From NCBI GenBank assembly GCA_016213265.1, contig JACRBA010000070.1:1-64000 (forward strand): a stretch of DNA of 64,000 bases, written 5' to 3'. Positions 1-64,000 of this stretch are shown here, one piece after another (positions within the stretch are counted from its first letter, which is position 1; each line of letters opens with the position of its first letter). The position numbers and the translations under genes are program-made. Origin of the DNA: Burkholderiales bacterium. Its GTDB lineage: Bacteria > Pseudomonadota > Gammaproteobacteria > Burkholderiales > Burkholderiaceae_C. Under the pieces are notes generated by a model, which saw nothing but the letters and a program-made list of their open reading frames with translations, was not told where the DNA came from and searched no databases.

Positions 1-1468
1 CCACGCGCGCGGGCGGCGTCACCGCGTGCCAGGCGGGGCCGTGCGGGCCGGCGCTGAGCGCGCCGGCCTGCCAGCGCAGCGTGGCGATGGGGCTGTGGCC
101 ACCGGGGCGGTTGAGGAACTGCTGCGGCGGGTTCACCTGCCAGGGGCGCTGCACCAGCAGCAGCGTGGCCGTGAGCGGCCGCGTGCCCGTGGCGCGCAGC
201 CGGTAGCGCACGAGCCCGGTGGCCCGCCCCGCCGTGCCGCTGGCACCGGCCTCGATGTCCAGCGTGAAGGCCGGGTGCGTCCAGCGCACGCGCGGCTGTG
301 GCAGGTAGCCCTCGGCCAGGTGGTGGCTGGCCTGCACGTCGGCCCAGCTCACCAGGGTGCGCGTCGGGCGGCCCTTCTCACGCCCTTCCAGCAGCACGAA
401 GGGCTCGAGCGAGGGCGCGCCGGGTGCCGGCTCGATGGCGCCGTCCTCCGACATCAGCGCCGACCACCGGGCGCCGCCATCCACGCCCACCAGGGTCCAG
501 TAGTTCTGCTCGCCCAGGTAGGCGCGCGGGAAGGCGCCGCGCGGCAGGGCCTGGGCGCGCGCGGCAGTGGCCGCGTCGGGGCTGCGCCAGCGGCCGGCCT
601 CCACCAGCGTGACGCGCGGCAGGGTGGCCGGGCCCCGCGGGGGCGGCGCCAGGGGGCGCAGGCGCAGCCGGCGCGCCTCGGCATCGGGCAGGAACAGCGC
701 ATCCACCGGGCCGGCCGCGGCGTGTACCTGGGCCAAGGGCTGCCATCGGCCGCGTCCGTCGTCGGCCTCCACGGCGTAGTCGCGCCAGCGGGCCCCGGGG
801 CTCCCCCAGTGCAGCTGCAGGCCGCTGAATTCGCGCAGCGCGCCGAGCTCGATGTGGACCTCGGCGCCGCCCGCGGCGGCCACCACCTGCGGCGTCGGCC
901 AGGCGGCCGGCACGGGCGCGCGCTCCACCAGGCTCAGCCGCTCGAAGCACACGGCACCGCGCCCGCCGCCCTGGCCGCTGGCCACCACCCGCTCCAGGGC
1001 GGCGGGCCGGCGCAGGCGCTTGTCGGTGGTGGGCCCCCAGGCGAACTCGATCTGGCGCTGGCGGATGCGCAGCTCCGTGGGCGCGGCGGGCGGGCGCCCG
1101 TCGGGCCGGTACAGCCACCACACGTTGTCTCCGCTCGCGTCGGTGAGCTTGAACTGGAAGTGGTTGGGTTCGCCCTGGCCATGGTGGCGCAGGCGGAACT
1201 CGTAGTTCGCGGGCAGCGCGATGTCCAGCGGCCGGCGCGCCACCGCGTAACCGGACACGCCGCGGAAGTCGTAGTCCAGGCACAGGCCGCCCGTGGGCGC
1301 CGGGCGCAGCGCGGCCTGCACCTGGTCGGACGCGCTCGCCTGCCAGCGCGAGGCGTCGCGGAAGTCGTCGAGCAGGGTCTCGTCGCCGGGCGCGGCCACT
1401 GCACCGCACACCGTGGCGGCCATCAGCAGGCCGACCGCGGGCGCCAGCCTCGAATGCCGGGCCGTCAT
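1..1468 (-). CDS. Discoidin (F5/8 type C)-like secreted carbohydrate-associated protein, 3' end truncated by window edge
   Basis: ATG at 1468 (ATGA overlap with the malG-like stop); signal peptide MTARHSRLAPAVGLLMAATVCGAVAA; continues open to base 1 (AWHAVTPPARV). Absent from the ORF track because it runs off the edge. Confidence 0.75.
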   Translation of the reverse strand, partial: MTARHSRLAPAVGLLMAATVCGAVAAPGDETLLDDFRDASRWQASASDQVQAALRPAPTGGLCLDYDFRGVSGYAVARRPLDIALPANYEFRLRHHGQGEPNHFQFKLTDASGDNVWWLYRPDGRPPAAPTELRIRQRQIEFAWGPTTDKRLRRPAALERVVASGQGGGRGAVCFERLSLVERAPVPAAWPTPQVVAAAGGAEVHIELGALREFSGLQLHWGSPGARWRDYAVEADDGRGRWQPLAQVHAAAGPVDALFLPDAEARRLRLRPLAPPPRGPATLPRVTLVEAGRWRSPDAATAARAQALPRGAFPRAYLGEQNYWTLVGVDGGARWSALMSEDGAIEPAPGAPSLEPFVLLEGREKGRPTRTLVSWADVQASHHLAEGYLPQPRVRWTHPAFTLDIEAGASGTAGRATGLVRYRLRATGTRPLTATLLLVQRPWQVNPPQQFLNRPGGHSPIATLRWQAGALSAGPHGPAWHAVTPPARV

Positions 1469-2289
1469 TGCTTCACGCCTCCCAGGGTCAGCCCTTGCAG
1501 GTAGTGGCGCTGCAGCAGCAGGAACAACGCGAGCACGGGCAGCACGGTGATCACCGCGCCGGCCATCATCAGCTCGGCGTCCTGCACGTGCTCGCGGCTC
1601 AGCGCGGCCAGCGCCACCGGCAGGGTGTGCCGCTCGCCATCGGTGAGCACGATGAGCGGCCACATGAAATCGTTCCAGCTGGCCAGGAAGGCGAACACCG
1701 CCAGCGTGGCCAGCACCGGGCGCAGCAGCGGCAGCACCACCGAGACGAAGATGCGCCATTCGCCCGCGCCGTCCATGCGTGCGGCTTCGATGAGCTCGTC
1801 GGGGATGCTGCGCGCGTACTGGCGCACCAGGAAGATGCCGAAGATGCCGGCCAGCGAGGGCACCAGCACGCCTGCGTAGGTGTTCACCAGGCCCATGCCC
1901 TTGAGCATCAGGAACAGCGGCAGCATGGCCACCTGGCCGGGGATGACCAGCGCCGCGATGAGCGCGGCGAACAACCGGTCGCGCCCGGCGAAATGCAGCT
2001 TGGCGAAGGCGTAGCCCGCCAGCGTGTTGAAGCTGACCGAGACCACCGTGGCCGCGATCGCCAGCCCCAGGCTGTTGAGGAACTGCCGCCCCAGGCCGCC
2101 GCTGGACAGCAGCGCGCGGTAGTGCACCAGCGTGGGCTCGGCCGGCCACAGCGGCGGTGGGTAGCTGCTGGCCTCGCCCGGGCGCATGAAGGAGGCCGCC
2201 AGCATCCACAGCAGCGGCGACACGGCGGCCAGCGCCGCGAGCGCGAGCACGCCGTTCACCGCCACGGCGCGGGCGCGGTCGCCCCTCAT
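1465..2289 (-). CDS. Carbohydrate ABC transporter permease (MalG family)
   Basis: MRGDRARAVAVNG...; EAARMDGAGEWRIFVSVVLPLLRPVLATLAVFAFLASWNDFMWPL EAA-loop signature. Confidence 0.93.
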   Translation of the reverse strand: MRGDRARAVAVNGVLALAALAAVSPLLWMLAASFMRPGEASSYPPPLWPAEPTLVHYRALLSSGGLGRQFLNSLGLAIAATVVSVSFNTLAGYAFAKLHFAGRDRLFAALIAALVIPGQVAMLPLFLMLKGMGLVNTYAGVLVPSLAGIFGIFLVRQYARSIPDELIEAARMDGAGEWRIFVSVVLPLLRPVLATLAVFAFLASWNDFMWPLIVLTDGERHTLPVALAALSREHVQDAELMMAGAVITVLPVLALFLLLQRHYLQGLTLGGVKQ

Positions 2290-3161
2290 GCCCAGCCCCT
2301 GCGGCGCGCCAGCGCCAGCAGCCCGCGCGTGACCACCACGATCAGCGCGAACAGCACGAAGGCCACCGCCGAGGCCATGCCCAGGTTCCACCAGCGGAAG
2401 CCCTCCTCGTACATCAGGTAGAGCACGCTCACCGTGGACTGCAGCGGGCCGCCCTGCGTCATCACATAGGGCTCGGCGAAGAGCTGGAAGTAGCCGGCCG
2501 TGGTGAGGATGCCCACCATCAGCAGCGTGGGGCCCAGCATGGGCAGCGTGACGTGGCGGAACTGCGCCCAGGCGCCCGCGCCATCGAGCCGCGCGGCCTC
2601 GTACAGGTCGTCGGGAATGGCCTGCAGCGCGGCGATGAAGATGATCATGTTGCCGCCGAAGTTCTTCCACGCCGCGAAGACGATGATGGCCGGCATGGAC
2701 CAGGCCGGGTCGCCCAGCCAGTCGATGGGCGGCAGGCCCAGCTGCACCAGGGCCTGGTTGATCCAGCCGTAGCGCACATGGAAGAGGTAGCGCCACACCA
2801 CGGCCACCGCCACCAGCGTGGTGACCACCGGCGCGAACAGGGCCGTGCGGAACAGCGGCTTGAAGCGCGCCAGCCGCGACTGCAGCAGCACCGCCGCGCC
2901 CAGCGACAGCACGAGCGACAGCGGCACGCCCAGCGCCACGAAATAGGCGGTGCTGCCCAGCGCGCGCCAGAACAGCGGGTTGCCCAGCAGCTGCACGTAG
3001 TTGTCCAGGCCCACGAAGCGCAGGTGGCGCAGGTCGGCCAGGGCGTACAGGTCGAAGTCGGTGAGGCTGAGCACCAGCGCGGCGGCCACCGGCACGGCGA
3101 AGAACAGGCCGATCACGCTGAGCGCGGGCAGCACGAAGGCCCAGGCGGCGGCGCGGCTCAT
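2286..3161 (-). CDS. Carbohydrate ABC transporter permease (MalF family)
   Basis: MSRAAAWAFVLPALSVIGLFFAVPV...; EAARLDGAGAWAQFRHVTLPMLGPTLLMVGIL; overlaps next gene by 4 bp. Confidence 0.93.
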   Translation of the reverse strand: MSRAAAWAFVLPALSVIGLFFAVPVAAALVLSLTDFDLYALADLRHLRFVGLDNYVQLLGNPLFWRALGSTAYFVALGVPLSLVLSLGAAVLLQSRLARFKPLFRTALFAPVVTTLVAVAVVWRYLFHVRYGWINQALVQLGLPPIDWLGDPAWSMPAIIVFAAWKNFGGNMIIFIAALQAIPDDLYEAARLDGAGAWAQFRHVTLPMLGPTLLMVGILTTAGYFQLFAEPYVMTQGGPLQSTVSVLYLMYEEGFRWWNLGMASAVAFVLFALIVVVTRGLLALARRRGWA

Positions 3162-4408
3162 GCGGGGCTCCTGTCGAGCATCCAGCGCCGCTTGGCGAGC
3201 AAGCCGTCCACGCGCGCGTCGAGCGCCCGCGCCACCGGGGCCGGCGCGCTGCGCTCGTGCACCGCGCGCGCGGCGAACAGCTGCATCTCCTGCGCGATGC
3301 GCTCCCACTCGGGCACGGCGGGCGTGGGCTTCACGCGCTCGAGCTGCTCGGCGAAGGCGCGCGCCTGCGGGTCGGCGGCCAGGGGGGGGTCGGCCCAGCT
3401 GGCGCGGCGCGGCGGCAGGTTGCCGGTGAGGCGGTAGAAGTGCTGCTGCACGGCCGGGCGCGAGAGGTACTCGATGAGCGCCCAGGCCTCGCGCGGCGCA
3501 CGCGAGCGCTTGAACAGCACCAGGCTGGAGCCGCCGGCGATGGACGCACCCGGGCCCTGCGGGCCGGGCAGCGGCGCGGTCGTCCAGGCGCCCTGCAGCC
3601 CGGCCGGCAGGCGGCGGCGGAACTCGCCCAGGTTCCACGGGCCCGAGAGGTACAGCGCGAAACTGCCGCGGGCGAACTCCTGCCACAGGTTGGCCACCTG
3701 GTTGTTCGTCACCGGCGGGGCGAAGCCGCGCTCGAACATCTGCAGGTAGAAGCCCAGTGCGCGCTCGAAGCCGGGGCTGGCGAAGCCGCCGCGCCGGCCA
3801 CCGTCGCGCAGCAGCGGCTCGGGCTGCTGCAGGGCCAGCGCCAGCAGGGGCTCGAACTCGTTGAGCGGCAGCAGCTGCGGGTGCGCCACACCGATGCCCT
3901 GCAGCGCCTGCATGGCCTGCACCCAGCCGGCCCAGGTGTCGGGCAGGCGCGCGAAGCCGGCGCGCGCGAGCAGGTCGCGGCGCACGTACAGCAGGCGCGT
4001 GTCCACGTACCACGGGATGCCGTGCAACACACCGTCGACCACGTTGGTGCGCCAGATGCCGTCGAAGTAGTCGCTGCGCGCGATGGACGGTGCGGCCGCC
4101 AGGCGGGCATCGAGCGCCTCCACGGCGCCCAGGGCCACCATCTCCGGCAGCCAGGTGTTGCCGATCTGCGCCACGTCAGGCGTGGCGTCGCCCGCGAAGG
4201 CCGTGAGCAGTTTCTCGTGCGCCGCCGTCCAGGGCAGCTGCTCGATGCGCAGGTCCACCGTCGGGTGCTCGGCCCGGAAGCCGGCCAGCAGCTCGTGCGC
4301 CACCTCGCCCTCGCGCCCCATGGCCCAGAAGCGCAGGGTGGTGCGGCCGCGCTCGGGCGCGCAGCCGGCCAGGGGCGCCACGACGGAGGCGGCAGCGATG
4401 CGAAGCAT
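3158..4408 (-). CDS. Extracellular sugar-binding lipoprotein of ABC importer
   Basis: MLRIAAASVVAPLAGC lipobox; TTLRFWAMGREGEVAHELLAGFRAEHPTVDLRIEQLPWTAAHEKLLTAFAGDATPDVAQIGNTW. Confidence 0.93.
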   Translation of the reverse strand: MLRIAAASVVAPLAGCAPERGRTTLRFWAMGREGEVAHELLAGFRAEHPTVDLRIEQLPWTAAHEKLLTAFAGDATPDVAQIGNTWLPEMVALGAVEALDARLAAAPSIARSDYFDGIWRTNVVDGVLHGIPWYVDTRLLYVRRDLLARAGFARLPDTWAGWVQAMQALQGIGVAHPQLLPLNEFEPLLALALQQPEPLLRDGGRRGGFASPGFERALGFYLQMFERGFAPPVTNNQVANLWQEFARGSFALYLSGPWNLGEFRRRLPAGLQGAWTTAPLPGPQGPGASIAGGSSLVLFKRSRAPREAWALIEYLSRPAVQQHFYRLTGNLPPRRASWADPPLAADPQARAFAEQLERVKPTPAVPEWERIAQEMQLFAARAVHERSAPAPVARALDARVDGLLAKRRWMLDRSPA

Positions 4409-4430
4409 CTGCCGCCTCCCACCCAGCGGC

Positions 4431-4510
4431 GTGCGCGGATCCGGCTTCGCCGGTCCGCTGCGCGAGCCCCCTCGGGGGGCAGCGACCGGCAGGGAGCGTG
4501 GGGGCCTCAC
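4431..4510. repeat. Intergenic GC-rich hairpin element (CCGGCTTCGCCGG plus GCCCCCTCGGGGGGC)
   Basis: Two adjacent inverted repeats in the GH144-SBP intergenic gap; resembles a dispersed intergenic element I recall from Comamonadaceae genomes. Confidence 0.55.
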
Positions 4511-4512
4511 GT

Positions 4513-6015
4513 TCACATCCAGCCGCCGGTGAAGCCGGCGCGTTGGAGTCCACGGCGGAGGTGGGCGTTGCGGCGCATCGCGCGCCACACCAGGTCGTGC
4601 CGGTGGTTGGCGATCATGGCCACGATGGGGCCCTGGTCGATGCCCAGGTAGTCGGTGTCCACCCAGCCGAAGCCGGGCACCACGCGGCCGTTGGACAGGC
4701 GCGCCCGCTCGTCCACGAAGCTGGGGTTGAAGGCGTCGAGAAAGCCGTACTCGCCATAGAGCTGCGCGCCGTAGGTCTGGTGCATGGCCTGCAGCGCCGC
4801 GGTCACTTCGGCCGGCGCGAAGGGCAGCGAGGCGGCCGCGGCGGTGGGCGCGATGGTGCCATCGTCGAGCATGTCCACGCGGCCGGCGCCGCGCGCGCGG
4901 TAGTCGTGGAACTCGCGCTCGCGGCCGGCGTGGTCGCGGGTGCGCAGGTGGCCCGGGCCGTCGCACGCCGTCAGCCCCCACACATCGGCGCCATAGCCCT
5001 TCCAGCCGCCCGGGTTGGCGATGGCGTAGGCACGCTGCGACAGCGTGGCGCGCCGGCTGTTCTCGAAGTAGTCCAGGCCCTTGCCGCGCATGTACGCGTC
5101 ACGCAGGCCGCGGAAATCCACCCACACGTGCGAGTACTGATGCCAGAACATCGGCGCGCCGCCCAGGTGCTCGATGCCCATGAACGGCCCCCAGGTGCGC
5201 GGGTAGGTGGCGCAGAAGGCAGCCCACGAGTCGTCGCGTGCGGGGTGCGTGGGCGAGCCGAGCGCCAGCAGGTACAGCACCATCGCCTCGTCGTAGCCGT
5301 GGTAGTCGACGAAGGGGGCGAAGCCGCGCGCTGGGTCCCAGCCCATGCAGATGAGGCCACCGCGCTGCTGCGCCCAGCGCCAGTCCACGCGGGTGTAGAG
5401 CGTCTCGGCCAGGGTACGGATCTCCGACTCCGTGGCGTCGGTGCCGTCGAAATGGCTGTGCACGTGCAGCACGCCGGCCATGAGCAGGGCGGTGTCGATG
5501 GTGGACAGCTCGACCCGCTCGTTGAAGCGCAGCCCCGTGCCCATGTGCAGGAAGTGGTAGAAGAAACCGCGGTGGCCGGCGGTGCCCATGACGGCCTCGC
5601 CCTGCGGCGCGTGGGCCAGGAAGCGCAGCGTGCGCCGCACCCGCTCGGCGGCCTGCGCGCGGGTGACCAGGCCTCGCTCGGCGCCCACCACCAGGGCGGT
5701 GAGCCCGAAGCCCACGGCGGCCACGCTGGCCATGTCGGGGTTGCCGGGCCAGCGGTCGGGGATGAGGCCCGTCTCGGGGTGGGCGGTGTCCCAGAAGAAG
5801 CGGAAGGTGCGCGCCTCGATGTCGTCCAGCAGCGCGGCGTCGCCGAGCCGGGCTGGCGTCGTGCCCGGACCGACGGCGATCGCATGCGGCGCGCCGCGCC
5901 CCGTGTCGGCGCAGCCGGCGCCCAGGCCGGCCAGGGCTGCGGCGCCGGCGGATGCGGCGGCCAGCCACTGGCGGCGGGTCCACAGGCGGGCGGAGGGTGT
6001 CGGTGCAAGCGGCAT
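4513..6015 (-). CDS. Tat-exported lipoprotein, glycoamylase-family (GH144-like, putative endo-beta-1,2-glucanase)
   Basis: RRQWLAAASAGAAALAGLGAGC twin-arginine plus lipobox; DDIEARTFRFFWDTAHPETGLIPDRWPG and GFFYHFLHMGTGLRF motifs of the glycoamylase domain. Confidence 0.85.
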   Translation of the reverse strand: MPLAPTPSARLWTRRQWLAAASAGAAALAGLGAGCADTGRGAPHAIAVGPGTTPARLGDAALLDDIEARTFRFFWDTAHPETGLIPDRWPGNPDMASVAAVGFGLTALVVGAERGLVTRAQAAERVRRTLRFLAHAPQGEAVMGTAGHRGFFYHFLHMGTGLRFNERVELSTIDTALLMAGVLHVHSHFDGTDATESEIRTLAETLYTRVDWRWAQQRGGLICMGWDPARGFAPFVDYHGYDEAMVLYLLALGSPTHPARDDSWAAFCATYPRTWGPFMGIEHLGGAPMFWHQYSHVWVDFRGLRDAYMRGKGLDYFENSRRATLSQRAYAIANPGGWKGYGADVWGLTACDGPGHLRTRDHAGREREFHDYRARGAGRVDMLDDGTIAPTAAAASLPFAPAEVTAALQAMHQTYGAQLYGEYGFLDAFNPSFVDERARLSNGRVVPGFGWVDTDYLGIDQGPIVAMIANHRHDLVWRAMRRNAHLRRGLQRAGFTGGWM

Positions 6016-6044
6016 CGTGCAGGGATGGGGCGGCGGAATGACAA

Positions 6045-6067
6045 GGGGGCGCCGGCGGGGCGCCCCC
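6045..6067 (-). terminator. Hairpin between TonB receptor and GH144
   Basis: GGGGGCGCC-GGCGG-GGCGCCCCC, perfect 9-bp stem directly after the receptor stop (minus strand). Confidence 0.5.
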
Positions 6068-6083
6068 TGTGCGGGTCAGGCGC

Positions 6084-9029
6084 TCAGAACTTGTAGCCCA
6101 GCACCAGGCGCAGGGTGCGCATGGGGCCACGCATGGCGTTGGGCTTGCCGAGGTTGGGGTTGTCGCCCCCGTACTCGTTGGCACTGCCCGGGCCGCCGAC
6201 CCAGTCGTCGTAGCCGCCGTAGTTCTTGGTGTTGAGCACGTTCAGCACGTCCAGGCGCGTGTTCACCTTGCCCAGTCCCACGCCCCAGTCCTTCGCCACG
6301 GCCAGGTCGAGCTGGTTGAACTGCCGGCTGTCGGCTTCGCGGTAGACGCATTCGCCGGGCACGGTGTCGGAGGGGAAGCCGCCGGTGCAGTCGGTCAGCT
6401 GGCGCGGCAGGCCGCTGGCCCAGGTGTACTTGGCCGACAGCTGGATGCCCCAGGGCAGCAGGCCGTCGGTGACGCCCGCCGCGACGACGCGGTGCTTGTC
6501 CACCATGCGCGAGGTGTGGAACGCGCGGCCGCCGCGGCCATAGGTCCAGTCGAAGATGTCGTTGTCCCAGTTGCGGGCGGTGGTCTGGGCATCGCTGTAG
6601 GTGTAGGCCAGCGTCAGGCCCCAGCCCGACTCGGTGCTGTAGGGCTTGTCGGCCTTCACGAACAGGGAAGAGGTCTTGTTCTCGCCCACGAAATCGCCCA
6701 GCACCAGCGTGCCGTAGCCGCGCGGGCCGCCCCACAGCGGGTCGATGGGGCTTTGCGTGTGCCAGCCGCCGTTGAAATCGCGGTTGCCGCCGAACCAGGT
6801 GAACTGGTTCTGCGCGTGCACGTGGCTGTAGGCGACCTCGGCGTTCCAGGTGCCCAGCGCCTGGCGCAGGCCCAGCGTGTACTGGTCGGCGAACGGCATC
6901 TTGAAGTCGTTCTTGATCAGCCAGATCTCGCCGTTGGCCTGCGCGTTCTTCTGCTTCTCGTCGAGCGCATGGTTGGCCATCGCGCGGTCGTACGAGCGCC
7001 CCCAGCCGCCGTAGACCACCGAGCGGCGGTCGCCGAACAGGTCGTAGCTGGCGCCCAGGCGCGGCGCGAAGGCGCCCTTGAAGCTCTTGCGCGACTTGCC
7101 GTCGGCGATGTACTGGTCGATGTCGATGCCGCCCAGCGCCAGCGACTCGGCGTAGGTCTGACCCGCCGGTGCCGTGACGCCGCCGAAGGTGCGGCCGTCT
7201 TCCGCGTAGAGCGCCGCCACGCGGTCGGCCGGCGTCACGTAGTCGTTGTTCAGCATGTTGGACTCGTAGTCCCAACGCAGGCCGATGTTCACCTCGAGCT
7301 GCTTGGTCACGCTCCAGTCGTCCTGCAGGTACAGGCCGAACTGCTGGTTGCCATAGCCCACCGACACCGGCGCCAGGGCGCGGTCGATGCGGCACTGGTC
7401 GGTGCTCTGCACGCCGCCGGTGTCGGTGAAGTTGGTGCCCGTGCAGTCGCTGCCGTCGTAGTAGGGCAGGCCGGTCACCGGGTCGATCACCACCTGCACG
7501 ATGTCCACGCTGCGCGAGGTGCCCGAGAGCCGGTACTTCAGGTCCTTGAGCTTCACGCCGCCCTTGACGACGTGGCCCTTGGCGCCCGTCCACGTGAGCT
7601 CTTCGCTGACGAAGGTGCCGCGCTGCTGTCGGAACTGGGCGTCGGGCGAGCCGCCGGCGAACAGCACGTCCTGCGAGTTGGCCAGCGTGCCGGTGGGCGA
7701 GCCCTTGTACTTGACGAAGGGCTCGGTGGCGGCGGACTTGGGGTTGTAGGTGTACTCCTCCCAGCCCACGCGGGCCTCGCTCAGCAGGTTGCCGAAGGTC
7801 CACTCGTGCTTGAGGTCCAGCCGGGTCTCTTCGTTGATGCGGTCCTTGTCGTTGCCGGGCACGCTGAGGTTGGTGTCCTCGGGCACGCGGTCGCTCTCCT
7901 TGCGCAGCTTGGCGCTGAAGGTCAGGCGCTGGTCGTCGTTGAGCTGCGCGTCGATCTTGCCGAGGAAGAGGTCTTCGTGGAACTTGTCCACCGTGCTGCC
8001 CGCCAGGGCCAGCAGCTCGGGCACGATGCCCACGCCGGCCGGCAGCAGGTTGGTGTTGCGCGCCACCACCTGGCGCGTGTCGTCGATCTGCTTGCCGTCG
8101 TAGGCGGCGAAGAAGTGGATGCGGTCCTTGACGATGGGGCCGCCCAGCGCGCCGCCGTACTGCATCTGGGTGGAGGGCAGTCGCGGTGCGCCGTTGCGCT
8201 CGGCCTCCTCCTGCAGCGGGCTCATCTCGGTCCAGTTGGTGCCGGTGCGGTCGACGTAGACCTCGCCGTGGAACTCGTTGGTGCCCGAGCGCGTCACGGC
8301 CGTGATGGCGGCGCCGCTGACCTGGTCGAACTCGGCCTTGTAGTTCTGCGTCAGCACCTTGTACTCGGCGATGGCCGACTGCGGGAACGGGTTGCCGCGC
8401 GTGGCGTCCATGCCCGTGGCGCCGTTGCGCAGGATGTTGTTCTTCTGGCTGACGCCGTCGATGAACACGTTGATGTTGTTGCGGTCCTGTGCGCCGCTCT
8501 GCAGGTTGACCTGCCCGGTGTTGGCCGACTGCACGAAGGCCACGCCGGGCGCCAGGTCCACCGAGCTGAGGAAGTTGCGCGTGTTCTGCGGCAGCTGCTC
8601 GATCTGGCGGCGCGTGACGTTGGTGCCCACCTGCGAGTCCTTCACATCGCGCCGCGTCAGCGAACCGACGATGGTGACGCGCTGGGTGTCGCCGCCCAGC
8701 GCCAGGTCCACCGTGGCCGTCTGGCCCACGAGCAGCGTCACCTCCTCCGAGGCCTGCTCGCCCACGCGGATCTCGTAGCGGCCGGGCGCCAGGCCCACCA
8801 GCACGTAGCTGCCGTCCGCCGCGGTGGTGGTGCGGTAGGTGGTGCCGTTGTCCTTGTTGACCACCACCACCGCAGTGCCCGCCTGCGGCGCCGCCTGGCC
8901 CTGGCTGACCTGGCCGCGCAGGGTGGCGGTGCTCACCTGGGCATGGCCGGGCAGGCTGGCGCCGGCCAGCAGCATGGCCGCCGCCGCGGCCAGCGCGTGG
9001 CGATGAAAACCTTTTCTCTTGGGGCTCAT
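6084..9029 (-). CDS. TonB-dependent receptor with N-terminal carboxypeptidase-regulatory-like domain (Oar-like)
   Basis: Signal peptide; TATLRGQVSQGQAAPQAGTAVVVVNKDNGTTYRTTTAADGSYVLVGLAPGRYEIRV; C-terminal LRLVLGYKF. Confidence 0.93.
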   Translation of the reverse strand: MSPKRKGFHRHALAAAAAMLLAGASLPGHAQVSTATLRGQVSQGQAAPQAGTAVVVVNKDNGTTYRTTTAADGSYVLVGLAPGRYEIRVGEQASEEVTLLVGQTATVDLALGGDTQRVTIVGSLTRRDVKDSQVGTNVTRRQIEQLPQNTRNFLSSVDLAPGVAFVQSANTGQVNLQSGAQDRNNINVFIDGVSQKNNILRNGATGMDATRGNPFPQSAIAEYKVLTQNYKAEFDQVSGAAITAVTRSGTNEFHGEVYVDRTGTNWTEMSPLQEEAERNGAPRLPSTQMQYGGALGGPIVKDRIHFFAAYDGKQIDDTRQVVARNTNLLPAGVGIVPELLALAGSTVDKFHEDLFLGKIDAQLNDDQRLTFSAKLRKESDRVPEDTNLSVPGNDKDRINEETRLDLKHEWTFGNLLSEARVGWEEYTYNPKSAATEPFVKYKGSPTGTLANSQDVLFAGGSPDAQFRQQRGTFVSEELTWTGAKGHVVKGGVKLKDLKYRLSGTSRSVDIVQVVIDPVTGLPYYDGSDCTGTNFTDTGGVQSTDQCRIDRALAPVSVGYGNQQFGLYLQDDWSVTKQLEVNIGLRWDYESNMLNNDYVTPADRVAALYAEDGRTFGGVTAPAGQTYAESLALGGIDIDQYIADGKSRKSFKGAFAPRLGASYDLFGDRRSVVYGGWGRSYDRAMANHALDEKQKNAQANGEIWLIKNDFKMPFADQYTLGLRQALGTWNAEVAYSHVHAQNQFTWFGGNRDFNGGWHTQSPIDPLWGGPRGYGTLVLGDFVGENKTSSLFVKADKPYSTESGWGLTLAYTYSDAQTTARNWDNDIFDWTYGRGGRAFHTSRMVDKHRVVAAGVTDGLLPWGIQLSAKYTWASGLPRQLTDCTGGFPSDTVPGECVYREADSRQFNQLDLAVAKDWGVGLGKVNTRLDVLNVLNTKNYGGYDDWVGGPGSANEYGGDNPNLGKPNAMRGPMRTLRLVLGYKF

Positions 9030-9105
9030 GGCGTGTCTCCGTCGTCTCGAGGTGTTGTGGTGGGGCCGGGAAAGCGGGAAGGAGGTGCGGCGCCTGCCCC
9101 GCGCG

Positions 9106-10134
9106 TCAGGCGGGCAGGGCGGCCGCGGCGCGGCGCTGGCTGGAGTCGCGCACCACCAGCTCGGCGCGCAGCACCCGGTGCGCGGGCGGGGCGGGCGGGT
9201 CCGCAGGCGGCTGCTTCATGGCGGCGGCCAGCTCGGCCAGGGCCAGCGCGCCCAGCTCGACGATGGGCACGCGCACGGTGGTGAGGGCGGGCCGCACGTA
9301 GCGGCAGATGGGGATGTCGTCGAAGCCGGCCAGCGCGATGTCCTGCGGCACGGCCAGGCCGGCGCGCGTGAACGCGGCCAGGCAGCCCAGCGCCATCATG
9401 TCGTTGCCCGCGAACACCGCGTCGGGCCGCTCGGCCAGGGCCAGGATCTCCTGGCCGGCGCGCTCGCCGCTGGCGTCGGTGAAATCGCCCTGCAGCACCA
9501 GCTCGCGTGCGCCGGGCAGCGCCTCGGCCAGCGCGCTGCGGTAGCCGCGCAGGCGCTCCTGCGCCTCGTGGTTGTGCTCGGGCCCGGCAATGAAGGCGAT
9601 GCGCCGGTGGCCCATGGCGGCCAGGTGGCGCACCATGGCCTGCGCGCCGCCCACGTTGTCCACGCGCAGGGTGGCGTGCTCGGCATCGTCGACGCTGGCG
9701 TTCATGAGCACGGCGGGCAGGCCGGGCGGCAGGTTGCCGCCCAGGAAGTTGGCGTCCACGTGGGGCGACATGACGAGCAGCCCGTCCACCCGGCCGTGCA
9801 TGGCGCGCAGGGCGGCGGCGGCCTCGGCGGCGTTGTCGTGCGAGCTGCTCAGCAGCAGGTGCAGCCCGCGCGTGCGGGCGGCCAGGTCGATGCCGCGGAT
9901 CAGCTCGGAGAAGAACTCGCCGTGCAGGTCGGGCAGCAGCGCGCCCACGGTGTGCGTGCGGCGGGTGATCAGGCTGCGCGCCGCCGACGAGGGCGTGAAG
10001 CGCAGCTCGGCGGCGATGCGCTGGATGCGCTCGCGCGTCTCGGGGGTGACGGCGGCGTGGCCGTTCATCACACGCGAGACGGTGGCCACCGACACCCCGG
10101 CTTCGCGGGCGACATCCTTGATCGTGGTGGCCAT
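9106..10134 (-). CDS. LacI family transcriptional regulator
   Basis: MATTIKDVAREAGVSVATVSRVMNGHAAVTPETRERI HTH. Confidence 0.97.
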   Translation of the reverse strand: MATTIKDVAREAGVSVATVSRVMNGHAAVTPETRERIQRIAAELRFTPSSAARSLITRRTHTVGALLPDLHGEFFSELIRGIDLAARTRGLHLLLSSSHDNAAEAAAALRAMHGRVDGLLVMSPHVDANFLGGNLPPGLPAVLMNASVDDAEHATLRVDNVGGAQAMVRHLAAMGHRRIAFIAGPEHNHEAQERLRGYRSALAEALPGARELVLQGDFTDASGERAGQEILALAERPDAVFAGNDMMALGCLAAFTRAGLAVPQDIALAGFDDIPICRYVRPALTTVRVPIVELGALALAELAAAMKQPPADPPAPPAHRVLRAELVVRDSSQRRAAAALPA

Positions 10135-10175
10135 GGTGGGAAACGCAGCGCGCGGCAGTGGAGGAACCCGCGATC

Positions 10176-11555
10176 CTAGGCGCGGCCCAGGCAGCGGCCC
10201 TGGCTGGCGATGACCTGCGCATACAGGCGGGCCGTGGACTTGGGCGTGCGCTTCTGCGTGCTGAAGTCCACGTGGACCAGGCCGAAGCGCTTGGAGTAGC
10301 CATGCGCCCACTCCAGGTTGTCCAGCAGCGACCAGGCGTAGTAGCCGCGCACGTCCACGCCCGCGGCGCGGGCCGCGTGCACGGCGCGCAGGTGCTGCGC
10401 CAGGTAGTCGCGGCGCAGCGGGTCGTCCAGCTCGTCGCCGCTCACCTGGGGCGGGTCGTAGAAGGCCGAGCCGTTCTCGGTCACGTACAGCGGCAGCTCG
10501 CCGTAGCGGCGGCGGAACCAGGTCAGCGTGTCGGTGAGGGACGGCGCGTGCACCTCCCAGCCGGTCTCGGTGTGGGTGGCCTGCGGCTGGCGCACCGGGG
10601 CGGCGCGCTGCAGCCACACGGCGGGGTCGTGCTGCACCACGGCGCGGGTGTAGTAGTTGATGCCCACGAAGTCCAGCGGCTGGCGCGCCAGGGCCAGCTC
10701 CTCGGGCGTCCAGTCCACCCACGCCTCGCCGAACACCTCGGCCAGCTCCGGCGGCGTGCGGCCGAGCAGGGCCGGGTCGAGGAACTGGCGGTTCATGTGG
10801 GCCTCGGCGCGCGCGGTGGCGGCCCGGTCCGCGTCGCTGTCGCTGGCGGGGTACTTGGGCTCGATGTTCACCACCAGGCCGATGCGGCCGCCGGCGGCCG
10901 GCGGCGCGAGCCCGCGGAAGGCCTGCACCGCCCGGCCGTGCGCGCGCATCAGCTGGCGCGCGGCGATGGCGGCCTCGAAGGCGCTGCGGTGGCCGGGGGC
11001 GAGCACGCCGTGGAGGTAGCCGCCGTCCGTCACCACCCAGGGCTCGTTGAGGGTGGCCCACATGGGCACGCGGTCGCCCAGGGCCTTGAACAGCACGCTG
11101 GCGTAGTCGGCGAACCACTCGGCGATGTCGGGGTTGAGCCAGCCGCCCCGGTCGTCCAGCGCGGCGGGAAGGTCCCAGTGGTAGAGCGTGATGTGGGGCG
11201 CGATGCCGGCCTCGAGCAGGCCGTCGACCAGGCGCTCGTAGTGGGCCAGGCCGGCGGGGTTCACGCGGCCGCGGCCCTCGGGGAGGATGCGCGACCAGCT
11301 GATGCTGAAGCGGTAGCTGGTGAGGCCGAGCGTGCGCATGAGCGCGATGTCTTCCGGCCAGCGGCGGTAGTGGTCGCAGGCCACGTCGCCGGTGTCGCCG
11401 TCGCGCACGCGGCCGGGCGTGTGGCTGAAGCGGTGCCAGATGCTGGCGCCGGCGCCATCGGCCAGCGGCGAGCCCTCCACCTGGTAGGCAGCCGTGGCCG
11501 CACCCCACACGAAATCGGGCGGGAACTCGAGGGGCGCGGGCGTGGCAGCGGTCAT
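10176..11555 (-). CDS. GH1 family beta-glucosidase
   Basis: FPPDFVWGAATAAYQVEG, TLNEPWV, YVTENGSAFYD GH1 motifs. Confidence 0.97.
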   Translation of the reverse strand: MTAATPAPLEFPPDFVWGAATAAYQVEGSPLADGAGASIWHRFSHTPGRVRDGDTGDVACDHYRRWPEDIALMRTLGLTSYRFSISWSRILPEGRGRVNPAGLAHYERLVDGLLEAGIAPHITLYHWDLPAALDDRGGWLNPDIAEWFADYASVLFKALGDRVPMWATLNEPWVVTDGGYLHGVLAPGHRSAFEAAIAARQLMRAHGRAVQAFRGLAPPAAGGRIGLVVNIEPKYPASDSDADRAATARAEAHMNRQFLDPALLGRTPPELAEVFGEAWVDWTPEELALARQPLDFVGINYYTRAVVQHDPAVWLQRAAPVRQPQATHTETGWEVHAPSLTDTLTWFRRRYGELPLYVTENGSAFYDPPQVSGDELDDPLRRDYLAQHLRAVHAARAAGVDVRGYYAWSLLDNLEWAHGYSKRFGLVHVDFSTQKRTPKSTARLYAQVIASQGRCLGRA

Positions 11556-11590
11556 GGGGAAGGGGCAGCCGACCACGGGCCGCTCGACCC

Positions 11591-11606
11591 GTGGAAACGT
11601 TTACAC
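11591..11606. promoter_or_regulatory. LacI-family operator upstream of GH1
   Basis: GTGGAAACGTTTACAC, 14/16 palindromic with AAACGTTT core, 36 bp before the GH1 ATG. Confidence 0.8.
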
Positions 11607-11668
11607 GGCCGCATGATAGGCGGCGTGGCGGGGGCAGGGAGATCGGTGCAAACCCGGGCCTGGCCGCC

Positions 11669-11917
11669 TCAGCGGCGCCGGTTGCGCGGGTGTTCGCTGG
11701 CCGTGCGCTCGTTGCCGCGCTTGTAGTTGCCGGTGAGCCGGGCCATCAGCTGCTGGGCTGCGCCCGGGTCGTCGGCGTCCAGGGCCTGCAGCAGGTCCTG
11801 CGCGTCGGCCCCGCGCAGCGTGGCCGCCAGCCGGCCGTGGTGCAGCACCTCCACGTCGCCGTTCTTCCGGCGCCGATGGGTGAAGCCGAGGTCGCTGTCG
11901 TCAGAGGGGGCGGGCAT
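11669..11917 (-). CDS. Small hypothetical protein
   Basis: MPAPSDDSDLGFTHRRRKNGDVEVLHHGRLAATLRG...; starts about 10 nt after the stop of the upstream wHTH gene. Confidence 0.7.
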   Translation of the reverse strand: MPAPSDDSDLGFTHRRRKNGDVEVLHHGRLAATLRGADAQDLLQALDADDPGAAQQLMARLTGNYKRGNERTASEHPRNRRR

Positions 11918-11927
11918 GGCGCGCATC

Positions 11928-12881
11928 CTACGGGCGCGACAGGCGCGCGCCGTCTGGGGCGCGCGCGGGCTCGGCCGGCCGCAGGCCCGCCACCGCATCG
12001 GCCAGCTCGGGGGCATGGTCGAGCAGCACCCGGCAGAACTTCTCGGCCAGCGCCGCGTGGCCCGTGGCGCGCGCATGCAGCGCGTGGGCCAGCAGCTCCA
12101 TGGCCCAGGGGTCGTCGTGGGCCCACGCCGGTGCGCCATGCCCGCCCTCGGGGTGCAGCAGGCGCGGCAGCAGGCGCACCAGCTTGCGCCCCAGTCCCAG
12201 CGGGTCGGGGGCGCGCACGGTGAAGCTGGCGGCCTCCGCGCCGCCGATGAGGGCGCCGTCGAGCCGGTAGCCGCCGGGCTCGCGCGCCACCCGCGTGCGG
12301 ATCACCACGTCCACCTCGTGCTCGGCCCGCAGGGCGGCCGCCACGGCGGACGCCTCGGCGCCGGGGCCCAGGCGCTGCAGCACGCCCATCAGCGTGGACA
12401 GCGGCAGCGGCCAGGCGGCGCCTTCCACGGCGAGCGCGTGGCCCACCAGGGCCACCAGGCCGAGCGCACTGTCGACCTGGCCGGGCGCGGCGGCCTCATG
12501 CTCCATCGGCAGCCAGGCCACCAGGGGCGCGCGCCGGGGGGCGGCATCCTGCGGGGTGGCCGCCTCGGTGTGCACCTCGCCAACGAACCGGTAGCCCACG
12601 CCATGGCGGGTCTGCAGCAGGCGCTCGTCGCTGTCGCCGATGGCCCGGCGCACCAGCCACACCGCCCGCGCCAGCGCGCCCTCGGTGACGATGCGGTCGG
12701 GCCACACCTCGTCCATCAGCTCGGTCTTGGGCACCACGCGGTGCCGCTCGTGCACCAGGTGGGCCAGCAGGGCGAACGGCCGGGGGGCCAGCGCGGTGAA
12801 CATGCCGTCCACGCGCAGCTCGCGCGCGCCCACGTCGAGCTGGCAGCGGCCGAACCGGTGGACGGGGGAGGCGGACGGCAT
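11928..12881 (-). CDS. Winged helix-turn-helix (OmpR/CadC-type DNA-binding domain) regulator
   Basis: FALLAHLVHERHRVVPKTELMDEVWPDRIVTEGALARAVWLVRRAIGD...LLQTRHGVGYRFVGEV. Confidence 0.88.
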   Translation of the reverse strand: MPSASPVHRFGRCQLDVGARELRVDGMFTALAPRPFALLAHLVHERHRVVPKTELMDEVWPDRIVTEGALARAVWLVRRAIGDSDERLLQTRHGVGYRFVGEVHTEAATPQDAAPRRAPLVAWLPMEHEAAAPGQVDSALGLVALVGHALAVEGAAWPLPLSTLMGVLQRLGPGAEASAVAAALRAEHEVDVVIRTRVAREPGGYRLDGALIGGAEAASFTVRAPDPLGLGRKLVRLLPRLLHPEGGHGAPAWAHDDPWAMELLAHALHARATGHAALAEKFCRVLLDHAPELADAVAGLRPAEPARAPDGARLSRP

Positions 12882-12895
12882 GGGGCGTGCGGGTG

Positions 12896-15213
12896 TCAGA
12901 GCAGGCTGGGCAGCGGCAGGGCCGTGAGGCGGTGCGCCGCGTCCGGCCGGCCCGCGGCGGCGTCCTCGCAGGCGGCCAGCAGGGCCAGGTGCGCCGGCGG
13001 GCGCCTCGGTGCCAGCAGGGCGAGGCAGCGGTGCTGGTGCTCCACGGCCGCCGCGGCGCGGCCGGCGGCGAGCGCCACGCGGGCACGGCAGGCATGGGCG
13101 AGCGGGTGCCGGGCGAGCAGGGGCGGCAGGCCCGCCACGGCCTGCTCGGCGCCCGCCAGGTCGCCCGCCGCGGCACGCAGCCAGGCCACATCGAGCCCGG
13201 CCCAGAAACGCTGCAGGGGAAACAGCTCGCGCGCCAGCGCGGCCTCGAGCCCGGCAAGCGCCTGGGCCGGCTCGCCGCGCGCATGGGCCAGGCGGGCCTG
13301 GGCCAGCGGCAGCTGGCCGCGCAGGTGCGCGGTGTCGAGCCGGGCGCTGCCCGCCACGCGCAGCTCCGCCTCGGCCTCGTCGAGCTCGCCGGCGAGCACC
13401 AGCGCATCGAGCAGCCAGGGCAGGGCCTCCTCCTCGTGGTAGGGGTCTTCGCCGTCGCGGTGCACCTGCACCGCACGCCGCAGGTGCTGCACGGCCATGG
13501 CCACGTCGCCTTGCGCCAACGCACGCAGCCCGAGGATGCGCGAGGCGTAGGGCGTGTGCGGCACGCGCGCCTCGATGTCGTCCAGGCGGGCGCCGTCGGG
13601 CCCGTCGCGGCCATCGCGCGCCAGATGGCGCACCCAGCACAGGGTGCCGAGAACCTCCAGGCTGTTGCCGCGGCCCAGGTCGTTGGCCAGGGCGGCGGCC
13701 ACCGCCTCCTCGCTGTGCACCCGCGCATCGGCCAGCCGCCCCATGCGCGCCAGCACCCAGGCGGCGTTGTCGGCCGCGACGATCAGGCCCCCCTGCGAGC
13801 GGGCCAGCCGCGACTGGCGCACGGCCTCCTCGATGCAGCCCAGCGCGCGCGGCAGGTCGCCCAGGGCCATGGCCGTGATGGCCTGCATCGTCAACGCCGA
13901 CACCTCGAGCAGCCGGTTGCCGCTGTGAGTGCACAGCCGGTGCAGGCGGTCCATCAGCGCGTCCATGTCGCGGTAGTCGAGCCGGCCGATGCGCACCGCG
14001 CCTTCGAGCATGAGGCTGGCGGCCACCACCTCGGGGTGCGCCTGCTCCGACACCTCCGCCAGCGAGCGGGCGAGCCACGGCACGGCAGCGCTCCAGCGGT
14101 TGCGGTGGGCGTACATGCGCGCCACGCAGTGGGCGGCCCACGCCGCCGTGGCCACGTCGCCCTGCCGCTCGGCGCGCGCGCGCAGGCGCCGGGCGCGCCA
14201 CAGGGTGAGCGGGCTGCCCAGGTTGCTCAGGGCGCGGATGCGCTCGAGCTCGGCCACGTGGTTGTCCGGGTCCAGCGCCAGGGTCAGGTCCAGCAGCGGC
14301 AGGGCGCGGTTCGGCTGCTGGCGGGCCACGGCCTCGAGCGCGCGGGCCAGGCACTGCATGGCCAGCGGCCCGCCGGCCGGCGGCCCACCGGCGGGAGCGG
14401 CCAGGGCGAAGTGGGCGCGCAGCGCCTGGGCCAGCGCCGTCGCCAGCTCGGCCAGGCTGGGGGCGTGGGCCTCGACGGGGGGGCATCGGGCTCACCGGGC
14501 ACCTGGCAGCGGGCCAGGAAGCCGCCGTCGCAGGCGGTTACCACGGTGTGCACCACGCGCGCCGCGGGCGCCACGCGCAGCATGGCCTCCTGCCGGGCCT
14601 CGCGCGACGGGCCCGAGGCCAGGTGCAGCGCCTGCATCACCGTGCCCGGGGGCAGCACGCCGGTGCCGCCCACGCCGCCGCCCAGCAGATGGATGGTGAG
14701 CGCCATGAGCCCGAGCTCGACCCAGGCCAGGCGGGCGTCGCCGGTGGCGTTCTCGAAGGCCAGCAGGGCCAGCGGCCCCGGCGCCCCACTGGCCGAGCCC
14801 ACGGCGGCGCCATGCAGCGCGCCGGTGAACCGATAGCCCACCCGAGGCACGGTGCGGATGCAGCCGTCGCGACCGCTCTCGCCCAGCGCAGCGCGGGCCT
14901 GGGAGATCGCCCGCATGATCGCGTTGTCGGTCACGTTCGGCCTGTCTTGCCACACGGCCTGGCGCAGCTCGTCGGCGCTGACCACCCGGTGGCGAAACTG
15001 CACGAGGTGGGCCATTGCGGCCAGCGCGCGCGCCTCCAGCGGCAGCGGCACACCGCTGCGGCTCAGCTGCCGGCGGCACACGTCCAGCAGCAGGTCGTCC
15101 CAGGCATACAGCGGGCTCGCCGCCGCGTCGGGCGGGCCGTCGGGCGCCACGGCGGCCGGCGAGCGCGGGGGCTCCGACGCCGTGTCCGGGGGGGAAAGCG
15201 TGTCGCTGAACAT
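12896..15213 (-). pseudogene. wHTH plus TPR-like repeat transcriptional regulator, frameshifted at a C7 tract
   Basis: N-terminus MFSDTLSPPDT...VSADELRQAVWQDRPNVTDNAIMRAISQARAALGE...VPRVGYRFTGAL; the coherent reading continues in another frame (EAHAPSLAELATALAQALRAHFALAAP...) after the G7 (plus strand) at 14477-14483. Confidence 0.75.
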
Positions 15214-15433
15214 CGTGCAGGGCGGGGCAGCCCGCCACTTGTAGCGCAACTGTTCAGCCGCGCCAATGGCTGGTCGAACGTTCAGCACATGGGTGTGCCA
15301 TCGTCGACGGCGAGCGGGGGGGCGGGCCCGCGCGGCGGCCCCTTGCAGGTGCCGCGGGCGGCCGACGACGAGACGCCGCGCCGTCTGGTGGCCCAGGGCC
15401 ACGCGGTGCCGGGCGACCGGCCCTACGCGCCGG

Positions 15434-16450
15434 TCATGGGGGATCGCTGATCGCGTGACGCGGCGGCGCCGGGGGCGTGACGCGGCGGCGCCTGCGCTGC
15501 ACCGGGCAGGCGGCCAGGCACGACCAGCTCTTGCCGTGGGTGACGAGCTGCTCCAGCTCGCGCGGGATCTCGTCGGCCAGCCACTGCATCAGCAGGCGCA
15601 CCCGCGCGTTGCCGCGCACGTCGGGGTGGTGCAGCAGCCACAGCCCCATGCACTGGCCCTCGATGGGGTCGCTGATGCGCACGAGCCGCGGCTCCTGGGC
15701 GGCGGCGAACATGGGCAGCGCCGCAGCGCCGATGCCCGCCGCCGCGGCCTGGAGCATCGCGGGCAGCGAGTCGGCCCTGAGGCGGGGCCTCACGTCGGGC
15801 AGGGCGCGCCGGAACCACTGGGCGATGCCGGTGTGCGCCAGCCGGTCGTCGAAGCCCACCCAGGGCAGCTCCTGCAGCACCGGCGTGGCGCCGCGGCGTG
15901 GCAGCACGCAGCGCGCCGCATAGAACGCGTAGCGCAGTTCTCCCACCTGCCGGCCCACCATGGATTCCGGCGGGCGCGCGGTGGCGCGCAGCGCGATGTC
16001 CGCCTCGCGGCGGGTGAGATCGACCGCGCGGTTGGACACGTCGGCCTCCAGCTCGATGCCGGGGTGCTCGGCGAGGAAGCGGTGCAGCAAGGGCGGCAGC
16101 AGGTCGCTGGCCAGCATCTCGCTGGTGGCCAGCCGGATCACGCCCTCCACCCGCGCGTCGGCACCGCTGATGGCGCGCTCGGCGGCGAGCGCGGAGGCCT
16201 CCATCTCGGCCGCCGCGGCGGCCACCGCATCGCCCTGCACATTGGTGCGCCAGCCGGTGCGGGCGCGCTCGAACAGGCGTGCGCCGATGCGCGCCTCGGC
16301 CTCCTCGATGCGGCGGAACACGGTGGAGTGCTGCAGGCCCAGCTCGCGCGCGGCGCCATTGAGGCTGCCGCTGCGCGCCACGGCCAGCACCGTGCGCAGG
16401 TCGTTCCAGTCCAGGTTGCCTGTGCGTGTGTGCAAGGTCGGCTTGCCCAT
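15434..16450 (-). CDS. LysR family transcriptional regulator
   Basis: LDWNDLRTVLAVARSGSLNGAARELGLQHSTVFRRIEEAEARIGARLFER. Confidence 0.95.
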   Translation of the reverse strand: MGKPTLHTRTGNLDWNDLRTVLAVARSGSLNGAARELGLQHSTVFRRIEEAEARIGARLFERARTGWRTNVQGDAVAAAAAEMEASALAAERAISGADARVEGVIRLATSEMLASDLLPPLLHRFLAEHPGIELEADVSNRAVDLTRREADIALRATARPPESMVGRQVGELRYAFYAARCVLPRRGATPVLQELPWVGFDDRLAHTGIAQWFRRALPDVRPRLRADSLPAMLQAAAAGIGAAALPMFAAAQEPRLVRISDPIEGQCMGLWLLHHPDVRGNARVRLLMQWLADEIPRELEQLVTHGKSWSCLAACPVQRRRRRVTPPAPPRHAISDPP

Positions 16451-16531
16451 CTTGCGAATGTTCTTGTGTGAATCGACTGCCTATCGTAGGCGCTCCGGTC
16501 GCTGCCCGCGACCTTCGCACAAGGAACCCCC

Positions 16532-17281
16532 ATGTCCCGATTCACCCACAAGACCCTGCTCGTCACCGGCGGCACCAGCGGCATCGGCCTGGCCACGGCG
16601 CGCCGGCTCGCCGACGAAGGCGCCCGCGTCATCGTCACCGGCTCGCGCAGCGCCTCGCTGCAGGCCGCCCGCGCCGTGCTCGGCGACCACGCGCACTACG
16701 TGCACAACGACGCCGCCGACCCCGCCGCCGCCGAGGCGCTGGCCGCCGCGGTGCGTGGGGTGGTGCCGCAACTGGACGGCGTGTTCTTCAACGCCGGCTT
16801 CGGCCGCTTCCAGCCGCTGGAGGCGGTGACGGCCGAGGAGTTCGATGCGCAGTTCGCGGTGAACGTGCGCGGCCCGCTGCTGCAGGCCCGCGCGTTGTCG
16901 TCGCTGCTGGCGCCCGGCGGTGCACTGGTGCTCAACACCTCGGTGGCGCACGAGAAGGGCTTCGGCACCATGGCCATCTACTCGTCCACCAAGGGCGCGC
17001 TGCGCACCCTCACCCGCGTGCTGGCGCGCGAGCTGGCACCGCGCGGCATCCGCGTCAACGCGGTGAGCCCCGGGCCCATCGAGACGGCCTTCTTCGACCG
17101 GACCGGCATGCCCGCGTCGGCGGTGGCCGAGTTCGGCCAGGCGGTGCTGCAGCAGGTGCCGCTGGGCCGCTTCGGCCGGCCCGAGGAGGTGGCGGCGGTG
17201 GCGGCCTTCCTGCTGTCGGCCGACGCGTCGTTCGTGACCGGCGCCGAGTACGCCGTGGACGGCGGGATCGCGCAGCTGTGA
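16532..17281 (+). CDS. Short-chain dehydrogenase/reductase
   Basis: LLVTGGTSGIGLATARRLADEGARVIVTGS; YSSTKGALRTLTRVLARELAPRGIRVNAVSPG. Confidence 0.95.
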   Translation: MSRFTHKTLLVTGGTSGIGLATARRLADEGARVIVTGSRSASLQAARAVLGDHAHYVHNDAADPAAAEALAAAVRGVVPQLDGVFFNAGFGRFQPLEAVTAEEFDAQFAVNVRGPLLQARALSSLLAPGGALVLNTSVAHEKGFGTMAIYSSTKGALRTLTRVLARELAPRGIRVNAVSPGPIETAFFDRTGMPASAVAEFGQAVLQQVPLGRFGRPEEVAAVAAFLLSADASFVTGAEYAVDGGIAQL

Positions 17282-17303
17282 GGCGCCGCGCCGCGCGCCT
17301 CAC
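17278..17303. terminator. Bidirectional terminator hairpin between SDR and MATE genes
   Basis: GTGAGGCGC-N8-GCGCCTCAC; the stem contains the stop codons of both convergent genes. Confidence 0.7.
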
Positions 17304-18745
17304 ACCTTGGCCGTCTTCCAGCCGCCGCGGCTGAACAGCCACAGGGTGAACAGGCCCACCGATGTCTCCGAGACGAACACCGCCCAGAAGACGCCGGTGG
17401 CCTGCCAGCCCAGCTGCAGCGCCAGCAGCCAGGCCAGCGGAATCTGGATCAGCCAGAAGAACACGAGGTTGATCTTGGTGGGCGTGACCGTGTCACCCGC
17501 GCCGTTGAAGGCCTGCACGGCCACCATCCACCAGCCGTACACGAAGAACGAGTACGACAGGATGCGCAGCCACTCGGCGCCGATGTCCACCACGCCGCGG
17601 TCGTCGGTGAACAGGCCCATCAGCTCGCGCGGGAAGAGGTAGAACATCACCGACACGCCCACGGTGAAGGCCATGTTGATCCAGCCGATGCGCCAGACCG
17701 CGGCCTCGGCGCGTTCGGGGTGGCCCGCCCCCAGGTTCTGGCCCACGAGCGTGGCCGCGGCGTTGGACATGCCCCAGGCCGGCATGAGCGTGAACATCAT
17801 GAGTCGGATGGTGATGGTGGCGCCGGCCACGGCCTCGCTGCCCACCTCCGCCAGCACGCGCATGAGGAAGATCCAGGCCGTCATGCCGACGATCATCTGG
17901 CCGATGCCCCCCAGCGAGGTGCGCACCAGGTGCCACAGGGTGGCGGCCTGCAGGCCGAGCTGCGAGGTGGCCAGGCGGATGTGCGGGCTGCCGCGCAGCA
18001 GGATCCACAGCTGCATCAGCACGCCCGTGCCCCGGCCGATGACGGTGGCGATGGCCGCGCCTTCGACGCCCAGCGCTGGCACCGGCCCGAGGCCGAAGAT
18101 GAGGATCGGGTCGAGCACGATGTTCAGGCCGTTGGCCACCCACAGCACGCGCATGGCCACGGCCGCATCCCCTGCGCCGCGGAAGATGGCGTTGCAGACG
18201 AACAGCAGCATGATCACCACGTTGCTGCCCAGCATCCACTGCAGGTAGCCCACGCCGTGGGTGAGCGTCCAGTCGTCGGCACCCATGAGCTGCAGCAGCT
18301 CACGCGCGTACACGATGCCCACCACGGCAAACGGCAGCGAGGCCAGCACCGCGACCCAGATCGCCTGCGCCGCGCTCACGGCCGCGGCGGCGCGGTCGCC
18401 CTCGCCGGTGCGACGCGCCACCAGCGCCGTGACCGCCATCGCCAGCCCCATGCCCACGGCGTAGAGCAGGAACAGGAAGGTCTCGGTGAGGCCGACGGTG
18501 GCCACGGCCGAGGGGCCCAGCTTGGCGACGAACCAGATGTCCACCACGGCGAAGGTGGATTCGAGCACCAGCTCCAGCACCATGGGCACCGCCAGCAGGA
18601 ACACGGCGCGGCGCAGCGGGATGCGGGTGTAGTCGGCCCCCGTGCCGCGCATGGCGTCGCGCACGTCGCGCCACAGCGAGTGAGGCGGCGTCGGCGTGGC
18701 GGTGGTGGTGCCGGCAGCAGCGGCAGAGGGTTCGGTCGGGGTCAT
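17300..18745 (-). CDS. MATE family efflux transporter
   Basis: RRAVFLLAVPMVLELVLESTFAVVDIWFVAKLGPSAVATVGLTETFLFLLYAVGMGL; 12-TM pattern. Confidence 0.93.
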   Translation of the reverse strand: MTPTEPSAAAAGTTTATPTPPHSLWRDVRDAMRGTGADYTRIPLRRAVFLLAVPMVLELVLESTFAVVDIWFVAKLGPSAVATVGLTETFLFLLYAVGMGLAMAVTALVARRTGEGDRAAAAVSAAQAIWVAVLASLPFAVVGIVYARELLQLMGADDWTLTHGVGYLQWMLGSNVVIMLLFVCNAIFRGAGDAAVAMRVLWVANGLNIVLDPILIFGLGPVPALGVEGAAIATVIGRGTGVLMQLWILLRGSPHIRLATSQLGLQAATLWHLVRTSLGGIGQMIVGMTAWIFLMRVLAEVGSEAVAGATITIRLMMFTLMPAWGMSNAAATLVGQNLGAGHPERAEAAVWRIGWINMAFTVGVSVMFYLFPRELMGLFTDDRGVVDIGAEWLRILSYSFFVYGWWMVAVQAFNGAGDTVTPTKINLVFFWLIQIPLAWLLALQLGWQATGVFWAVFVSETSVGLFTLWLFSRGGWKTAKV

Positions 18746-18971
18746 GCGGGCTCCAGGGTCAGGGGCGGGCGGCGGCCAGTCGGGCGGCCATGCTATGCGG
18801 GTGTCGACGAATGGCGCATCCCCGGATCGACACCGCGCGACGCGACGGCGGCGTTGTCCTACGTGGCCTCGCAGCGCCGGCCGACCCCTCGCCGGCAGGG
18901 CCCTGGGCACAGTGGACGCACGGCCACCGGCCATCCCGATTCCCCCAGCCACGAACCCCAGGAGCCCGACC

Positions 18972-19172
18972 ATGTGGAAACGCCTCTGCCTCATCCTGCT
19001 CAGCGCCGCCTCCGTGGGGGCGCTGAGCGCCTGTGTCGTGGCGCCCGCGCGCCCCGGCTATGTGCATGACGCCGACCGCGACGGCGTGCCCAACGGCTAC
19101 GACCGTGACCGCGACAACGACGGCACCCCCAACCGCTACGACGATCGCCCGCGCAACCCCTATCGCCGCTGA
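18972..19172 (+). CDS. Small lipoprotein with thrombospondin type-3-like Asp-rich repeats
   Basis: MWKRLCLILLSAASVGALSAC lipobox; DADRDGVPNGYDRDRDNDGTPNRYDDRP. Confidence 0.8.
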   Translation: MWKRLCLILLSAASVGALSACVVAPARPGYVHDADRDGVPNGYDRDRDNDGTPNRYDDRPRNPYRR

Positions 19173-19264
19173 TCCCGTTGACCGGCGCTGACCGGGGATG
19201 ACGCCACCCCCACCCGGTCCGCCCGCTCGGAACGCGGCTTGCTCTGCGGCGGCACCGCCGCCCC

Positions 19265-20347
19265 GTGGGGGCGGTGCCGACCGACGAGGGACGTGTGCAG
19301 ACCATGCTGTGGGTGGCGGGCGCCGTGCTCGCCGTGGCGACACTGCTGCCGCTGTGGCGGCAGTCGAGCTGGTGGGTGCGGGTGTTCGACTTCCCGCGCC
19401 TGCAGATCGCCGCCGGCCTGATGGCCGTGCTCCTCGCGCACGCCGCGGTGGGTGGGCGTGACGCCGCGGCGCACGGGTTCCGGGGCGTCCTGCTGGCCTG
19501 CCTGGTGCTGCAGGTGCGGCGCATCCTGCCCTACACGCGGGTCGCCCGCGTGCAGGTGCAGCAGAGCAGCTCACGCGACGGCCCGGGGCATCTGCGCCTG
19601 TTGTTCGCCAACGTGCTGCAGAGCAACCGCCACGCCGAGGGGCTGCTGCGCGCCGTGCAGGCGAGCCAGCCCGACATCGCGCTGGCGCTGGAGGTGGACG
19701 ACGCGTGGGTGCAGGCCCTGGCGCCCCTGCGGCACAGCCACCCGCACACGGTGCTGCAGCCGCAGGACAACACCTATGGCATGGCGCTGTACTCGCGGCT
19801 GCCGCTCATCGCGCCGCGGCTGGCCTTCCTGGTGCAGGGCGACGTGCCGTCCATCCACCTGCGTGTGCGCCTGGGCACGGGGGCGGAGGTGACGCTCCAT
19901 TGCCTGCACCCGCGGCCACCGGCGCCTGGCGAGGCCGCCAGTTCCGCGCAGCGGGACGCCGAGCTCGTGCTCGTGGGCCGCGAGGTCAAGCGCCGGCCCG
20001 GGCCGGTGGTGGTGATGGGCGACATGAACGACGTGGCCTGGTCGCACACCAGCGCGCTGTTCCGCAAGATCAGCGGCCTGCTCGATCCGCGTGTGGGCCG
20101 CGGCATGTTCAACACCTTCAATGCCAAGCACCGCTTCGTGCGCTTTCCGCTGGACCACTTCTTCCATTCCAACGACTTCCGGCTGGTGGAGTTCCGGCGC
20201 CTGCCGTTCTTCGGCTCGGACCACTTCCCCGTGTACATCCACCTGAGCCACGAGCCCGATGCCGAGGCCGCGCAGCCCGAGCCCCGGGCCGGCGCGCAGG
20301 CGCGGGCCGAGGCGCAGGAGAAGGTGGCCGAAGCGCGCACGTCCTGA
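19265..20347 (+). CDS. Endonuclease/exonuclease/phosphatase family membrane protein
   Basis: N-terminal TM segments; LLFANVLQSNRHAEGLL, VVVMGDMNDVAW, FGSDHFPVYIHL. Confidence 0.92.
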   Translation: MGAVPTDEGRVQTMLWVAGAVLAVATLLPLWRQSSWWVRVFDFPRLQIAAGLMAVLLAHAAVGGRDAAAHGFRGVLLACLVLQVRRILPYTRVARVQVQQSSSRDGPGHLRLLFANVLQSNRHAEGLLRAVQASQPDIALALEVDDAWVQALAPLRHSHPHTVLQPQDNTYGMALYSRLPLIAPRLAFLVQGDVPSIHLRVRLGTGAEVTLHCLHPRPPAPGEAASSAQRDAELVLVGREVKRRPGPVVVMGDMNDVAWSHTSALFRKISGLLDPRVGRGMFNTFNAKHRFVRFPLDHFFHSNDFRLVEFRRLPFFGSDHFPVYIHLSHEPDAEAAQPEPRAGAQARAEAQEKVAEARTS

Positions 20348-20394
20348 GCCTCGACAAGCACCGCGCGCGGCGCACCGACCTACACTTGCGCCCC

Positions 20395-20778
20395 ATGGCG
20401 CGCCGCACCCTGCCCCGGACGATCGCCGCATGGCTGGCCATGTGGGCGGTGCTGCTGCCCGTGTGGGCGCCGGTGGCGTCGCAGGCCATGGGCGGGCCGG
20501 CCGCACCGGGCGCGCTGGTCGAGATCTGCAGCGCCTCCGGCACGCGCTGGGTGGCGGTGGATGCCAGCGAGGACGCGGGCTCCACGCTGCCCGCCCAGGC
20601 CGCGGCCGACTGCCCCTACTGCCTGCATCCGCTGCTGGGCCTGGCCCCGCCCACCTGGGCGCTGGCCCTGCCCAGCCCCGTGGCGGCGCCCCCTGCGCCG
20701 CCCGCCGCGGGCGAGCCGCCGGTCATTCGCCACGGCTGGTCGCCCGCCGCACCCCGCGCCCCACCGGCCACGGCCTGA
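20395..20778 (+). CDS. DUF2946-like small exported protein with DCPYC motif
   Basis: TM/signal segment, QAAADCPYCLHPLLGL; directly upstream of a TonB receptor. Confidence 0.7.
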   Translation: MARRTLPRTIAAWLAMWAVLLPVWAPVASQAMGGPAAPGALVEICSASGTRWVAVDASEDAGSTLPAQAAADCPYCLHPLLGLAPPTWALALPSPVAAPPAPPAAGEPPVIRHGWSPAAPRAPPATA

Positions 20779-20975
20779 ACCGGGCGGCGCACGGCGCGCA
20801 CAGCGCGGCCGTGACCGCCTGGCGTCCGCCGCCGGATCCGCCCTGGCCCGCTGCTGCGGGCGGGCGCATCCCTTCTGTTTCTGCGGCCGGCCGGCCCGTG
20901 GCGGCCGCTGCCTGCGCGCGCTGAGCGTGCGGGCAGCGCCTGCGCGGCCGGACGGCCAGGCCGTCGCTTCCTTCC

Positions 20976-23258
20976 ATGACAGTCCTCTCTCTCGGTGCCG
21001 CCCTGCTGGGTGCGGCCAGCAGCGCCATGCCCGCTGCGAACACGGCCGACACGGCCCCCGTGCAACGTGTCGTCATCACCGGCTCCACCATCGACGATCG
21101 CTTCGGCGAGAACCGGCGGGAGCCGTCCTCCACCACCACGCTGTCCGGCCGCAAGGTCGAGGCCGAACACGCGGAGAACCTCGTGCAGGTGCTGCGCGCG
21201 CTGCCCGGCGTCACCATCGACAGCCAGGGCGGCGACGACCTGAAGATCAAGTTCCGCGGCGTCGAGAACCAGCGCTACATGGGCGAGAAGCCTGGCGTGG
21301 CCATCGTCATCGACGGCGTGCCGGTGTTCGAGCGCACCGGCAAGGTGAACATCAACCTCGACAACATCCAGAGCATCAAGGTCATCAAGGGCGGGGCCTC
21401 GTACCTGTTCGGTGAGGATGCCCTGGCCGGTGCCGTGATCATCACCACCAAGCGCGGCGCGGCCAGCACGACCGGCGCGCTGGAGGCGGACGGCGGTGCC
21501 TACGGCTACCAGCGCGGGCTGGCCCGGCTGGGCGGCGCGGGCGAGGCGCTCTCGGGCCACCTGCAGCTGAGCGACCGCCGCGCCGACGACTACCACTTCC
21601 AGTCGCGTTATGCCACGCAGTCGGCGGCCGGCCACCTGCGCTGGTCCCCGCTGGCGGACGCCGAGCTGGCCCTGGGCGTGGAGGTGGACGACCGCTTCCG
21701 CGACAAGCACGGCACCGTCACCGGCATCACCCAGGCGGCCGACGACCCGCGCGGCGAGTTCGGCCGCGACTACGCCCGCCATTTCGACGTGGCCCTGCAG
21801 CGCGTGAACCTGACCTGGTCGCAGGACCTGGCGGCCATGGGCCAGCTGCTGGCGCTGGGCTACGAGTACACCGACCACACCGTGTTCTGGAGCGCGCCGC
21901 AGCGCTTCAGCGACACCGGTGCGCCCGTGACCGCGGGCGACGCCTACACCACGCTCAACGACTACCACCAGCGCCAGCGCGGCGTGAAGAGCGAATGGCG
22001 CCACAGCGCAGGCCCGCTGGCCGTCATGCTGGGCGGCGAGCTCAAGCGCAACCGCTACCTCAACCTCACCACCGCGAAGGTGGCCTACCGCAACAGCCCC
22101 ATGGGCCCGGTGGTGCCGGCCGGCACGGTGATGGGCGACGACGCCACGCAGGAGCGCGTCCACGCCCTGTACACCGAGCTGAAGTGGTCGCCCCAGCCGG
22201 CGTGGACGCTCACCGGCAACCTGCGCCATGACCGCATCGGGCTTGACTACACGGCCGAGCCGGTGGACGGCAATGGCCGCGTGGCCATCGACGAAAGCAA
22301 GGCCTTCGCGGCCACGAGCTGGCGCCTCGGGGCCGCCTGGACGCCCACGGACGAGCTCAGCGTGTTCGCCAATGCGTCCACCGGCTTTCGCGTGCCCACG
22401 GTCGACCAGCTCTACCGCGGCAGCCAGAACCCGTCGGGCGGCGTGGCCAACAACCCCGACCTGGCGCCCGAGCGTGCCACCAACCTCGAGCTGGGCGTGC
22501 GGCACCTGTTCGACGCCGGCGGGCAGCGCCTGTCGGTGGAAGCGGCCGTGTTCCAGATCGACCGCCGCGATTTCATCCTCGACACCAACGGCCAGTACGG
22601 CAGTGGCGACGGCGTCACCGTGGCCCGCTACGAGAACATCGGCGGGGCCCGCTCGCGCGGGCTGGAGCTGGCGCTGCACGGCGCGCCCACCGAGGCGCTG
22701 GGCTGGGACCTCAGCTACACCTACCTCGACGCGGTCTTCACCCGCTACGACCACTTCAACCTGGCACTCGGCAACCCGCGCGGGCGGCCCGTGGGCAGCC
22801 CCGGCTGCCCGGTCGCCGCGCCCGACTGGAACGCCTGCTACACCGTGGTGGGCTACCGCAACACCGGCCGCTCGCTGCCGCGCGTGCCGCCGCACACCCT
22901 GAACGCGCGGCTGAACTGGCAGGCCCCCGGCGGCTGGCGCCTGTGGGGCGAGGTGGACCACCGGGCCACGGCCTGGGCCGACGAGATCAACCAGGAGAAG
23001 TGGCCCGGCCGCACCCTGCTGAACCTGATGGCCGAGTACGGCAGCCGCCTCCCGTGGGGGCAGGGCGTGCGCCTGACGGCCTTCGTGCGCGTGGACAACG
23101 CCACCGACGAGCGCTTCTACACCATCGCCCGCGGCACCAACGACGCGCAGAGCTACGCCACCGGCTTCCGCTACGACGGCGTGTACAACGCCGAGGATCT
23201 CTCGCTCACCGTCGACCCGGGCCGCGTCTGGCGCGCCGGGCTCGCGCTGCGCTTCTGA
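20976..23258 (+). CDS. TonB-dependent receptor
   Basis: Plug ENLVQVLRALPGVTIDSQGGDDLKIKFRGVENQRYMGEKPGVAIVIDGVPV...; barrel C-terminus WRAGLALRF. Confidence 0.96.
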   Translation: MTVLSLGAALLGAASSAMPAANTADTAPVQRVVITGSTIDDRFGENRREPSSTTTLSGRKVEAEHAENLVQVLRALPGVTIDSQGGDDLKIKFRGVENQRYMGEKPGVAIVIDGVPVFERTGKVNINLDNIQSIKVIKGGASYLFGEDALAGAVIITTKRGAASTTGALEADGGAYGYQRGLARLGGAGEALSGHLQLSDRRADDYHFQSRYATQSAAGHLRWSPLADAELALGVEVDDRFRDKHGTVTGITQAADDPRGEFGRDYARHFDVALQRVNLTWSQDLAAMGQLLALGYEYTDHTVFWSAPQRFSDTGAPVTAGDAYTTLNDYHQRQRGVKSEWRHSAGPLAVMLGGELKRNRYLNLTTAKVAYRNSPMGPVVPAGTVMGDDATQERVHALYTELKWSPQPAWTLTGNLRHDRIGLDYTAEPVDGNGRVAIDESKAFAATSWRLGAAWTPTDELSVFANASTGFRVPTVDQLYRGSQNPSGGVANNPDLAPERATNLELGVRHLFDAGGQRLSVEAAVFQIDRRDFILDTNGQYGSGDGVTVARYENIGGARSRGLELALHGAPTEALGWDLSYTYLDAVFTRYDHFNLALGNPRGRPVGSPGCPVAAPDWNACYTVVGYRNTGRSLPRVPPHTLNARLNWQAPGGWRLWGEVDHRATAWADEINQEKWPGRTLLNLMAEYGSRLPWGQGVRLTAFVRVDNATDERFYTIARGTNDAQSYATGFRYDGVYNAEDLSLTVDPGRVWRAGLALRF

Positions 23259-23267
23259 GGGGTGGCC

Positions 23268-26200
23268 ATGACACGACACATTCGCGTGTGGCTGCTGCTG
23301 TGCCTGTGGGCGCTGGCTGGCGGCGCGGCGCAGGCCATGGACAAGGTGGCCGTGCTGTCCACCCGCTTCGTGCTCGAACGCAAGTTCCAGCTGATAGAGG
23401 AGGCGGCGCGCGAGCGCGGCGTGCAGCTCGCCTGGACCCAGGTGGACCGCGACGGCGAGGCCGGCGTGCGCCGCGCGCTCGATGGCGCGCGGCTGGTGGT
23501 GGTGGACGCGCCGCGTGGCGACGACCAGGCGCAGATCGAGCGCGTGGCCGGTGCCCTGCTGCGCGAGCGCGCCCTGCCCACCGTGGGCATCCATGTGATG
23601 AGCCCGCCCGGCCGCCTGCGCGCCCAGCAGATCGACGGTGCGCAGGCGCAGCGCCTGTTCGACTACTGGGTCGGCGGCACCCGGGCCAACCACGAGCGGC
23701 TCGCCGCCTACCTGCGCACCTGGCTGGACGGAGGCGACCTGTCGGCGACGGCGGGCCCCGTGCCGCTGCCCGCCAGCGGCATCTACCACCCCGCGCAGGC
23801 ACAGGCCGTGGCGGCGACGCTGCCGGACTACCTGGCGTGGTGGGCGGGCCATGCCGGCAGCGCCTGGCAGGGCCGGCCGGTGGTGGCGATGGAGATCAGC
23901 AGCAGCTACCTGGCCGACGGCCAGACGCGCATGCTCGACGACACCATCCAGGCGCTGGAGCGCGCGGGTGCGGTGCCCCTCGTCTTCTACCGCGGCACCC
24001 GCGCACAGCGGCCGCGCGCGGCGAGGGCCGCGGACGCGCCGGTGCGCGACGAGGCCCTCGACGAGCCGCTGCTGATGCTGCACGGGCGCCTGCTGCCGCA
24101 GGTGATGGTGGTCAACACCTTCCTCGGCACCGACCCCGAGGCGCGTCGCGCCTGGCACCGCGCGATGGGCATCCCGGTGATCAACCTGCTGCACTACCGC
24201 ACCGGCGACCGCGGCCAGTACGCCCGCGACACCGCCGGCGTGAGCAGCTTCTACCTGCCCTTCACGCTGACCAGCGCCGAGTACATCGGCCTGCAGGACC
24301 CCGTGCTGCTCACCACCAACGAAGGCGGCGAGCTGGTGCCCCTGCCCGAGCAGATGGACCTGCTGGTGGGCAAGTGCGTGCGCCTCGCCCGCCTGGCCAT
24401 GGCGGCGAACGCCGACAAGCGCGTGGCCCTGCTGTTCTGGAACCACCCGCCGGGCGAGAAGAACCAGGGCGCCTCGCACCTGAACGTGCCGCGCTCCATC
24501 GAGCACGTCGTGGCGCGCCTGCGGGCCGAGGGCTACGCCTTCGACGCCGTGAGCGAGGCCCGGGTGATCGATGCAGTCGCGCAGATGCTGCGCCCGGCGT
24601 ACCGCCACGATGGCCTGGGCGCGTTGATGCAGACGCCACACTGGGATTTCCTGCCCCTGGCGGCCTACCAGGCGTGGCTGGACGGTCTGCCCGCGGCGGT
24701 GCGCCAGCGCATCCTGGACCGTTGGGGGGCGCCGTCGACCAGTGCCTACTTCGCGCACTGGGCGGGAGAGCCGGGCTTCGTGCTGCCGCGCATGCGGCTG
24801 GGCCGGCTGGTGGTGATGCCGCAGATGTCGCGCGGCGAGTCCATGGCCATGGAGGACGAGAAGAAGCTCTTCCACGACAACCAGGTGCCGCCCAACCACG
24901 CCTACCTGGCGCAGTACCTGTGGATCCGCACCCAGTGGCGGGCCGACGCCATCGTGCACTTCGGCACCCACGGCACGCAGGAGTGGACGCCCGGCAAGGA
25001 GCGTGGCCTGTGGGCCTACGACGACCCGAACCTGCTGGTGGGCAACGTGCCCGTCATCTACCCCTACATCGTCGACAACATCGGCGAGGCGGTGCATGTG
25101 AAGCGCCGCGGCCGCGGGGTGATCGTCAGCCACCAGACGCCGGCCCTGTCGCCGGCGGGCCTGTCCGACGACCTGGTGCAGATCCTCGATGCGATCCGCG
25201 AACACGGCGCGGTGGACGAGGGCCCGGTGAAGGAGGCCGCGCGCCAGCGTGTGATCGAGCTCGCGCTGAAGATGCAGCTGCACCGCGACCTGCAATGGGA
25301 CCGCGCGCCCGCGCCGGGCGGCGGCCAGGCGCCCGCGCCGGGCCCGGCCGAGATGGCCGCGCGCATCGGCGCCGAGTTCCCGCGCTTCCTGCGCGAGCTG
25401 CAGGACCACCTGGAGGACCTGAGCGCGGCGCAGCAGCCGCTCGGCCTGCACACGCTGGGCCGCGATGCCGAGCCCGCGCACCTGGCCAGCACGGTGATGC
25501 AGATGCTGGGCCAGCCGTTGTATGCGCACTTCGGCTTCCGCAACGCCCAGGCGGTGTTCCTGGGCGACTACCGGCAGGTGCAGCAGTCGGCGCCGTACCG
25601 GTTCGTGCAGGCGCACGTGCTGGGCGATGAGCCGCTGCCGCCGTCCGCCGACGACGCGCTGCGCGCCCTGGCCGAGCAGGGGCGGCGCCATGCGGCCAAC
25701 CTGCGCGCCGAGCGCGAGGTGGACGGCCTGCTGCGCGGGCTCGCCGCGCGCTGGATCGACCCCAGCTACGGCGGCGACCCGGTGCGCAACCCCGACGCCC
25801 TGCCCACCGGCCGCAACATGTACGGCTTCGACCCCGGGCGCGTGCCCACGCCCGCGGCCTACGAGGCCGGCGCGCAGGCCGTGGACCAGCTCGTGCGCAG
25901 CTACCAGCAGACCCACGGCGGCCGGTTCCCCGACAAGCTCGCCTTCAGCATGTGGAGCACCGAGACCATGCGCCACCTGGGCATGCTGGAGGCGCAGGTG
26001 CTGTGGGCGATGGGCGTGCGGCCGGTGTGGGACGCGGGCGGCCGCGTCACCGGCATGGAGGTGGTGCCGCTGGCGCAGCTGGGCCGGCCGCGCATCGACG
26101 TGGTGATCTCGCTGACCGGCCTGTACCGCGACCAGTTCCCCAACGTGATGGAGCGCTTCAACGAGGCCATCGGCCTGCTCGCGCGGGCCGACGAGCCGGC

Positions 26201-27380
26201 GTCGCAGAACCCCATCCGCGCGAACACCGAGCGCATCCGCGAGGCGGTGATGCGCCGCGGCGTGGCCGCCGACGAGGCCCAGGAGCTGGCGTTGACGCGC
26301 CTGTTCGGCAACGAGAGCGGTGACTACGGCACCAAGCTGCCCGACGCCACCCTGGCGTCGGACCGCTGGGACGAGGGCGACGGACGCCTGCAGGCGCTGT
26401 ACCTGTCGCGCATGGGCTGGGCCTACGGGCCCGACCCGGCCCGCTGGAGCCGCCGCTACACCGACGCCCAGGGCGCCCCGGTGGACGCCTACGCCGAGCA
26501 CCTGAAGGGCACGCGCGCGGCGGTGTTCTCGCGCTCGTCCAACCTGCGCGGGCTGCTCGACACCGACCACCCCTTCGAGTACCTGGGCGGCATCTCGATG
26601 GCGGTGCGCCACCTCGACGGGCAGGCGCCGCCGCTCTACATCAGCAACATGCGCGACCCGCAGCGCGCGAAGCTGGAGACGGCCGAGCGTTTCCTGGCCA
26701 ACGAGCTGCGCGCGGTGTACCACCACCCCGGCTGGCTCACCGAGATGAAGAAGGAGGGCTATGCCGGCACGCTGCAGCTGCTCAACACCGTGAACAACTT
26801 CTGGGGCTGGCAGGTGATGGACCGGCAGGTGGTGCGCGACGACCAGTGGCAGGCCTTCCACGACACCTACGTGCGCGACCGCCACCAGCTGGGCCTGCGC
26901 GAGTGGTTCGAGCGCAGCAACCCCACCGCCCTGGCCCAGGTGGCCGAGCGCATGCTGGAGGCGATCCGCAAGGGCTACTGGCAGGCCGACGAGGCCACCC
27001 AGCGCGAGCTGGTGCAGACCTGGACGGAGATCGCCGCCCGGCACGACGTGCACACCAGCAACCAGGCGTTCCAGGCGCACGTGGCCCGGCTCGCCGCCGG
27101 CTACGGCCTGGGCATGCCATCGCCTTCAGGCGCGCGCCCCGCGACGCCCGCCGCCCCCCGCCCCGCCACGGCGCCGCGGGCCGCCGCCATGCCGCCCCCG
27201 GCGGCCCCGCCATCGCCCGCGCCCACGCCCGACACCGTGGAGCGCGGCCAGCAACTGCGCGAGGTGCCGCTCGCGCGCCACGTGCAGCGCCTGGTCTGGG
27301 CCTATGGCTGGCTGATCGCCGCCGTGGTGCTGGCCGGCCTCGGGTGGCAGGCCTGGCGCACCCGCCGTGAACTCGACTGA
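23268..27380 (+). CDS. Secreted, C-terminally membrane-anchored CobN/BchH-like metallochelatase large subunit homologue
   Basis: Signal peptide MTRHIRVWLLLCLWALAGGAAQA; CobN-type core HFGTHGTQEWTPGKERGLWAYDDPNLLVGNVPVIYPYIVDNIGEAVHVKRRGRGVIVSHQTP; Pro/Ala linker then TM helix LVWAYGWLIAAVVLAGLGW. Confidence 0.92.
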   Translation: MTRHIRVWLLLCLWALAGGAAQAMDKVAVLSTRFVLERKFQLIEEAARERGVQLAWTQVDRDGEAGVRRALDGARLVVVDAPRGDDQAQIERVAGALLRERALPTVGIHVMSPPGRLRAQQIDGAQAQRLFDYWVGGTRANHERLAAYLRTWLDGGDLSATAGPVPLPASGIYHPAQAQAVAATLPDYLAWWAGHAGSAWQGRPVVAMEISSSYLADGQTRMLDDTIQALERAGAVPLVFYRGTRAQRPRAARAADAPVRDEALDEPLLMLHGRLLPQVMVVNTFLGTDPEARRAWHRAMGIPVINLLHYRTGDRGQYARDTAGVSSFYLPFTLTSAEYIGLQDPVLLTTNEGGELVPLPEQMDLLVGKCVRLARLAMAANADKRVALLFWNHPPGEKNQGASHLNVPRSIEHVVARLRAEGYAFDAVSEARVIDAVAQMLRPAYRHDGLGALMQTPHWDFLPLAAYQAWLDGLPAAVRQRILDRWGAPSTSAYFAHWAGEPGFVLPRMRLGRLVVMPQMSRGESMAMEDEKKLFHDNQVPPNHAYLAQYLWIRTQWRADAIVHFGTHGTQEWTPGKERGLWAYDDPNLLVGNVPVIYPYIVDNIGEAVHVKRRGRGVIVSHQTPALSPAGLSDDLVQILDAIREHGAVDEGPVKEAARQRVIELALKMQLHRDLQWDRAPAPGGGQAPAPGPAEMAARIGAEFPRFLRELQDHLEDLSAAQQPLGLHTLGRDAEPAHLASTVMQMLGQPLYAHFGFRNAQAVFLGDYRQVQQSAPYRFVQAHVLGDEPLPPSADDALRALAEQGRRHAANLRAEREVDGLLRGLAARWIDPSYGGDPVRNPDALPTGRNMYGFDPGRVPTPAAYEAGAQAVDQLVRSYQQTHGGRFPDKLAFSMWSTETMRHLGMLEAQVLWAMGVRPVWDAGGRVTGMEVVPLAQLGRPRIDVVISLTGLYRDQFPNVMERFNEAIGLLARADEPASQNPIRANTERIREAVMRRGVAADEAQELALTRLFGNESGDYGTKLPDATLASDRWDEGDGRLQALYLSRMGWAYGPDPARWSRRYTDAQGAPVDAYAEHLKGTRAAVFSRSSNLRGLLDTDHPFEYLGGISMAVRHLDGQAPPLYISNMRDPQRAKLETAERFLANELRAVYHHPGWLTEMKKEGYAGTLQLLNTVNNFWGWQVMDRQVVRDDQWQAFHDTYVRDRHQLGLREWFERSNPTALAQVAERMLEAIRKGYWQADEATQRELVQTWTEIAARHDVHTSNQAFQAHVARLAAGYGLGMPSPSGARPATPAAPRPATAPRAAAMPPPAAPPSPAPTPDTVERGQQLREVPLARHVQRLVWAYGWLIAAVVLAGLGWQAWRTRRELD

Positions 27381-27404
27381 CCTTCCTTCTGATCGGAGCT
27401 TTCC

Positions 27405-27896
27405 ATGAATGCCCTTGAATCCCTGCTCTACGAGACCTCCAAGTTCTTCCTCACGCCCGTGCTGGTGCTGCTGTGCGCGATGTTCGTGTATGCCTTGTTC
27501 GCGCTCGGCGCCTTCGTGCTGGACCTGGCGCTGCGCCGCGTGGGCGGCGCTGGCCGGCAGCCGCTGGCGGCCTTCCGCCGTCGCCATCCCGACAGCCACG
27601 CCGCCGCGGTGGAGCTGCACCTGCTGAAGCTGCTGGAGCCACTGCGCATCGTCAGCCGGGTGGCGCCCATGCTCGGGCTGGTGGCGACCATGATCCCCAT
27701 GGGGCCGGCGCTGGTGGCGGTGTCGTCCGGCAACGCACAGGGCATCGCCCAGAACCTGGTGGTGGCCTTCGCCGCCGTGATCGTGGCGCTGATGGCCGCG
27801 GCCATCACCTACACCGTGCTGTCGGTGCGGCGCCGCTGGCTGCTGGCCGAGCTCAACGCGCTCATGCACACCGCGCCGGAGGTGGTCCATGGCTGA
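27405..27896 (+). CDS. MotA/TolQ/ExbB proton channel family protein
   Basis: LEPLRIVSRVAPMLGLVATMIPMGPALVAVSSGNAQGIAQNLVVAFAAVIVALMAAAITYTVLSVRRRW. Confidence 0.93.
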   Translation: MNALESLLYETSKFFLTPVLVLLCAMFVYALFALGAFVLDLALRRVGGAGRQPLAAFRRRHPDSHAAAVELHLLKLLEPLRIVSRVAPMLGLVATMIPMGPALVAVSSGNAQGIAQNLVVAFAAVIVALMAAAITYTVLSVRRRWLLAELNALMHTAPEVVHG

Positions 27897-28233
27897 CCGG
27901 CTGCTCGACGGCATCCTCGACGACGACGACGGCGACGACCCCATCCTGTCGGTGGTGAACCTCGTGGACGTGTTCCTGGTGGTGATCGCCGTGCTGCTGA
28001 TCGCGGTGCTGGAGAACCCGCTCAACCCGTTCCAGACGCAGGACGCCGTGGTCATCAAGCACCCCGGCCAGCCGCACATGGAGATGCTGGTCAAGCAGGG
28101 CACCGAGCTGCGCCACTACAAGGCGAGCGGCCAGATCGGCGAAGGGCAGGGCCAGAAGGCCGGCACCGCCTACCGCCTGCAGGACGGCAGCATGGTGTAC
28201 GTGCCCGAAGCGGCGGCGAGCGCCGCACGCTGA
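27889..28233 (+). CDS. DUF2149 family membrane protein (ExbD/TolR-like TM helix)
   Basis: DDDDGDDPILSVVNLVDVFLVVIAVLLIAVLENPLNPFQ; overlaps the ExbB-like stop by 8 bp. Confidence 0.88.
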   Translation: MADRLLDGILDDDDGDDPILSVVNLVDVFLVVIAVLLIAVLENPLNPFQTQDAVVIKHPGQPHMEMLVKQGTELRHYKASGQIGEGQGQKAGTAYRLQDGSMVYVPEAAASAAR

Positions 28234-28250
28234 CGCACGCGCCCGGGCGC

Positions 28251-28886
28251 TCAGGCCGCGCCGGCGCGCGCTGCGGCGGCGAGCGCACGCACGGCGCTGC
28301 GCAGCACCGCCGTGGCCTCCGCGGGCCGCAGCCAGGGTGAGCTCACGAACGCGCCGTTGACCACCAGCGTGAGCTGGGCTGCCAGCCGGTCGGGCTGGGC
28401 GGCGCCCAGCCGCGTGGCGATCTGGCGCAGCCGCGCGCGCAGCGCCTGCATGTGGGCCTGTGCCACCGCGCGCGCCGGGTGCCCGGGCTCGGCGAACTCC
28501 GCGGCCACGTTGATCTGCGGGCAGCCGCGGTAGTGCGAGCGCGCCAGGCGCTCGCCGATCCAGCCCATGTGCGCGTCGAGTTCGGCCGCCGGGTCTTGCG
28601 CATGGCGTGCCGCCACGGCGTCCCAGGTGGCCCAGAAGTCGCGGTCCTCGCGCTCCAGGAAGGCGACGATGAGGTCGTCCTTGGTGGGGAAATGCCGGTA
28701 CAGGCTGGCCTTGGCCACCTGCGCCTGCTGCACCACGAGATCGACGCCCACGGCGCGCACGCCGCGCTCGTAGAACAGCGTGGAGGCGGTGTCGAGAATG
28801 CGCTCGCGCACCTCGGGCGGGGGCTCGGCCGCGGCGGCGGCGGGTGCGGCGGCGGGCGCGCGGCGGCGCGTGGCGGTGGGGGGCAT
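28251..28886 (-). CDS. TetR family transcriptional regulator
   Basis: RERILDTASTLFYERGVRAVGVDLVVQQAQVAKASLYRHFPTKDDLIVAFLERED. Confidence 0.97.
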   Translation of the reverse strand: MPPTATRRRAPAAAPAAAAAEPPPEVRERILDTASTLFYERGVRAVGVDLVVQQAQVAKASLYRHFPTKDDLIVAFLEREDRDFWATWDAVAARHAQDPAAELDAHMGWIGERLARSHYRGCPQINVAAEFAEPGHPARAVAQAHMQALRARLRQIATRLGAAQPDRLAAQLTLVVNGAFVSSPWLRPAEATAVLRSAVRALAAAARAGAA

Positions 28887-28899
28887 GGCTTGACAGCAT

Positions 28900-28913
28900 A
28901 CAGACAGGTCTGT
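28900..28913. promoter_or_regulatory. TetR-type operator copy 1
   Basis: ACAGACAGGTCTGT inverted repeat. Confidence 0.85.
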
Positions 28914-28926
28914 ACCGTTTGCAAGA

Positions 28927-28940
28927 ACAGACAGGTCTGT
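28927..28940. promoter_or_regulatory. TetR-type operator copy 2
   Basis: ACAGACAGGTCTGT, identical to copy 1, 27 bp downstream. Confidence 0.85.
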
Positions 28941-28974
28941 CTACTTTGCTGCCCACTCACCCGGAGGCCATGCG

Positions 28975-29997
28975 ATGTCCACTTTCCCGACCCTGGCGGT
29001 TTACGGTGCGTCCGGCCACACCGGCCGGTTCGTGGTGCAGGAGGCGCAGCGGCGCGGCCTCGCGGTGGTGGCGGTGGGGCGCGACGCGGCCCGGCTGGCC
29101 GCGGCGGCCCCAGGCGCCGTCGCCTGGCGCGAAGCCCGCCTGGACGAGCCCGAGCGGCTGGCCGCGGCCTTCGCCGGCTGTGCGATGGTCATCCACACCG
29201 CCGGCCCCTTCATGGACACGGCGGAGCCGGTGGCGCGCGCGGCGCTGCAGGCCGGCTGCCACTGCATCGACGTGACGGCGGAGCAGCCCAGCGCGCTGGC
29301 CACGCTCGCCCACCTGGATGGGCCGGCCCGCGCTGCGGGTCGGGTGGTGATGCCCGCCGCGGGCTTCTACGGCGGGCTGGCCGACCTGCTGGCCACCGCC
29401 CTCGTGCGGGCGGGCAGCCCGGTCGACGAGATCACGGTGGCGACCGCGCTGGACCACTGGTGGCCCACCGAAGGCACCCGGCTCACCGGCGCGCGCAACA
29501 CGGCACCGCGCCAGGTGGTGGAGCAGGGGCGGCTGGTGGCGCTGGGCACTGTCGCGGATGCGCCGGAGTGGTCGTTCGGCGCGCCGCTGGGCCACCAGTC
29601 CATGGTGGCGCTGCCCTTCAGCGAGGTGGTCACGCTGCACCATCACCTGCCGGTGCGCCGCATCCGCTCGCTGATCAACCGCAGGGCGCTGGAGGACGTG
29701 CGCGGCCCCGACACCCCGCCGCCCACGGCGGTGGACGCGGTCGGCCGCTCGGCCCAGCGGTTCGAGATGGTGGTGCAGGTGCGGCAGGCGGGCGAGGTGC
29801 GCGAGGCGCGCGCCCGCGGGCAGGACATCTACGCCGTCACCGCGCCCCTGGTGGTGGAGGCGGCGGTGCGCCTGCTGGCCGCCGACCCGGGGCCGGCTGG
29901 CGCGCAGGTGCTGGGGCAGGCCGTGGACGCGCGGGCCATGCTGCAGGCGCTGCACTGCCGCCAGGCCCTGGACGTGGCTCTGGACGTGCTGCGGTGA
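28975..29997 (+). CDS. Saccharopine dehydrogenase-like NAD(P)-binding protein
   Basis: TLAVYGASGHTGRFVVQEAQRRGLAVVAVGRD; CHCIDVTAEQ. Confidence 0.9.
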   Translation: MSTFPTLAVYGASGHTGRFVVQEAQRRGLAVVAVGRDAARLAAAAPGAVAWREARLDEPERLAAAFAGCAMVIHTAGPFMDTAEPVARAALQAGCHCIDVTAEQPSALATLAHLDGPARAAGRVVMPAAGFYGGLADLLATALVRAGSPVDEITVATALDHWWPTEGTRLTGARNTAPRQVVEQGRLVALGTVADAPEWSFGAPLGHQSMVALPFSEVVTLHHHLPVRRIRSLINRRALEDVRGPDTPPPTAVDAVGRSAQRFEMVVQVRQAGEVREARARGQDIYAVTAPLVVEAAVRLLAADPGPAGAQVLGQAVDARAMLQALHCRQALDVALDVLR

Positions 29998-30026
29998 CGC
30001 GGTGACGCGCCGGGGGCGCGCCGGCC

Positions 30027-30218
30027 TCAGGGCTTGTGGGTGCGCGACTGCGTCTGGTTGCCCGAGCCGACGTGCGACTCGCGGTCGTGCCGGCTGTGCG
30101 GGCTGCGCTGGCCCTGGTTGAGCTGGGTGGGCGCGCTGTCGCCCAGCTGGTTGCGGTCGTTCTCGACCTTGCCGGACTGCTCCTGCTGCTTGTCGCGCGG
30201 GTTCTGTTGGTGCGTCAT
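30027..30218 (-). CDS. Small hydrophilic hypothetical protein
   Basis: MTHQQNPRDKQQEQSGKVENDRNQLGDSAPTQLNQGQRS...; low-complexity stress-protein-like. Confidence 0.6.
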   Translation of the reverse strand: MTHQQNPRDKQQEQSGKVENDRNQLGDSAPTQLNQGQRSPHSRHDRESHVGSGNQTQSRTHKP

Positions 30219-30325
30219 GGGGCCTCCTTCAGGGTGGCGGTGGAACGTGGCCCCAGTGTCGGCCGGCCGGCGCGGCCCGCGTGTCGGACGACGGCGCGTT
30301 CAGCGCCGCGCCGGGCTCCACCGTG

Positions 30326-31783
30326 TCACAGCACCTTCGAGAAGCGCGCCCGGTCCTGGCTCGTGCGCAGGTGGCGGTCGAACACCATGGCGATGGCGCG
30401 CACGAGGTACCAGCCCGCGGGCGTGACCTCCAGGCCTTCGGCGGTCAGCCGGACGAGGCCCGCGCCGGCCATGGCCTGCAGCTCGGCGAGCTCCGTGGCG
30501 AAGGTCTCGGCGAAGCGGATGCCATGGCGAGCCTCGACCGCCTTGCAGTCCACACGGCCCTGGCACATCACCGCCATGATCACCTCGCGGCGCAGCCGGT
30601 CGTCGGCCGTGGTGGCATAGCCGCGCACGACGGGCAGCCGGCCCGCCTGCAGTGCCTCGTAGTAGCCCGGCAGCGTCTTGTCGTTCTGGTAGAACCGGCC
30701 GGCCACCTGGCCGATGGACGACACGCCGAGTGCCACCAGGTCGCGGTCCGACTGCGTGCTGTAGCCCTGGAAGTTGCGATGCAGCCGGCCCTCGCGCTTG
30801 GCCTCGGCCAGCGCGTCGTCGGGCAGGGCGAAGTGGTCCATGCCGATGTAGTCGTAGCCGCTGGTCTGCAGCGCAGCCAGGGCCCCGCCGAGCATGGCGA
30901 TGCGGTCGGGTGGCGGCGGCAGGTCGGCATCGTGGATGCGGCGCTGCGGCTTGAAGCGTGTGGGCAGGTGCGCATAGGCGTACATCGCCAGTCGGTCCGG
31001 CCGCAGTTCCACCATCTGCGCGATGGTGCGCGCGAAGCTCTCCGGCGTCTGCCGGGGCAGGCCGTAGATCAGGTCGGCGTTGATGCTCACGTAACCCAGC
31101 TCGCGCGCCGGCGCCATCAGGCTGCGCACCATGTCGAGCGACTGCACGCGGTGCACGGCCTGCTGCACGTCGGCGTCGAAATCCTGCACGCCGAAGCTCA
31201 GGCGGTTGAAGCCCAGGGTGCGGAAGTGCGCCAGGCGCTCGGCCGTCACCGTGCGCGGGTCCACCTCGATGGACACCTCCGCATCGGGCTGCAGCGTGAA
31301 CACGCCGCGCAGCGCCGCCATCACGCGAGTGAGTTCCTCGTCCAACAGGAAGGTGGGCGAGCCGCCGCCGAAATGCAGCTGGCTCACCGGGCGGCCATGG
31401 CCGATGCGCGCGCCCACCAGGCCCAGCTCGATCTCCAGGTGGTCCAGGTACTCGGCGGCGCGCTCGTGGTGCTTGGTGATGATCTTGTTGCAGGCGCAGT
31501 AGTAGCAGAGCTGCTCGCAGAAGGGGATGTGCACGTACACCGACACCGGCTGCGCCATGGCGGGGTCGGCGGCGGCGAGCGCGTCCAGCGCGGCGGACGC
31601 GTCGTCGGGGCCGAAGGCGCTGCCGAAGCGGTCGGCCGTGGGGTACGACGTGTAGCGCGGGCCGGGCGTGTCGAACTGCCGCAGCAGCGCCTCGGTGAGC
31701 TCGGCCGGTGCGGCGGGGCGCACGGGCGCGGCGGGGTGGGAGGCGAGGGGGCAGGCGGTGGCTTCCATGGCGTGATGCTGCAT
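30326..31783 (-). CDS. hemN: Oxygen-independent coproporphyrinogen III oxidase
   Basis: VYVHIPFCEQLCYYCACNK radical-SAM motif; DTPGPRYTSYPTADRF; YFQN-type HemN C-terminus. Confidence 0.97.
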   Translation of the reverse strand: MQHHAMEATACPLASHPAAPVRPAAPAELTEALLRQFDTPGPRYTSYPTADRFGSAFGPDDASAALDALAAADPAMAQPVSVYVHIPFCEQLCYYCACNKIITKHHERAAEYLDHLEIELGLVGARIGHGRPVSQLHFGGGSPTFLLDEELTRVMAALRGVFTLQPDAEVSIEVDPRTVTAERLAHFRTLGFNRLSFGVQDFDADVQQAVHRVQSLDMVRSLMAPARELGYVSINADLIYGLPRQTPESFARTIAQMVELRPDRLAMYAYAHLPTRFKPQRRIHDADLPPPPDRIAMLGGALAALQTSGYDYIGMDHFALPDDALAEAKREGRLHRNFQGYSTQSDRDLVALGVSSIGQVAGRFYQNDKTLPGYYEALQAGRLPVVRGYATTADDRLRREVIMAVMCQGRVDCKAVEARHGIRFAETFATELAELQAMAGAGLVRLTAEGLEVTPAGWYLVRAIAMVFDRHLRTSQDRARFSKVL

Positions 31784-31802
31784 TTGCGCGGCACCTTTGC
31801 GC

Positions 31803-31816
31803 TTGACGGCGGTCAA
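31803..31816. promoter_or_regulatory. FNR/Anr-type box upstream of hemN
   Basis: TTGAC-GGCG-GTCAA perfect palindrome (FNR consensus TTGAT-N4-ATCAA), about 20 bp before the hemN ATG. Confidence 0.65.
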
Positions 31817-31865
31817 GCGGTGGGCCAAGGGGTGCGTTTTCGCGCCGGCTCGGCTAGGATGGCCG

Positions 31866-32090
31866 CCGTGCAGGAGAGCGAGCGCCCCGCCACCCGCGGG
31901 CCGCTTCCACCGAAGGCGCACTCTCCCATGAACGCTCAGGTTCCGTACTGCACCCCATCACACGCCGTCTGGAGAGACTTCACCGCCCCGGGGCCATGGC
32001 CACCGACAAGCGGTGAGGCACCGAAGGAGCAAGGCGCACGGCCGGGTGGCTGGCGCTGAATCTCTCAGGTTCCCGGGACAGAGGGAGCGG
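31866..32090 (+). ncRNA. Tandem glycine riboswitch (two aptamers)
   Basis: Aptamer 1: GCAGGAGAGCG...CCGAAGGCGCA...GCTCAGGTTCCGTACTGC; aptamer 2: GGAGAGAC...CACCGAAGGAGCAAGGCGCA...TCTCTCAGGTTCCCGGGACAGAGGG. Confidence 0.88.
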
Positions 32091-32148
32091 CATCGCACAG
32101 GCAGCCCGAGCCGGGCTGCACTGTGCCGTTCCCTCTGGAGATACCCCT

Positions 32149-33471
32149 GTGAAAGTCATCGTTCTGGGCGCCGGCCTGCTCGGCGTCACCTCGGCGTGGT
32201 TCCTGCGCGAGCTGGGCCACGAGGTCGAGGTCATCGACCGCCAGGCCGCCTGCGCGGCCGAGACCAGCTTCGCCAACGGCGGGCAGGTGTCGGTGAGCCA
32301 TGCCGAGCCCTGGGCCAACCCGGGCGCGCCGCTGAAGCTGCTGAAGTGGCTGGGCCGCGAGGACGCGCCGCTGCTGTTCCGCCTGCGCGCCGACGCGCGG
32401 CAGTGGGCCTGGGGCCTCCAGTTCCTGCGCGAATGCACCCCGGCGCGCACGCGCCACAACATCCGCCAGATCGTGCAACTGGGCACCTACAGCCGCCACG
32501 TGCTGCGCGCGCTGCGTCAGGAACTGAGCCTGCACTACGACCAGCGCACGCAGGGCATCCTGCACTTCTACACCAGCGGGCGCGAGTTCGAGGCGGCCCA
32601 CGCGCCGGCGGCGCAGATGCGCGAGCTCGGCTGCGACCGACGCGTGCTCTCGGCCGCCGAGGCGGTGGCCATCGAGCCCGCGCTGCGCGGCGCGCAGCAC
32701 CTTCTGGCGGGTGCCACCTACACGCCGGAGGACGAATCCGGCGATGCGCAGCGCTTCGTCAGCGAGCTGGCGCGCCACGGCGCCGCGCGCGGCGTGGCCT
32801 TTCGCCTGTCGCACCAGGTCACCGCGCTGCATGCCGCCGGCGGCCGGCTGGACCATGTGGAGGTGATCGACCCGCAGGGCCGCTACCAGCGACTGCACGC
32901 CGACGCGGTGGTGGTGGCGATGGGCGCGTTCAGCCCCGCGCTGCTGCAGCCGCTGGGCATCCGCCTGCCCATCTACCCGGCCAAGGGCTACTCGGTGACG
33001 ATGCCGGTGCGCGACCCCGCACGCGCGCACCAGGTCTCGCTCACCGACGACGAGTACAAGCTCGTGTTCTCGCGCCTGGGCGACCGCCTGCGCATCGCTG
33101 GCACGGCCGAGCTCAACGGCTTCGAGCGCCAGCTCAACCGTGTGCGCTGCGAGGCCATCGTGCGCCGCGTGGAAGAGCTGTTCCCCGGGGCCGGTGACCT
33201 GGATCGCGCCCAGTTCTGGTCCGGCCTGCGGCCGGCCACGCCCAGCAACGTGCCGCTCATCGGCGGCACCCCGCTGCCCAACCTCTTCCTCAACACGGGG
33301 CACGGCACGCTGGGCTGGACGCACGCCTGCGGCTCGGGCCGCAGCATCGCGCGCATCGTCAGCGGCCTGGCGCCGGAGGTGGATTTCGCCTTCACCGGCG
33401 GGGCGGGGCGGCGCCCGGGGCATGTGGCGCGCCCGGGGCAGCCCGCGGCGGCCCCCATCTCAGGGGCCTGA
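32149..33471 (+). CDS. dadA: D-amino acid dehydrogenase small subunit-like FAD oxidoreductase (GTG start)
   Basis: MKVIVLGAGLLGVTSAWFLRELGHEVEVIDRQ; ETSFANGGQVSVSHAEPWANP; GHGTLGWTHACGSGR. Confidence 0.95.
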   Translation: MKVIVLGAGLLGVTSAWFLRELGHEVEVIDRQAACAAETSFANGGQVSVSHAEPWANPGAPLKLLKWLGREDAPLLFRLRADARQWAWGLQFLRECTPARTRHNIRQIVQLGTYSRHVLRALRQELSLHYDQRTQGILHFYTSGREFEAAHAPAAQMRELGCDRRVLSAAEAVAIEPALRGAQHLLAGATYTPEDESGDAQRFVSELARHGAARGVAFRLSHQVTALHAAGGRLDHVEVIDPQGRYQRLHADAVVVAMGAFSPALLQPLGIRLPIYPAKGYSVTMPVRDPARAHQVSLTDDEYKLVFSRLGDRLRIAGTAELNGFERQLNRVRCEAIVRRVEELFPGAGDLDRAQFWSGLRPATPSNVPLIGGTPLPNLFLNTGHGTLGWTHACGSGRSIARIVSGLAPEVDFAFTGGAGRRPGHVARPGQPAAAPISGA

Positions 33472-33526
33472 CATCCGGGCCCGCGGGGGCGACGATGGCG
33501 GCCCTCGTTCCAGCCGGAGGCTGTCC

Positions 33527-34614
33527 ATGTCCCATCCCGTGCGCCGAGTCCTCGGTCTCACTCTCGTGTCGCTGGCCGTCGGGTTGGCACTGGGGGCGGC
33601 GGTCGCCGCCCACGCCGCGCCGGTGTTCCGGCTCACGCTGGTGCAGGGCGCACCCGGTCAGCCGCCCTGCCAGCTGGAGGCGCTGAACGACCTCGGCCAC
33701 GTGGTCGGCCGGTGCGGGCCGGAGGCCTTCGTCTGGACACCCGCCACCGGGGGCAGCGCCTGGTGGACCCGGCGCACCCGCAGGCCTCTCTGTACCCGAC
33801 CGCCATCAACACGGCCGGACAGGTGGCGGGCACCCGCACCTCGCCGGATTCCTCGGCCTCGCGTGGTTTCGTGTGGAGCCCCACGTCGGGCTTCCGCTAC
33901 TTCGGCCCCGCCGATCGCTGGCTCAGCGTGCGCGGCCTGAACGACGCCGGGGTCGCCGCCGGCCATTCGGCGCGCCGCGACAACGTCGACTTCGACTGGA
34001 AGGCGTTTCGCTGGCACGCGGACACCGGGCTGGTCTACGCCAAGCCCAGCCGGGACAGGCGCCTCGTGTCGGCGGACATCAACGAGGCCGGGCAGATCGC
34101 CGGCGGCCTCACCTGGCTGCCCGGCGGCCGCACGCATGCGGTGCGCATGGAGGCGGGCGGCGGCCACACCCACCTGGTGAACGGCGCCGTGCAGTCGCAG
34201 GGGCGAGCGATCAACGACGCGGGCGAGGTGGCCGGCTCCATGGCCACCGGCATCGGCCGTTTCCAGGCCTACCTGTGGCGAGAGGCCACCGGTGCGGTGG
34301 TGATCGACCCGCGCACCAGCCATGGCGACAACAGCTTCCCCGAAGGCGTGAACGCCGCGCGCCAGGTGGTCGGCTCATGGCAGGCCTCCGCCAACGGCGA
34401 CTGGCGCGAGGGCCTGTTCTACTGGGACGAGGCCAGCGGCTGGCATGACCTGCTGGACCTGATCGACCCCGCCGACCCGCTGCGCGCGCACATCAGCGAG
34501 CGGTCGACCGGCGTGGTGCGCCTGAACGCCGCCGGCCAGGTGGTGGCCAACGCCTACGACGCCGTCGCCGACCGGACGCTGATGCTGCTGTTCACGCCCC
34601 TCACGCCGCCGTGA
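33527..34614 (+). pseudogene. HAF-repeat-like secreted protein, frameshifted at a G5 tract
   Basis: Signal peptide MSHPVRRVLGLTLVSLAVGLALGAAVAAHA; repeats AINTAGQVAGT, GLNDAGVAAGH, DINEAGQIAGG, AINDAGEVAGS; frame switch at 33749-33753. Confidence 0.75.
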
Positions 34615-34675
34615 TGCCGCTGTGACGCCGCCCTGGGCGCCCGCCTGCGGCCGCGCGGGACGACGGCATGCTCGC

Positions 34676-35596
34676 TCACCCGGCGGTGAGCCGCACGCCC
34701 TCGAGCCGCAGCTGCGCGGCGCGCAGCGTCAGCTGCGGCGCGCCGCCCGCTGCCAGGTGCAGGTGCGCCTCGAGCTGACCGTGCAGCGCCTGCGCGTGCA
34801 GCGTGGCGGCAGGCAGCTCGATGACCAGATCCTCGGCACGCAGACGATCCAGTGACAGCCCCAGGCCCTGCCCCACGGCCTGGGCCTGCAGCGCGACCTG
34901 GTTGTGGCCCTGCGCGCGGCCGCTCAGCTGCACGCGCGCGCCTGGGCCGCCGAGCTCACCGTCGCCCAGCTGCAGATCGCCGCGCACGGCCGTGCGCCCC
35001 AGCAGCTGGCGCGCCTGCTCGGTCGGCCCGTGGCCGACACGCGGCGCCGCCGTCTGCCGCAGCAGGCCCTGCACGAAGGGCTGCAGCGCCAGCCGCCCGC
35101 GGTCGGCCACCCAGGCCCCCAGCCAGCTGCTGCGCTGCTCCAGCTGCACGCCCGCCACCGTGGGCTGCTCGAACTGGAACAGGTAGGTGCGGCCATTGGG
35201 CGCGTCCACGTAGATGCCCATGCGGCTCACGCCCATGCGCGAATCGGGGCCCACATGGGCCACGCCCACCTCGTCGAAATCCACGGCCCCATCGCGGATC
35301 GGCACGGTGACGTCGGCATCGAACAGCCAATGGGCATCGGTGATGCGCGCATGCAGCGTGCCCGCGGCGGTGGCCAGCGGGTCCAGCGTCCAGTCGGCGC
35401 AGGCGACGCTCAGCGGCAGCTCACCTTGCAGCCGGATCTCGGCGATCTCCACCGCATCCGCCTGCAGCGCGGGCGGGGAGGTGGCATCCGCCGGCGGTTG
35501 AAAGCGAGCGCCCACCACCGCCACACGCCCGGCACCCAGCCCCCAGGCGGCGGCCAGGGACAGCCAGGCGGACACGTCGGAGGCGGAGTCGGGCAT
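34676..35596 (-). CDS. Hypothetical protein
   Basis: MPDSASDVSAWLSLAAAWGLGAGRVAVVGARFQPPADATSP...; coherent amphipathic beta-rich sequence. Confidence 0.7.
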   Translation of the reverse strand: MPDSASDVSAWLSLAAAWGLGAGRVAVVGARFQPPADATSPPALQADAVEIAEIRLQGELPLSVACADWTLDPLATAAGTLHARITDAHWLFDADVTVPIRDGAVDFDEVGVAHVGPDSRMGVSRMGIYVDAPNGRTYLFQFEQPTVAGVQLEQRSSWLGAWVADRGRLALQPFVQGLLRQTAAPRVGHGPTEQARQLLGRTAVRGDLQLGDGELGGPGARVQLSGRAQGHNQVALQAQAVGQGLGLSLDRLRAEDLVIELPAATLHAQALHGQLEAHLHLAAGGAPQLTLRAAQLRLEGVRLTAG

Positions 35597-35815
35597 CGGG
35601 GGGCGGTCAGCCGCGCTGTCAAGTGCGGCGCGGCGCAAACGATGATCAGGGCAGTTGGCATGCCCACGCCGGATGTCCACTGCCTCAAGAAGAGGCAGCG
35701 TGAGGCAAGCCCGTGTGGCGCAACGTCTTTTTCGCTCCGGCCACGGCCAATCCACGGAGTTGTCCACAGAAGCTGTGGATGCGCGCCTGGGCCCGCGGCT
35801 TGCCCAGGCGGCCCC

Positions 35816-37552
35816 ATGCCCCACCCCTCCGACCGCCCCCGACCGCTGCCGGCCGCCGGGCGCCGGCTGCTGCGCGAGGTGTTCGGCCTGAAGGCGCTGC
35901 GGCCCGGCCAGCCGGAAGTGATCCATCGCGTGCTGGCCGGCCAGTCCACCCTCGCGGTGATGCCCACCGGCGCGGGCAAGTCGCTGTGTTACCAGCTGCC
36001 GGCGCTGCTGCTGCCCGGGCGCACGCTGGTGGTCTCGCCGCTCATCGCGCTGATGAAGGACCAGGCCGACGCGCTCGTGGCGCTGGGCGTGCCGGCCGTG
36101 GCCCTGCACAGCGCCCAGGGCGCCGCCGAGGGCCAGGAGGCCGAGGCCGCCGTGGCCGATGGCAGCGCGCGCATCGTGTTTCTCACGCCCGAGCGGCTGG
36201 CCGACCCGGCCGAGCAGGCTGCGCTGCAGGCCGCGCCGCTGTCGCTGCTGGTGGTGGACGAGGCGCACTGCGTGTCGCAGTGGGGGCACGACTTCCGCCC
36301 CGATTTCCTGGAGATCGGCGCCGCCCGCCAGCGCCTGGGCGCGCCGCCCGTGCTGGCGCGCACCGCCACCGCCACGCCCGCGGGGGCGGCCGTCAGCGCC
36401 GCGCAGTTGGGCATCCCCGACGAGGGCGTGCTGCGCCAGGGCAGCTACCGGCCCAACCTGCAGTACCGGGTGGACCTGCTCTCGGCCGAGGCCGACAAGC
36501 TGCCGCGGCTGCTGGCGCTGGTGCGCGCGCAGGCCGGCAGCGGCATCGTCTACACCGCCACCGTCAAGGCCGCCGAGGCGGTGCACGAGGCGCTGGTGCA
36601 GGCGGGCGAACTCGCCGGGCTCTACCACGGCCGGCTGGCCGCCGCGCGCCGCGCCGAGGCGCAGGACGCCTTCATGGACGGCCGCCTGCGCGTGATGGTC
36701 GCCACCAACGCCTTCGGCCTGGGCATCGACAAGCCCGACGTGCGCTTCGTGCTGCACTGGCAGATGCCGGGCGGGCTGGACGCGTACTACCAGGTGTCGG
36801 GCCGCGCCGGGCGCGACGGCGAGCCCGCGCTGTGCACGCTGCTGTACCTGCGCGCCGACAAGGCGGTGCAGCAGTTCTTCCTGGCCGGGCGCTACCCCGG
36901 CGAGGAGGAGCTGGCCGCGGTGGTGCATCAGCTGCGTGCCGAGCCGCCGGCCGAGCCGGGCGCCTGGACGCTGGCGGCGCTGCAGCAGGCCCTGCAGCGC
37001 CCGCGCACCAAGCTGCAGGTGGCGCTGGCCATGCTACGCAGCCAGCGCGTGGTGGCGCAGGACCGCGCGGGCCGGCTGCGCCTGCGCCGCACCGACCTGC
37101 CGCCCGCGCGGCTGCGCGAGTTCGCCGCCCGCTACGCGGCCCGCCGTGCCGACGACCAGGCCGAGCTGGAGCAGATGGTGTTCTATGCCCAATCGGGCTG
37201 GTGCCGCTGGCGCGTGCTGCTGGAGCACCTGGCCGCCTTGCCGCCCGGCTTCGACCGCTGCGGGCACTGCGACAACTGCGTGCGCTTGGCCGTGCACGAG
37301 GCCGAGCAGCACGAGGCCTCGGGCCAAGAGGGCGGCGGCGCAGGCGCCACCGGCCGCGACTCAGCCAACGGCCACGCCGAAGGGCCCACGCTGGCCGTGG
37401 GCGACGAGGTGCGCGTGCGCCGCTACGGCCGAGGCCGCGTGGTGGCGGCCGATGCGCTGGCGGTGGACGTGGAGTTCCCCAACGGCGAGCGGCGCTGCTT
37501 CCTGCCGGAATGGGTCAGCGCCGTCGGCCGACGCGCAGTGGCCCGCTGCTAG
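35816..37552 (+). CDS. recQ: RecQ-family ATP-dependent DNA helicase
   Basis: LRPGQPEVIHRVLAGQSTLAVMPTGAGKSLCYQLPALL; DEAHCVSQWGHDFRPDF; QVSGRAGRDGEPA; CGHCDNC zinc motif; no HRDC seen. Confidence 0.95.
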   Translation: MPHPSDRPRPLPAAGRRLLREVFGLKALRPGQPEVIHRVLAGQSTLAVMPTGAGKSLCYQLPALLLPGRTLVVSPLIALMKDQADALVALGVPAVALHSAQGAAEGQEAEAAVADGSARIVFLTPERLADPAEQAALQAAPLSLLVVDEAHCVSQWGHDFRPDFLEIGAARQRLGAPPVLARTATATPAGAAVSAAQLGIPDEGVLRQGSYRPNLQYRVDLLSAEADKLPRLLALVRAQAGSGIVYTATVKAAEAVHEALVQAGELAGLYHGRLAAARRAEAQDAFMDGRLRVMVATNAFGLGIDKPDVRFVLHWQMPGGLDAYYQVSGRAGRDGEPALCTLLYLRADKAVQQFFLAGRYPGEEELAAVVHQLRAEPPAEPGAWTLAALQQALQRPRTKLQVALAMLRSQRVVAQDRAGRLRLRRTDLPPARLREFAARYAARRADDQAELEQMVFYAQSGWCRWRVLLEHLAALPPGFDRCGHCDNCVRLAVHEAEQHEASGQEGGGAGATGRDSANGHAEGPTLAVGDEVRVRRYGRGRVVAADALAVDVEFPNGERRCFLPEWVSAVGRRAVARC

Positions 37553-38730
37553 CGGCTCACGTCACTGGCCACTCCGCTCAGGCCGTCGGTCGCCGGCACG
37601 GCGATGCCCGACAGGACGTCGCCCGCGCGCCAGTCGTTCGTCAGGAACAGCAGGCGGCCGTGGGCGTCGATGTCGGACACCCACGAGTAGGCCTCGTAGA
37701 AGTGCTTGCGGAACTTGTCTTCCAGCTCCGTCACCTGCCACGCACCGTCGGGCTGGCGCTCCCACGCCACCGGGATGCGCTTGCCCCGGTTGCCCGGCAT
37801 CGAGGCCGCGTTGCAGTGCCCCACGATGAGGCTGTTCTCGCTGATGGCCGTGGCCGCGCAATGCCGGTAGCCCTTCACCAGGGGCAGGTTCTGGGGGCGC
37901 ATGCCCATCGTGGGGTTCCAGTAGAAGGCGTGGCCATAGCCGAACACGTCACCTTCGCCGACCACCTCGTCGCGGTCGTTCATGTCATGCACCGACCAGA
38001 CGATGCCGAAGGTCTTCAGGCCCGTGGCCGGTGACCAGAAGAACGCCCCGTCGGGCGCGGGCCGGGTGGGCAGCGCCGTGCCGGCGATGTGGCCGTGGTT
38101 GTTGATGGCCGTGCCCCACAGGCCGCGTGCCCATGGCGGGTTGGGCAGGACGTCGGGTGTGCCATCGGGCGCCCAGATGACCGTGTGGCCCGACTCGGGC
38201 GCGTTGTCGCCGTACTGGTCGAACTGGTAGTAGCCCACGGCCTGGCCGTGGTCGTTGATGTCCCATGCGTAGCTGCGCACGTCGGGATGGGAGGGCAGCG
38301 AAGCCGCCAGGTCGATGGCGCCGCCGGCGGCTGGCCACAGGGTGGCCCGGGCCTTGTGGTCGCCGGTGCGCACCTGGTAGCCCACGGCATCGCCCGCCTC
38401 GTTGATGGCCAGGGCGCCACCGCCGTAGTACTCCGGTGCCGTGAGGGGTAGCGCCTGGAACTGGCCCTTGGGGGTGGAGCGCATCGGCTGCACCGATTGC
38501 AGCGGCTTCGCGAAACGGCCCACCACGATGCCGTGGTCGTTCATGCGACGCGGCTCGATGCCGGCCTGGCGGTCGAAGGGCTTCAGGCGGTATTTGTCGG
38601 CCACCCTGTCGTCCGCGGCGGGATCGGCGGTCTGGGCGATGGCGCCGGACGCCAGTGTGACCGCCGCGGTGGCGAGGATCGCCAGCCGGTGGAGGACATG
38701 AACGTGGGGCGACGAAGAGGCGATCGGCAT
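37549..38730 (-). CDS. HAF-repeat-like secreted protein
   Basis: Signal peptide; RMNDHGIVVGR, AINEAGDAVGY, DINDHGQAVGY, AINNHGHIAGT, DMNDRDEVVGE repeats. Confidence 0.85.
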   Translation of the reverse strand: MPIASSSPHVHVLHRLAILATAAVTLASGAIAQTADPAADDRVADKYRLKPFDRQAGIEPRRMNDHGIVVGRFAKPLQSVQPMRSTPKGQFQALPLTAPEYYGGGALAINEAGDAVGYQVRTGDHKARATLWPAAGGAIDLAASLPSHPDVRSYAWDINDHGQAVGYYQFDQYGDNAPESGHTVIWAPDGTPDVLPNPPWARGLWGTAINNHGHIAGTALPTRPAPDGAFFWSPATGLKTFGIVWSVHDMNDRDEVVGEGDVFGYGHAFYWNPTMGMRPQNLPLVKGYRHCAATAISENSLIVGHCNAASMPGNRGKRIPVAWERQPDGAWQVTELEDKFRKHFYEAYSWVSDIDAHGRLLFLTNDWRAGDVLSGIAVPATDGLSGVASDVSR

Positions 38731-38904
38731 GTGGACTCTCTCGGAAAAGGGTGCCGCATGCTACGCAGGCGCTGCCGGCCCGTGGCCGGGCAGCTTAGGG
38801 GGAGTAACAAGCACGGCCATGGTGCCGCTTTTCGGGCCATCGCCAAGGGGCGATCCGGCCGATGCTCTGGGCTGTTGCGAGATGCCACTTCCCAGGCGCC
38901 CCTC

Positions 38905-39201
38905 ATGCCCATCAGCCCCACCTCCGGCCCTCTCCTCTACGTCATCGATGTCGCGCTGCGACTGCACCGCATGGAATGCGGCCAGCAGCGCATGGACCCG
39001 GTGGCCTACCGGCTGTTTGCCCGCCGCCTGCGCCAGGCGCTGGCCGCGTGCCCCATGGACGAGCTGCCGCTGCAGGACGTGCAGCCGGCCGCGCTGCGCG
39101 AGGCCATCGAGGACCGCCATTTCCTGGAGCATGGCCACTTCCAGGGCCAGGCCGGCTTGGCGGACGTGGCGCTGCTCACCATCGCGCGCTGCCGCGCCTG
39201 A
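38905..39201 (+). CDS. Hypothetical protein (98 aa)
   Basis: MPISPTSGPLLYVIDVALRLHRMECGQQRMDPVAYRLFARRLRQALAACP... Confidence 0.65.
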   Translation: MPISPTSGPLLYVIDVALRLHRMECGQQRMDPVAYRLFARRLRQALAACPMDELPLQDVQPAALREAIEDRHFLEHGHFQGQAGLADVALLTIARCRA

Positions 39202-39231
39202 GGCGCGCGGCCGGCGGCCGCACGTGGCCGA

Positions 39232-40149
39232 TCAGGCCGGGGCCGTCGGTCCGCGCTCGGCGGTGGCCACCCCCCGCATGGAGCCGAAGCGCTGGGCGTA
39301 GGCCCAGGTGAGCTCGGCGCCGAGCAGGAACACCTGCGCCGACCAGTACACCCACACCATCAGCACCACCAGCGAGGCGGCGGCGCCGAAGCCCGAGGTG
39401 ACGTTGCTGTGGCCGATGTACAGGCCGATGAGCCACTTGCCCACGTTGAACAGCAGCGCGGTGGCGGCGGCGCCAATCCACACGTCCTGCCAGCGCACCT
39501 TGGCGTAGGGCACCCACTTGTAGAGCATCGCGAACATCACGGTGACCAGGCCGAATCCGAGCGCGAAATCCAGCGCCTTGGCCAGCACCGCGGCCGCGCC
39601 GAAGAAGGGCGTCCACCAGGCGCTGAACGCCGACAGCGCGGCGTTGAACACCAGCGACACCATGGACAGGAAGCCCAGGCACAGGATGATGCCCAGCGAC
39701 AGCAGCCGCGTTTTCACGAAGGCCCACACGCCGGCCATGCCACCCGCGACGGGCTCGGTGACGGCCGGGCCGCGCCAGATGCGGTTCAGCGCGTTCTGCA
39801 GCTCGGCGAAGACGCTGGTGGCGCCCACCACCAGCGCCGCCAGCCCGAAGGCCGCGGCCCAGGGCTTGTCGCGCTGGAAGTGCACCTTCACCAGCATCTG
39901 CTCGATGGCCTGGGCGCTCTCGATGCCCACCAGGCCGGCAAGCTGGCCCATGATCTCGCCGCGCGCCGCCTCCTCGCCGAACACGAGGCCGGCCAGCGCG
40001 ATGACCATCAGCGTCATGGGCGCGATGGAGAACAGCGTGTAGTAGGCGAGCGCCGCGCCCATGCTGGGCGCGGCGTCGTCCAGCCAGCCGTTCACCGCCT
40101 GCTTCACCAGGCTGGCGAGCTCGGCCGGGTGCAACGGGGGGCGGGGCAT
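39232..40149 (-). CDS. YihY/BrkB family membrane protein
   Basis: PSMGAALAYYTLFSIAPMTLMVIALAGLVFGEEAARGEI; SNVTSGFGAAASLVVLMVWVYWSAQVFLLGAELTWAYA. Confidence 0.95.
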   Translation of the reverse strand: MPRPPLHPAELASLVKQAVNGWLDDAAPSMGAALAYYTLFSIAPMTLMVIALAGLVFGEEAARGEIMGQLAGLVGIESAQAIEQMLVKVHFQRDKPWAAAFGLAALVVGATSVFAELQNALNRIWRGPAVTEPVAGGMAGVWAFVKTRLLSLGIILCLGFLSMVSLVFNAALSAFSAWWTPFFGAAAVLAKALDFALGFGLVTVMFAMLYKWVPYAKVRWQDVWIGAAATALLFNVGKWLIGLYIGHSNVTSGFGAAASLVVLMVWVYWSAQVFLLGAELTWAYAQRFGSMRGVATAERGPTAPA

Positions 40150-40178
40150 GGTGCGGGCGGGCGACGCAGACGCTGGTG

Positions 40179-40937
40179 TCAGGCGGTGCGGCGTGCCGGC
40201 ACCGGGCGGGCCAGGTGGCGCGCCACCACGCGCAGCACGTCGGGGTTCCAGCCCAGGCCGCAGTGGCTGCCCTGCACCTCCACGTTCTCCACATCGCGCC
40301 GGCGGCTGCGTTGCAGGCAGGCCTGCCAGGCCACGACGCCGTCGGTGCGGCTGTAGATGGAGGTGGTGGGCACGGGCGGCGCCTTGGCCAGGCGTTGCTG
40401 CAGTTCGCGTGGCACCCGCGGGTGGGCGCCGTTGAGCAGGCGGTACAGCAGGCCGGCGTTGGTGTGCTCGGGGCGGCCTGCGAAGGGAGTGCCGATGGTG
40501 ATCACGCGGCGGGCCCGCGCCGGGCCGAGCACACGCGCCACCTCGCGGGCGTAGATGCCGCCCAGGCTCCAGCCGACGAGGCTCACGGGCTCGCCCGCGC
40601 GGTCGGCGTGCGCGGCCACCTCGTCGGCCAGGGCGTGCAGCCAGGTGTCCACGTCGCCCTCGGGGCCGGTGTTGGTGCCGCGGCCCCAGTCGTGCGCGTC
40701 GTAGCCCAGGCGCAGGCACAGGTTCTTCAGGGGCGCCAGGGTGCGCTCGTCGAGCGCGAGGCCAGGGAACAGCAGCACCGGGTGGCCATCGCCTTCGGGC
40801 AGGTCGTCGTGGTTCATCCAGTGCACGCTGGCGTATTCGCAGGCCGCGCGCAGCGGCTCGGCGCCCAGCAGCAGCCAGGACGGCGCGCGGGCGCGTCCGG
40901 GAGATGCCGCCAGCAGGGACAGGGGCGAGGAAGTCAT
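40179..40937 (-). CDS. Alpha/beta hydrolase (lipase/esterase-like)
   Basis: VLLFPGLALDERTLAPL; VSLVGWSLGGIYAREVARV. Confidence 0.85.
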   Translation of the reverse strand: MTSSPLSLLAASPGRARAPSWLLLGAEPLRAACEYASVHWMNHDDLPEGDGHPVLLFPGLALDERTLAPLKNLCLRLGYDAHDWGRGTNTGPEGDVDTWLHALADEVAAHADRAGEPVSLVGWSLGGIYAREVARVLGPARARRVITIGTPFAGRPEHTNAGLLYRLLNGAHPRVPRELQQRLAKAPPVPTTSIYSRTDGVVAWQACLQRSRRRDVENVEVQGSHCGLGWNPDVLRVVARHLARPVPARRTA

Positions 40938-41130
40938 GGAGGGCGCTTTCGAAGAGAGGAACTGCTGGCCATCTTCCCGGGCCACTGCCGCCGGGGCGAG
41001 TCGACAAGCGGCGGTTTGGCCGTGCGGGTTGTCCTACGCGGTGGGACGGGTAGCGACGCGCACTTCGGGTCGGCGGGCGGTGCACCGCCCTCACCCGTGA
41101 CGTCGTGCATCCACTTTTCGGGACGAATGT

Positions 41131-41144
41131 TCCAGTAAACTGGA
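41131..41144. promoter_or_regulatory. Putative autoregulatory operator of XRE-cupin regulator
   Basis: TCCAGT-AA-ACTGGA palindrome ending 4 bp before the ATG at 41149. Confidence 0.6.
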
Positions 41145-41148
41145 CGAC

Positions 41149-41739
41149 ATGGACCTGAACCAACGCATCGGCCAGCGCGTGAAGCAGCTGCGTGACGCGG
41201 CCGGGCTGTCGCTGGAGTCGCTGGCCGAGGCCAGCGGCGTGAGCCGCAGCAACATCTCGCTCATCGAGCGCGGCCAGAGCAGCCCCACCGCCGTGGTGCT
41301 GGACAAGCTCTCGGGCGCACTCGGCATCACCGTGTTCTCGCTGTTCGAGCCGGCCGACACCCCGCCGGCGCCGCCATCGCCGCTGCTGCGGGTGCAGGAC
41401 CAGCCCCTGTGGCAGGACCCGGCCACCGGCTATGTGCGGCGCAACGTGTCGCCCACGGTGGGCGCGCCGCTGCAGCTGGTGGACGTGTTGTTCCCGGCCG
41501 GCCAGCGCATCGCCTACGACGAGGTGGCGCGGCCCGCGCTCGTGCGGCAGCAGGTGTGGATGATCGATGGCTGCATGGACGTGCGGGTGGGCGACACGCC
41601 GTGGCGCCTGCAGCCCGGTGACTGCCTGGCGATGACGCTGGACCGCGCCATCGTCTTTCACAACCCCGGCCCCGGCACCGCGCGCTACCTCGTGGCGCTG
41701 GTGACGCTGCCGGCGACCGCGCGAAAGGCTTCCGCATGA
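41149..41739 (+). CDS. XRE family regulator with C-terminal cupin
   Basis: IGQRVKQLRDAAGLSLESLAEASGVSRSNISLIERGQSSPTAVVLDKLSGALGI; cupin IDGCMDVRVGDTPWRLQPGDCLAM. Confidence 0.95.
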   Translation: MDLNQRIGQRVKQLRDAAGLSLESLAEASGVSRSNISLIERGQSSPTAVVLDKLSGALGITVFSLFEPADTPPAPPSPLLRVQDQPLWQDPATGYVRRNVSPTVGAPLQLVDVLFPAGQRIAYDEVARPALVRQQVWMIDGCMDVRVGDTPWRLQPGDCLAMTLDRAIVFHNPGPGTARYLVALVTLPATARKASA

Positions 41740-42278
41740 CCGGCCCTGCCCCCGTGGAGATAGACGTCTGCCGCGCCGATGCGGCGCAGGCCCGCGCCTG
41801 GCGCGAGGGCCTGGCCGAGGTGCTGCTGGACTGCGTGACCGGCGGCGCCTCGGTCAGCTTCATGGCCAGCCTGACGCGCGAGCAGGCCCTGGCTTTCTGG
41901 GACGGTGTGGCGTGCGGGGTGGCACGCGGCGAGCGCGCCCTGCTGGTGGCGGTGGACCGGGCCACCGGCGCGCCGGTGGGCACGGCGCAGCTGGTGCTGG
42001 CCATGCCGGACAACCAGCCGCACCGGGCCGACGTGGCCAAGGTGCTGGTGCATCGGCGTGGCCGCCGCCAGGGCGTGGCCGAGCGGATGATGCAGGCGCT
42101 GGAGCAGGTGGCCCGCGAGGCGGGGCGGCACCTGCTGGTGCTCGACACGGTGACGGGCGGCGACGCCGAGCGCCTCTACGCACGCTGCGGGTGGCAGCGC
42201 GTGGGTGAGGTGCCCGGCTACGCCTTACTGCCCGATGGCCGCGTCTGCGGCACCACCTTCTTCTTCAAGCAGCTGTGA
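41736..42278 (+). CDS. GNAT family N-acetyltransferase
   Basis: VAKVLVHRRGRRQGVAERMMQALEQVAREAGRHLLVLDTVTGGDAERLYARCGW; ATGA overlap with regulator. Confidence 0.95.
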   Translation: MTGPAPVEIDVCRADAAQARAWREGLAEVLLDCVTGGASVSFMASLTREQALAFWDGVACGVARGERALLVAVDRATGAPVGTAQLVLAMPDNQPHRADVAKVLVHRRGRRQGVAERMMQALEQVAREAGRHLLVLDTVTGGDAERLYARCGWQRVGEVPGYALLPDGRVCGTTFFFKQL

Positions 42279-42416
42279 CACCAGCGGCCCCACCAGTTCG
42301 TCGGCCACGGCGGGCGAGCTGGCATTGAGTGCGTCGGCCTCGGCCGGCTGCACCAGGGTCATGGCCGTGCTCAGCAGCGCGACGACGACATAGAACGTGG
42401 CAGGCAGGCGGCGCAT
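42225..42416 (-). CDS. Small exported hypothetical protein
   Basis: MRRLPATFYVVVALLSTAMTLVQPAEA signal-peptide-like; overlaps the GNAT 3' end. Confidence 0.4.
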   Translation of the reverse strand: MRRLPATFYVVVALLSTAMTLVQPAEADALNASSPAVADELVGPLVSQLLEEEGGAADAAIGQ

Positions 42417-42460
42417 GGCGGTTCTCCGGCGGGGCGCTGGGTCAGGGCGGGCTCAGCCGC

Positions 42461-42898
42461 TCAGCGGCCCAGCTGCAGGTTGTTGTCCACGCCCTTGACG
42501 CCTTCCACGGCGAGGGCGAGTTCGGTGGCGCGGTCGCGCGCCTGGGCGTCGGGGGCGGTGCCGCTCAGCGCCACGCGGCCCTGCTCGGTGTCCACGTCGA
42601 TCTTCATCGCGCTGAGCTTGGGGTCGCCGGCGAAGGCGGCGTTGACCTTGGCGGTGATGCCCGCGTCGTCCATGGTGTTGCCCATGCCGGCGGCGGCGTT
42701 CTCCACCTTCTCGCCCGCGCGGTCCATGGCGGCGGACGCGTCGGCGCGGGCTTCGGCCGTTTCCTGCTTGGTCTCGGCCACGGCGGCGTCGAGCTTCTCG
42801 CCGGCGGTGCGGTCATCGCGGCTGTCGCAGCCGACGATCATGAAGGCGCTGAGCGCGGCGGCCATCCAGCAGGCGGTGGTGCGGTGGGTGGTGTTCAT
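42461..42898 (-). CDS. BON-domain lipoprotein
   Basis: Lipobox MIVGC; ITAKVNAAFAGDPKLSAMKIDVDTEQGRVALSGTAPDAQARDRATELALAVEGVKGVDNNLQL. Confidence 0.92.
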   Translation of the reverse strand: MNTTHRTTACWMAAALSAFMIVGCDSRDDRTAGEKLDAAVAETKQETAEARADASAAMDRAGEKVENAAAGMGNTMDDAGITAKVNAAFAGDPKLSAMKIDVDTEQGRVALSGTAPDAQARDRATELALAVEGVKGVDNNLQLGR

Positions 42899-42992
42899 GG
42901 CAGGTCCTCTCGTGTGTGTGAAGCGCGGGGAGCGGGCCGGTGGGCCCGTGCCGGTCGCGGGGGGTGGGTGGCGGGTGTTCGGTGGCGCGTGG

Positions 42993-43370
42993 TCAGTAGC
43001 GCGTGGTGTGCCGCGAGCGCGACAGCCAGCCGGCCAGCAGCGCCACGGCGGCGCCGGCGGCCACGGCGATCAGCAGCGACTTCACCGGCTCGTTGGACAC
43101 GTAGCCCAGCGTGCGGTCGCGGGCCAGGTGGGCGCTGTCGCTGACGCGGTGGCCGGCCTCGCGGGCGCGGTCCACCCCGCGGCGGGTGATGGCCTCCATC
43201 TGTGCCGCGGCCCGGCTGAAGGCGTTGGGCGCGGCGTGCAGCAGGTCGTCGGCACCGTGGTGCAGCGAATCCACGGCGGCGTGCATGCGGTCGCGGGCAT
43301 GGTCGGCGCGTTCGGCCAGCCGTTCGGCAACGGCCTGGGCGGTGTCATGGGCGGAAGCGGTCTTTTGCAT
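42993..43370 (-). CDS. DUF883/ElaB-like membrane-anchored protein
   Basis: Helical N-terminus, YVSNEPVKSLLIAVAAGAAVALLAGWLSRSR tail. Confidence 0.75.
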   Translation of the reverse strand: MQKTASAHDTAQAVAERLAERADHARDRMHAAVDSLHHGADDLLHAAPNAFSRAAAQMEAITRRGVDRAREAGHRVSDSAHLARDRTLGYVSNEPVKSLLIAVAAGAAVALLAGWLSRSRHTTRY

Positions 43371-43418
43371 GGTGGTTCCTTCGTCGTTGGGAGCGAGCGG
43401 AGCGGGGAGACGCTGCCG

Positions 43419-43583
43419 TCAGGGACGGCGCATGCGGCCCCACAGGAACGACGCCACGGCCATCACCACGAAGACGATAGCCAGGACCTTGGCGATGCTG
43501 GCGGCACCGGCGGCGAGGCCCCCGAAGCCGAGCAGCGCCGCGATCAGCGCGATGACGAGAAAGACGACGGCGTAATGCAGCAT
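43419..43583 (-). CDS. DUF1328-family small membrane protein
   Basis: [54 protein letters not shown]. Confidence 0.92.
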
Positions 43584-43719
43584 GGCGTGCTCCTGATGGT
43601 TGACACGGCATCTGTCGTGCCGCGATGGAAGCCACTGTAGAAACGCGCGCTGCGGGCGGGCAGCGGTGCAGGGCGCGGACGCATGTAGTCGGCCCGTGCG
43701 TTGCCGGGTAGGACACCGC

Positions 43720-45111
43720 CTACGCGGCGGCCGTGTCCGCGGTGTCGCCACTGGCCATGGGCAGCCACGCCGTCAGCGTGGTGCCCTGGCCGGGGGTGGA
43801 GGCCACATCCAGCCGCCCCCGCTCGGCCTCGACGCGAAAGCGCATGCCCAGCAGGCCGTGGCTGCCGCGCAGCGTGCGGCTCACGCGAAAGCCCACGCCG
43901 TCGTCGCTCACCTGCACCCGCGCCTCGTCGCCCTCGGCCGCGAGCTGCACCCGCACCTGCCGCGCCTGCGCGTACTTGGCGATGTTGGTGAGCGATTCCT
44001 GCACCAGGCGGAACACCACCAGGTCGGCCCCCGGGGGCAGCCGCACCGGCTCGAACTCGGTGTGGATCGGCAGGCCCATGCGCTCGGCGGATTCGCTGCA
44101 CAGGATCTCCAGTGCGGGCACCAGACCCAGGCTGTTGAGCGTGGACGGGCGCAGGTCCTCGATGATCCGGCGCTTGAGCGCGATGCCGCTGTTCAGCGCC
44201 TCCACCAGGTGCGCGAGGCGGGGCTGCAGGTCGGGCGCGGCCTGCAGCAGGCGCGGGCGGATGCGTGCCACGTCGAGCTTGGCGGCGGTGAGCAGGGCGC
44301 CCAGCTCATCGTGCAGCTCACGGGCCAGGCGGGCGCGTTCGTCCTCGCGGGCGGTCTGCAGGTGACGGGCCAGCTCGGTGAGGTCGGCGGTGCGCTCGCT
44401 CACCTCGCGCTCGAGCCGGTCACGCTCCGCCTGCACCTCGGCCTGGCGCTCGGCCAGCTGCAGGTCCAGCTGACGCTCCTTGCGCAGGAAGGCCGCCAGC
44501 ACGATGAGCCCGAGCGCGGTGAGGCCCGCCACGCCGAGGCGGTGCCACAGCAGGGTGTCATACACGCCGGCCTGGGACTCGGCGCTGGCCAGGGTCTGCT
44601 CGCGCAGCAGGGCGTCCACCTCGCGCCGCAGCTGGTCCATCTGGTCACGGCCGATGCCGGTGCGCACCATCTCCAGCGCGGTCTCGCGCGAGCCGCTGGC
44701 GTCCAGCCGCAGCACCTCCTCCATCTCGCTGAGCTTGGCCATCACCAGCGCCGAGATGCGGCGGCGGTGCACCTCGGCGGCGGCGTCCCCGTTCTCGCGG
44801 TACAGCGTTTCCAGGCGGGTGAGCCCGTCGAACACGTCGGCGCGGGCCGACTGGTAGGGCGCCAGGTACTCCGGGCCGCGGGTGAGCAGGTAGCCCCGTT
44901 CGCCCGATTCGGCGTCGGTCACGCGGCGCAGCACGCGCAGCAGCTCGAAGCGGGCCTGGTCCATGGACGACAGGCGGGCCAGCCGCGAGCTGGCGCCGTG
45001 GTAGGCCAGCTCGCTCACGGCGATGAGCAGGCCGGCCACCAGCGCGGCCAGCGGCAGGGCAAGCACCTTGTAGCGGCGGCGCTCGAGCCAGGAGGGGATG
45101 CGGGATGCCAT
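43720..45111 (-). CDS. CHASE3-like sensor histidine kinase (HisKA_3/NarX type)
   Basis: [61 protein letters not shown]. Confidence 0.93.
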
Positions 45112-45201
45112 GGCGGCGCCGCAGGGCAAACGGCGCGCCCGGTCGGGCACGACGCTTGCCGAGGGGCCCCCAGCTTTTTCGCCAACCGCACAGGGCTTGC
45201 C

Positions 45202-45834
45202 ATGATCAGAGTCGGCATCGTCGATGACCACGTCATCGTCCGCACAGGGCTGCGTCAGTTTCTTTCCGAGCAGGTGGACCTGCGCGTCACCGGCGAGGCG
45301 GCCAACGGGCGCGAGGCGCTCGACCTCGTGCGCAAGGGCGAGGTGGACGTGCTGGTGATGGACCTGTCCATGCCCGACCAGAGCGGTGTGGATGCGCTGG
45401 CGGCGATCAAGGCCCGCGAACCGGACTTGCCGGTGTTGATCCTCTCGGGCTTTCCCGAGGCGCACTACGCCACCACGCTGCTGCGCCAGGGGGCCAGCGG
45501 CTACCTGAACAAGGAATGCGACCCGGAGGAGATCGTCAGCGCCATCCGCACCGTCTACCGCGGGCGCAAGTACATCACCCCGGCCGTGGCCGAGCTGCTG
45601 GCCGACACGCTGGGCGGCAACCCCGACAAGCTGCCGCACGAGCAGCTGTCGGAGCGGGAGTTCCAGGTGTTCCTGCGCCTGGCCAAGGGCGAGACCATCG
45701 GCCACATGGCCGATTCGATGGCCCTGTCGGTGAAGACCGTGAGCACCTACCGCACGCGGGTGATGGAGAAGATGAAGCTCAGCTCCAACAGCGACCTGAC
45801 CTACTACGCGCTGAAGAACGGCCTCATCCAGTGA
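45202..45834 (+). CDS. LuxR/NarL-family response regulator
   Basis: IRVGIVDDHVIVRTGLRQFL...DVLVMDLSMPDQSG...LSEREFQVFLRLAKGETIGHMADSMALSVKTVSTYRTRVMEKMKL. Confidence 0.97.
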   Translation: MIRVGIVDDHVIVRTGLRQFLSEQVDLRVTGEAANGREALDLVRKGEVDVLVMDLSMPDQSGVDALAAIKAREPDLPVLILSGFPEAHYATTLLRQGASGYLNKECDPEEIVSAIRTVYRGRKYITPAVAELLADTLGGNPDKLPHEQLSEREFQVFLRLAKGETIGHMADSMALSVKTVSTYRTRVMEKMKLSSNSDLTYYALKNGLIQ

Positions 45835-46324
45835 GGCCCGCCGGGCCCGAGCCCAGCGATTCGCAGTAGGCGATCAGCTCTTCCAGCTCGGCCGACTTGT
45901 CGAACACGCGGTCGGCGCCCAGCTCGGCGCAGCGCTTGCGCATGTCGGGCGTGGCGTAGTTGGTGAGCACGACCAGGCGCGTGCCAGGCCGGCGCTGGCG
46001 CGCCTGGCGCAGCACCTCCAGGCCCGTGCCCTGGCGCAGGAAGATGTCGATGATCATCAGGTCGCAGGCGGCCGCGTCCTCGTGCAGCCACTGCACGGCG
46101 CTGCGCTCGTCCTCGGCCGTGCCCACCACCTCCACGCCCAGCATCTCCTCCAGCGTGGCCACGAGGTTCTGCCGGATCACCGGGCTGTCTTCGACGAGGA
46201 AGCAGCGCAGGGCGGTCGCCGCGCGCGGTGGCGCGAAGGCGGCGATGTCGACGCGGGCGGGCGGTGTCGAGGACATGGGAACGGGGCGTCGCGGCAGCGA
46301 GGGGGTGCGGTCGATTATGGGCAT
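45824..46324 (-). CDS. REC-only response regulator
   Basis: CFLVEDSPVIRQNLVATLEEMLGVEVVGTAEDERSAVQWL...CDLMIIDIFLRQGTGLEVL; no output domain. Confidence 0.9.
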   Translation of the reverse strand: MPIIDRTPSLPRRPVPMSSTPPARVDIAAFAPPRAATALRCFLVEDSPVIRQNLVATLEEMLGVEVVGTAEDERSAVQWLHEDAAACDLMIIDIFLRQGTGLEVLRQARQRRPGTRLVVLTNYATPDMRKRCAELGADRVFDKSAELEELIAYCESLGSGPAGLTG

Positions 46325-46377
46325 GGTGCGCGGAAGTGAGGCGTGCGTGCAAGCGTGAGATTGCTGTCGGACGATTC

Positions 46378-48474
46378 CTACGCGCCCGGGCGGCCACGGG
46401 TGCCGCCCGATGCGGCCGATGCGCCCGACGCCGCCGGCGTGGCGCCCAGCCGGGCGGCGAGCGCGCGGCAACCGGCCGCCCGCTCTTCGGCGGCGTCACT
46501 GCCCGGGTCCACCAGCGGCAGCAGGGCGGCCAGCGGGTTCACCAGGCCCAGCAGCACGGCCGGCACGATGCGCCGCGCCAGTGGGCCCTTGTCGAGCGCG
46601 AGCTCGGGGTCGGCCAGCGTGCCGCGCACGTGCACGGGCGTGCGCAGAGCCAGCGGGCTGAAGTCGCGCGGTGCCGAGCGCAGGGTGAGGTCGAGCGACT
46701 CCTGCGCCAGCGACAGCTGCCCCGTGGCCCAGAGCGTGGAGTCGGACGCGTCCACCACCAGCAGCCGAGGCACCACCACGCCGCGCTGCACGCGCAGGTC
46801 GGCCGCGCCGCAGCGCACGGGCAGCGACTCATCGCCGCGCAGCACCACGCCCACCGCCTGGGCGACGTCGATGCCGGCGCCCTCCACGACCAGATGCGAC
46901 AGGGTGCCGCGTGTCCACAGCAGCCGCGCCTCACCCTGGGCCTGCGACAGCAGCTGGGCGATGGAGCGCCCCGGGCCTTCCAGTGCCACCCGGGCATCCA
47001 GCTCGCCCGTCAGGTAGGGCGGCTGACCGCCTTCACGCGGCTGCGCGATCCACTCTTCCAGCCGCAGGTCGCGGGCGCGCAGGTCCATGGCCCAGTGGGC
47101 CTGGGGCGAGCGGCTGTCCAGCGTGATGCGGCCGGTGACGCGGCCGCGCGCCAGCGTGGCGTCCAGCTCGTCGAGCGAGAGCACGCGGTCGGTCAGGCGC
47201 AGCCGGCCGCGCACGGGCTGCAGCGCCTGCAGGCGCGGGTGGCCCAGCTCCAGCCGGCCGAGGGCGATGCGCACGTCGGCCTCCATCGCGGCCAGCGAGG
47301 GCAGGTCCAGCGGCCGGTCGGGCAGCACGCGGCCGGTGCCGCGTTCGTCGGCGCGCGTGTCCGACCGCTCGTTCGCCTGGGCCTTGGCGGCCACAGGGGG
47401 CTCGCCCGGCGCGGGCGTGGTGCCGATCGCCGGGCCCAGGTCCTGCAGCACCAGCGCGGATCCGCGCAGCTCGCCCGTGAGCACGGGCACCGCGCCGGGG
47501 CGACGTTCGAAGACGAACTCGCCCGCGAGCTGGCTGCGGCCGATGCGGGCGCTGTCCACGGCCGTGGTCCAGCGCTCGCCGCGGCGCACCAGTTGCCCGG
47601 TCATGGTGAAAGAGGGGGTGGTGGGCAGGGTCACGCCCAGCGGCTCGCCCACCGCGGCCAGCGACGGCCCGCTGAGCCGGTAGCGGCCGTCCAGCGCCGC
47701 GAGCGAGGGCAGGCGGTCCACCTGGCCCTCGAAGCGCAGCGCGGCCCGGCCGGCCTCGCCCTCCAGCCGCAGCGGCACCGGGGGCAGCTCGCGCAGGTCG
47801 AGGTCGGCCATCACCGGGCCCGTGGTCAGCTGCACCTGCAGCGGCGCATCGCGGTAGCGGCCCTTGGCGTTGGCGCGCCAGCCGGGCTGGCCCTGCCAGG
47901 TGTCGGCCAGGTAGGCGAAGCGGCCTTCCAGCTGCACGGCGGCCGCGGCATCGGCCAGGCGCAGGCGGCCGTCGCGCACCTGCAGCGACTCGAACTGCAC
48001 CCCGGCGATGGCCGGCGCGCCACTTTCCGCGGCGCGGCTGCCCTCACCGAAGTGCCAGCTCGCGCGCCCGTCGGCGCGGCGCTCGAGCTCGAACGCCAGG
48101 CCGTCGGCCTGCAGCGAGGCCACGCGCAGGGGCTGGCCGTCCCGCGCCGCCAGCAGGTCGCGCCAGCGCAGCCGCAGGTCCACATGGCGCGCCTGCATCA
48201 CCGGGCCCAGGCGGCTCCAGTCGGCATTGGCCACCTGCAGGGCATCCACACGCAGGTGCGGGCCACCCAGCAGCCGCAGGTGAAAGCCGGCGGCGCGCGA
48301 CGTGCCCGCCTCACCGGCGCCGAACTCGACCGCCCGCGCCAGCCGGCCGGACAGCCAGCGCTCGGCGGGCCCGGCCAGGAAGGGCCAGCCCCGCCATTCC
48401 GCCACGCCCACCGCGCCGACCAGCAGCGCCAGGCCGGCAAGCGCGAAGGCGGCGCCGCGCCTCAGGCGTGCCAT
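46378..48474 (-). CDS. AsmA family protein
   Basis: N-terminal TM plus long beta-rich AsmA-like repeats (LALDKGPLARRIVPAVLLGLVNPLAALLPLVDPG C-terminus). Confidence 0.85.
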   Translation of the reverse strand: MARLRRGAAFALAGLALLVGAVGVAEWRGWPFLAGPAERWLSGRLARAVEFGAGEAGTSRAAGFHLRLLGGPHLRVDALQVANADWSRLGPVMQARHVDLRLRWRDLLAARDGQPLRVASLQADGLAFELERRADGRASWHFGEGSRAAESGAPAIAGVQFESLQVRDGRLRLADAAAAVQLEGRFAYLADTWQGQPGWRANAKGRYRDAPLQVQLTTGPVMADLDLRELPPVPLRLEGEAGRAALRFEGQVDRLPSLAALDGRYRLSGPSLAAVGEPLGVTLPTTPSFTMTGQLVRRGERWTTAVDSARIGRSQLAGEFVFERRPGAVPVLTGELRGSALVLQDLGPAIGTTPAPGEPPVAAKAQANERSDTRADERGTGRVLPDRPLDLPSLAAMEADVRIALGRLELGHPRLQALQPVRGRLRLTDRVLSLDELDATLARGRVTGRITLDSRSPQAHWAMDLRARDLRLEEWIAQPREGGQPPYLTGELDARVALEGPGRSIAQLLSQAQGEARLLWTRGTLSHLVVEGAGIDVAQAVGVVLRGDESLPVRCGAADLRVQRGVVVPRLLVVDASDSTLWATGQLSLAQESLDLTLRSAPRDFSPLALRTPVHVRGTLADPELALDKGPLARRIVPAVLLGLVNPLAALLPLVDPGSDAAEERAAGCRALAARLGATPAASGASAASGGTRGRPGA

Positions 48475-48490
48475 GGTGGCGCCCTCGACT

Positions 48491-48910
48491 TCAGCGGCCC
48501 ACGTTGGGGTGGCGGTCGTGGCGGTTCTTCACGCCATCGCCGTCGCGGTCACGGTCCCAGGCGTTGGCCACGCCATCGTGGTCCTTGTCGTGGCGTGCCC
48601 AACGGCCGGCGGTGAAGACCCATTGGCCGTTGCGCTGCACCCAGCGCGGCTGCTGGTAGACATAGCCCGCGCGCACCGGCTGGAAGCTGCCGGCCACCCA
48701 CACATGCTGGTTGCCGCGCCAGGCCCAGTAGCCGGGCGCCCACACGTAGCCAGGCCGCGGCGGCGGCACGGCTTCGTAGCGCGGCGCGGGCGGGGGCACA
48801 CGCAGCACCAGGTCCACGTCCACGTCGGCGGCGGCGGGCAGGCTCAAGGAGGCCAGGGGCGCCGCCACGGCCAGGGCGAGGGGCAGCGCGAGCAGTCGGT
48901 TGCGGGGCAT
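48491..48910 (-). CDS. YXWGXW-repeat protein with C-terminal TSP3-like Asp-rich repeats
   Basis: PRPGYVWAPGYWAWRGNQHVWVAGSFQPVRAGYVYQQPRWVQRNGQWVFTAGRW then HDKDHDGVANAWDRDRDGDGVKNRHD. Confidence 0.85.
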   Translation of the reverse strand: MPRNRLLALPLALAVAAPLASLSLPAAADVDVDLVLRVPPPAPRYEAVPPPRPGYVWAPGYWAWRGNQHVWVAGSFQPVRAGYVYQQPRWVQRNGQWVFTAGRWARHDKDHDGVANAWDRDRDGDGVKNRHDRHPNVGR

Positions 48911-49046
48911 GGTCGGTCCTTTCGATGCCCGCCGTGGGGGCGGGCCATGCCGACATGCTGGCCGAGCGGCCGGCCAGGGGCCATCGGACACCGGGGCGTC
49001 ACCGTGTAGGCCGATGCCTGCACGCCCCGCGCGGCGCGCCGCCGCG

Positions 49047-50810
49047 TCAGCCCGCCTCGTCGAACTGCGCGCGGTGCAGGCGGGCGTAGTGGCCGCCGCG
49101 CGCCAGCAGCTCGGCATGGCGCCCCTGCTCGACGATGCGGCCCTGGTCCATCACCACGATGAGGTCGGCATGCTCGATGGTGGACATGCGGTGCGCGATG
49201 ACCAGCGTGGTGCGGCCGCGCACGAGGGTGCGCAGCGCCTGCTGCACATGGCGCTCGCTTTCGTTGTCCAGCGCGGAGGTGGCCTCGTCCAGGAGGAGCA
49301 GCGGCGCGTCCTTCAGGAAGGCGCGCGCGATGGCGATGCGCTGGCGCTGGCCGCCCGAAAGCGACACGCCGTTCTCGCCGCAGGGCGTGTCCAGGCCCTG
49401 CGGGGCGCGCTCGATGAACTCCCAGGCGTGGGCCGCGCGCGCGGCGCGCTCGATGGCCTCGCGCGGCACGTCGGGCCGGCCGTAGGCGATGTTGGCGGCC
49501 AGCGTGTCGTCGAACAGCACCACCTGCTGCCCCACCAGGGCCAGGTGCGCGCGCCAGTCGGCCAGGGGCAGGGCGTCGATGCGGCTGTCGCCCCAGAGGA
49601 TCTCGCCCTCGCCGGGCGCGTAGAAGCGCGCCAGCAGGTGGGTGACGGTGGTCTTGCCGCTGCCCGAGGCGCCCACCAGCGCCACCGTGGCACCGGCCGG
49701 CACGACGAGGTCGAAGCCCGCCAGAGCCGGGCGCTCCTGGCCCGGGTAGGTGAAGCCCACGCCGCGGAAGGCCAGCGCCTGGGCCGCGCGAGCGGGCGCG
49801 TTCGGCGCCGGGGCCGCAGGCGCCGAGGCGGGCGCGCCGTCGGCCTCCAGCGGTTCGTCCAGCAGGGCGAAGATGCTCTCCGCCGAGGCCAGGCCCGCCT
49901 GGATGGTGGCGTTCACGTTGGTGAGCCGGCGGATGGGCTCGAACAGCATGGACATGGCCGTCACGAAGCCGAAGAACTCGCCCGGCGTCAGCAGGTTGCG
50001 CGAGGACAGGGTGGTGACGAACAGGATCATCCCCGACACCGCCACCGCCGCCAGCACCTGCACCAGCGGCACGTTGGCCGCCTGCACGCGGATCGTGCGC
50101 ATGGTCGCGCGCCGCAGCCGCTCGGCCATCGCGTTGAAGCGCTCGGCCTCGTAGCGCCGCGCACCGAAGACCTTGATCTCCTTCACCCCGACCAGAGACG
50201 ACTCCACCTGCCCGGTCATCAGCCCGGCGAGCTGCTGCATCTCGCGGTTGGAGCCGCGCAGCTTGCGGCTGGCCACGCGGATCACCACGGCCACCACAGG
50301 GCCCACCACCACCAGCATCACGGCCAGCTGCCAGGCGGTGTAGAGCAAGTAGCCCACCAGGCCCACGACGAACAGCGAGTCGCGCACCACCACGATCCAC
50401 GCATTGGAGATGGACTGGCCCACCTGCGGGATGTCGTACAGCACCCGCGAGAGCATGCGGCCGTGGGTCTGCGCCTGGTGGGTGGCCAGGGGCAGGCCGG
50501 TCTGGTGGTCGAAGACCTGCTGGCGCAGATCGGCGATGGCGCGCTGCGCCACCCACTGGCTGGACACGTTGGCGGCGTACTCCGCCAGGCCCTTGCCCAG
50601 GAAGACGGCCATCATCAGCAGCGGCACCTGCCAGCCGGCGGTGGCGTTCTTGCCGATGAGCGCCTCGTCGGTCAGCCGCTTGAGCAGCGCCGGCAGCATG
50701 GGCTCCAGCACCGCGGCGCCCACCATGGCCAGCAGCGACACCGCCACCACGCGGCGGTAGGGCCGGGCATAACCCAGCAGGCGGCGGTAGGTTCCCCAGG
50801 CGGCCTTCAT
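49047..50810 (-). CDS. msbA: MsbA-like lipid flippase ABC transporter
   Basis: TM-NBD fusion; VALVGASGSGKTTVTHLLARFY; VSLSGGQRQRIAIARAFLKDAPLLLLDEATSALDNESE. Confidence 0.95.
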   Translation of the reverse strand: MKAAWGTYRRLLGYARPYRRVVAVSLLAMVGAAVLEPMLPALLKRLTDEALIGKNATAGWQVPLLMMAVFLGKGLAEYAANVSSQWVAQRAIADLRQQVFDHQTGLPLATHQAQTHGRMLSRVLYDIPQVGQSISNAWIVVVRDSLFVVGLVGYLLYTAWQLAVMLVVVGPVVAVVIRVASRKLRGSNREMQQLAGLMTGQVESSLVGVKEIKVFGARRYEAERFNAMAERLRRATMRTIRVQAANVPLVQVLAAVAVSGMILFVTTLSSRNLLTPGEFFGFVTAMSMLFEPIRRLTNVNATIQAGLASAESIFALLDEPLEADGAPASAPAAPAPNAPARAAQALAFRGVGFTYPGQERPALAGFDLVVPAGATVALVGASGSGKTTVTHLLARFYAPGEGEILWGDSRIDALPLADWRAHLALVGQQVVLFDDTLAANIAYGRPDVPREAIERAARAAHAWEFIERAPQGLDTPCGENGVSLSGGQRQRIAIARAFLKDAPLLLLDEATSALDNESERHVQQALRTLVRGRTTLVIAHRMSTIEHADLIVVMDQGRIVEQGRHAELLARGGHYARLHRAQFDEAG

Positions 50811-51481
50811 TCGCGGCGCAGCAGCTTGTCGATGAGCCAGTCGCCCAGGCCGTTCTCGCGGCGCTGGCGGTGGAAGTCGTGGTGCAGCTGCACCTTGTCG
50901 TAGCGCGTCCTCACCCAGTCGATGAAGGCGATGGGCTCGCGTGCGTTGTCCTGCTCGTAGCGGTCGAAGAAGTAGTCGAGCACGGCGGTCTGGCCCATGC
51001 GGAAGTGGCCGTAGCGCCAGCTCAGCTCGCGCCGCGCCTGCGCGATGGGCTCACCCAGGTGGAAATGGCGGTACAGCACGCTGGCCAGCCCGGCGCGGTC
51101 GGCGCCCGACTTGCAGTGCAGCAGCGCGGGGTACTGGATGCCCTCGAAGATCTCGCGCGTGGCCTCGATCACCTCCCGGGTGGGCGGCTGGCGCGAGTAC
51201 ATGCGGTGGTCGATGAGGCGGATGCCGGCGTCCTGGCAGGCCTGCACTTCCATCGGGTACGAACCGTAGCCGTGGTCACCACGCAGGTTCACGATGGTGC
51301 GGATGCCCAGCTCGCGCTGGTAGGTGCGGATCTGCGCCGGGCTGGGCTGCGACAGCCGGTACATGCCGCCGCCGAGCGCATGGAAGTTGTTGTAGACCGC
51401 CCGCACGAAGCCGTGGTCCACCAGGTGCATGTCCAGCCAGGCCCACAGGCGGCCGAGGCGGGAGGAGAGGTCGTGCGGCAT
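50807..51481 (-). CDS. Tyrosine/dual-specificity phosphatase family protein
   Basis: HCKSGADRAG (CX5R) catalytic loop; ATGA overlap with msbA. Confidence 0.88.
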   Translation of the reverse strand: MPHDLSSRLGRLWAWLDMHLVDHGFVRAVYNNFHALGGGMYRLSQPSPAQIRTYQRELGIRTIVNLRGDHGYGSYPMEVQACQDAGIRLIDHRMYSRQPPTREVIEATREIFEGIQYPALLHCKSGADRAGLASVLYRHFHLGEPIAQARRELSWRYGHFRMGQTAVLDYFFDRYEQDNAREPIAFIDWVRTRYDKVQLHHDFHRQRRENGLGDWLIDKLLRRE

Positions 51482-51578
51482 CGGCGCGGCGGGCCCGGGG
51501 GGTCAAACGCCGCATTTTAGGTGCCGAGGGCCGCCGGCGCCTCGCGGCGGCGGCGGCCCTGGCGGGTCAGCGCGGGAC

Positions 51579-51968
51579 TCAGTTGCGGTCGGCGCGCGGG
51601 GCCAGCGAGCTGTCGGCGCTGGTGGCCGTGCTGGACGAGGTGTTCGCGTCGCTGCCCATCAGCGGGGCGTCGCGGTCGGCCTGCGGCGAGGTGGTCACGT
51701 CCATCGCGCCGTTGGCGTTGCGGCCGGCGTCCACGTCCACGCCCGGCACGCCCTGGGCGCGCTCGGTGTTGGCGCGGTTCACGTCGATCGCGCCGTCGGC
51801 ATTGCGGCCCACGTTCACGTCCACGTCGGGCACGCCCTTGTCCATTTCGGACTGGGTCGTCGTGGTGGTCGAGGGGGTCGACGTGTCGGTGGTCGACTGG
51901 GCGTACAGGCCCACGGTACCGGCGGCGAGGGCGGCGGCCAGGGCGGCTTGCAGGGTGCGCTTGTTCAT
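51579..51968 (-). CDS. Secreted low-complexity hypothetical protein with internal repeat
   Basis: Signal peptide; VPDVDVNVGRNADGAIDV / VPGVDVDAGRNANGAMDV duplication. Confidence 0.75.
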   Translation of the reverse strand: MNKRTLQAALAAALAAGTVGLYAQSTTDTSTPSTTTTTQSEMDKGVPDVDVNVGRNADGAIDVNRANTERAQGVPGVDVDAGRNANGAMDVTTSPQADRDAPLMGSDANTSSSTATSADSSLAPRADRN

Positions 51969-52192
51969 GTGGAATCTCCTTGTCGGGTGGATCGGTTGTC
52001 GGGCCGCTGCGGGCCTCATCGACGGGATCCATGGTGCGTCGGCCACCGGCCGCCGTGTGTCGGACAGCACCGACGCTGCGCGTCGGTCGGTGCCGCGGCG
52101 TCGGTGCCCGCTGTACACCTGTCCAGGGTGGCCGACCTACATTCCTGCGCCGGCCCGTGCGCCGAACGCCCGCACCACCCAAGGAAGCACCC

Positions 52193-54415
52193 ATGGCATT
52201 GCATTTCCTCCGCCCGTTGCTGACCCTACTGCTCGCGCTCGTGGCCGGCCAGGCCATCGCACAGGGCTACCGCTGGCAGAACGTGCCCATGGGTGGCGGC
52301 GGCTTCGTGTCGGCGATCATTCCGAGCCGCACACAGAAGGGCCTCTTCTACGCGCGCACGGACGTGGGCGGCGCCTACCGCTTGGATAAGACGAACGCGC
52401 GCTGGGTACCGCTGAACGACTCGCTGTCGGAGGACGACGTGGGCCTCCTGGGCATCGAGTCACTGGCGCTCGACCCCAAGAACTCGGCCGTCGTCTACCT
52501 GCTGGCCGGCACCTCGTACTTCAGCAACGGCAAGACCGTGGTCATGCGGTCGACCGACTACGGTGCCACCTTCGCGCAGATCACCGACGTGACCAGCCAG
52601 GTGCGCGCGCACGGCAACGGCATGGGCCGGCAGAACGGTGAGCGGCTGCAGGTCGACCCGGGCAGCAGCCAGGTGCTCTACCTCGGCTCACGCAACAACG
52701 GCCTGTTCAAGAGCACGAACAGCGGCGCCAGCTTCACCCGCGTCAATGCCCTCAACCTGACGACCACGCTGAATGGCAACGGCATCAGCTTCGTCTGGCT
52801 CGACCCTTCCAGCGTGTCGGGCGGTGTCGCCCAGCGCATCGTCGTCGGTGTGTCGCGCCCGACCAGCGAAGGCCCCAACCTCTACCTCAGCACGGATGCC
52901 GGCGCGAGCTTCAGCGCCCTCGGTTCCGGGGCGGGGGCCAGCCTCATGCCGCAGCGCGCCGCCTACGCGAGCAACGGCCACCTGTACATCACCTTCGGCA
53001 ACGGTGCCGGCCCCCATGGGCAGGAGGTGAAGGACGCCAACGGCAACCTCATCCGCACCGACGCCATGGATTCGGGCCAGATCTGGCGCTACACCCTCGC
53101 CACCGGCGCCTGGACCCACGTCACCCCCGCGGGCTACACGAACGCGTTCTCCGGCATCTCGGTGGACCCGCGCAACCCGTTGCGGCTCGTCGCGTCCACC
53201 ATCAACACCTACATGGCCCAGGGCCGTGCCTGGGGCGACCAGTTCTTCACCAGCACCGACGGCGGCGCCACCTGGACCAACGTCGTGCAGCGCGGCTATG
53301 CGCTCGGCACCGGCGGGGTGACCTGGGTCGCCAACAGCTCCATCCACTGGAGCGGCACGATCGAGTTCGACCCGTTCAACACGGCGTCGGTGTGGGTCAC
53401 GTCCGGCAACGGGGTGTTCCGCACGGCCAACATCGACGCCACGCCCGCGACCTGGACCTTCACCGTCAAGGGGCTGGAGGAAACCGTGCCGCTGAACCTG
53501 GCCAGCGTGCCGGGTGGGCCGCTGCTCTCGGCGATCGGCGACTACGATGGTTTCCGCCACACCCGCCTGACCGGCTATGCCCCCATGCACTCGCCGAGCA
53601 TGGGCACCACGCCCGGCCTGGCGATGGCCGCCGCCAAGCCCAAGATGCTCGTGCGGGTGGGCAACAAGATGTACTACACCACCAACGCCGGCTCGAGCTG
53701 GTCGCCGGTGAACAACATCCAGGGCACGCACGGCCAGGTGGCGCTCTCGGCCAACGGCGGGGTGCTGCTGCACACGGTGACCGTCTGGACCAACGGCAAT
53801 GCGGTGACGACCACCTACCGATCCACCAACTTCACCAGCGCCAACCCCACCTGGACGGTCGTCTCGGGCCTGGGCAACAACGCCACGCGGCCCTTTGCCG
53901 ACCCGGTGAACGCCAACAAGTTCTACGCCTACGACCCGGCCGCCGGCAAGCTGCTCGCGAGCAGCAACGGGGGCCTGACCTTCACGGCGGCGGGCTCGCT
54001 GGCCGCCTGGGGCGCGCCCATCGGCCGCGCGGCGCCGGGCCGCCAGGGCGACGTGTGGATCGCCCTCAACGGGGGCGGCCTGGCCCGCTCGACCGACTCG
54101 GGCCTCACCTTCTCGACCTTGGCGAAGGTGAGCCACGCGAGCGCGGTGGGCTTCGGCAAGGCGGCCACCGGCGCGAGCTACCCCACGGTGTTCATCTGGG
54201 GCGTGGCCAACGGCGGCCCCCGCGGCGTGTACCGCTCCACCGATGCCGGGGCGAGCTGGGTGCGCGTCAACGACGCGAGCCACCAGTACGGCGGCCCGGG
54301 CAACGGCCAGTTCGTGATGGGCGACATGAACGTCGAGGGCCGGGTCTACATGAGCACCGTCGGCCGCGGCCTGGTCTACGGTGAACCAGCGACCGGCCGG
54401 CTGCCGGCGCGATAG
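52193..54415 (+). CDS. GH74-like xyloglucanase/beta-propeller glycoside hydrolase (secreted)
   Basis: YRWQNVPMGGGGFVSAIIPSRTQKGLFYARTDVGGAYRLDKTNARWVPLND; multiple S.D.G.SF BNR repeats. Confidence 0.88.
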   Translation: MALHFLRPLLTLLLALVAGQAIAQGYRWQNVPMGGGGFVSAIIPSRTQKGLFYARTDVGGAYRLDKTNARWVPLNDSLSEDDVGLLGIESLALDPKNSAVVYLLAGTSYFSNGKTVVMRSTDYGATFAQITDVTSQVRAHGNGMGRQNGERLQVDPGSSQVLYLGSRNNGLFKSTNSGASFTRVNALNLTTTLNGNGISFVWLDPSSVSGGVAQRIVVGVSRPTSEGPNLYLSTDAGASFSALGSGAGASLMPQRAAYASNGHLYITFGNGAGPHGQEVKDANGNLIRTDAMDSGQIWRYTLATGAWTHVTPAGYTNAFSGISVDPRNPLRLVASTINTYMAQGRAWGDQFFTSTDGGATWTNVVQRGYALGTGGVTWVANSSIHWSGTIEFDPFNTASVWVTSGNGVFRTANIDATPATWTFTVKGLEETVPLNLASVPGGPLLSAIGDYDGFRHTRLTGYAPMHSPSMGTTPGLAMAAAKPKMLVRVGNKMYYTTNAGSSWSPVNNIQGTHGQVALSANGGVLLHTVTVWTNGNAVTTTYRSTNFTSANPTWTVVSGLGNNATRPFADPVNANKFYAYDPAAGKLLASSNGGLTFTAAGSLAAWGAPIGRAAPGRQGDVWIALNGGGLARSTDSGLTFSTLAKVSHASAVGFGKAATGASYPTVFIWGVANGGPRGVYRSTDAGASWVRVNDASHQYGGPGNGQFVMGDMNVEGRVYMSTVGRGLVYGEPATGRLPAR

Positions 54416-54475
54416 CGGGCGGCGAATCGACGTGGCCGGTGCCAGGGCGGCCGACGGCACCGCCCTGGGGGCCGG

Positions 54476-55762
54476 TCAATGCAGCTTGAGCCGCCCCGAC
54501 ACGCGCCGCTGCAGCAGCCGGGCCATCGCCAGCACGAAGGTGCCGCCCACGCCGAGGATGGCGCGGTGGTGCATCAGGTGCAGCGACATGTACATCCACT
54601 TGGCGATGAGGCCCTCGACGAAGAAGTTGCGCCCGGCCAGGCCGCCCATGAGGTTGCCCACGCCCTTGTTGTCGCCGAGCGAGACGAGCGAGCCGAAGTC
54701 GCGGTAGGTGAAGGGGTGGGAGGAGGGCGCCCGCTCGCGCAGCAGCGCCATGAGCCGGGCTTCCAGGTATTCGGCCTGCTGGTGCGCCGCCTGCGCGCGG
54801 GCCGGCACCGTCTTGTCCGCTGTCCAGGGGCAGGCGGCGCAATCACCCAGGGCGTAGACGCCTTCCGCCGAGGTGGCCAGGTGCTCGTTGACGACGAACT
54901 GGTGGGCGCGGTTGGTGGTCAGGCTGTATGACGCGTTATGCGGCGCGGCCTGGATGCCGGCGGCCCAGACGATGAGGTCGGCGACGATGTCGCCCTGGGC
55001 TTCGGTGACGAGGCGGTCGGGCTGCACGACCAGCACGCGCGTGCGGGTGAGCACGCGCACCTGCTTGCGCTGCAGGGCCGTCTGGGCCTGGGCCGAGATG
55101 CGCTCGGGCAGGCCGGCCAGGATGCGGGGCGCCGCCTCCACCAGCGTGAGGTCGAGCCGGAAGGCCTGCTCCGGGTCCAGGCTGGCCAGCGTCTCCTGGT
55201 GGGCTTCGATCAGCTCGGCGGCCAGCTCCACGCCCGTGGCGCCGCCGCCCACGATGGCGATGCCCAGGCGCTTCTCGGCGGCGAAGGCGCTGCGCGTGAA
55301 CGCGGCCTGCAGATGGCGGCGGAAGCGCTCGGCGTCGGCCGCCTGCTCCAGCACGTAGGCGTGCTCGGCACCGGGCGTGCCGAAGAAGTTGGAGCCGCTG
55401 CCCATCGCCAGCACCAGCCAGCGGTAGCTCAGCGTGCGCTCGGGCACGAGCAGGCGGCCCTGCTCGTCGTGGATGGCGCCCAGCCGCAGCGTGCGCGCCT
55501 GGGTGTCCAGCCCGCGCAGCTCACCCAGCGTGAAGCCGAAGTGGTTGCGGCGCGCCAGCACGGTGTAGCTCAGGCCTTCCTGGTGCGCGTCCAGCGTGCC
55601 CGCGGCCACTTCGTGCAGCGTGGGCTTCCAGATGTGGAACACCGAGCGGTCCACCAGCAGCACGCGCCGGGGGCCCTGCCGGCGCCCCAGGCGACGCCCC
55701 AATCGCGCGGCCAGTTCCAGACCGCCCGCGCCACCGCCCACCACCACCACGTCATGGTGCAT
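54476..55762 (-). CDS. Type II NADH dehydrogenase / NAD(P)/FAD oxidoreductase
   Basis: VVVGGGAGGLELAARLGRRLG; LGIAIVGGGATGVELAAEL; VYALGDCAACP. Confidence 0.93.
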   Translation of the reverse strand: MHHDVVVVGGGAGGLELAARLGRRLGRRQGPRRVLLVDRSVFHIWKPTLHEVAAGTLDAHQEGLSYTVLARRNHFGFTLGELRGLDTQARTLRLGAIHDEQGRLLVPERTLSYRWLVLAMGSGSNFFGTPGAEHAYVLEQAADAERFRRHLQAAFTRSAFAAEKRLGIAIVGGGATGVELAAELIEAHQETLASLDPEQAFRLDLTLVEAAPRILAGLPERISAQAQTALQRKQVRVLTRTRVLVVQPDRLVTEAQGDIVADLIVWAAGIQAAPHNASYSLTTNRAHQFVVNEHLATSAEGVYALGDCAACPWTADKTVPARAQAAHQQAEYLEARLMALLRERAPSSHPFTYRDFGSLVSLGDNKGVGNLMGGLAGRNFFVEGLIAKWMYMSLHLMHHRAILGVGGTFVLAMARLLQRRVSGRLKLH

Positions 55763-55825
55763 ACCGTGCTCCTCGTCCCGTCCGCCTCGGCGGGATCGTA
55801 CCGCGCGTCCAGGGTTTCCCCGGGG

Positions 55826-56671
55826 TCAGTGCCAGGACAGCGGGTGCACGGCGTAGTACCGGGCGAGCTCGGTGTAGAGCGCCGGGTGCGCAGCGGCCAT
55901 GTCCTGGGGGCGCTCGAAGAAGACCTCGCTGGCCACGGCAAAGAACTCCGCAGGCTCGGTGGCGGCGTAGGGCGACAGCAGGGTCGGCTCGCCGGCGGCC
56001 ACCCGGGCACGCAGCGTGGCGAACTCGCGCCCCATCACCGCGGCCCAGCGGGCGTAGCGGCGCCGCTCGCCCAGGTAAGGTGCGCCCGTGGCCCGGCCGC
56101 GCGCCTGGTCGAGCTGGTGGGCGAACTCGTGGATGACCAGGTTCTCCCCGTCGCCCGGGTCGGCCGCGCCGGCCAGCACGTCGGGCCAGGACAGGATCAC
56201 CTGGCCTTGCACCCACGATTCGCCGGCGCGCACCTCGCGCCGCTCGTGCTGCACGCCGCTGCCGTCGCCCTCGCGGCGGTCCACCCAGTAGGCGCTGGGG
56301 TACAGCAGGATCTGGCGCAGGCCGGCGAAGTGCTCGCCCGGGCGGTTCAGCGTGAGCAGGCAGGCCTGCGCGGCCACCAGCACGCGCATCTCGTCCGTCA
56401 CCTCCAGGCCGTGGCAGCCGATGAAGGGCTTCTCGGCCAGGAACACCAGGATGCGGCGCTTGAGCTGCAGCTGCAGGTCCGGCGGCAGCGCCTGCATCAG
56501 CGGCATGCGCCGGCGCAGGACGCTGCGCCAGGCGGGCGGAAAGGGCTGGGCGGCCAGGCGGCGGTGGCGCCACACGCGCCAGGCGGTGGGCGCCCACAGG
56601 CCCGCGGCCAGCAGGCCGGCGAACGCCAGGAGCCCCAGCGTCAGCGAGAGCGCATCGGGTGCGGTGGGCAA
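55826..56671 (-). CDS. mtfA: Zinc-dependent peptidase, MtfA family
   Basis: NLVIHEFAHQLDQARGRATGAPYLG; CHGLEVTDEMRVLVAAQACLL. Confidence 0.93.
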   Translation of the reverse strand: MPTAPDALSLTLGLLAFAGLLAAGLWAPTAWRVWRHRRLAAQPFPPAWRSVLRRRMPLMQALPPDLQLQLKRRILVFLAEKPFIGCHGLEVTDEMRVLVAAQACLLTLNRPGEHFAGLRQILLYPSAYWVDRREGDGSGVQHERREVRAGESWVQGQVILSWPDVLAGAADPGDGENLVIHEFAHQLDQARGRATGAPYLGERRRYARWAAVMGREFATLRARVAAGEPTLLSPYAATEPAEFFAVASEVFFERPQDMAAAHPALYTELARYYAVHPLSWH

Positions 56672-56751
56672 GGGGCCTCTTTCGTCACGCGCCCGTGACG
56701 CCGGGCCGGTCGGCCGCAGGTGGGGGCCGGCGAGGGCGTTTCAAGCCGGGC

Positions 56752-58830
56752 TCACCAGCGGTCACGCAGCCGCCGGGCCAGGTCCAGCACGGCCCCGGTG
56801 GGCGGCGTGGGCGGGCCGGGCGCCCAGTGGGGCGCGGCGGGGCCCACGGAGTCGAAGTGCTGCGCCACCTCGGGCGGGATGAAGCGCGTCAGCCCGGCGT
56901 ACAGGTGGCGGTCGCCGAAACGCCGCTGCTGGGTGACGTGGAAGCGCTGCGGCACCACCAGCGCCAGGTGGTGGCGCGCGCGTGTCATGGCCACGTAGAG
57001 CAGGCGGCGCTCCTCTTCCAGCTGCGCCGGCGTGGCGGTGGCCAGGTCGCCCGGGATGCAGCCGTCCACCACGTTGAGCACCGTCACGGCCGACCACTCC
57101 TGGCCCTTGGCGGCGTGGATGGTGGACAGGATGCAGTAGTCCTCGTCGAGCATCGGGTCGCCGGCCTCGTCGCTGGTGGCCTGCGGCGGGTCGAGCGTGA
57201 GCTCGGTGAGGAAACGCTCGCGTGTGGCATGCCCGGCGGCCAGGCGCTGCAGCTGCTCGATGTCCGCCCGGCGCGGACCCGGGTGGTCGTGCAGACGCTC
57301 CATGTGCGGCAGGTACCACGCGGCCCCGTCGGCCAGCTCGGCCGGCCATTGCGGCGCCTCGGCCAGCCGCCGCAGCAGGGCCGCCAGCGCCGCCCAGTCG
57401 CCCGCGGCGGCGGCCGGCGGCTGCCAGGCCTGCAACGCGGCGTGCGGGTCGGCGGCGGCGTCCATGGCGTCCTGCAGCCGGCGGGCGCTGGCCGGGCCGA
57501 TGCCCGGCACCAGCTGCGCCACGCGGAAGCCCGCCAGGCGCAGGCGCGGGTTGCCGGCCCAGCGCAGCAGGGCCAGCAGGTCCTTCACATGCGCGGCCTC
57601 CAGGAATTTCAGGCCGCCGTACTTGACGAAGGGGATGCGCCGGCGCGCCAGCTCCAGCTCCAGCGCGGCGCTGTGGCTGGAGGTGCGGAACAGCACCGCC
57701 TGTGACTTCAGCTTGAGCCCGCCCTCGCGGCGCGTGAGCAGGCGCTCGCACACCCAGCGGGCCTGGGCCAGCTCGTCCTCCACCGCCACCAGCTGCGGCC
57801 GCTCGCTGCCGGGGCGGTCGGTCCACAGCCGCTTGGTGAAGCGCTCCGGCGCCAGGCCGATCACCGCGTTGGCCGCGTCGAGCAGGGGCTGGGTGGCGCG
57901 GTAGTTGTGCTCCAGCGTCACCACCCGGGCGGGCGGATCGAAGGCGCGCGGGAAGTCGAGGATGTTGCGCACCTCGGCCGCGCGGAAGGCGTAGATCGCC
58001 TGGGCGTCGTCGCCCACCACCGTGACGCCGCGGCCGCTGGGCTTGAGCGCATGCAGGATGGCCGACTGCAGGCGGTTGGTGTCCTGGTACTCGTCCACCA
58101 GCACGTGGGTGAAGCGCTCGCCCAGCCAGGCGGCGATGTCGGGCTCGCGCAGCATCTCGGCCCACCACAGCAGCAGGTCGTCGTAGTCCAGCGCCTGCTG
58201 CTCGCGCTTGGCGTCCTCGTAGGCGCGGCACAGCGTGCGCAGCGCCGGCTCGTGCTCGGCGCACCAGGGGAAGGCCTCGCGCAGCACCTCGGCCAGGGGC
58301 GCCTGGCTGTTCACTGCGCGCGAGTAGATGGCCAAGCAGGTGCCCTTGAGCGGAAAGCGGCGGCCCTCGGCCTGCGAGGCCAGGCCCAGGCCGTCGCGCA
58401 CCCAGCCCATCAGGTCCTCGGCGTCGCCGCGGTCGAGGATGGAGAACTCGGGCGACAGGCCCAGGCGCTCGGCCTGCTCGCGCAGCAGCCGCGCGCCGAT
58501 GGCGTGGAAGGTGCCGGCCCAGGGCAGGGCGGGCGGGGCACTCGTGGGCGGCAGGCCCAGCGACTCGCGCAACAGGGCGGCCACCCGCTGCTGCATCTCC
58601 ACCGCGGCGCGGCGCGAGAAGGTCAGCAGCAGCAGGCGCTGCGGGTCGGCGCCCTGGGCGACCAGCCGCGCCACCCGCGCGGCGAGCGTCATGGTCTTGC
58701 CCGTGCCCGCCCCGGCGATGACCAGCAGCGGCGTGTCACCGTGGCCGGCGGCTTCGCGCTGGGCGTCGTTCAGGCGGTCGAGGACCGGGTCGGCCAGGGC
58801 CGGGGACACGGACAGGGGCGGGGCGCTCAC
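56752..58830 (-). CDS. UvrD/Rep-type ATP-dependent helicase (probable GTG start)
   Basis: LNDAQREAAGHGDTPLLVIAGAGTGKTMTLAARVARLVAQG; LVDEYQDTNRLQ; YVAMTRARHHLALV. Confidence 0.94.
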   Translation of the reverse strand: MSAPPLSVSPALADPVLDRLNDAQREAAGHGDTPLLVIAGAGTGKTMTLAARVARLVAQGADPQRLLLLTFSRRAAVEMQQRVAALLRESLGLPPTSAPPALPWAGTFHAIGARLLREQAERLGLSPEFSILDRGDAEDLMGWVRDGLGLASQAEGRRFPLKGTCLAIYSRAVNSQAPLAEVLREAFPWCAEHEPALRTLCRAYEDAKREQQALDYDDLLLWWAEMLREPDIAAWLGERFTHVLVDEYQDTNRLQSAILHALKPSGRGVTVVGDDAQAIYAFRAAEVRNILDFPRAFDPPARVVTLEHNYRATQPLLDAANAVIGLAPERFTKRLWTDRPGSERPQLVAVEDELAQARWVCERLLTRREGGLKLKSQAVLFRTSSHSAALELELARRRIPFVKYGGLKFLEAAHVKDLLALLRWAGNPRLRLAGFRVAQLVPGIGPASARRLQDAMDAAADPHAALQAWQPPAAAAGDWAALAALLRRLAEAPQWPAELADGAAWYLPHMERLHDHPGPRRADIEQLQRLAAGHATRERFLTELTLDPPQATSDEAGDPMLDEDYCILSTIHAAKGQEWSAVTVLNVVDGCIPGDLATATPAQLEEERRLLYVAMTRARHHLALVVPQRFHVTQQRRFGDRHLYAGLTRFIPPEVAQHFDSVGPAAPHWAPGPPTPPTGAVLDLARRLRDRW

Positions 58831-58835
58831 GCCCG

Positions 58836-61800
58836 TCAGGATACTGGATGGGCAACCAGTGGCGGGGCCGTGGGCGCAACGCCGGTCCGCTGGGAGGTCT
58901 GGACCCACCAGGCCTCGAAGTCCGCCGCCACCATGGGCCGTCCGAAGAGGTAGCCCTGGGCGAGGTGGCAGCCCAGCCCGACGAGCGCGGCGGCCTGCTC
59001 GTCGGTCTCCACGCCTTCGGCCACCACGCGCAGGCGCAGCGCGTCGGCCACCTGCACGGTGGATTGCACCAGGGCGCGCTGGTAGCGGCTGTCCACCACC
59101 TTCTCCACGAAGGCGCGGTCCACCTTCACGGTGTCGATGGGCAGCTGGTCCAGCGACGCGAGCGAGGAGTAGCCGGTGCCGAAGTCGTCCAGCGCCAGGG
59201 CCACGCCCATGCCCCGCAGCTCGCCGAAGACCTGCTCCGCGTCCTCGACCTTCATCGCCAGCGTCTCGGTGATCTCCAGGCGCAGCGCGGATGCGGGCAG
59301 GCCGGCTTCCGCCAGGGCAGAGCGCACGGTGGCGGCCAGGCGGCCGGGCCGCAGCTGCGCCCGGCTCAGGTTGACCGAGACATTGCGCGGCGCCGCGTCG
59401 CCCAGGCGCCGCTGCCAGGCGGCCAGGTCCAGGCAGGCGCGGCGCAGCACGCGCTCGCCCAGCTGCTCCACCAGGCCGGCCTCCTCGGCCAGCGGCACGA
59501 ACTCCGCGGGCGACACCAGCCGGCCGTCGGCCGGGTGCCGCCAGCGCACCAGCGCCTCCAGCGCCGCCGGCCGCCCCAGGGGCAGCGAGACGATGGGCTG
59601 GTAGGCCACGAAGATCTGGTCGTCGCTCTGCAGGGCCTGGCGCAGGTCGCCTTCCAGCTCCATCGCGTGGCGGATGCGGCGGTGCATCTCGGGCTGGAAC
59701 ACGGCGTAGCGCCCGCGCCCCAGGCGCTTGGCCTCGTACATGGCGGTGTCGGCATCGCGCAGCACGGATTCCACGCTGGCCGACGACACATCGCTGGTCA
59801 CGATGCCGATGCTGACGCTGGACTGCACCTGGCGGCTGCCGATCTCGTACGGCTCGCCCAAGGCCTCGAGCAGGCGCCGGGCGACGCGCGTGGCGTCGGC
59901 GGGCATGTGCAGGTGCTCCAGCAGCACCACGAACTCGTCGCCGCCCAGGCGGCCGGCCACGTCCGGCTGGCCCGCGGGCAGGCCGCGCGCCTCCAGCTCG
60001 CTGACGCGCGCCACGTCGTCGCCCGGGCGCAGCGCGTGGCGCAGCCGGGCGGCGATCTGGCGCAGCAGCTCGTCGCCGGCCTCGTGCCCCAGGCTGTCGT
60101 TGACGAGCTTGAAGCGGTCGAAGTCCATGAACAGCACGGCGAAGGTGTCGTCCGGCTTCTCGTGCACCCGCTGCACGCAGCGCGCCAGCGCATGCTGGAT
60201 GCCGGCGCGGTTGGGCAGCTGGGTCAGCGCGTCGGTGAGGGCGGCGTCGCTGAGCGCCTGCTCCAGGCGCTTGCGGGCGTCGATGTCCACGTGCACGCCG
60301 GCCATGCGGCGGCCGCGGCCGTCCGGGGTGCGCTCGATCACCGCGCCGGCGGCCATCACCCACATCCAGTCGCCGCTGCGCGTGCGCACACGGAACTCGG
60401 TGCGGTACGGCACGGCCGGGTCGGCGAGGTGGTCCACCAGCGCGCGGCGGGCGGCCTGGGCGTCGTCCGGGTGCATGAGCGCCAGCCAGTCGTCCACCGT
60501 GCGCGGCGGCTCTTGCCCGGCGCCGAAGCCGAACATGCGCAGCCAGCGGTCGTTGAACTCGACGCGACCGCTGGGCATGTCCCAGTCCCAGGTGCCCACG
60601 CCGGCGCCGTCGATGGTGGTCTGCAGCAGGTGGCGCTGGGCGCGCACCTCGGTCTCGTCCAGGAAGCAGGAGATCACGCCCTGGATGGCACCGTCGGGCG
60701 CGGGCAGCAGCTGGGTGTTGATGCGCAGCCAGCGGCGCTCGCCGTCGGGCAGGCACACGGCGATGGGCAGGCCCTCCTGCGGCTGGCCGTTGTGCAGGGT
60801 GGCCAGCCCGGGCAGCTCGTCGGCCGCCAGCGGCGAGCCGTCCGGCCGCGTGGCGGACCAGCCCGGCGGCAGCCCCGGCTGGCCCAGCAGCAGCTCGCGC
60901 GGCGCGCCGATGAGCTGCTCGGCCTTCACGTTCACGTCCACCACGCGGCCGTCGGCGTCGCGCACCATCAGGCCGGCCGGCAGGGCACGCAGCACCGCAT
61001 CGAGGTACTCGCGCCGCTCCACCTGGGCGCTGATGTCGGTCTCCACGTGGATGAAGCCGGTGAGCCGCCCGGTCTCGTCGCGCATGGGCTGCACGCTCAG
61101 GTCGGCCCAGTAGCTGCGGCCGTGCCGGCCACGGTGGAGGATCTCCACCCGCACCGCCAGGGCCGCGTCGAGGGCGCGGGCCACCGCGGCACGCGTGGCC
61201 GCGCTGGTGCCGTCGAACTGCAGCAGGTGGTCGGGCACCTGCCCGCGGGCCTCGTCCGGCGTGTAGCCGGTGATGGCGGTGAACGCGGCGTTGGTCCAGA
61301 CGATGGCGCCCTGGGTGTCGGTGATGGCCACGCCGTTGGGCGTGCGGTCGGCCACGGCGGCCAGGCGCTCCAGCTCCTGCGCCTGGGCATGCAGCTGGTC
61401 GTGGTGGCGCTGGATGCGCCGGGCCAGGGGCTCGCCCAGGCCGAACAGCAGCGCGCCCACGCCCAGGGCCAGCAGCGCCACCAGGCGGCCATGGGCCGTG
61501 CGGGCGTCCTGCTGGCGCTGCTCGGCCAGGCGCTGTAGCGCGTCGGTGGCCAGCTCCATCTCCTCGATGAACAGGCGCGCCTCGTTGCGCACGCGGCCCA
61601 CGTACGCGCCGAGGTCGGTCTCCCCGCGCTCACGCGCCATGAGCAGCGAATGCACGGTGCCCCACAGGCGTTCGCGGTGGTCGGTCCAGGTGAGTTCGTC
61701 GTCGTCCTGCTCCGACCACACGCCGCCCAGCTCGTTCAGGCGGGTGGCCTCGGCCAGCATGCGGGCCAGCGTGTCTTCCATCGGCCGGGCGGTGTCCTGC

Positions 61801-62084
61801 CCGGAGCCCACGTCCACCGCGCTGATGGCCAGGTGCTCGGCCAGCGTCGCCTGCCGGCCGGCGAGCTTGAGCGCCTCGGCGTCCCCCTGGCTGGCCGACG
61901 ACAGCTCGGTGGTCACCTGCACGAAGCCCCAGGCGGCCAGCAGCAGCACCAGGCCCACCAGCGCCAGCAGCGTGCGCAGCCAGATGGCTGCGCGTGCGCT
62001 GGCCACCGGCGCCAGCCCGGACACGGGCGGGCCGGCATCCCCGGTGGGCCGGGCGGTGGCAGCAAGGCGGGAGCGGGACATCAT
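58836..62084 (-). CDS. Membrane PAS-GGDEF-EAL protein
   Basis: RLGGDEFVVLLEHL (GGDEF), LEALVRWRHP (EAL), several PAS domains, two TM segments. Confidence 0.97.
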   Translation of the reverse strand: MMSRSRLAATARPTGDAGPPVSGLAPVASARAAIWLRTLLALVGLVLLLAAWGFVQVTTELSSASQGDAEALKLAGRQATLAEHLAISAVDVGSGQDTARPMEDTLARMLAEATRLNELGGVWSEQDDDELTWTDHRERLWGTVHSLLMARERGETDLGAYVGRVRNEARLFIEEMELATDALQRLAEQRQQDARTAHGRLVALLALGVGALLFGLGEPLARRIQRHHDQLHAQAQELERLAAVADRTPNGVAITDTQGAIVWTNAAFTAITGYTPDEARGQVPDHLLQFDGTSAATRAAVARALDAALAVRVEILHRGRHGRSYWADLSVQPMRDETGRLTGFIHVETDISAQVERREYLDAVLRALPAGLMVRDADGRVVDVNVKAEQLIGAPRELLLGQPGLPPGWSATRPDGSPLAADELPGLATLHNGQPQEGLPIAVCLPDGERRWLRINTQLLPAPDGAIQGVISCFLDETEVRAQRHLLQTTIDGAGVGTWDWDMPSGRVEFNDRWLRMFGFGAGQEPPRTVDDWLALMHPDDAQAARRALVDHLADPAVPYRTEFRVRTRSGDWMWVMAAGAVIERTPDGRGRRMAGVHVDIDARKRLEQALSDAALTDALTQLPNRAGIQHALARCVQRVHEKPDDTFAVLFMDFDRFKLVNDSLGHEAGDELLRQIAARLRHALRPGDDVARVSELEARGLPAGQPDVAGRLGGDEFVVLLEHLHMPADATRVARRLLEALGEPYEIGSRQVQSSVSIGIVTSDVSSASVESVLRDADTAMYEAKRLGRGRYAVFQPEMHRRIRHAMELEGDLRQALQSDDQIFVAYQPIVSLPLGRPAALEALVRWRHPADGRLVSPAEFVPLAEEAGLVEQLGERVLRRACLDLAAWQRRLGDAAPRNVSVNLSRAQLRPGRLAATVRSALAEAGLPASALRLEITETLAMKVEDAEQVFGELRGMGVALALDDFGTGYSSLASLDQLPIDTVKVDRAFVEKVVDSRYQRALVQSTVQVADALRLRVVAEGVETDEQAAALVGLGCHLAQGYLFGRPMVAADFEAWWVQTSQRTGVAPTAPPLVAHPVS

Positions 62085-62174
62085 GGGCGCGGGAGGGCCG
62101 GCGCAGGCGCCGGCTGTCGGAGGGTTATCGGCCGTCCGCCCCGCGGCTGAAGCGCGGCAGCCGCCGCAGGTGTG

Positions 62175-62435
62175 TCAGGGCGCGGCGGGGGCGTCCGGCG
62201 CGGGCGGCTGCCCGCCCAGCGCACGCAGGCAGTCCAGGCACAGGCAGCCCGGGTAGCGCTGCCGCAGGCTGGCCAGCAGTGGCGACGGCAGCACCAGGCC
62301 GGTGCAGGCACACGGCGCCGCGGACGCCGCGCCGCAGCGAAAAGCCCGCTGGCAGCGTGGGCAGATGGCCGGCGCGGCATCATCGGCGCCCGGTGTGGCT
62401 GGCAGCTCGCGCGGTTGGTCGATAGCGTGTTTCAA
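62175..62435 (-). CDS. Cysteine-rich CWC-type small protein
   Basis: ICPRCQRAFRCGAASAAPCACTGLVLPSPLLASLRQRYPGCLCLDCLRAL. Confidence 0.85.
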   Translation of the reverse strand: MKHAIDQPRELPATPGADDAAPAICPRCQRAFRCGAASAAPCACTGLVLPSPLLASLRQRYPGCLCLDCLRALGGQPPAPDAPAAP

Positions 62436-62458
62436 TCTGGTTTATCGTAGCAATCAAT
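62422..62458. promoter_or_regulatory. OxyR-like four-element site upstream of ahpC
   Basis: ATAG-N7-CAAT-N7-ATCG-N7-CAAT matches ATAG-N7-CTAT-N7-ATAG-N7-CTAT at 13/16 with exact spacing. Confidence 0.7.
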
Positions 62459-62525
62459 CACGCAAATGCGTGGCGGCCACTAAGATTTGACCATTCGTTC
62501 AACCCCGCCCCCACAAGGAGAGCCC

Positions 62526-63089
62526 ATGTCGCTGATCAACACCCAAGTCGCCCCGTTCAAGGCCCAGGCCTTCCACAACGGCAAGTTCATCGAAGTCACG
62601 GAAGAGAGCCTGAAGGGCAAGTGGTCCGTGCTGATCTTCATGCCGGCGGCCTTCACCTTCAACTGCCCGACCGAGGTGGAAGACGCGGCCGACAACTACG
62701 CCGAGTTCCAGAAGCTGGGCGCCGAGGTCTACATCGTCACCACCGACACGCACTTCTCGCACAAGGTGTGGCACGAGACCTCGCCGGCCGTGGGCAAGGC
62801 CCAGTTCCCGCTGGTGGGCGACCCCACCCACGCGCTGACCAACGCCTTCGGCGTGCACATCCCCGAGGAGGGCCTGGCCCTGCGCGGCACCTTCGTGATC
62901 GACCCGCAAGGCGTGATCAAGACCCTGGAAGTGCACGACAACGCCATCGCTCGCGACGTGAAGGAAACGCTGCGCAAGCTGAAGGCCGCCCAGTACGTCG
63001 CCAGCCACCCCGGCCAGGTCTGCCCGGCCAAGTGGAACGATGGCGCGAAGACGCTGACGCCGTCTCTCGATCTGGTCGGCAAGATCTGA
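62526..63089 (+). CDS. ahpC: Alkyl hydroperoxide reductase subunit C (peroxiredoxin)
   Basis: MSLINTQVAPFKAQAFHNGKF...FMPAAFTFNCPTEVEDAADNYAEF...SHPGQVCPAKW. Confidence 0.98.
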   Translation: MSLINTQVAPFKAQAFHNGKFIEVTEESLKGKWSVLIFMPAAFTFNCPTEVEDAADNYAEFQKLGAEVYIVTTDTHFSHKVWHETSPAVGKAQFPLVGDPTHALTNAFGVHIPEEGLALRGTFVIDPQGVIKTLEVHDNAIARDVKETLRKLKAAQYVASHPGQVCPAKWNDGAKTLTPSLDLVGKI

Positions 63090-63141
63090 CGACGTAGCGC
63101 GCTTTCCTGCTGCGCCCGCCGATCTCGGGCCTGTGCTGCTC

Positions 63142-63159
63142 GCCGTACGGGTGTACGGC
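63142..63159. terminator. Hairpin between ahpC and ahpF
   Basis: GCCGTAC-GGGT-GTACGGC perfect 7-bp stem, 4-nt loop, in a 250-bp non-coding gap. Confidence 0.5.
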
Positions 63160-63341
63160 TGCGCTGCTCGGCTCCGACCTCGGCGCGCTCGCGACGGAAA
63201 TCGCGCCACGTCGTGGCCGGTTTCCGTTGCGATGCCTTCCTCCCCCCTTTGACCCACCTCACCGACCGGGCTTGCGCCGGCCGGCAGGATGGCCTGTTGC
63301 CTCTCGCTGACTGACCCCCCGGACGACCCAAGGAGACCGCC

Positions 63342-64000
63342 ATGTTGGACGCCGCCACCAAGACCCAGCTTGCCGCCTACCTGGAGCGCATCCGCCAGCC
63401 CATCGAGCTGGTGGCCAGCCTGGACGACCGCCCCGCCTCGGCCGAGATGCGCGAGCTGCTGGAGGCCGTCGCGTCCGCCGGGCCGGACAAGATCACCGTG
63501 CGCTACGACGGCCAGGATGCGCGCCGGCCGAGCTTCTCCATCAGCGCCGTGGGCGCCGACATGGGCGTGCGCTTCGCGGCCATCCCCATGGGCCACGAGT
63601 TCACCTCGCTGGTGCTGGCGCTGCTGCAGGCCGGCGGCCACCCACCCAAGGTCGAGGCCGACGTCATCGAGCAGATCAAGTCGCTCGATGGCGAGATGGT
63701 CTTCGAGACCTACATGTCCCTGACCTGCCACAACTGCCCGGACGTGGTGCAGGCGCTGAACCTGATGGCCGTGCTCAACCCCAAGGTGCGCCACGTGGCC
63801 ATCGACGGCGGGCTGTACCAGGACGAGGTCGAGGCACGGCAGATCATGGGCGTGCCCACCGTGTTCCTCAACGGCCAGCCCTTCGGCTCGGGCCGCATGG
63901 AGCTGGCCGAGATCCTGGCCAAGGTGGACACCAATGCGGCCGCGCGTGACGCGGCCAAGCTGGGCGCCAAGCCGCCCTTCGACGTGCTCATCGTGGGCGG
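63342..64000 (+). CDS. ahpF: Alkyl hydroperoxide reductase subunit F, truncated by window end
   Basis: [29 protein letters not shown]...[22 protein letters not shown]...GVPTVFLNG. Confidence 0.97.

Follow-up and report, generated by a model that had tools for sequence, protein, structure and literature searches.

The operon described here lies within a 64,000-nt stretch of DNA (the window), where it occupies positions 20395 to 28233. It comprises five ORFs, all on the + strand, that encode a DUF2946 protein, a TonB-dependent receptor, a secreted CobN-like protein, an ExbB-like protein and a DUF2149 protein. The features of the operon are as follows:

20395..20778, + strand: DUF2946 protein with CruR features, 127 aa (PF11162, 54.7 bits; motif spacing; PMC9426467)
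20611..20622, + strand: CXXC (CPYC) codons of the DUF2946 ORF (motif positions)
20755..20766, + strand: RAPP arrest-motif codons of the DUF2946 ORF (motif positions)
20779..20975, + strand: intergenic gap of 197 nt, from the CruR-like ORF to the receptor gene
20976..23258, + strand: TonB-dependent outer-membrane receptor, 760 aa (PF00593, 194 bits; PF07715, 65 bits)
23262..27380, + strand: secreted CobN/HmuS-like class I chelatase homologue, 1372 aa (PF02514, 963 bits)
24969..24971, + strand: codon for H570 in HFGTHG, equivalent to catalytic H538 of HmuS (HmuS alignment)
26568..26579, + strand: codons for H1103 to E1106 in DTDHPFEYLGG, equivalent to H1209/E1212 of HmuS (HmuS alignment)
27405..27896, + strand: ExbB/TolQ-like inner-membrane protein, 163 aa (PF01618, 27.8 bits; hhalign; hydropathy)
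27889..28233, + strand: DUF2149 protein, 114 aa (PF09919, 96.9 bits; alignment, hhalign to ExbD, model)

The Pfam scores are far above chance, with that of the ExbB-like protein being weak yet over the cut-off. The receptor and CobN-like genes are separated by 3 nt, the CobN-like and ExbB-like genes by 24 nt, and the ExbB-like and DUF2149 genes overlap by 8 nt. A first-pass annotation had described five co-oriented genes with small gaps or overlaps; the strand, the coordinates and the tight packing of the four 3′ genes are confirmed, but the gap after the DUF2946 ORF is, at 197 nt, not small. The upstream neighbor ends 47 nt 5′ of the DUF2946 ORF. No B12 riboswitch or other Rfam family was matched near the operon, no Fur, Zur, NikR, CueR, CsoR or ModE box was found in the window promoters, and hmuY and hmuT are absent from between the operon genes.

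The first gene resembles cruR, a copper-responsive upstream leader ORF of Bordetella pertussis (PMC9426467). B. pertussis CruR has a signal sequence, a CXXC motif and, with a spacing of 45, a RAPP motif near its C-terminus, and it precedes a TonB receptor gene; the gap after CruR is 162 nt, and Rho terminates transcription there in the presence of copper (PMC9426467). The window protein has a hydrophobic signal segment at residues 10–28, CPYC at residues 73–76 and RAPP at residues 121–124, with 44 residues from CPYC to RAPP and three residues after RAPP. The CXXC–RAPP spacing and the long intergenic gap of the CruR group are both present. Checked for a Rho signal, the gap contains 83 C and 77 G, a weak excess of C over G. 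Judged by its sequence, the DUF2946 gene has the marks of a CruR copper sensor. The likeness extends to the B. pertussis CruR-CrtA(BfrG)-PepSY_TM copper operon as a whole (PMC9426467, PMC12914433): both operons have a DUF2946 CXXC–RAPP ORF, a long gap and a TonB receptor gene, and neither has a Fur site, but the window has a CobN-like/ExbB-like/DUF2149 module in place of the PepSY_TM protein. There is no entry for CrtA among the PDB matches of the window receptor, and no paper joining CobN with CruR or with copper came up in a literature search.

The CobN-like ORF starts with GTG at 23262, and the ATG at 23268 yields the signal peptide quoted in the first-pass annotation. Together with a C-terminal transmembrane (TM) helix (residues 1342–1360 counted from the ATG, by hydropathy), this signal peptide upholds the earlier view that the protein is extracytoplasmic, unlike cobaltochelatase. 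NCBIfam NF004644 labels the protein cobaltochelatase CobN, but its highest-scoring PDB sequence match is HmuS, a haem de-chelatase (9d26, 416 bits), followed by ChlH (345 bits) and CobN (339 bits). A structure prediction, proposed earlier as a comparison with HmuS and CobN, does not separate the two: the AlphaFold model has a class I chelatase fold (mean pLDDT 78, pTM 0.63), but Foldseek scores HmuS (E = 1e-58) and Mycobacterium tuberculosis CobN (E = 1e-57) alike, with an rmsd of about 16 Å. The equivalents of HmuS H538, H1209 and E1212, whose roles are described in PMC12583661, are H570, H1103 and E1106, and they are kept in 29 of 29 rows of the clade to which the window protein belongs (clade A, see below). 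As read from the alignment, the active site resembles that of HmuS and not that of CobN. De-chelation chemistry is plausible.

The genome has a second CobN, encoded on another contig (C70) in a CobU-CbtB-CbtA-CobB-CobO-CobW-CobN-CobD cluster; when it is aligned there with no gaps, it has D/Q at two active-site positions. CobT (PF06213) was not found in the genome, the assembly of which is 89.9% complete. The window protein shares the PF02514 fold with the aerobic cobaltochelatase CobNST but differs from it in being secreted, in having H–E where CobN has its D–Q pair, and in its host, in which no CobT was found and which has its own CobN within the cobalamin cluster. Because of the signal peptide, the TM helix, the closer sequence match to HmuS and the presence of this other CobN, we conclude that the window protein is not the cobaltochelatase. 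Corrins do not readily give up their cobalt. This chemistry, the lack of a B12 riboswitch near the operon and the separate CobN led us to reject cobalt or B12 as the cargo.

The gene neighborhood is conserved, as a survey of DUF2149 regions suggested by the first-pass annotation demonstrates: of 20 such regions retrieved from 300 sampled genomes of the order, 19 have an adjacent CobN-like gene. The resemblance noted earlier to the Bacteroidota hmuRSUV genes and the Zur-regulated PA1922-1925 cluster of Pseudomonas aeruginosa also holds; both share the core of receptor, CobN-like, ExbB-like and DUF2149 or equivalent genes. In a maximum-likelihood tree of CobN-like proteins, the rows of which do not include P. 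aeruginosa PA1923, the window protein falls in clade A (21 rows, SH-aLRT 100); clade C, of alphaproteobacterial type, adjoins clade A, and the large clade B stands apart. The two active-site positions are H/E in clades A and C and D/Q in clade B, without exception (29, 6 and 52 rows for A, C and B, respectively).

Regulatory signals follow the same divisions. Of 26 clade A CobN-like loci, 9 have a CruR-type ORF upstream, versus 0 of 62 other loci (Fisher p = 5e-6, treating loci without correction for kinship). At L074, one of these nine, the ORF is ~7.9 kb upstream, and two alphaproteobacterial CruR-type ORFs keep RAPP but have CPFS or CPFA instead of CXXC. In a single uniform scan of receptor promoters (threshold p ≤ 0.02 per locus), Fur or Zur boxes were found for none of 19 clade A loci, Fur boxes for 18 of 45 clade B loci, and Zur boxes for three of five clade C loci. 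These sequence signals suggest that the metal governing expression differs by CobN clade: copper for clade A, iron for clade B and zinc for clade C. Clade A taxa include methane and ammonia oxidizers, organisms that rely on copper enzymes.

AT-richer members of clade A have a further signal, a palindrome (TGYGACAATTTGTCRCA) before the receptor gene and/or the CobN-like gene. Sites with at least 13 of 15 matches are absent from 1.46 Mb of other loci. The palindrome was not found in the window either, so the support that it lends to copper comes via relatives only. Thiomicrorhabdus has three perfect sites; one is shared by the orthologous receptor gene and a divergent gene for a PCu(A)C copper chaperone, and the other two, on another contig, flank the ExbB-like gene. 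In Nitrosomonas, the palindrome is upstream of receptor, CobN-like, CopC, MauG-type, TonB and ECF sigma genes, and the regulon is rich in TonB receptors and ECF sigma factors. Since TonB, receptor and ECF sigma genes are included, the Nitrosomonas regulon is not purely a copper regulon, and it may answer to iron.

The receptor itself says little about the ligand. Orthologues were found at just 12 loci, all with CobN-like proteins of the same clade, at 45–69% identity; matches in NCBIfam and the PDB are weak ones to siderophore, haem and CirA receptors, and do not indicate a ligand.

Taken together, we read the operon as a copper-repressed metal-acquisition operon that combines periplasmic de-chelation with an ExbB-like/DUF2149 motor, and we give this joint reading a probability of about one half. 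Copper control of the operon is moderately well supported. Metal-responsive regulation need not imply transport of the same metal; however, the CruR features, and a clade distinct from the Fur-linked and Zur-linked clades, favor copper over haem iron or zinc, and the likely metal is copper, not the iron of haem or the cobalt of B12. This departs from the first-pass annotation, which held that the substrate could not be determined from sequence. The locus is probably a variant of the Hmu and PA1922-1925 kind that is headed by a copper switch, i.e., a system for periplasmic copper de-chelation and uptake. In such a system, in the absence of copper, the RAPP motif of the leader peptide would stall the ribosome, allowing transcription of the downstream genes; copper bound to the CXXC motif would relieve the stall and turn the operon off. 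Under copper scarcity, the TonB receptor would bring a copper chelate, presumably with a tetrapyrrole or similar chelator as ligand, into the periplasm. The CobN/HmuS-like protein, with its C-terminal helix as an inner-membrane anchor, would take the chelate into its class I chelatase cavity, where the metal would be removed via H570 and H1103/E1106, the de-chelation chemistry of HmuS applied to another metal. Lastly, the ExbB-like and DUF2149 proteins would form a proton-driven stator that cycles the CobN-like protein, replacing CobS/T or ChlI/D.

What powers the CobN-like protein is the question with the most serious alternative. Class I chelatases require an ATP-driven partner, and yet the periplasm is devoid of ATP; a proton-driven stator would be the simplest replacement. 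The ExbB-like protein has three hydrophobic segments by hydropathy and a P-x-LGL-x-x-T motif, and matches ExbB with a modest score (hhalign E = 1.3e-4). DUF2149 has a single TM helix, in which N24 and D27 are invariant (D27 in 40 of 40 aligned sequences), and then a predicted beta domain. The TM Asp aligns with the proton-site Asp of ExbD (hhalign E = 7e-4, probability 26%, a 24-column TM match), but the likeness to ExbD/TolR does not extend to the periplasmic fold: a beta-domain model of moderate confidence had no Foldseek match in the PDB at E ≤ 0.001, solved ExbD and TolR structures included. The pair accompanies nearly every CobN-like gene. The first-pass annotation did not separate it from the TonB energizer of the receptor.

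Being homologous to ExbB/ExbD, the pair might instead be a variant energizer of the outer-membrane receptor, a role suggested for HmuU/HmuV and PA1924 (PMC12583661, PMC4542158), and a receptor gene is indeed nearby in 62 of 64 well-covered loci. These receptors come from many families, however, and they vary while the pair stays with the CobN-like genes; a Comamonadaceae plasmid locus (L047) has the pair with a CobN-like gene and no receptor nearby. Both proteins lack a TonB C-terminal domain, and 10 ExbD/TolR matches lie in other parts of the genome. Canonical ExbB/ExbD genes are close by in more than a dozen loci, several with TonB between the receptor and CobN-like genes; in Hydrogenophaga, Comamonas, Acidovorax and others, a full ExbB-ExbD-TonB set lies at that position in addition to the pair. 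Because full sets coexist with the pair, it is unlikely to energize the receptor. Methanosarcina acetivorans, an organism lacking an outer membrane, has DUF2149 as well. It is plausible that the pair acts as a proton motor that drives the periplasmic CobN-like protein and takes the place of CobS/T or ChlI/D.

Haem-iron uptake of the Hmu type, with the receptor importing haem and the CobN-like protein acting as a proteobacterial HmuS that frees Fe(II), is improbable, despite HmuS being the best PDB sequence match. The hmuYRSTUV operon of Bacteroidota (PMC12583661) shares with the window the receptor, an extracytoplasmic CobN-like protein, the ExbB-like and DUF2149 proteins, and the three catalytic residues. 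However, the window lacks HmuY and HmuT, and the CobN-like protein lacks the site-1 haem ligands M79/H254 of HmuS, with VVVDAPRG and VVNTFLGTD in their places in the alignment. Also missing is the Met-rich insert of HmuS domain IV, the stretch between flanking aligned blocks being 127 residues long, against 275 in HmuS. Moreover, no iron-type regulation signal was found, with Fur boxes absent from the window and from the 19 clade A promoters; a CruR-like ORF heads the operon instead.

It is more improbable still that the CobN-like protein inserts a metal, or merely stores it or passes it on, with no enzymatic de-chelation. The superfamily includes the insertases CobN and ChlH, and the near-equal Foldseek scores fit such a role; against it stand the HmuS-type active site, the link with both a receptor for metal acquisition and a switch for copper starvation, and the fact that no CobT was found in the genome. 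Zinc acquisition is very improbable: the PA1922-1925 genes (receptor, CobN-like, ExbB/ExbD-like, unknown; PMC4542158) form the same four-gene core in another proteobacterium, are bound by Zur and are induced 45–147-fold in a znuA mutant (PMC4542158, PMC8531726), and clade C has Zur boxes, but no Zur box was found in the window or the clade A promoters, and the Zur-linked loci of this analysis belong to a clade other than the window's.

More tentatively, these loci could represent a family of periplasmic de-chelatases driven by the proton motive force, in which an ExbB/ExbD-type stator stands in for the AAA+ partner, with separate clades for iron (Fur), zinc (Zur) and copper (CruR), the window being of the copper clade. 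Most CobN-annotated proteins encoded outside cobalamin clusters lack an assigned function (PMC12583661), and bacterial copper acquisition is a poorly known field. Copper-switch, Fur and Zur clades with fixed active-site differences would offer an explanation, open to testing, of how the metal is chosen in the superfamily, and the motor proposal a possible answer to how a class I chelatase works in an ATP-free compartment. Comamonas granuli and Oryzomicrobium each have both clade A and clade B copies, which suggests that the two have divided functions.

The 17-bp palindrome TGYGACAATTTGTCRCA has 18–26 forward matches per Nitrosomonas genome with up to two mismatches, versus 0–4 for the reversed control. 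These counts come from the genomes carrying the relatives' loci L072 (Nitrosomonas europaea), L033 and L058 (N. eutropha), and L065. The genes downstream of the sites mostly encode TonB receptors, ECF sigma factors, TonB, CopC, and MauG.

In the N. europaea assembly, the clade A CobN-like gene (L072:9920-14018) is broken across three reading frames, reflecting either frameshifts or assembly errors; in N. eutropha (L058), it is a single intact ORF. In two methanotroph loci (L057:16243-19569 and L060:4665-8258), a cassette of DUF4198, NapH-like Fer4_5, and HGD-D (2-hydroxyglutaryl-CoA dehydratase-like) genes is located next to the clade A operon, on either side. The role of this cassette is possibly electron supply.

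Three loci (L043, L044, and L045) form a divergent CobN-like clade in which GRHSTYEF replaces GTHG, part of the HFGTHG motif of the window protein; additional genes of ~189, 204, and 430 aa lie between the receptor and CobN-like genes. A clade C set of CobN-like, ExbB-like, and DUF2149 genes is found on an Azospirillum brasilense plasmid (L048), and its neighborhood, which includes nikR and genes for an FmdE-family protein, an iron ABC permease, and a receptor, hints at nickel.

The window holds two other features:

30326-31921, minus strand, HemN (oxygen-independent coproporphyrinogen III oxidase), separated from the CobN-like operon by 2 kb
31959-32091, plus strand, glycine riboswitch (RF00504, 44.5 bits)

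The riboswitch is not related to the operon finding, and HemN is a neighbor by position, with no link indicated.
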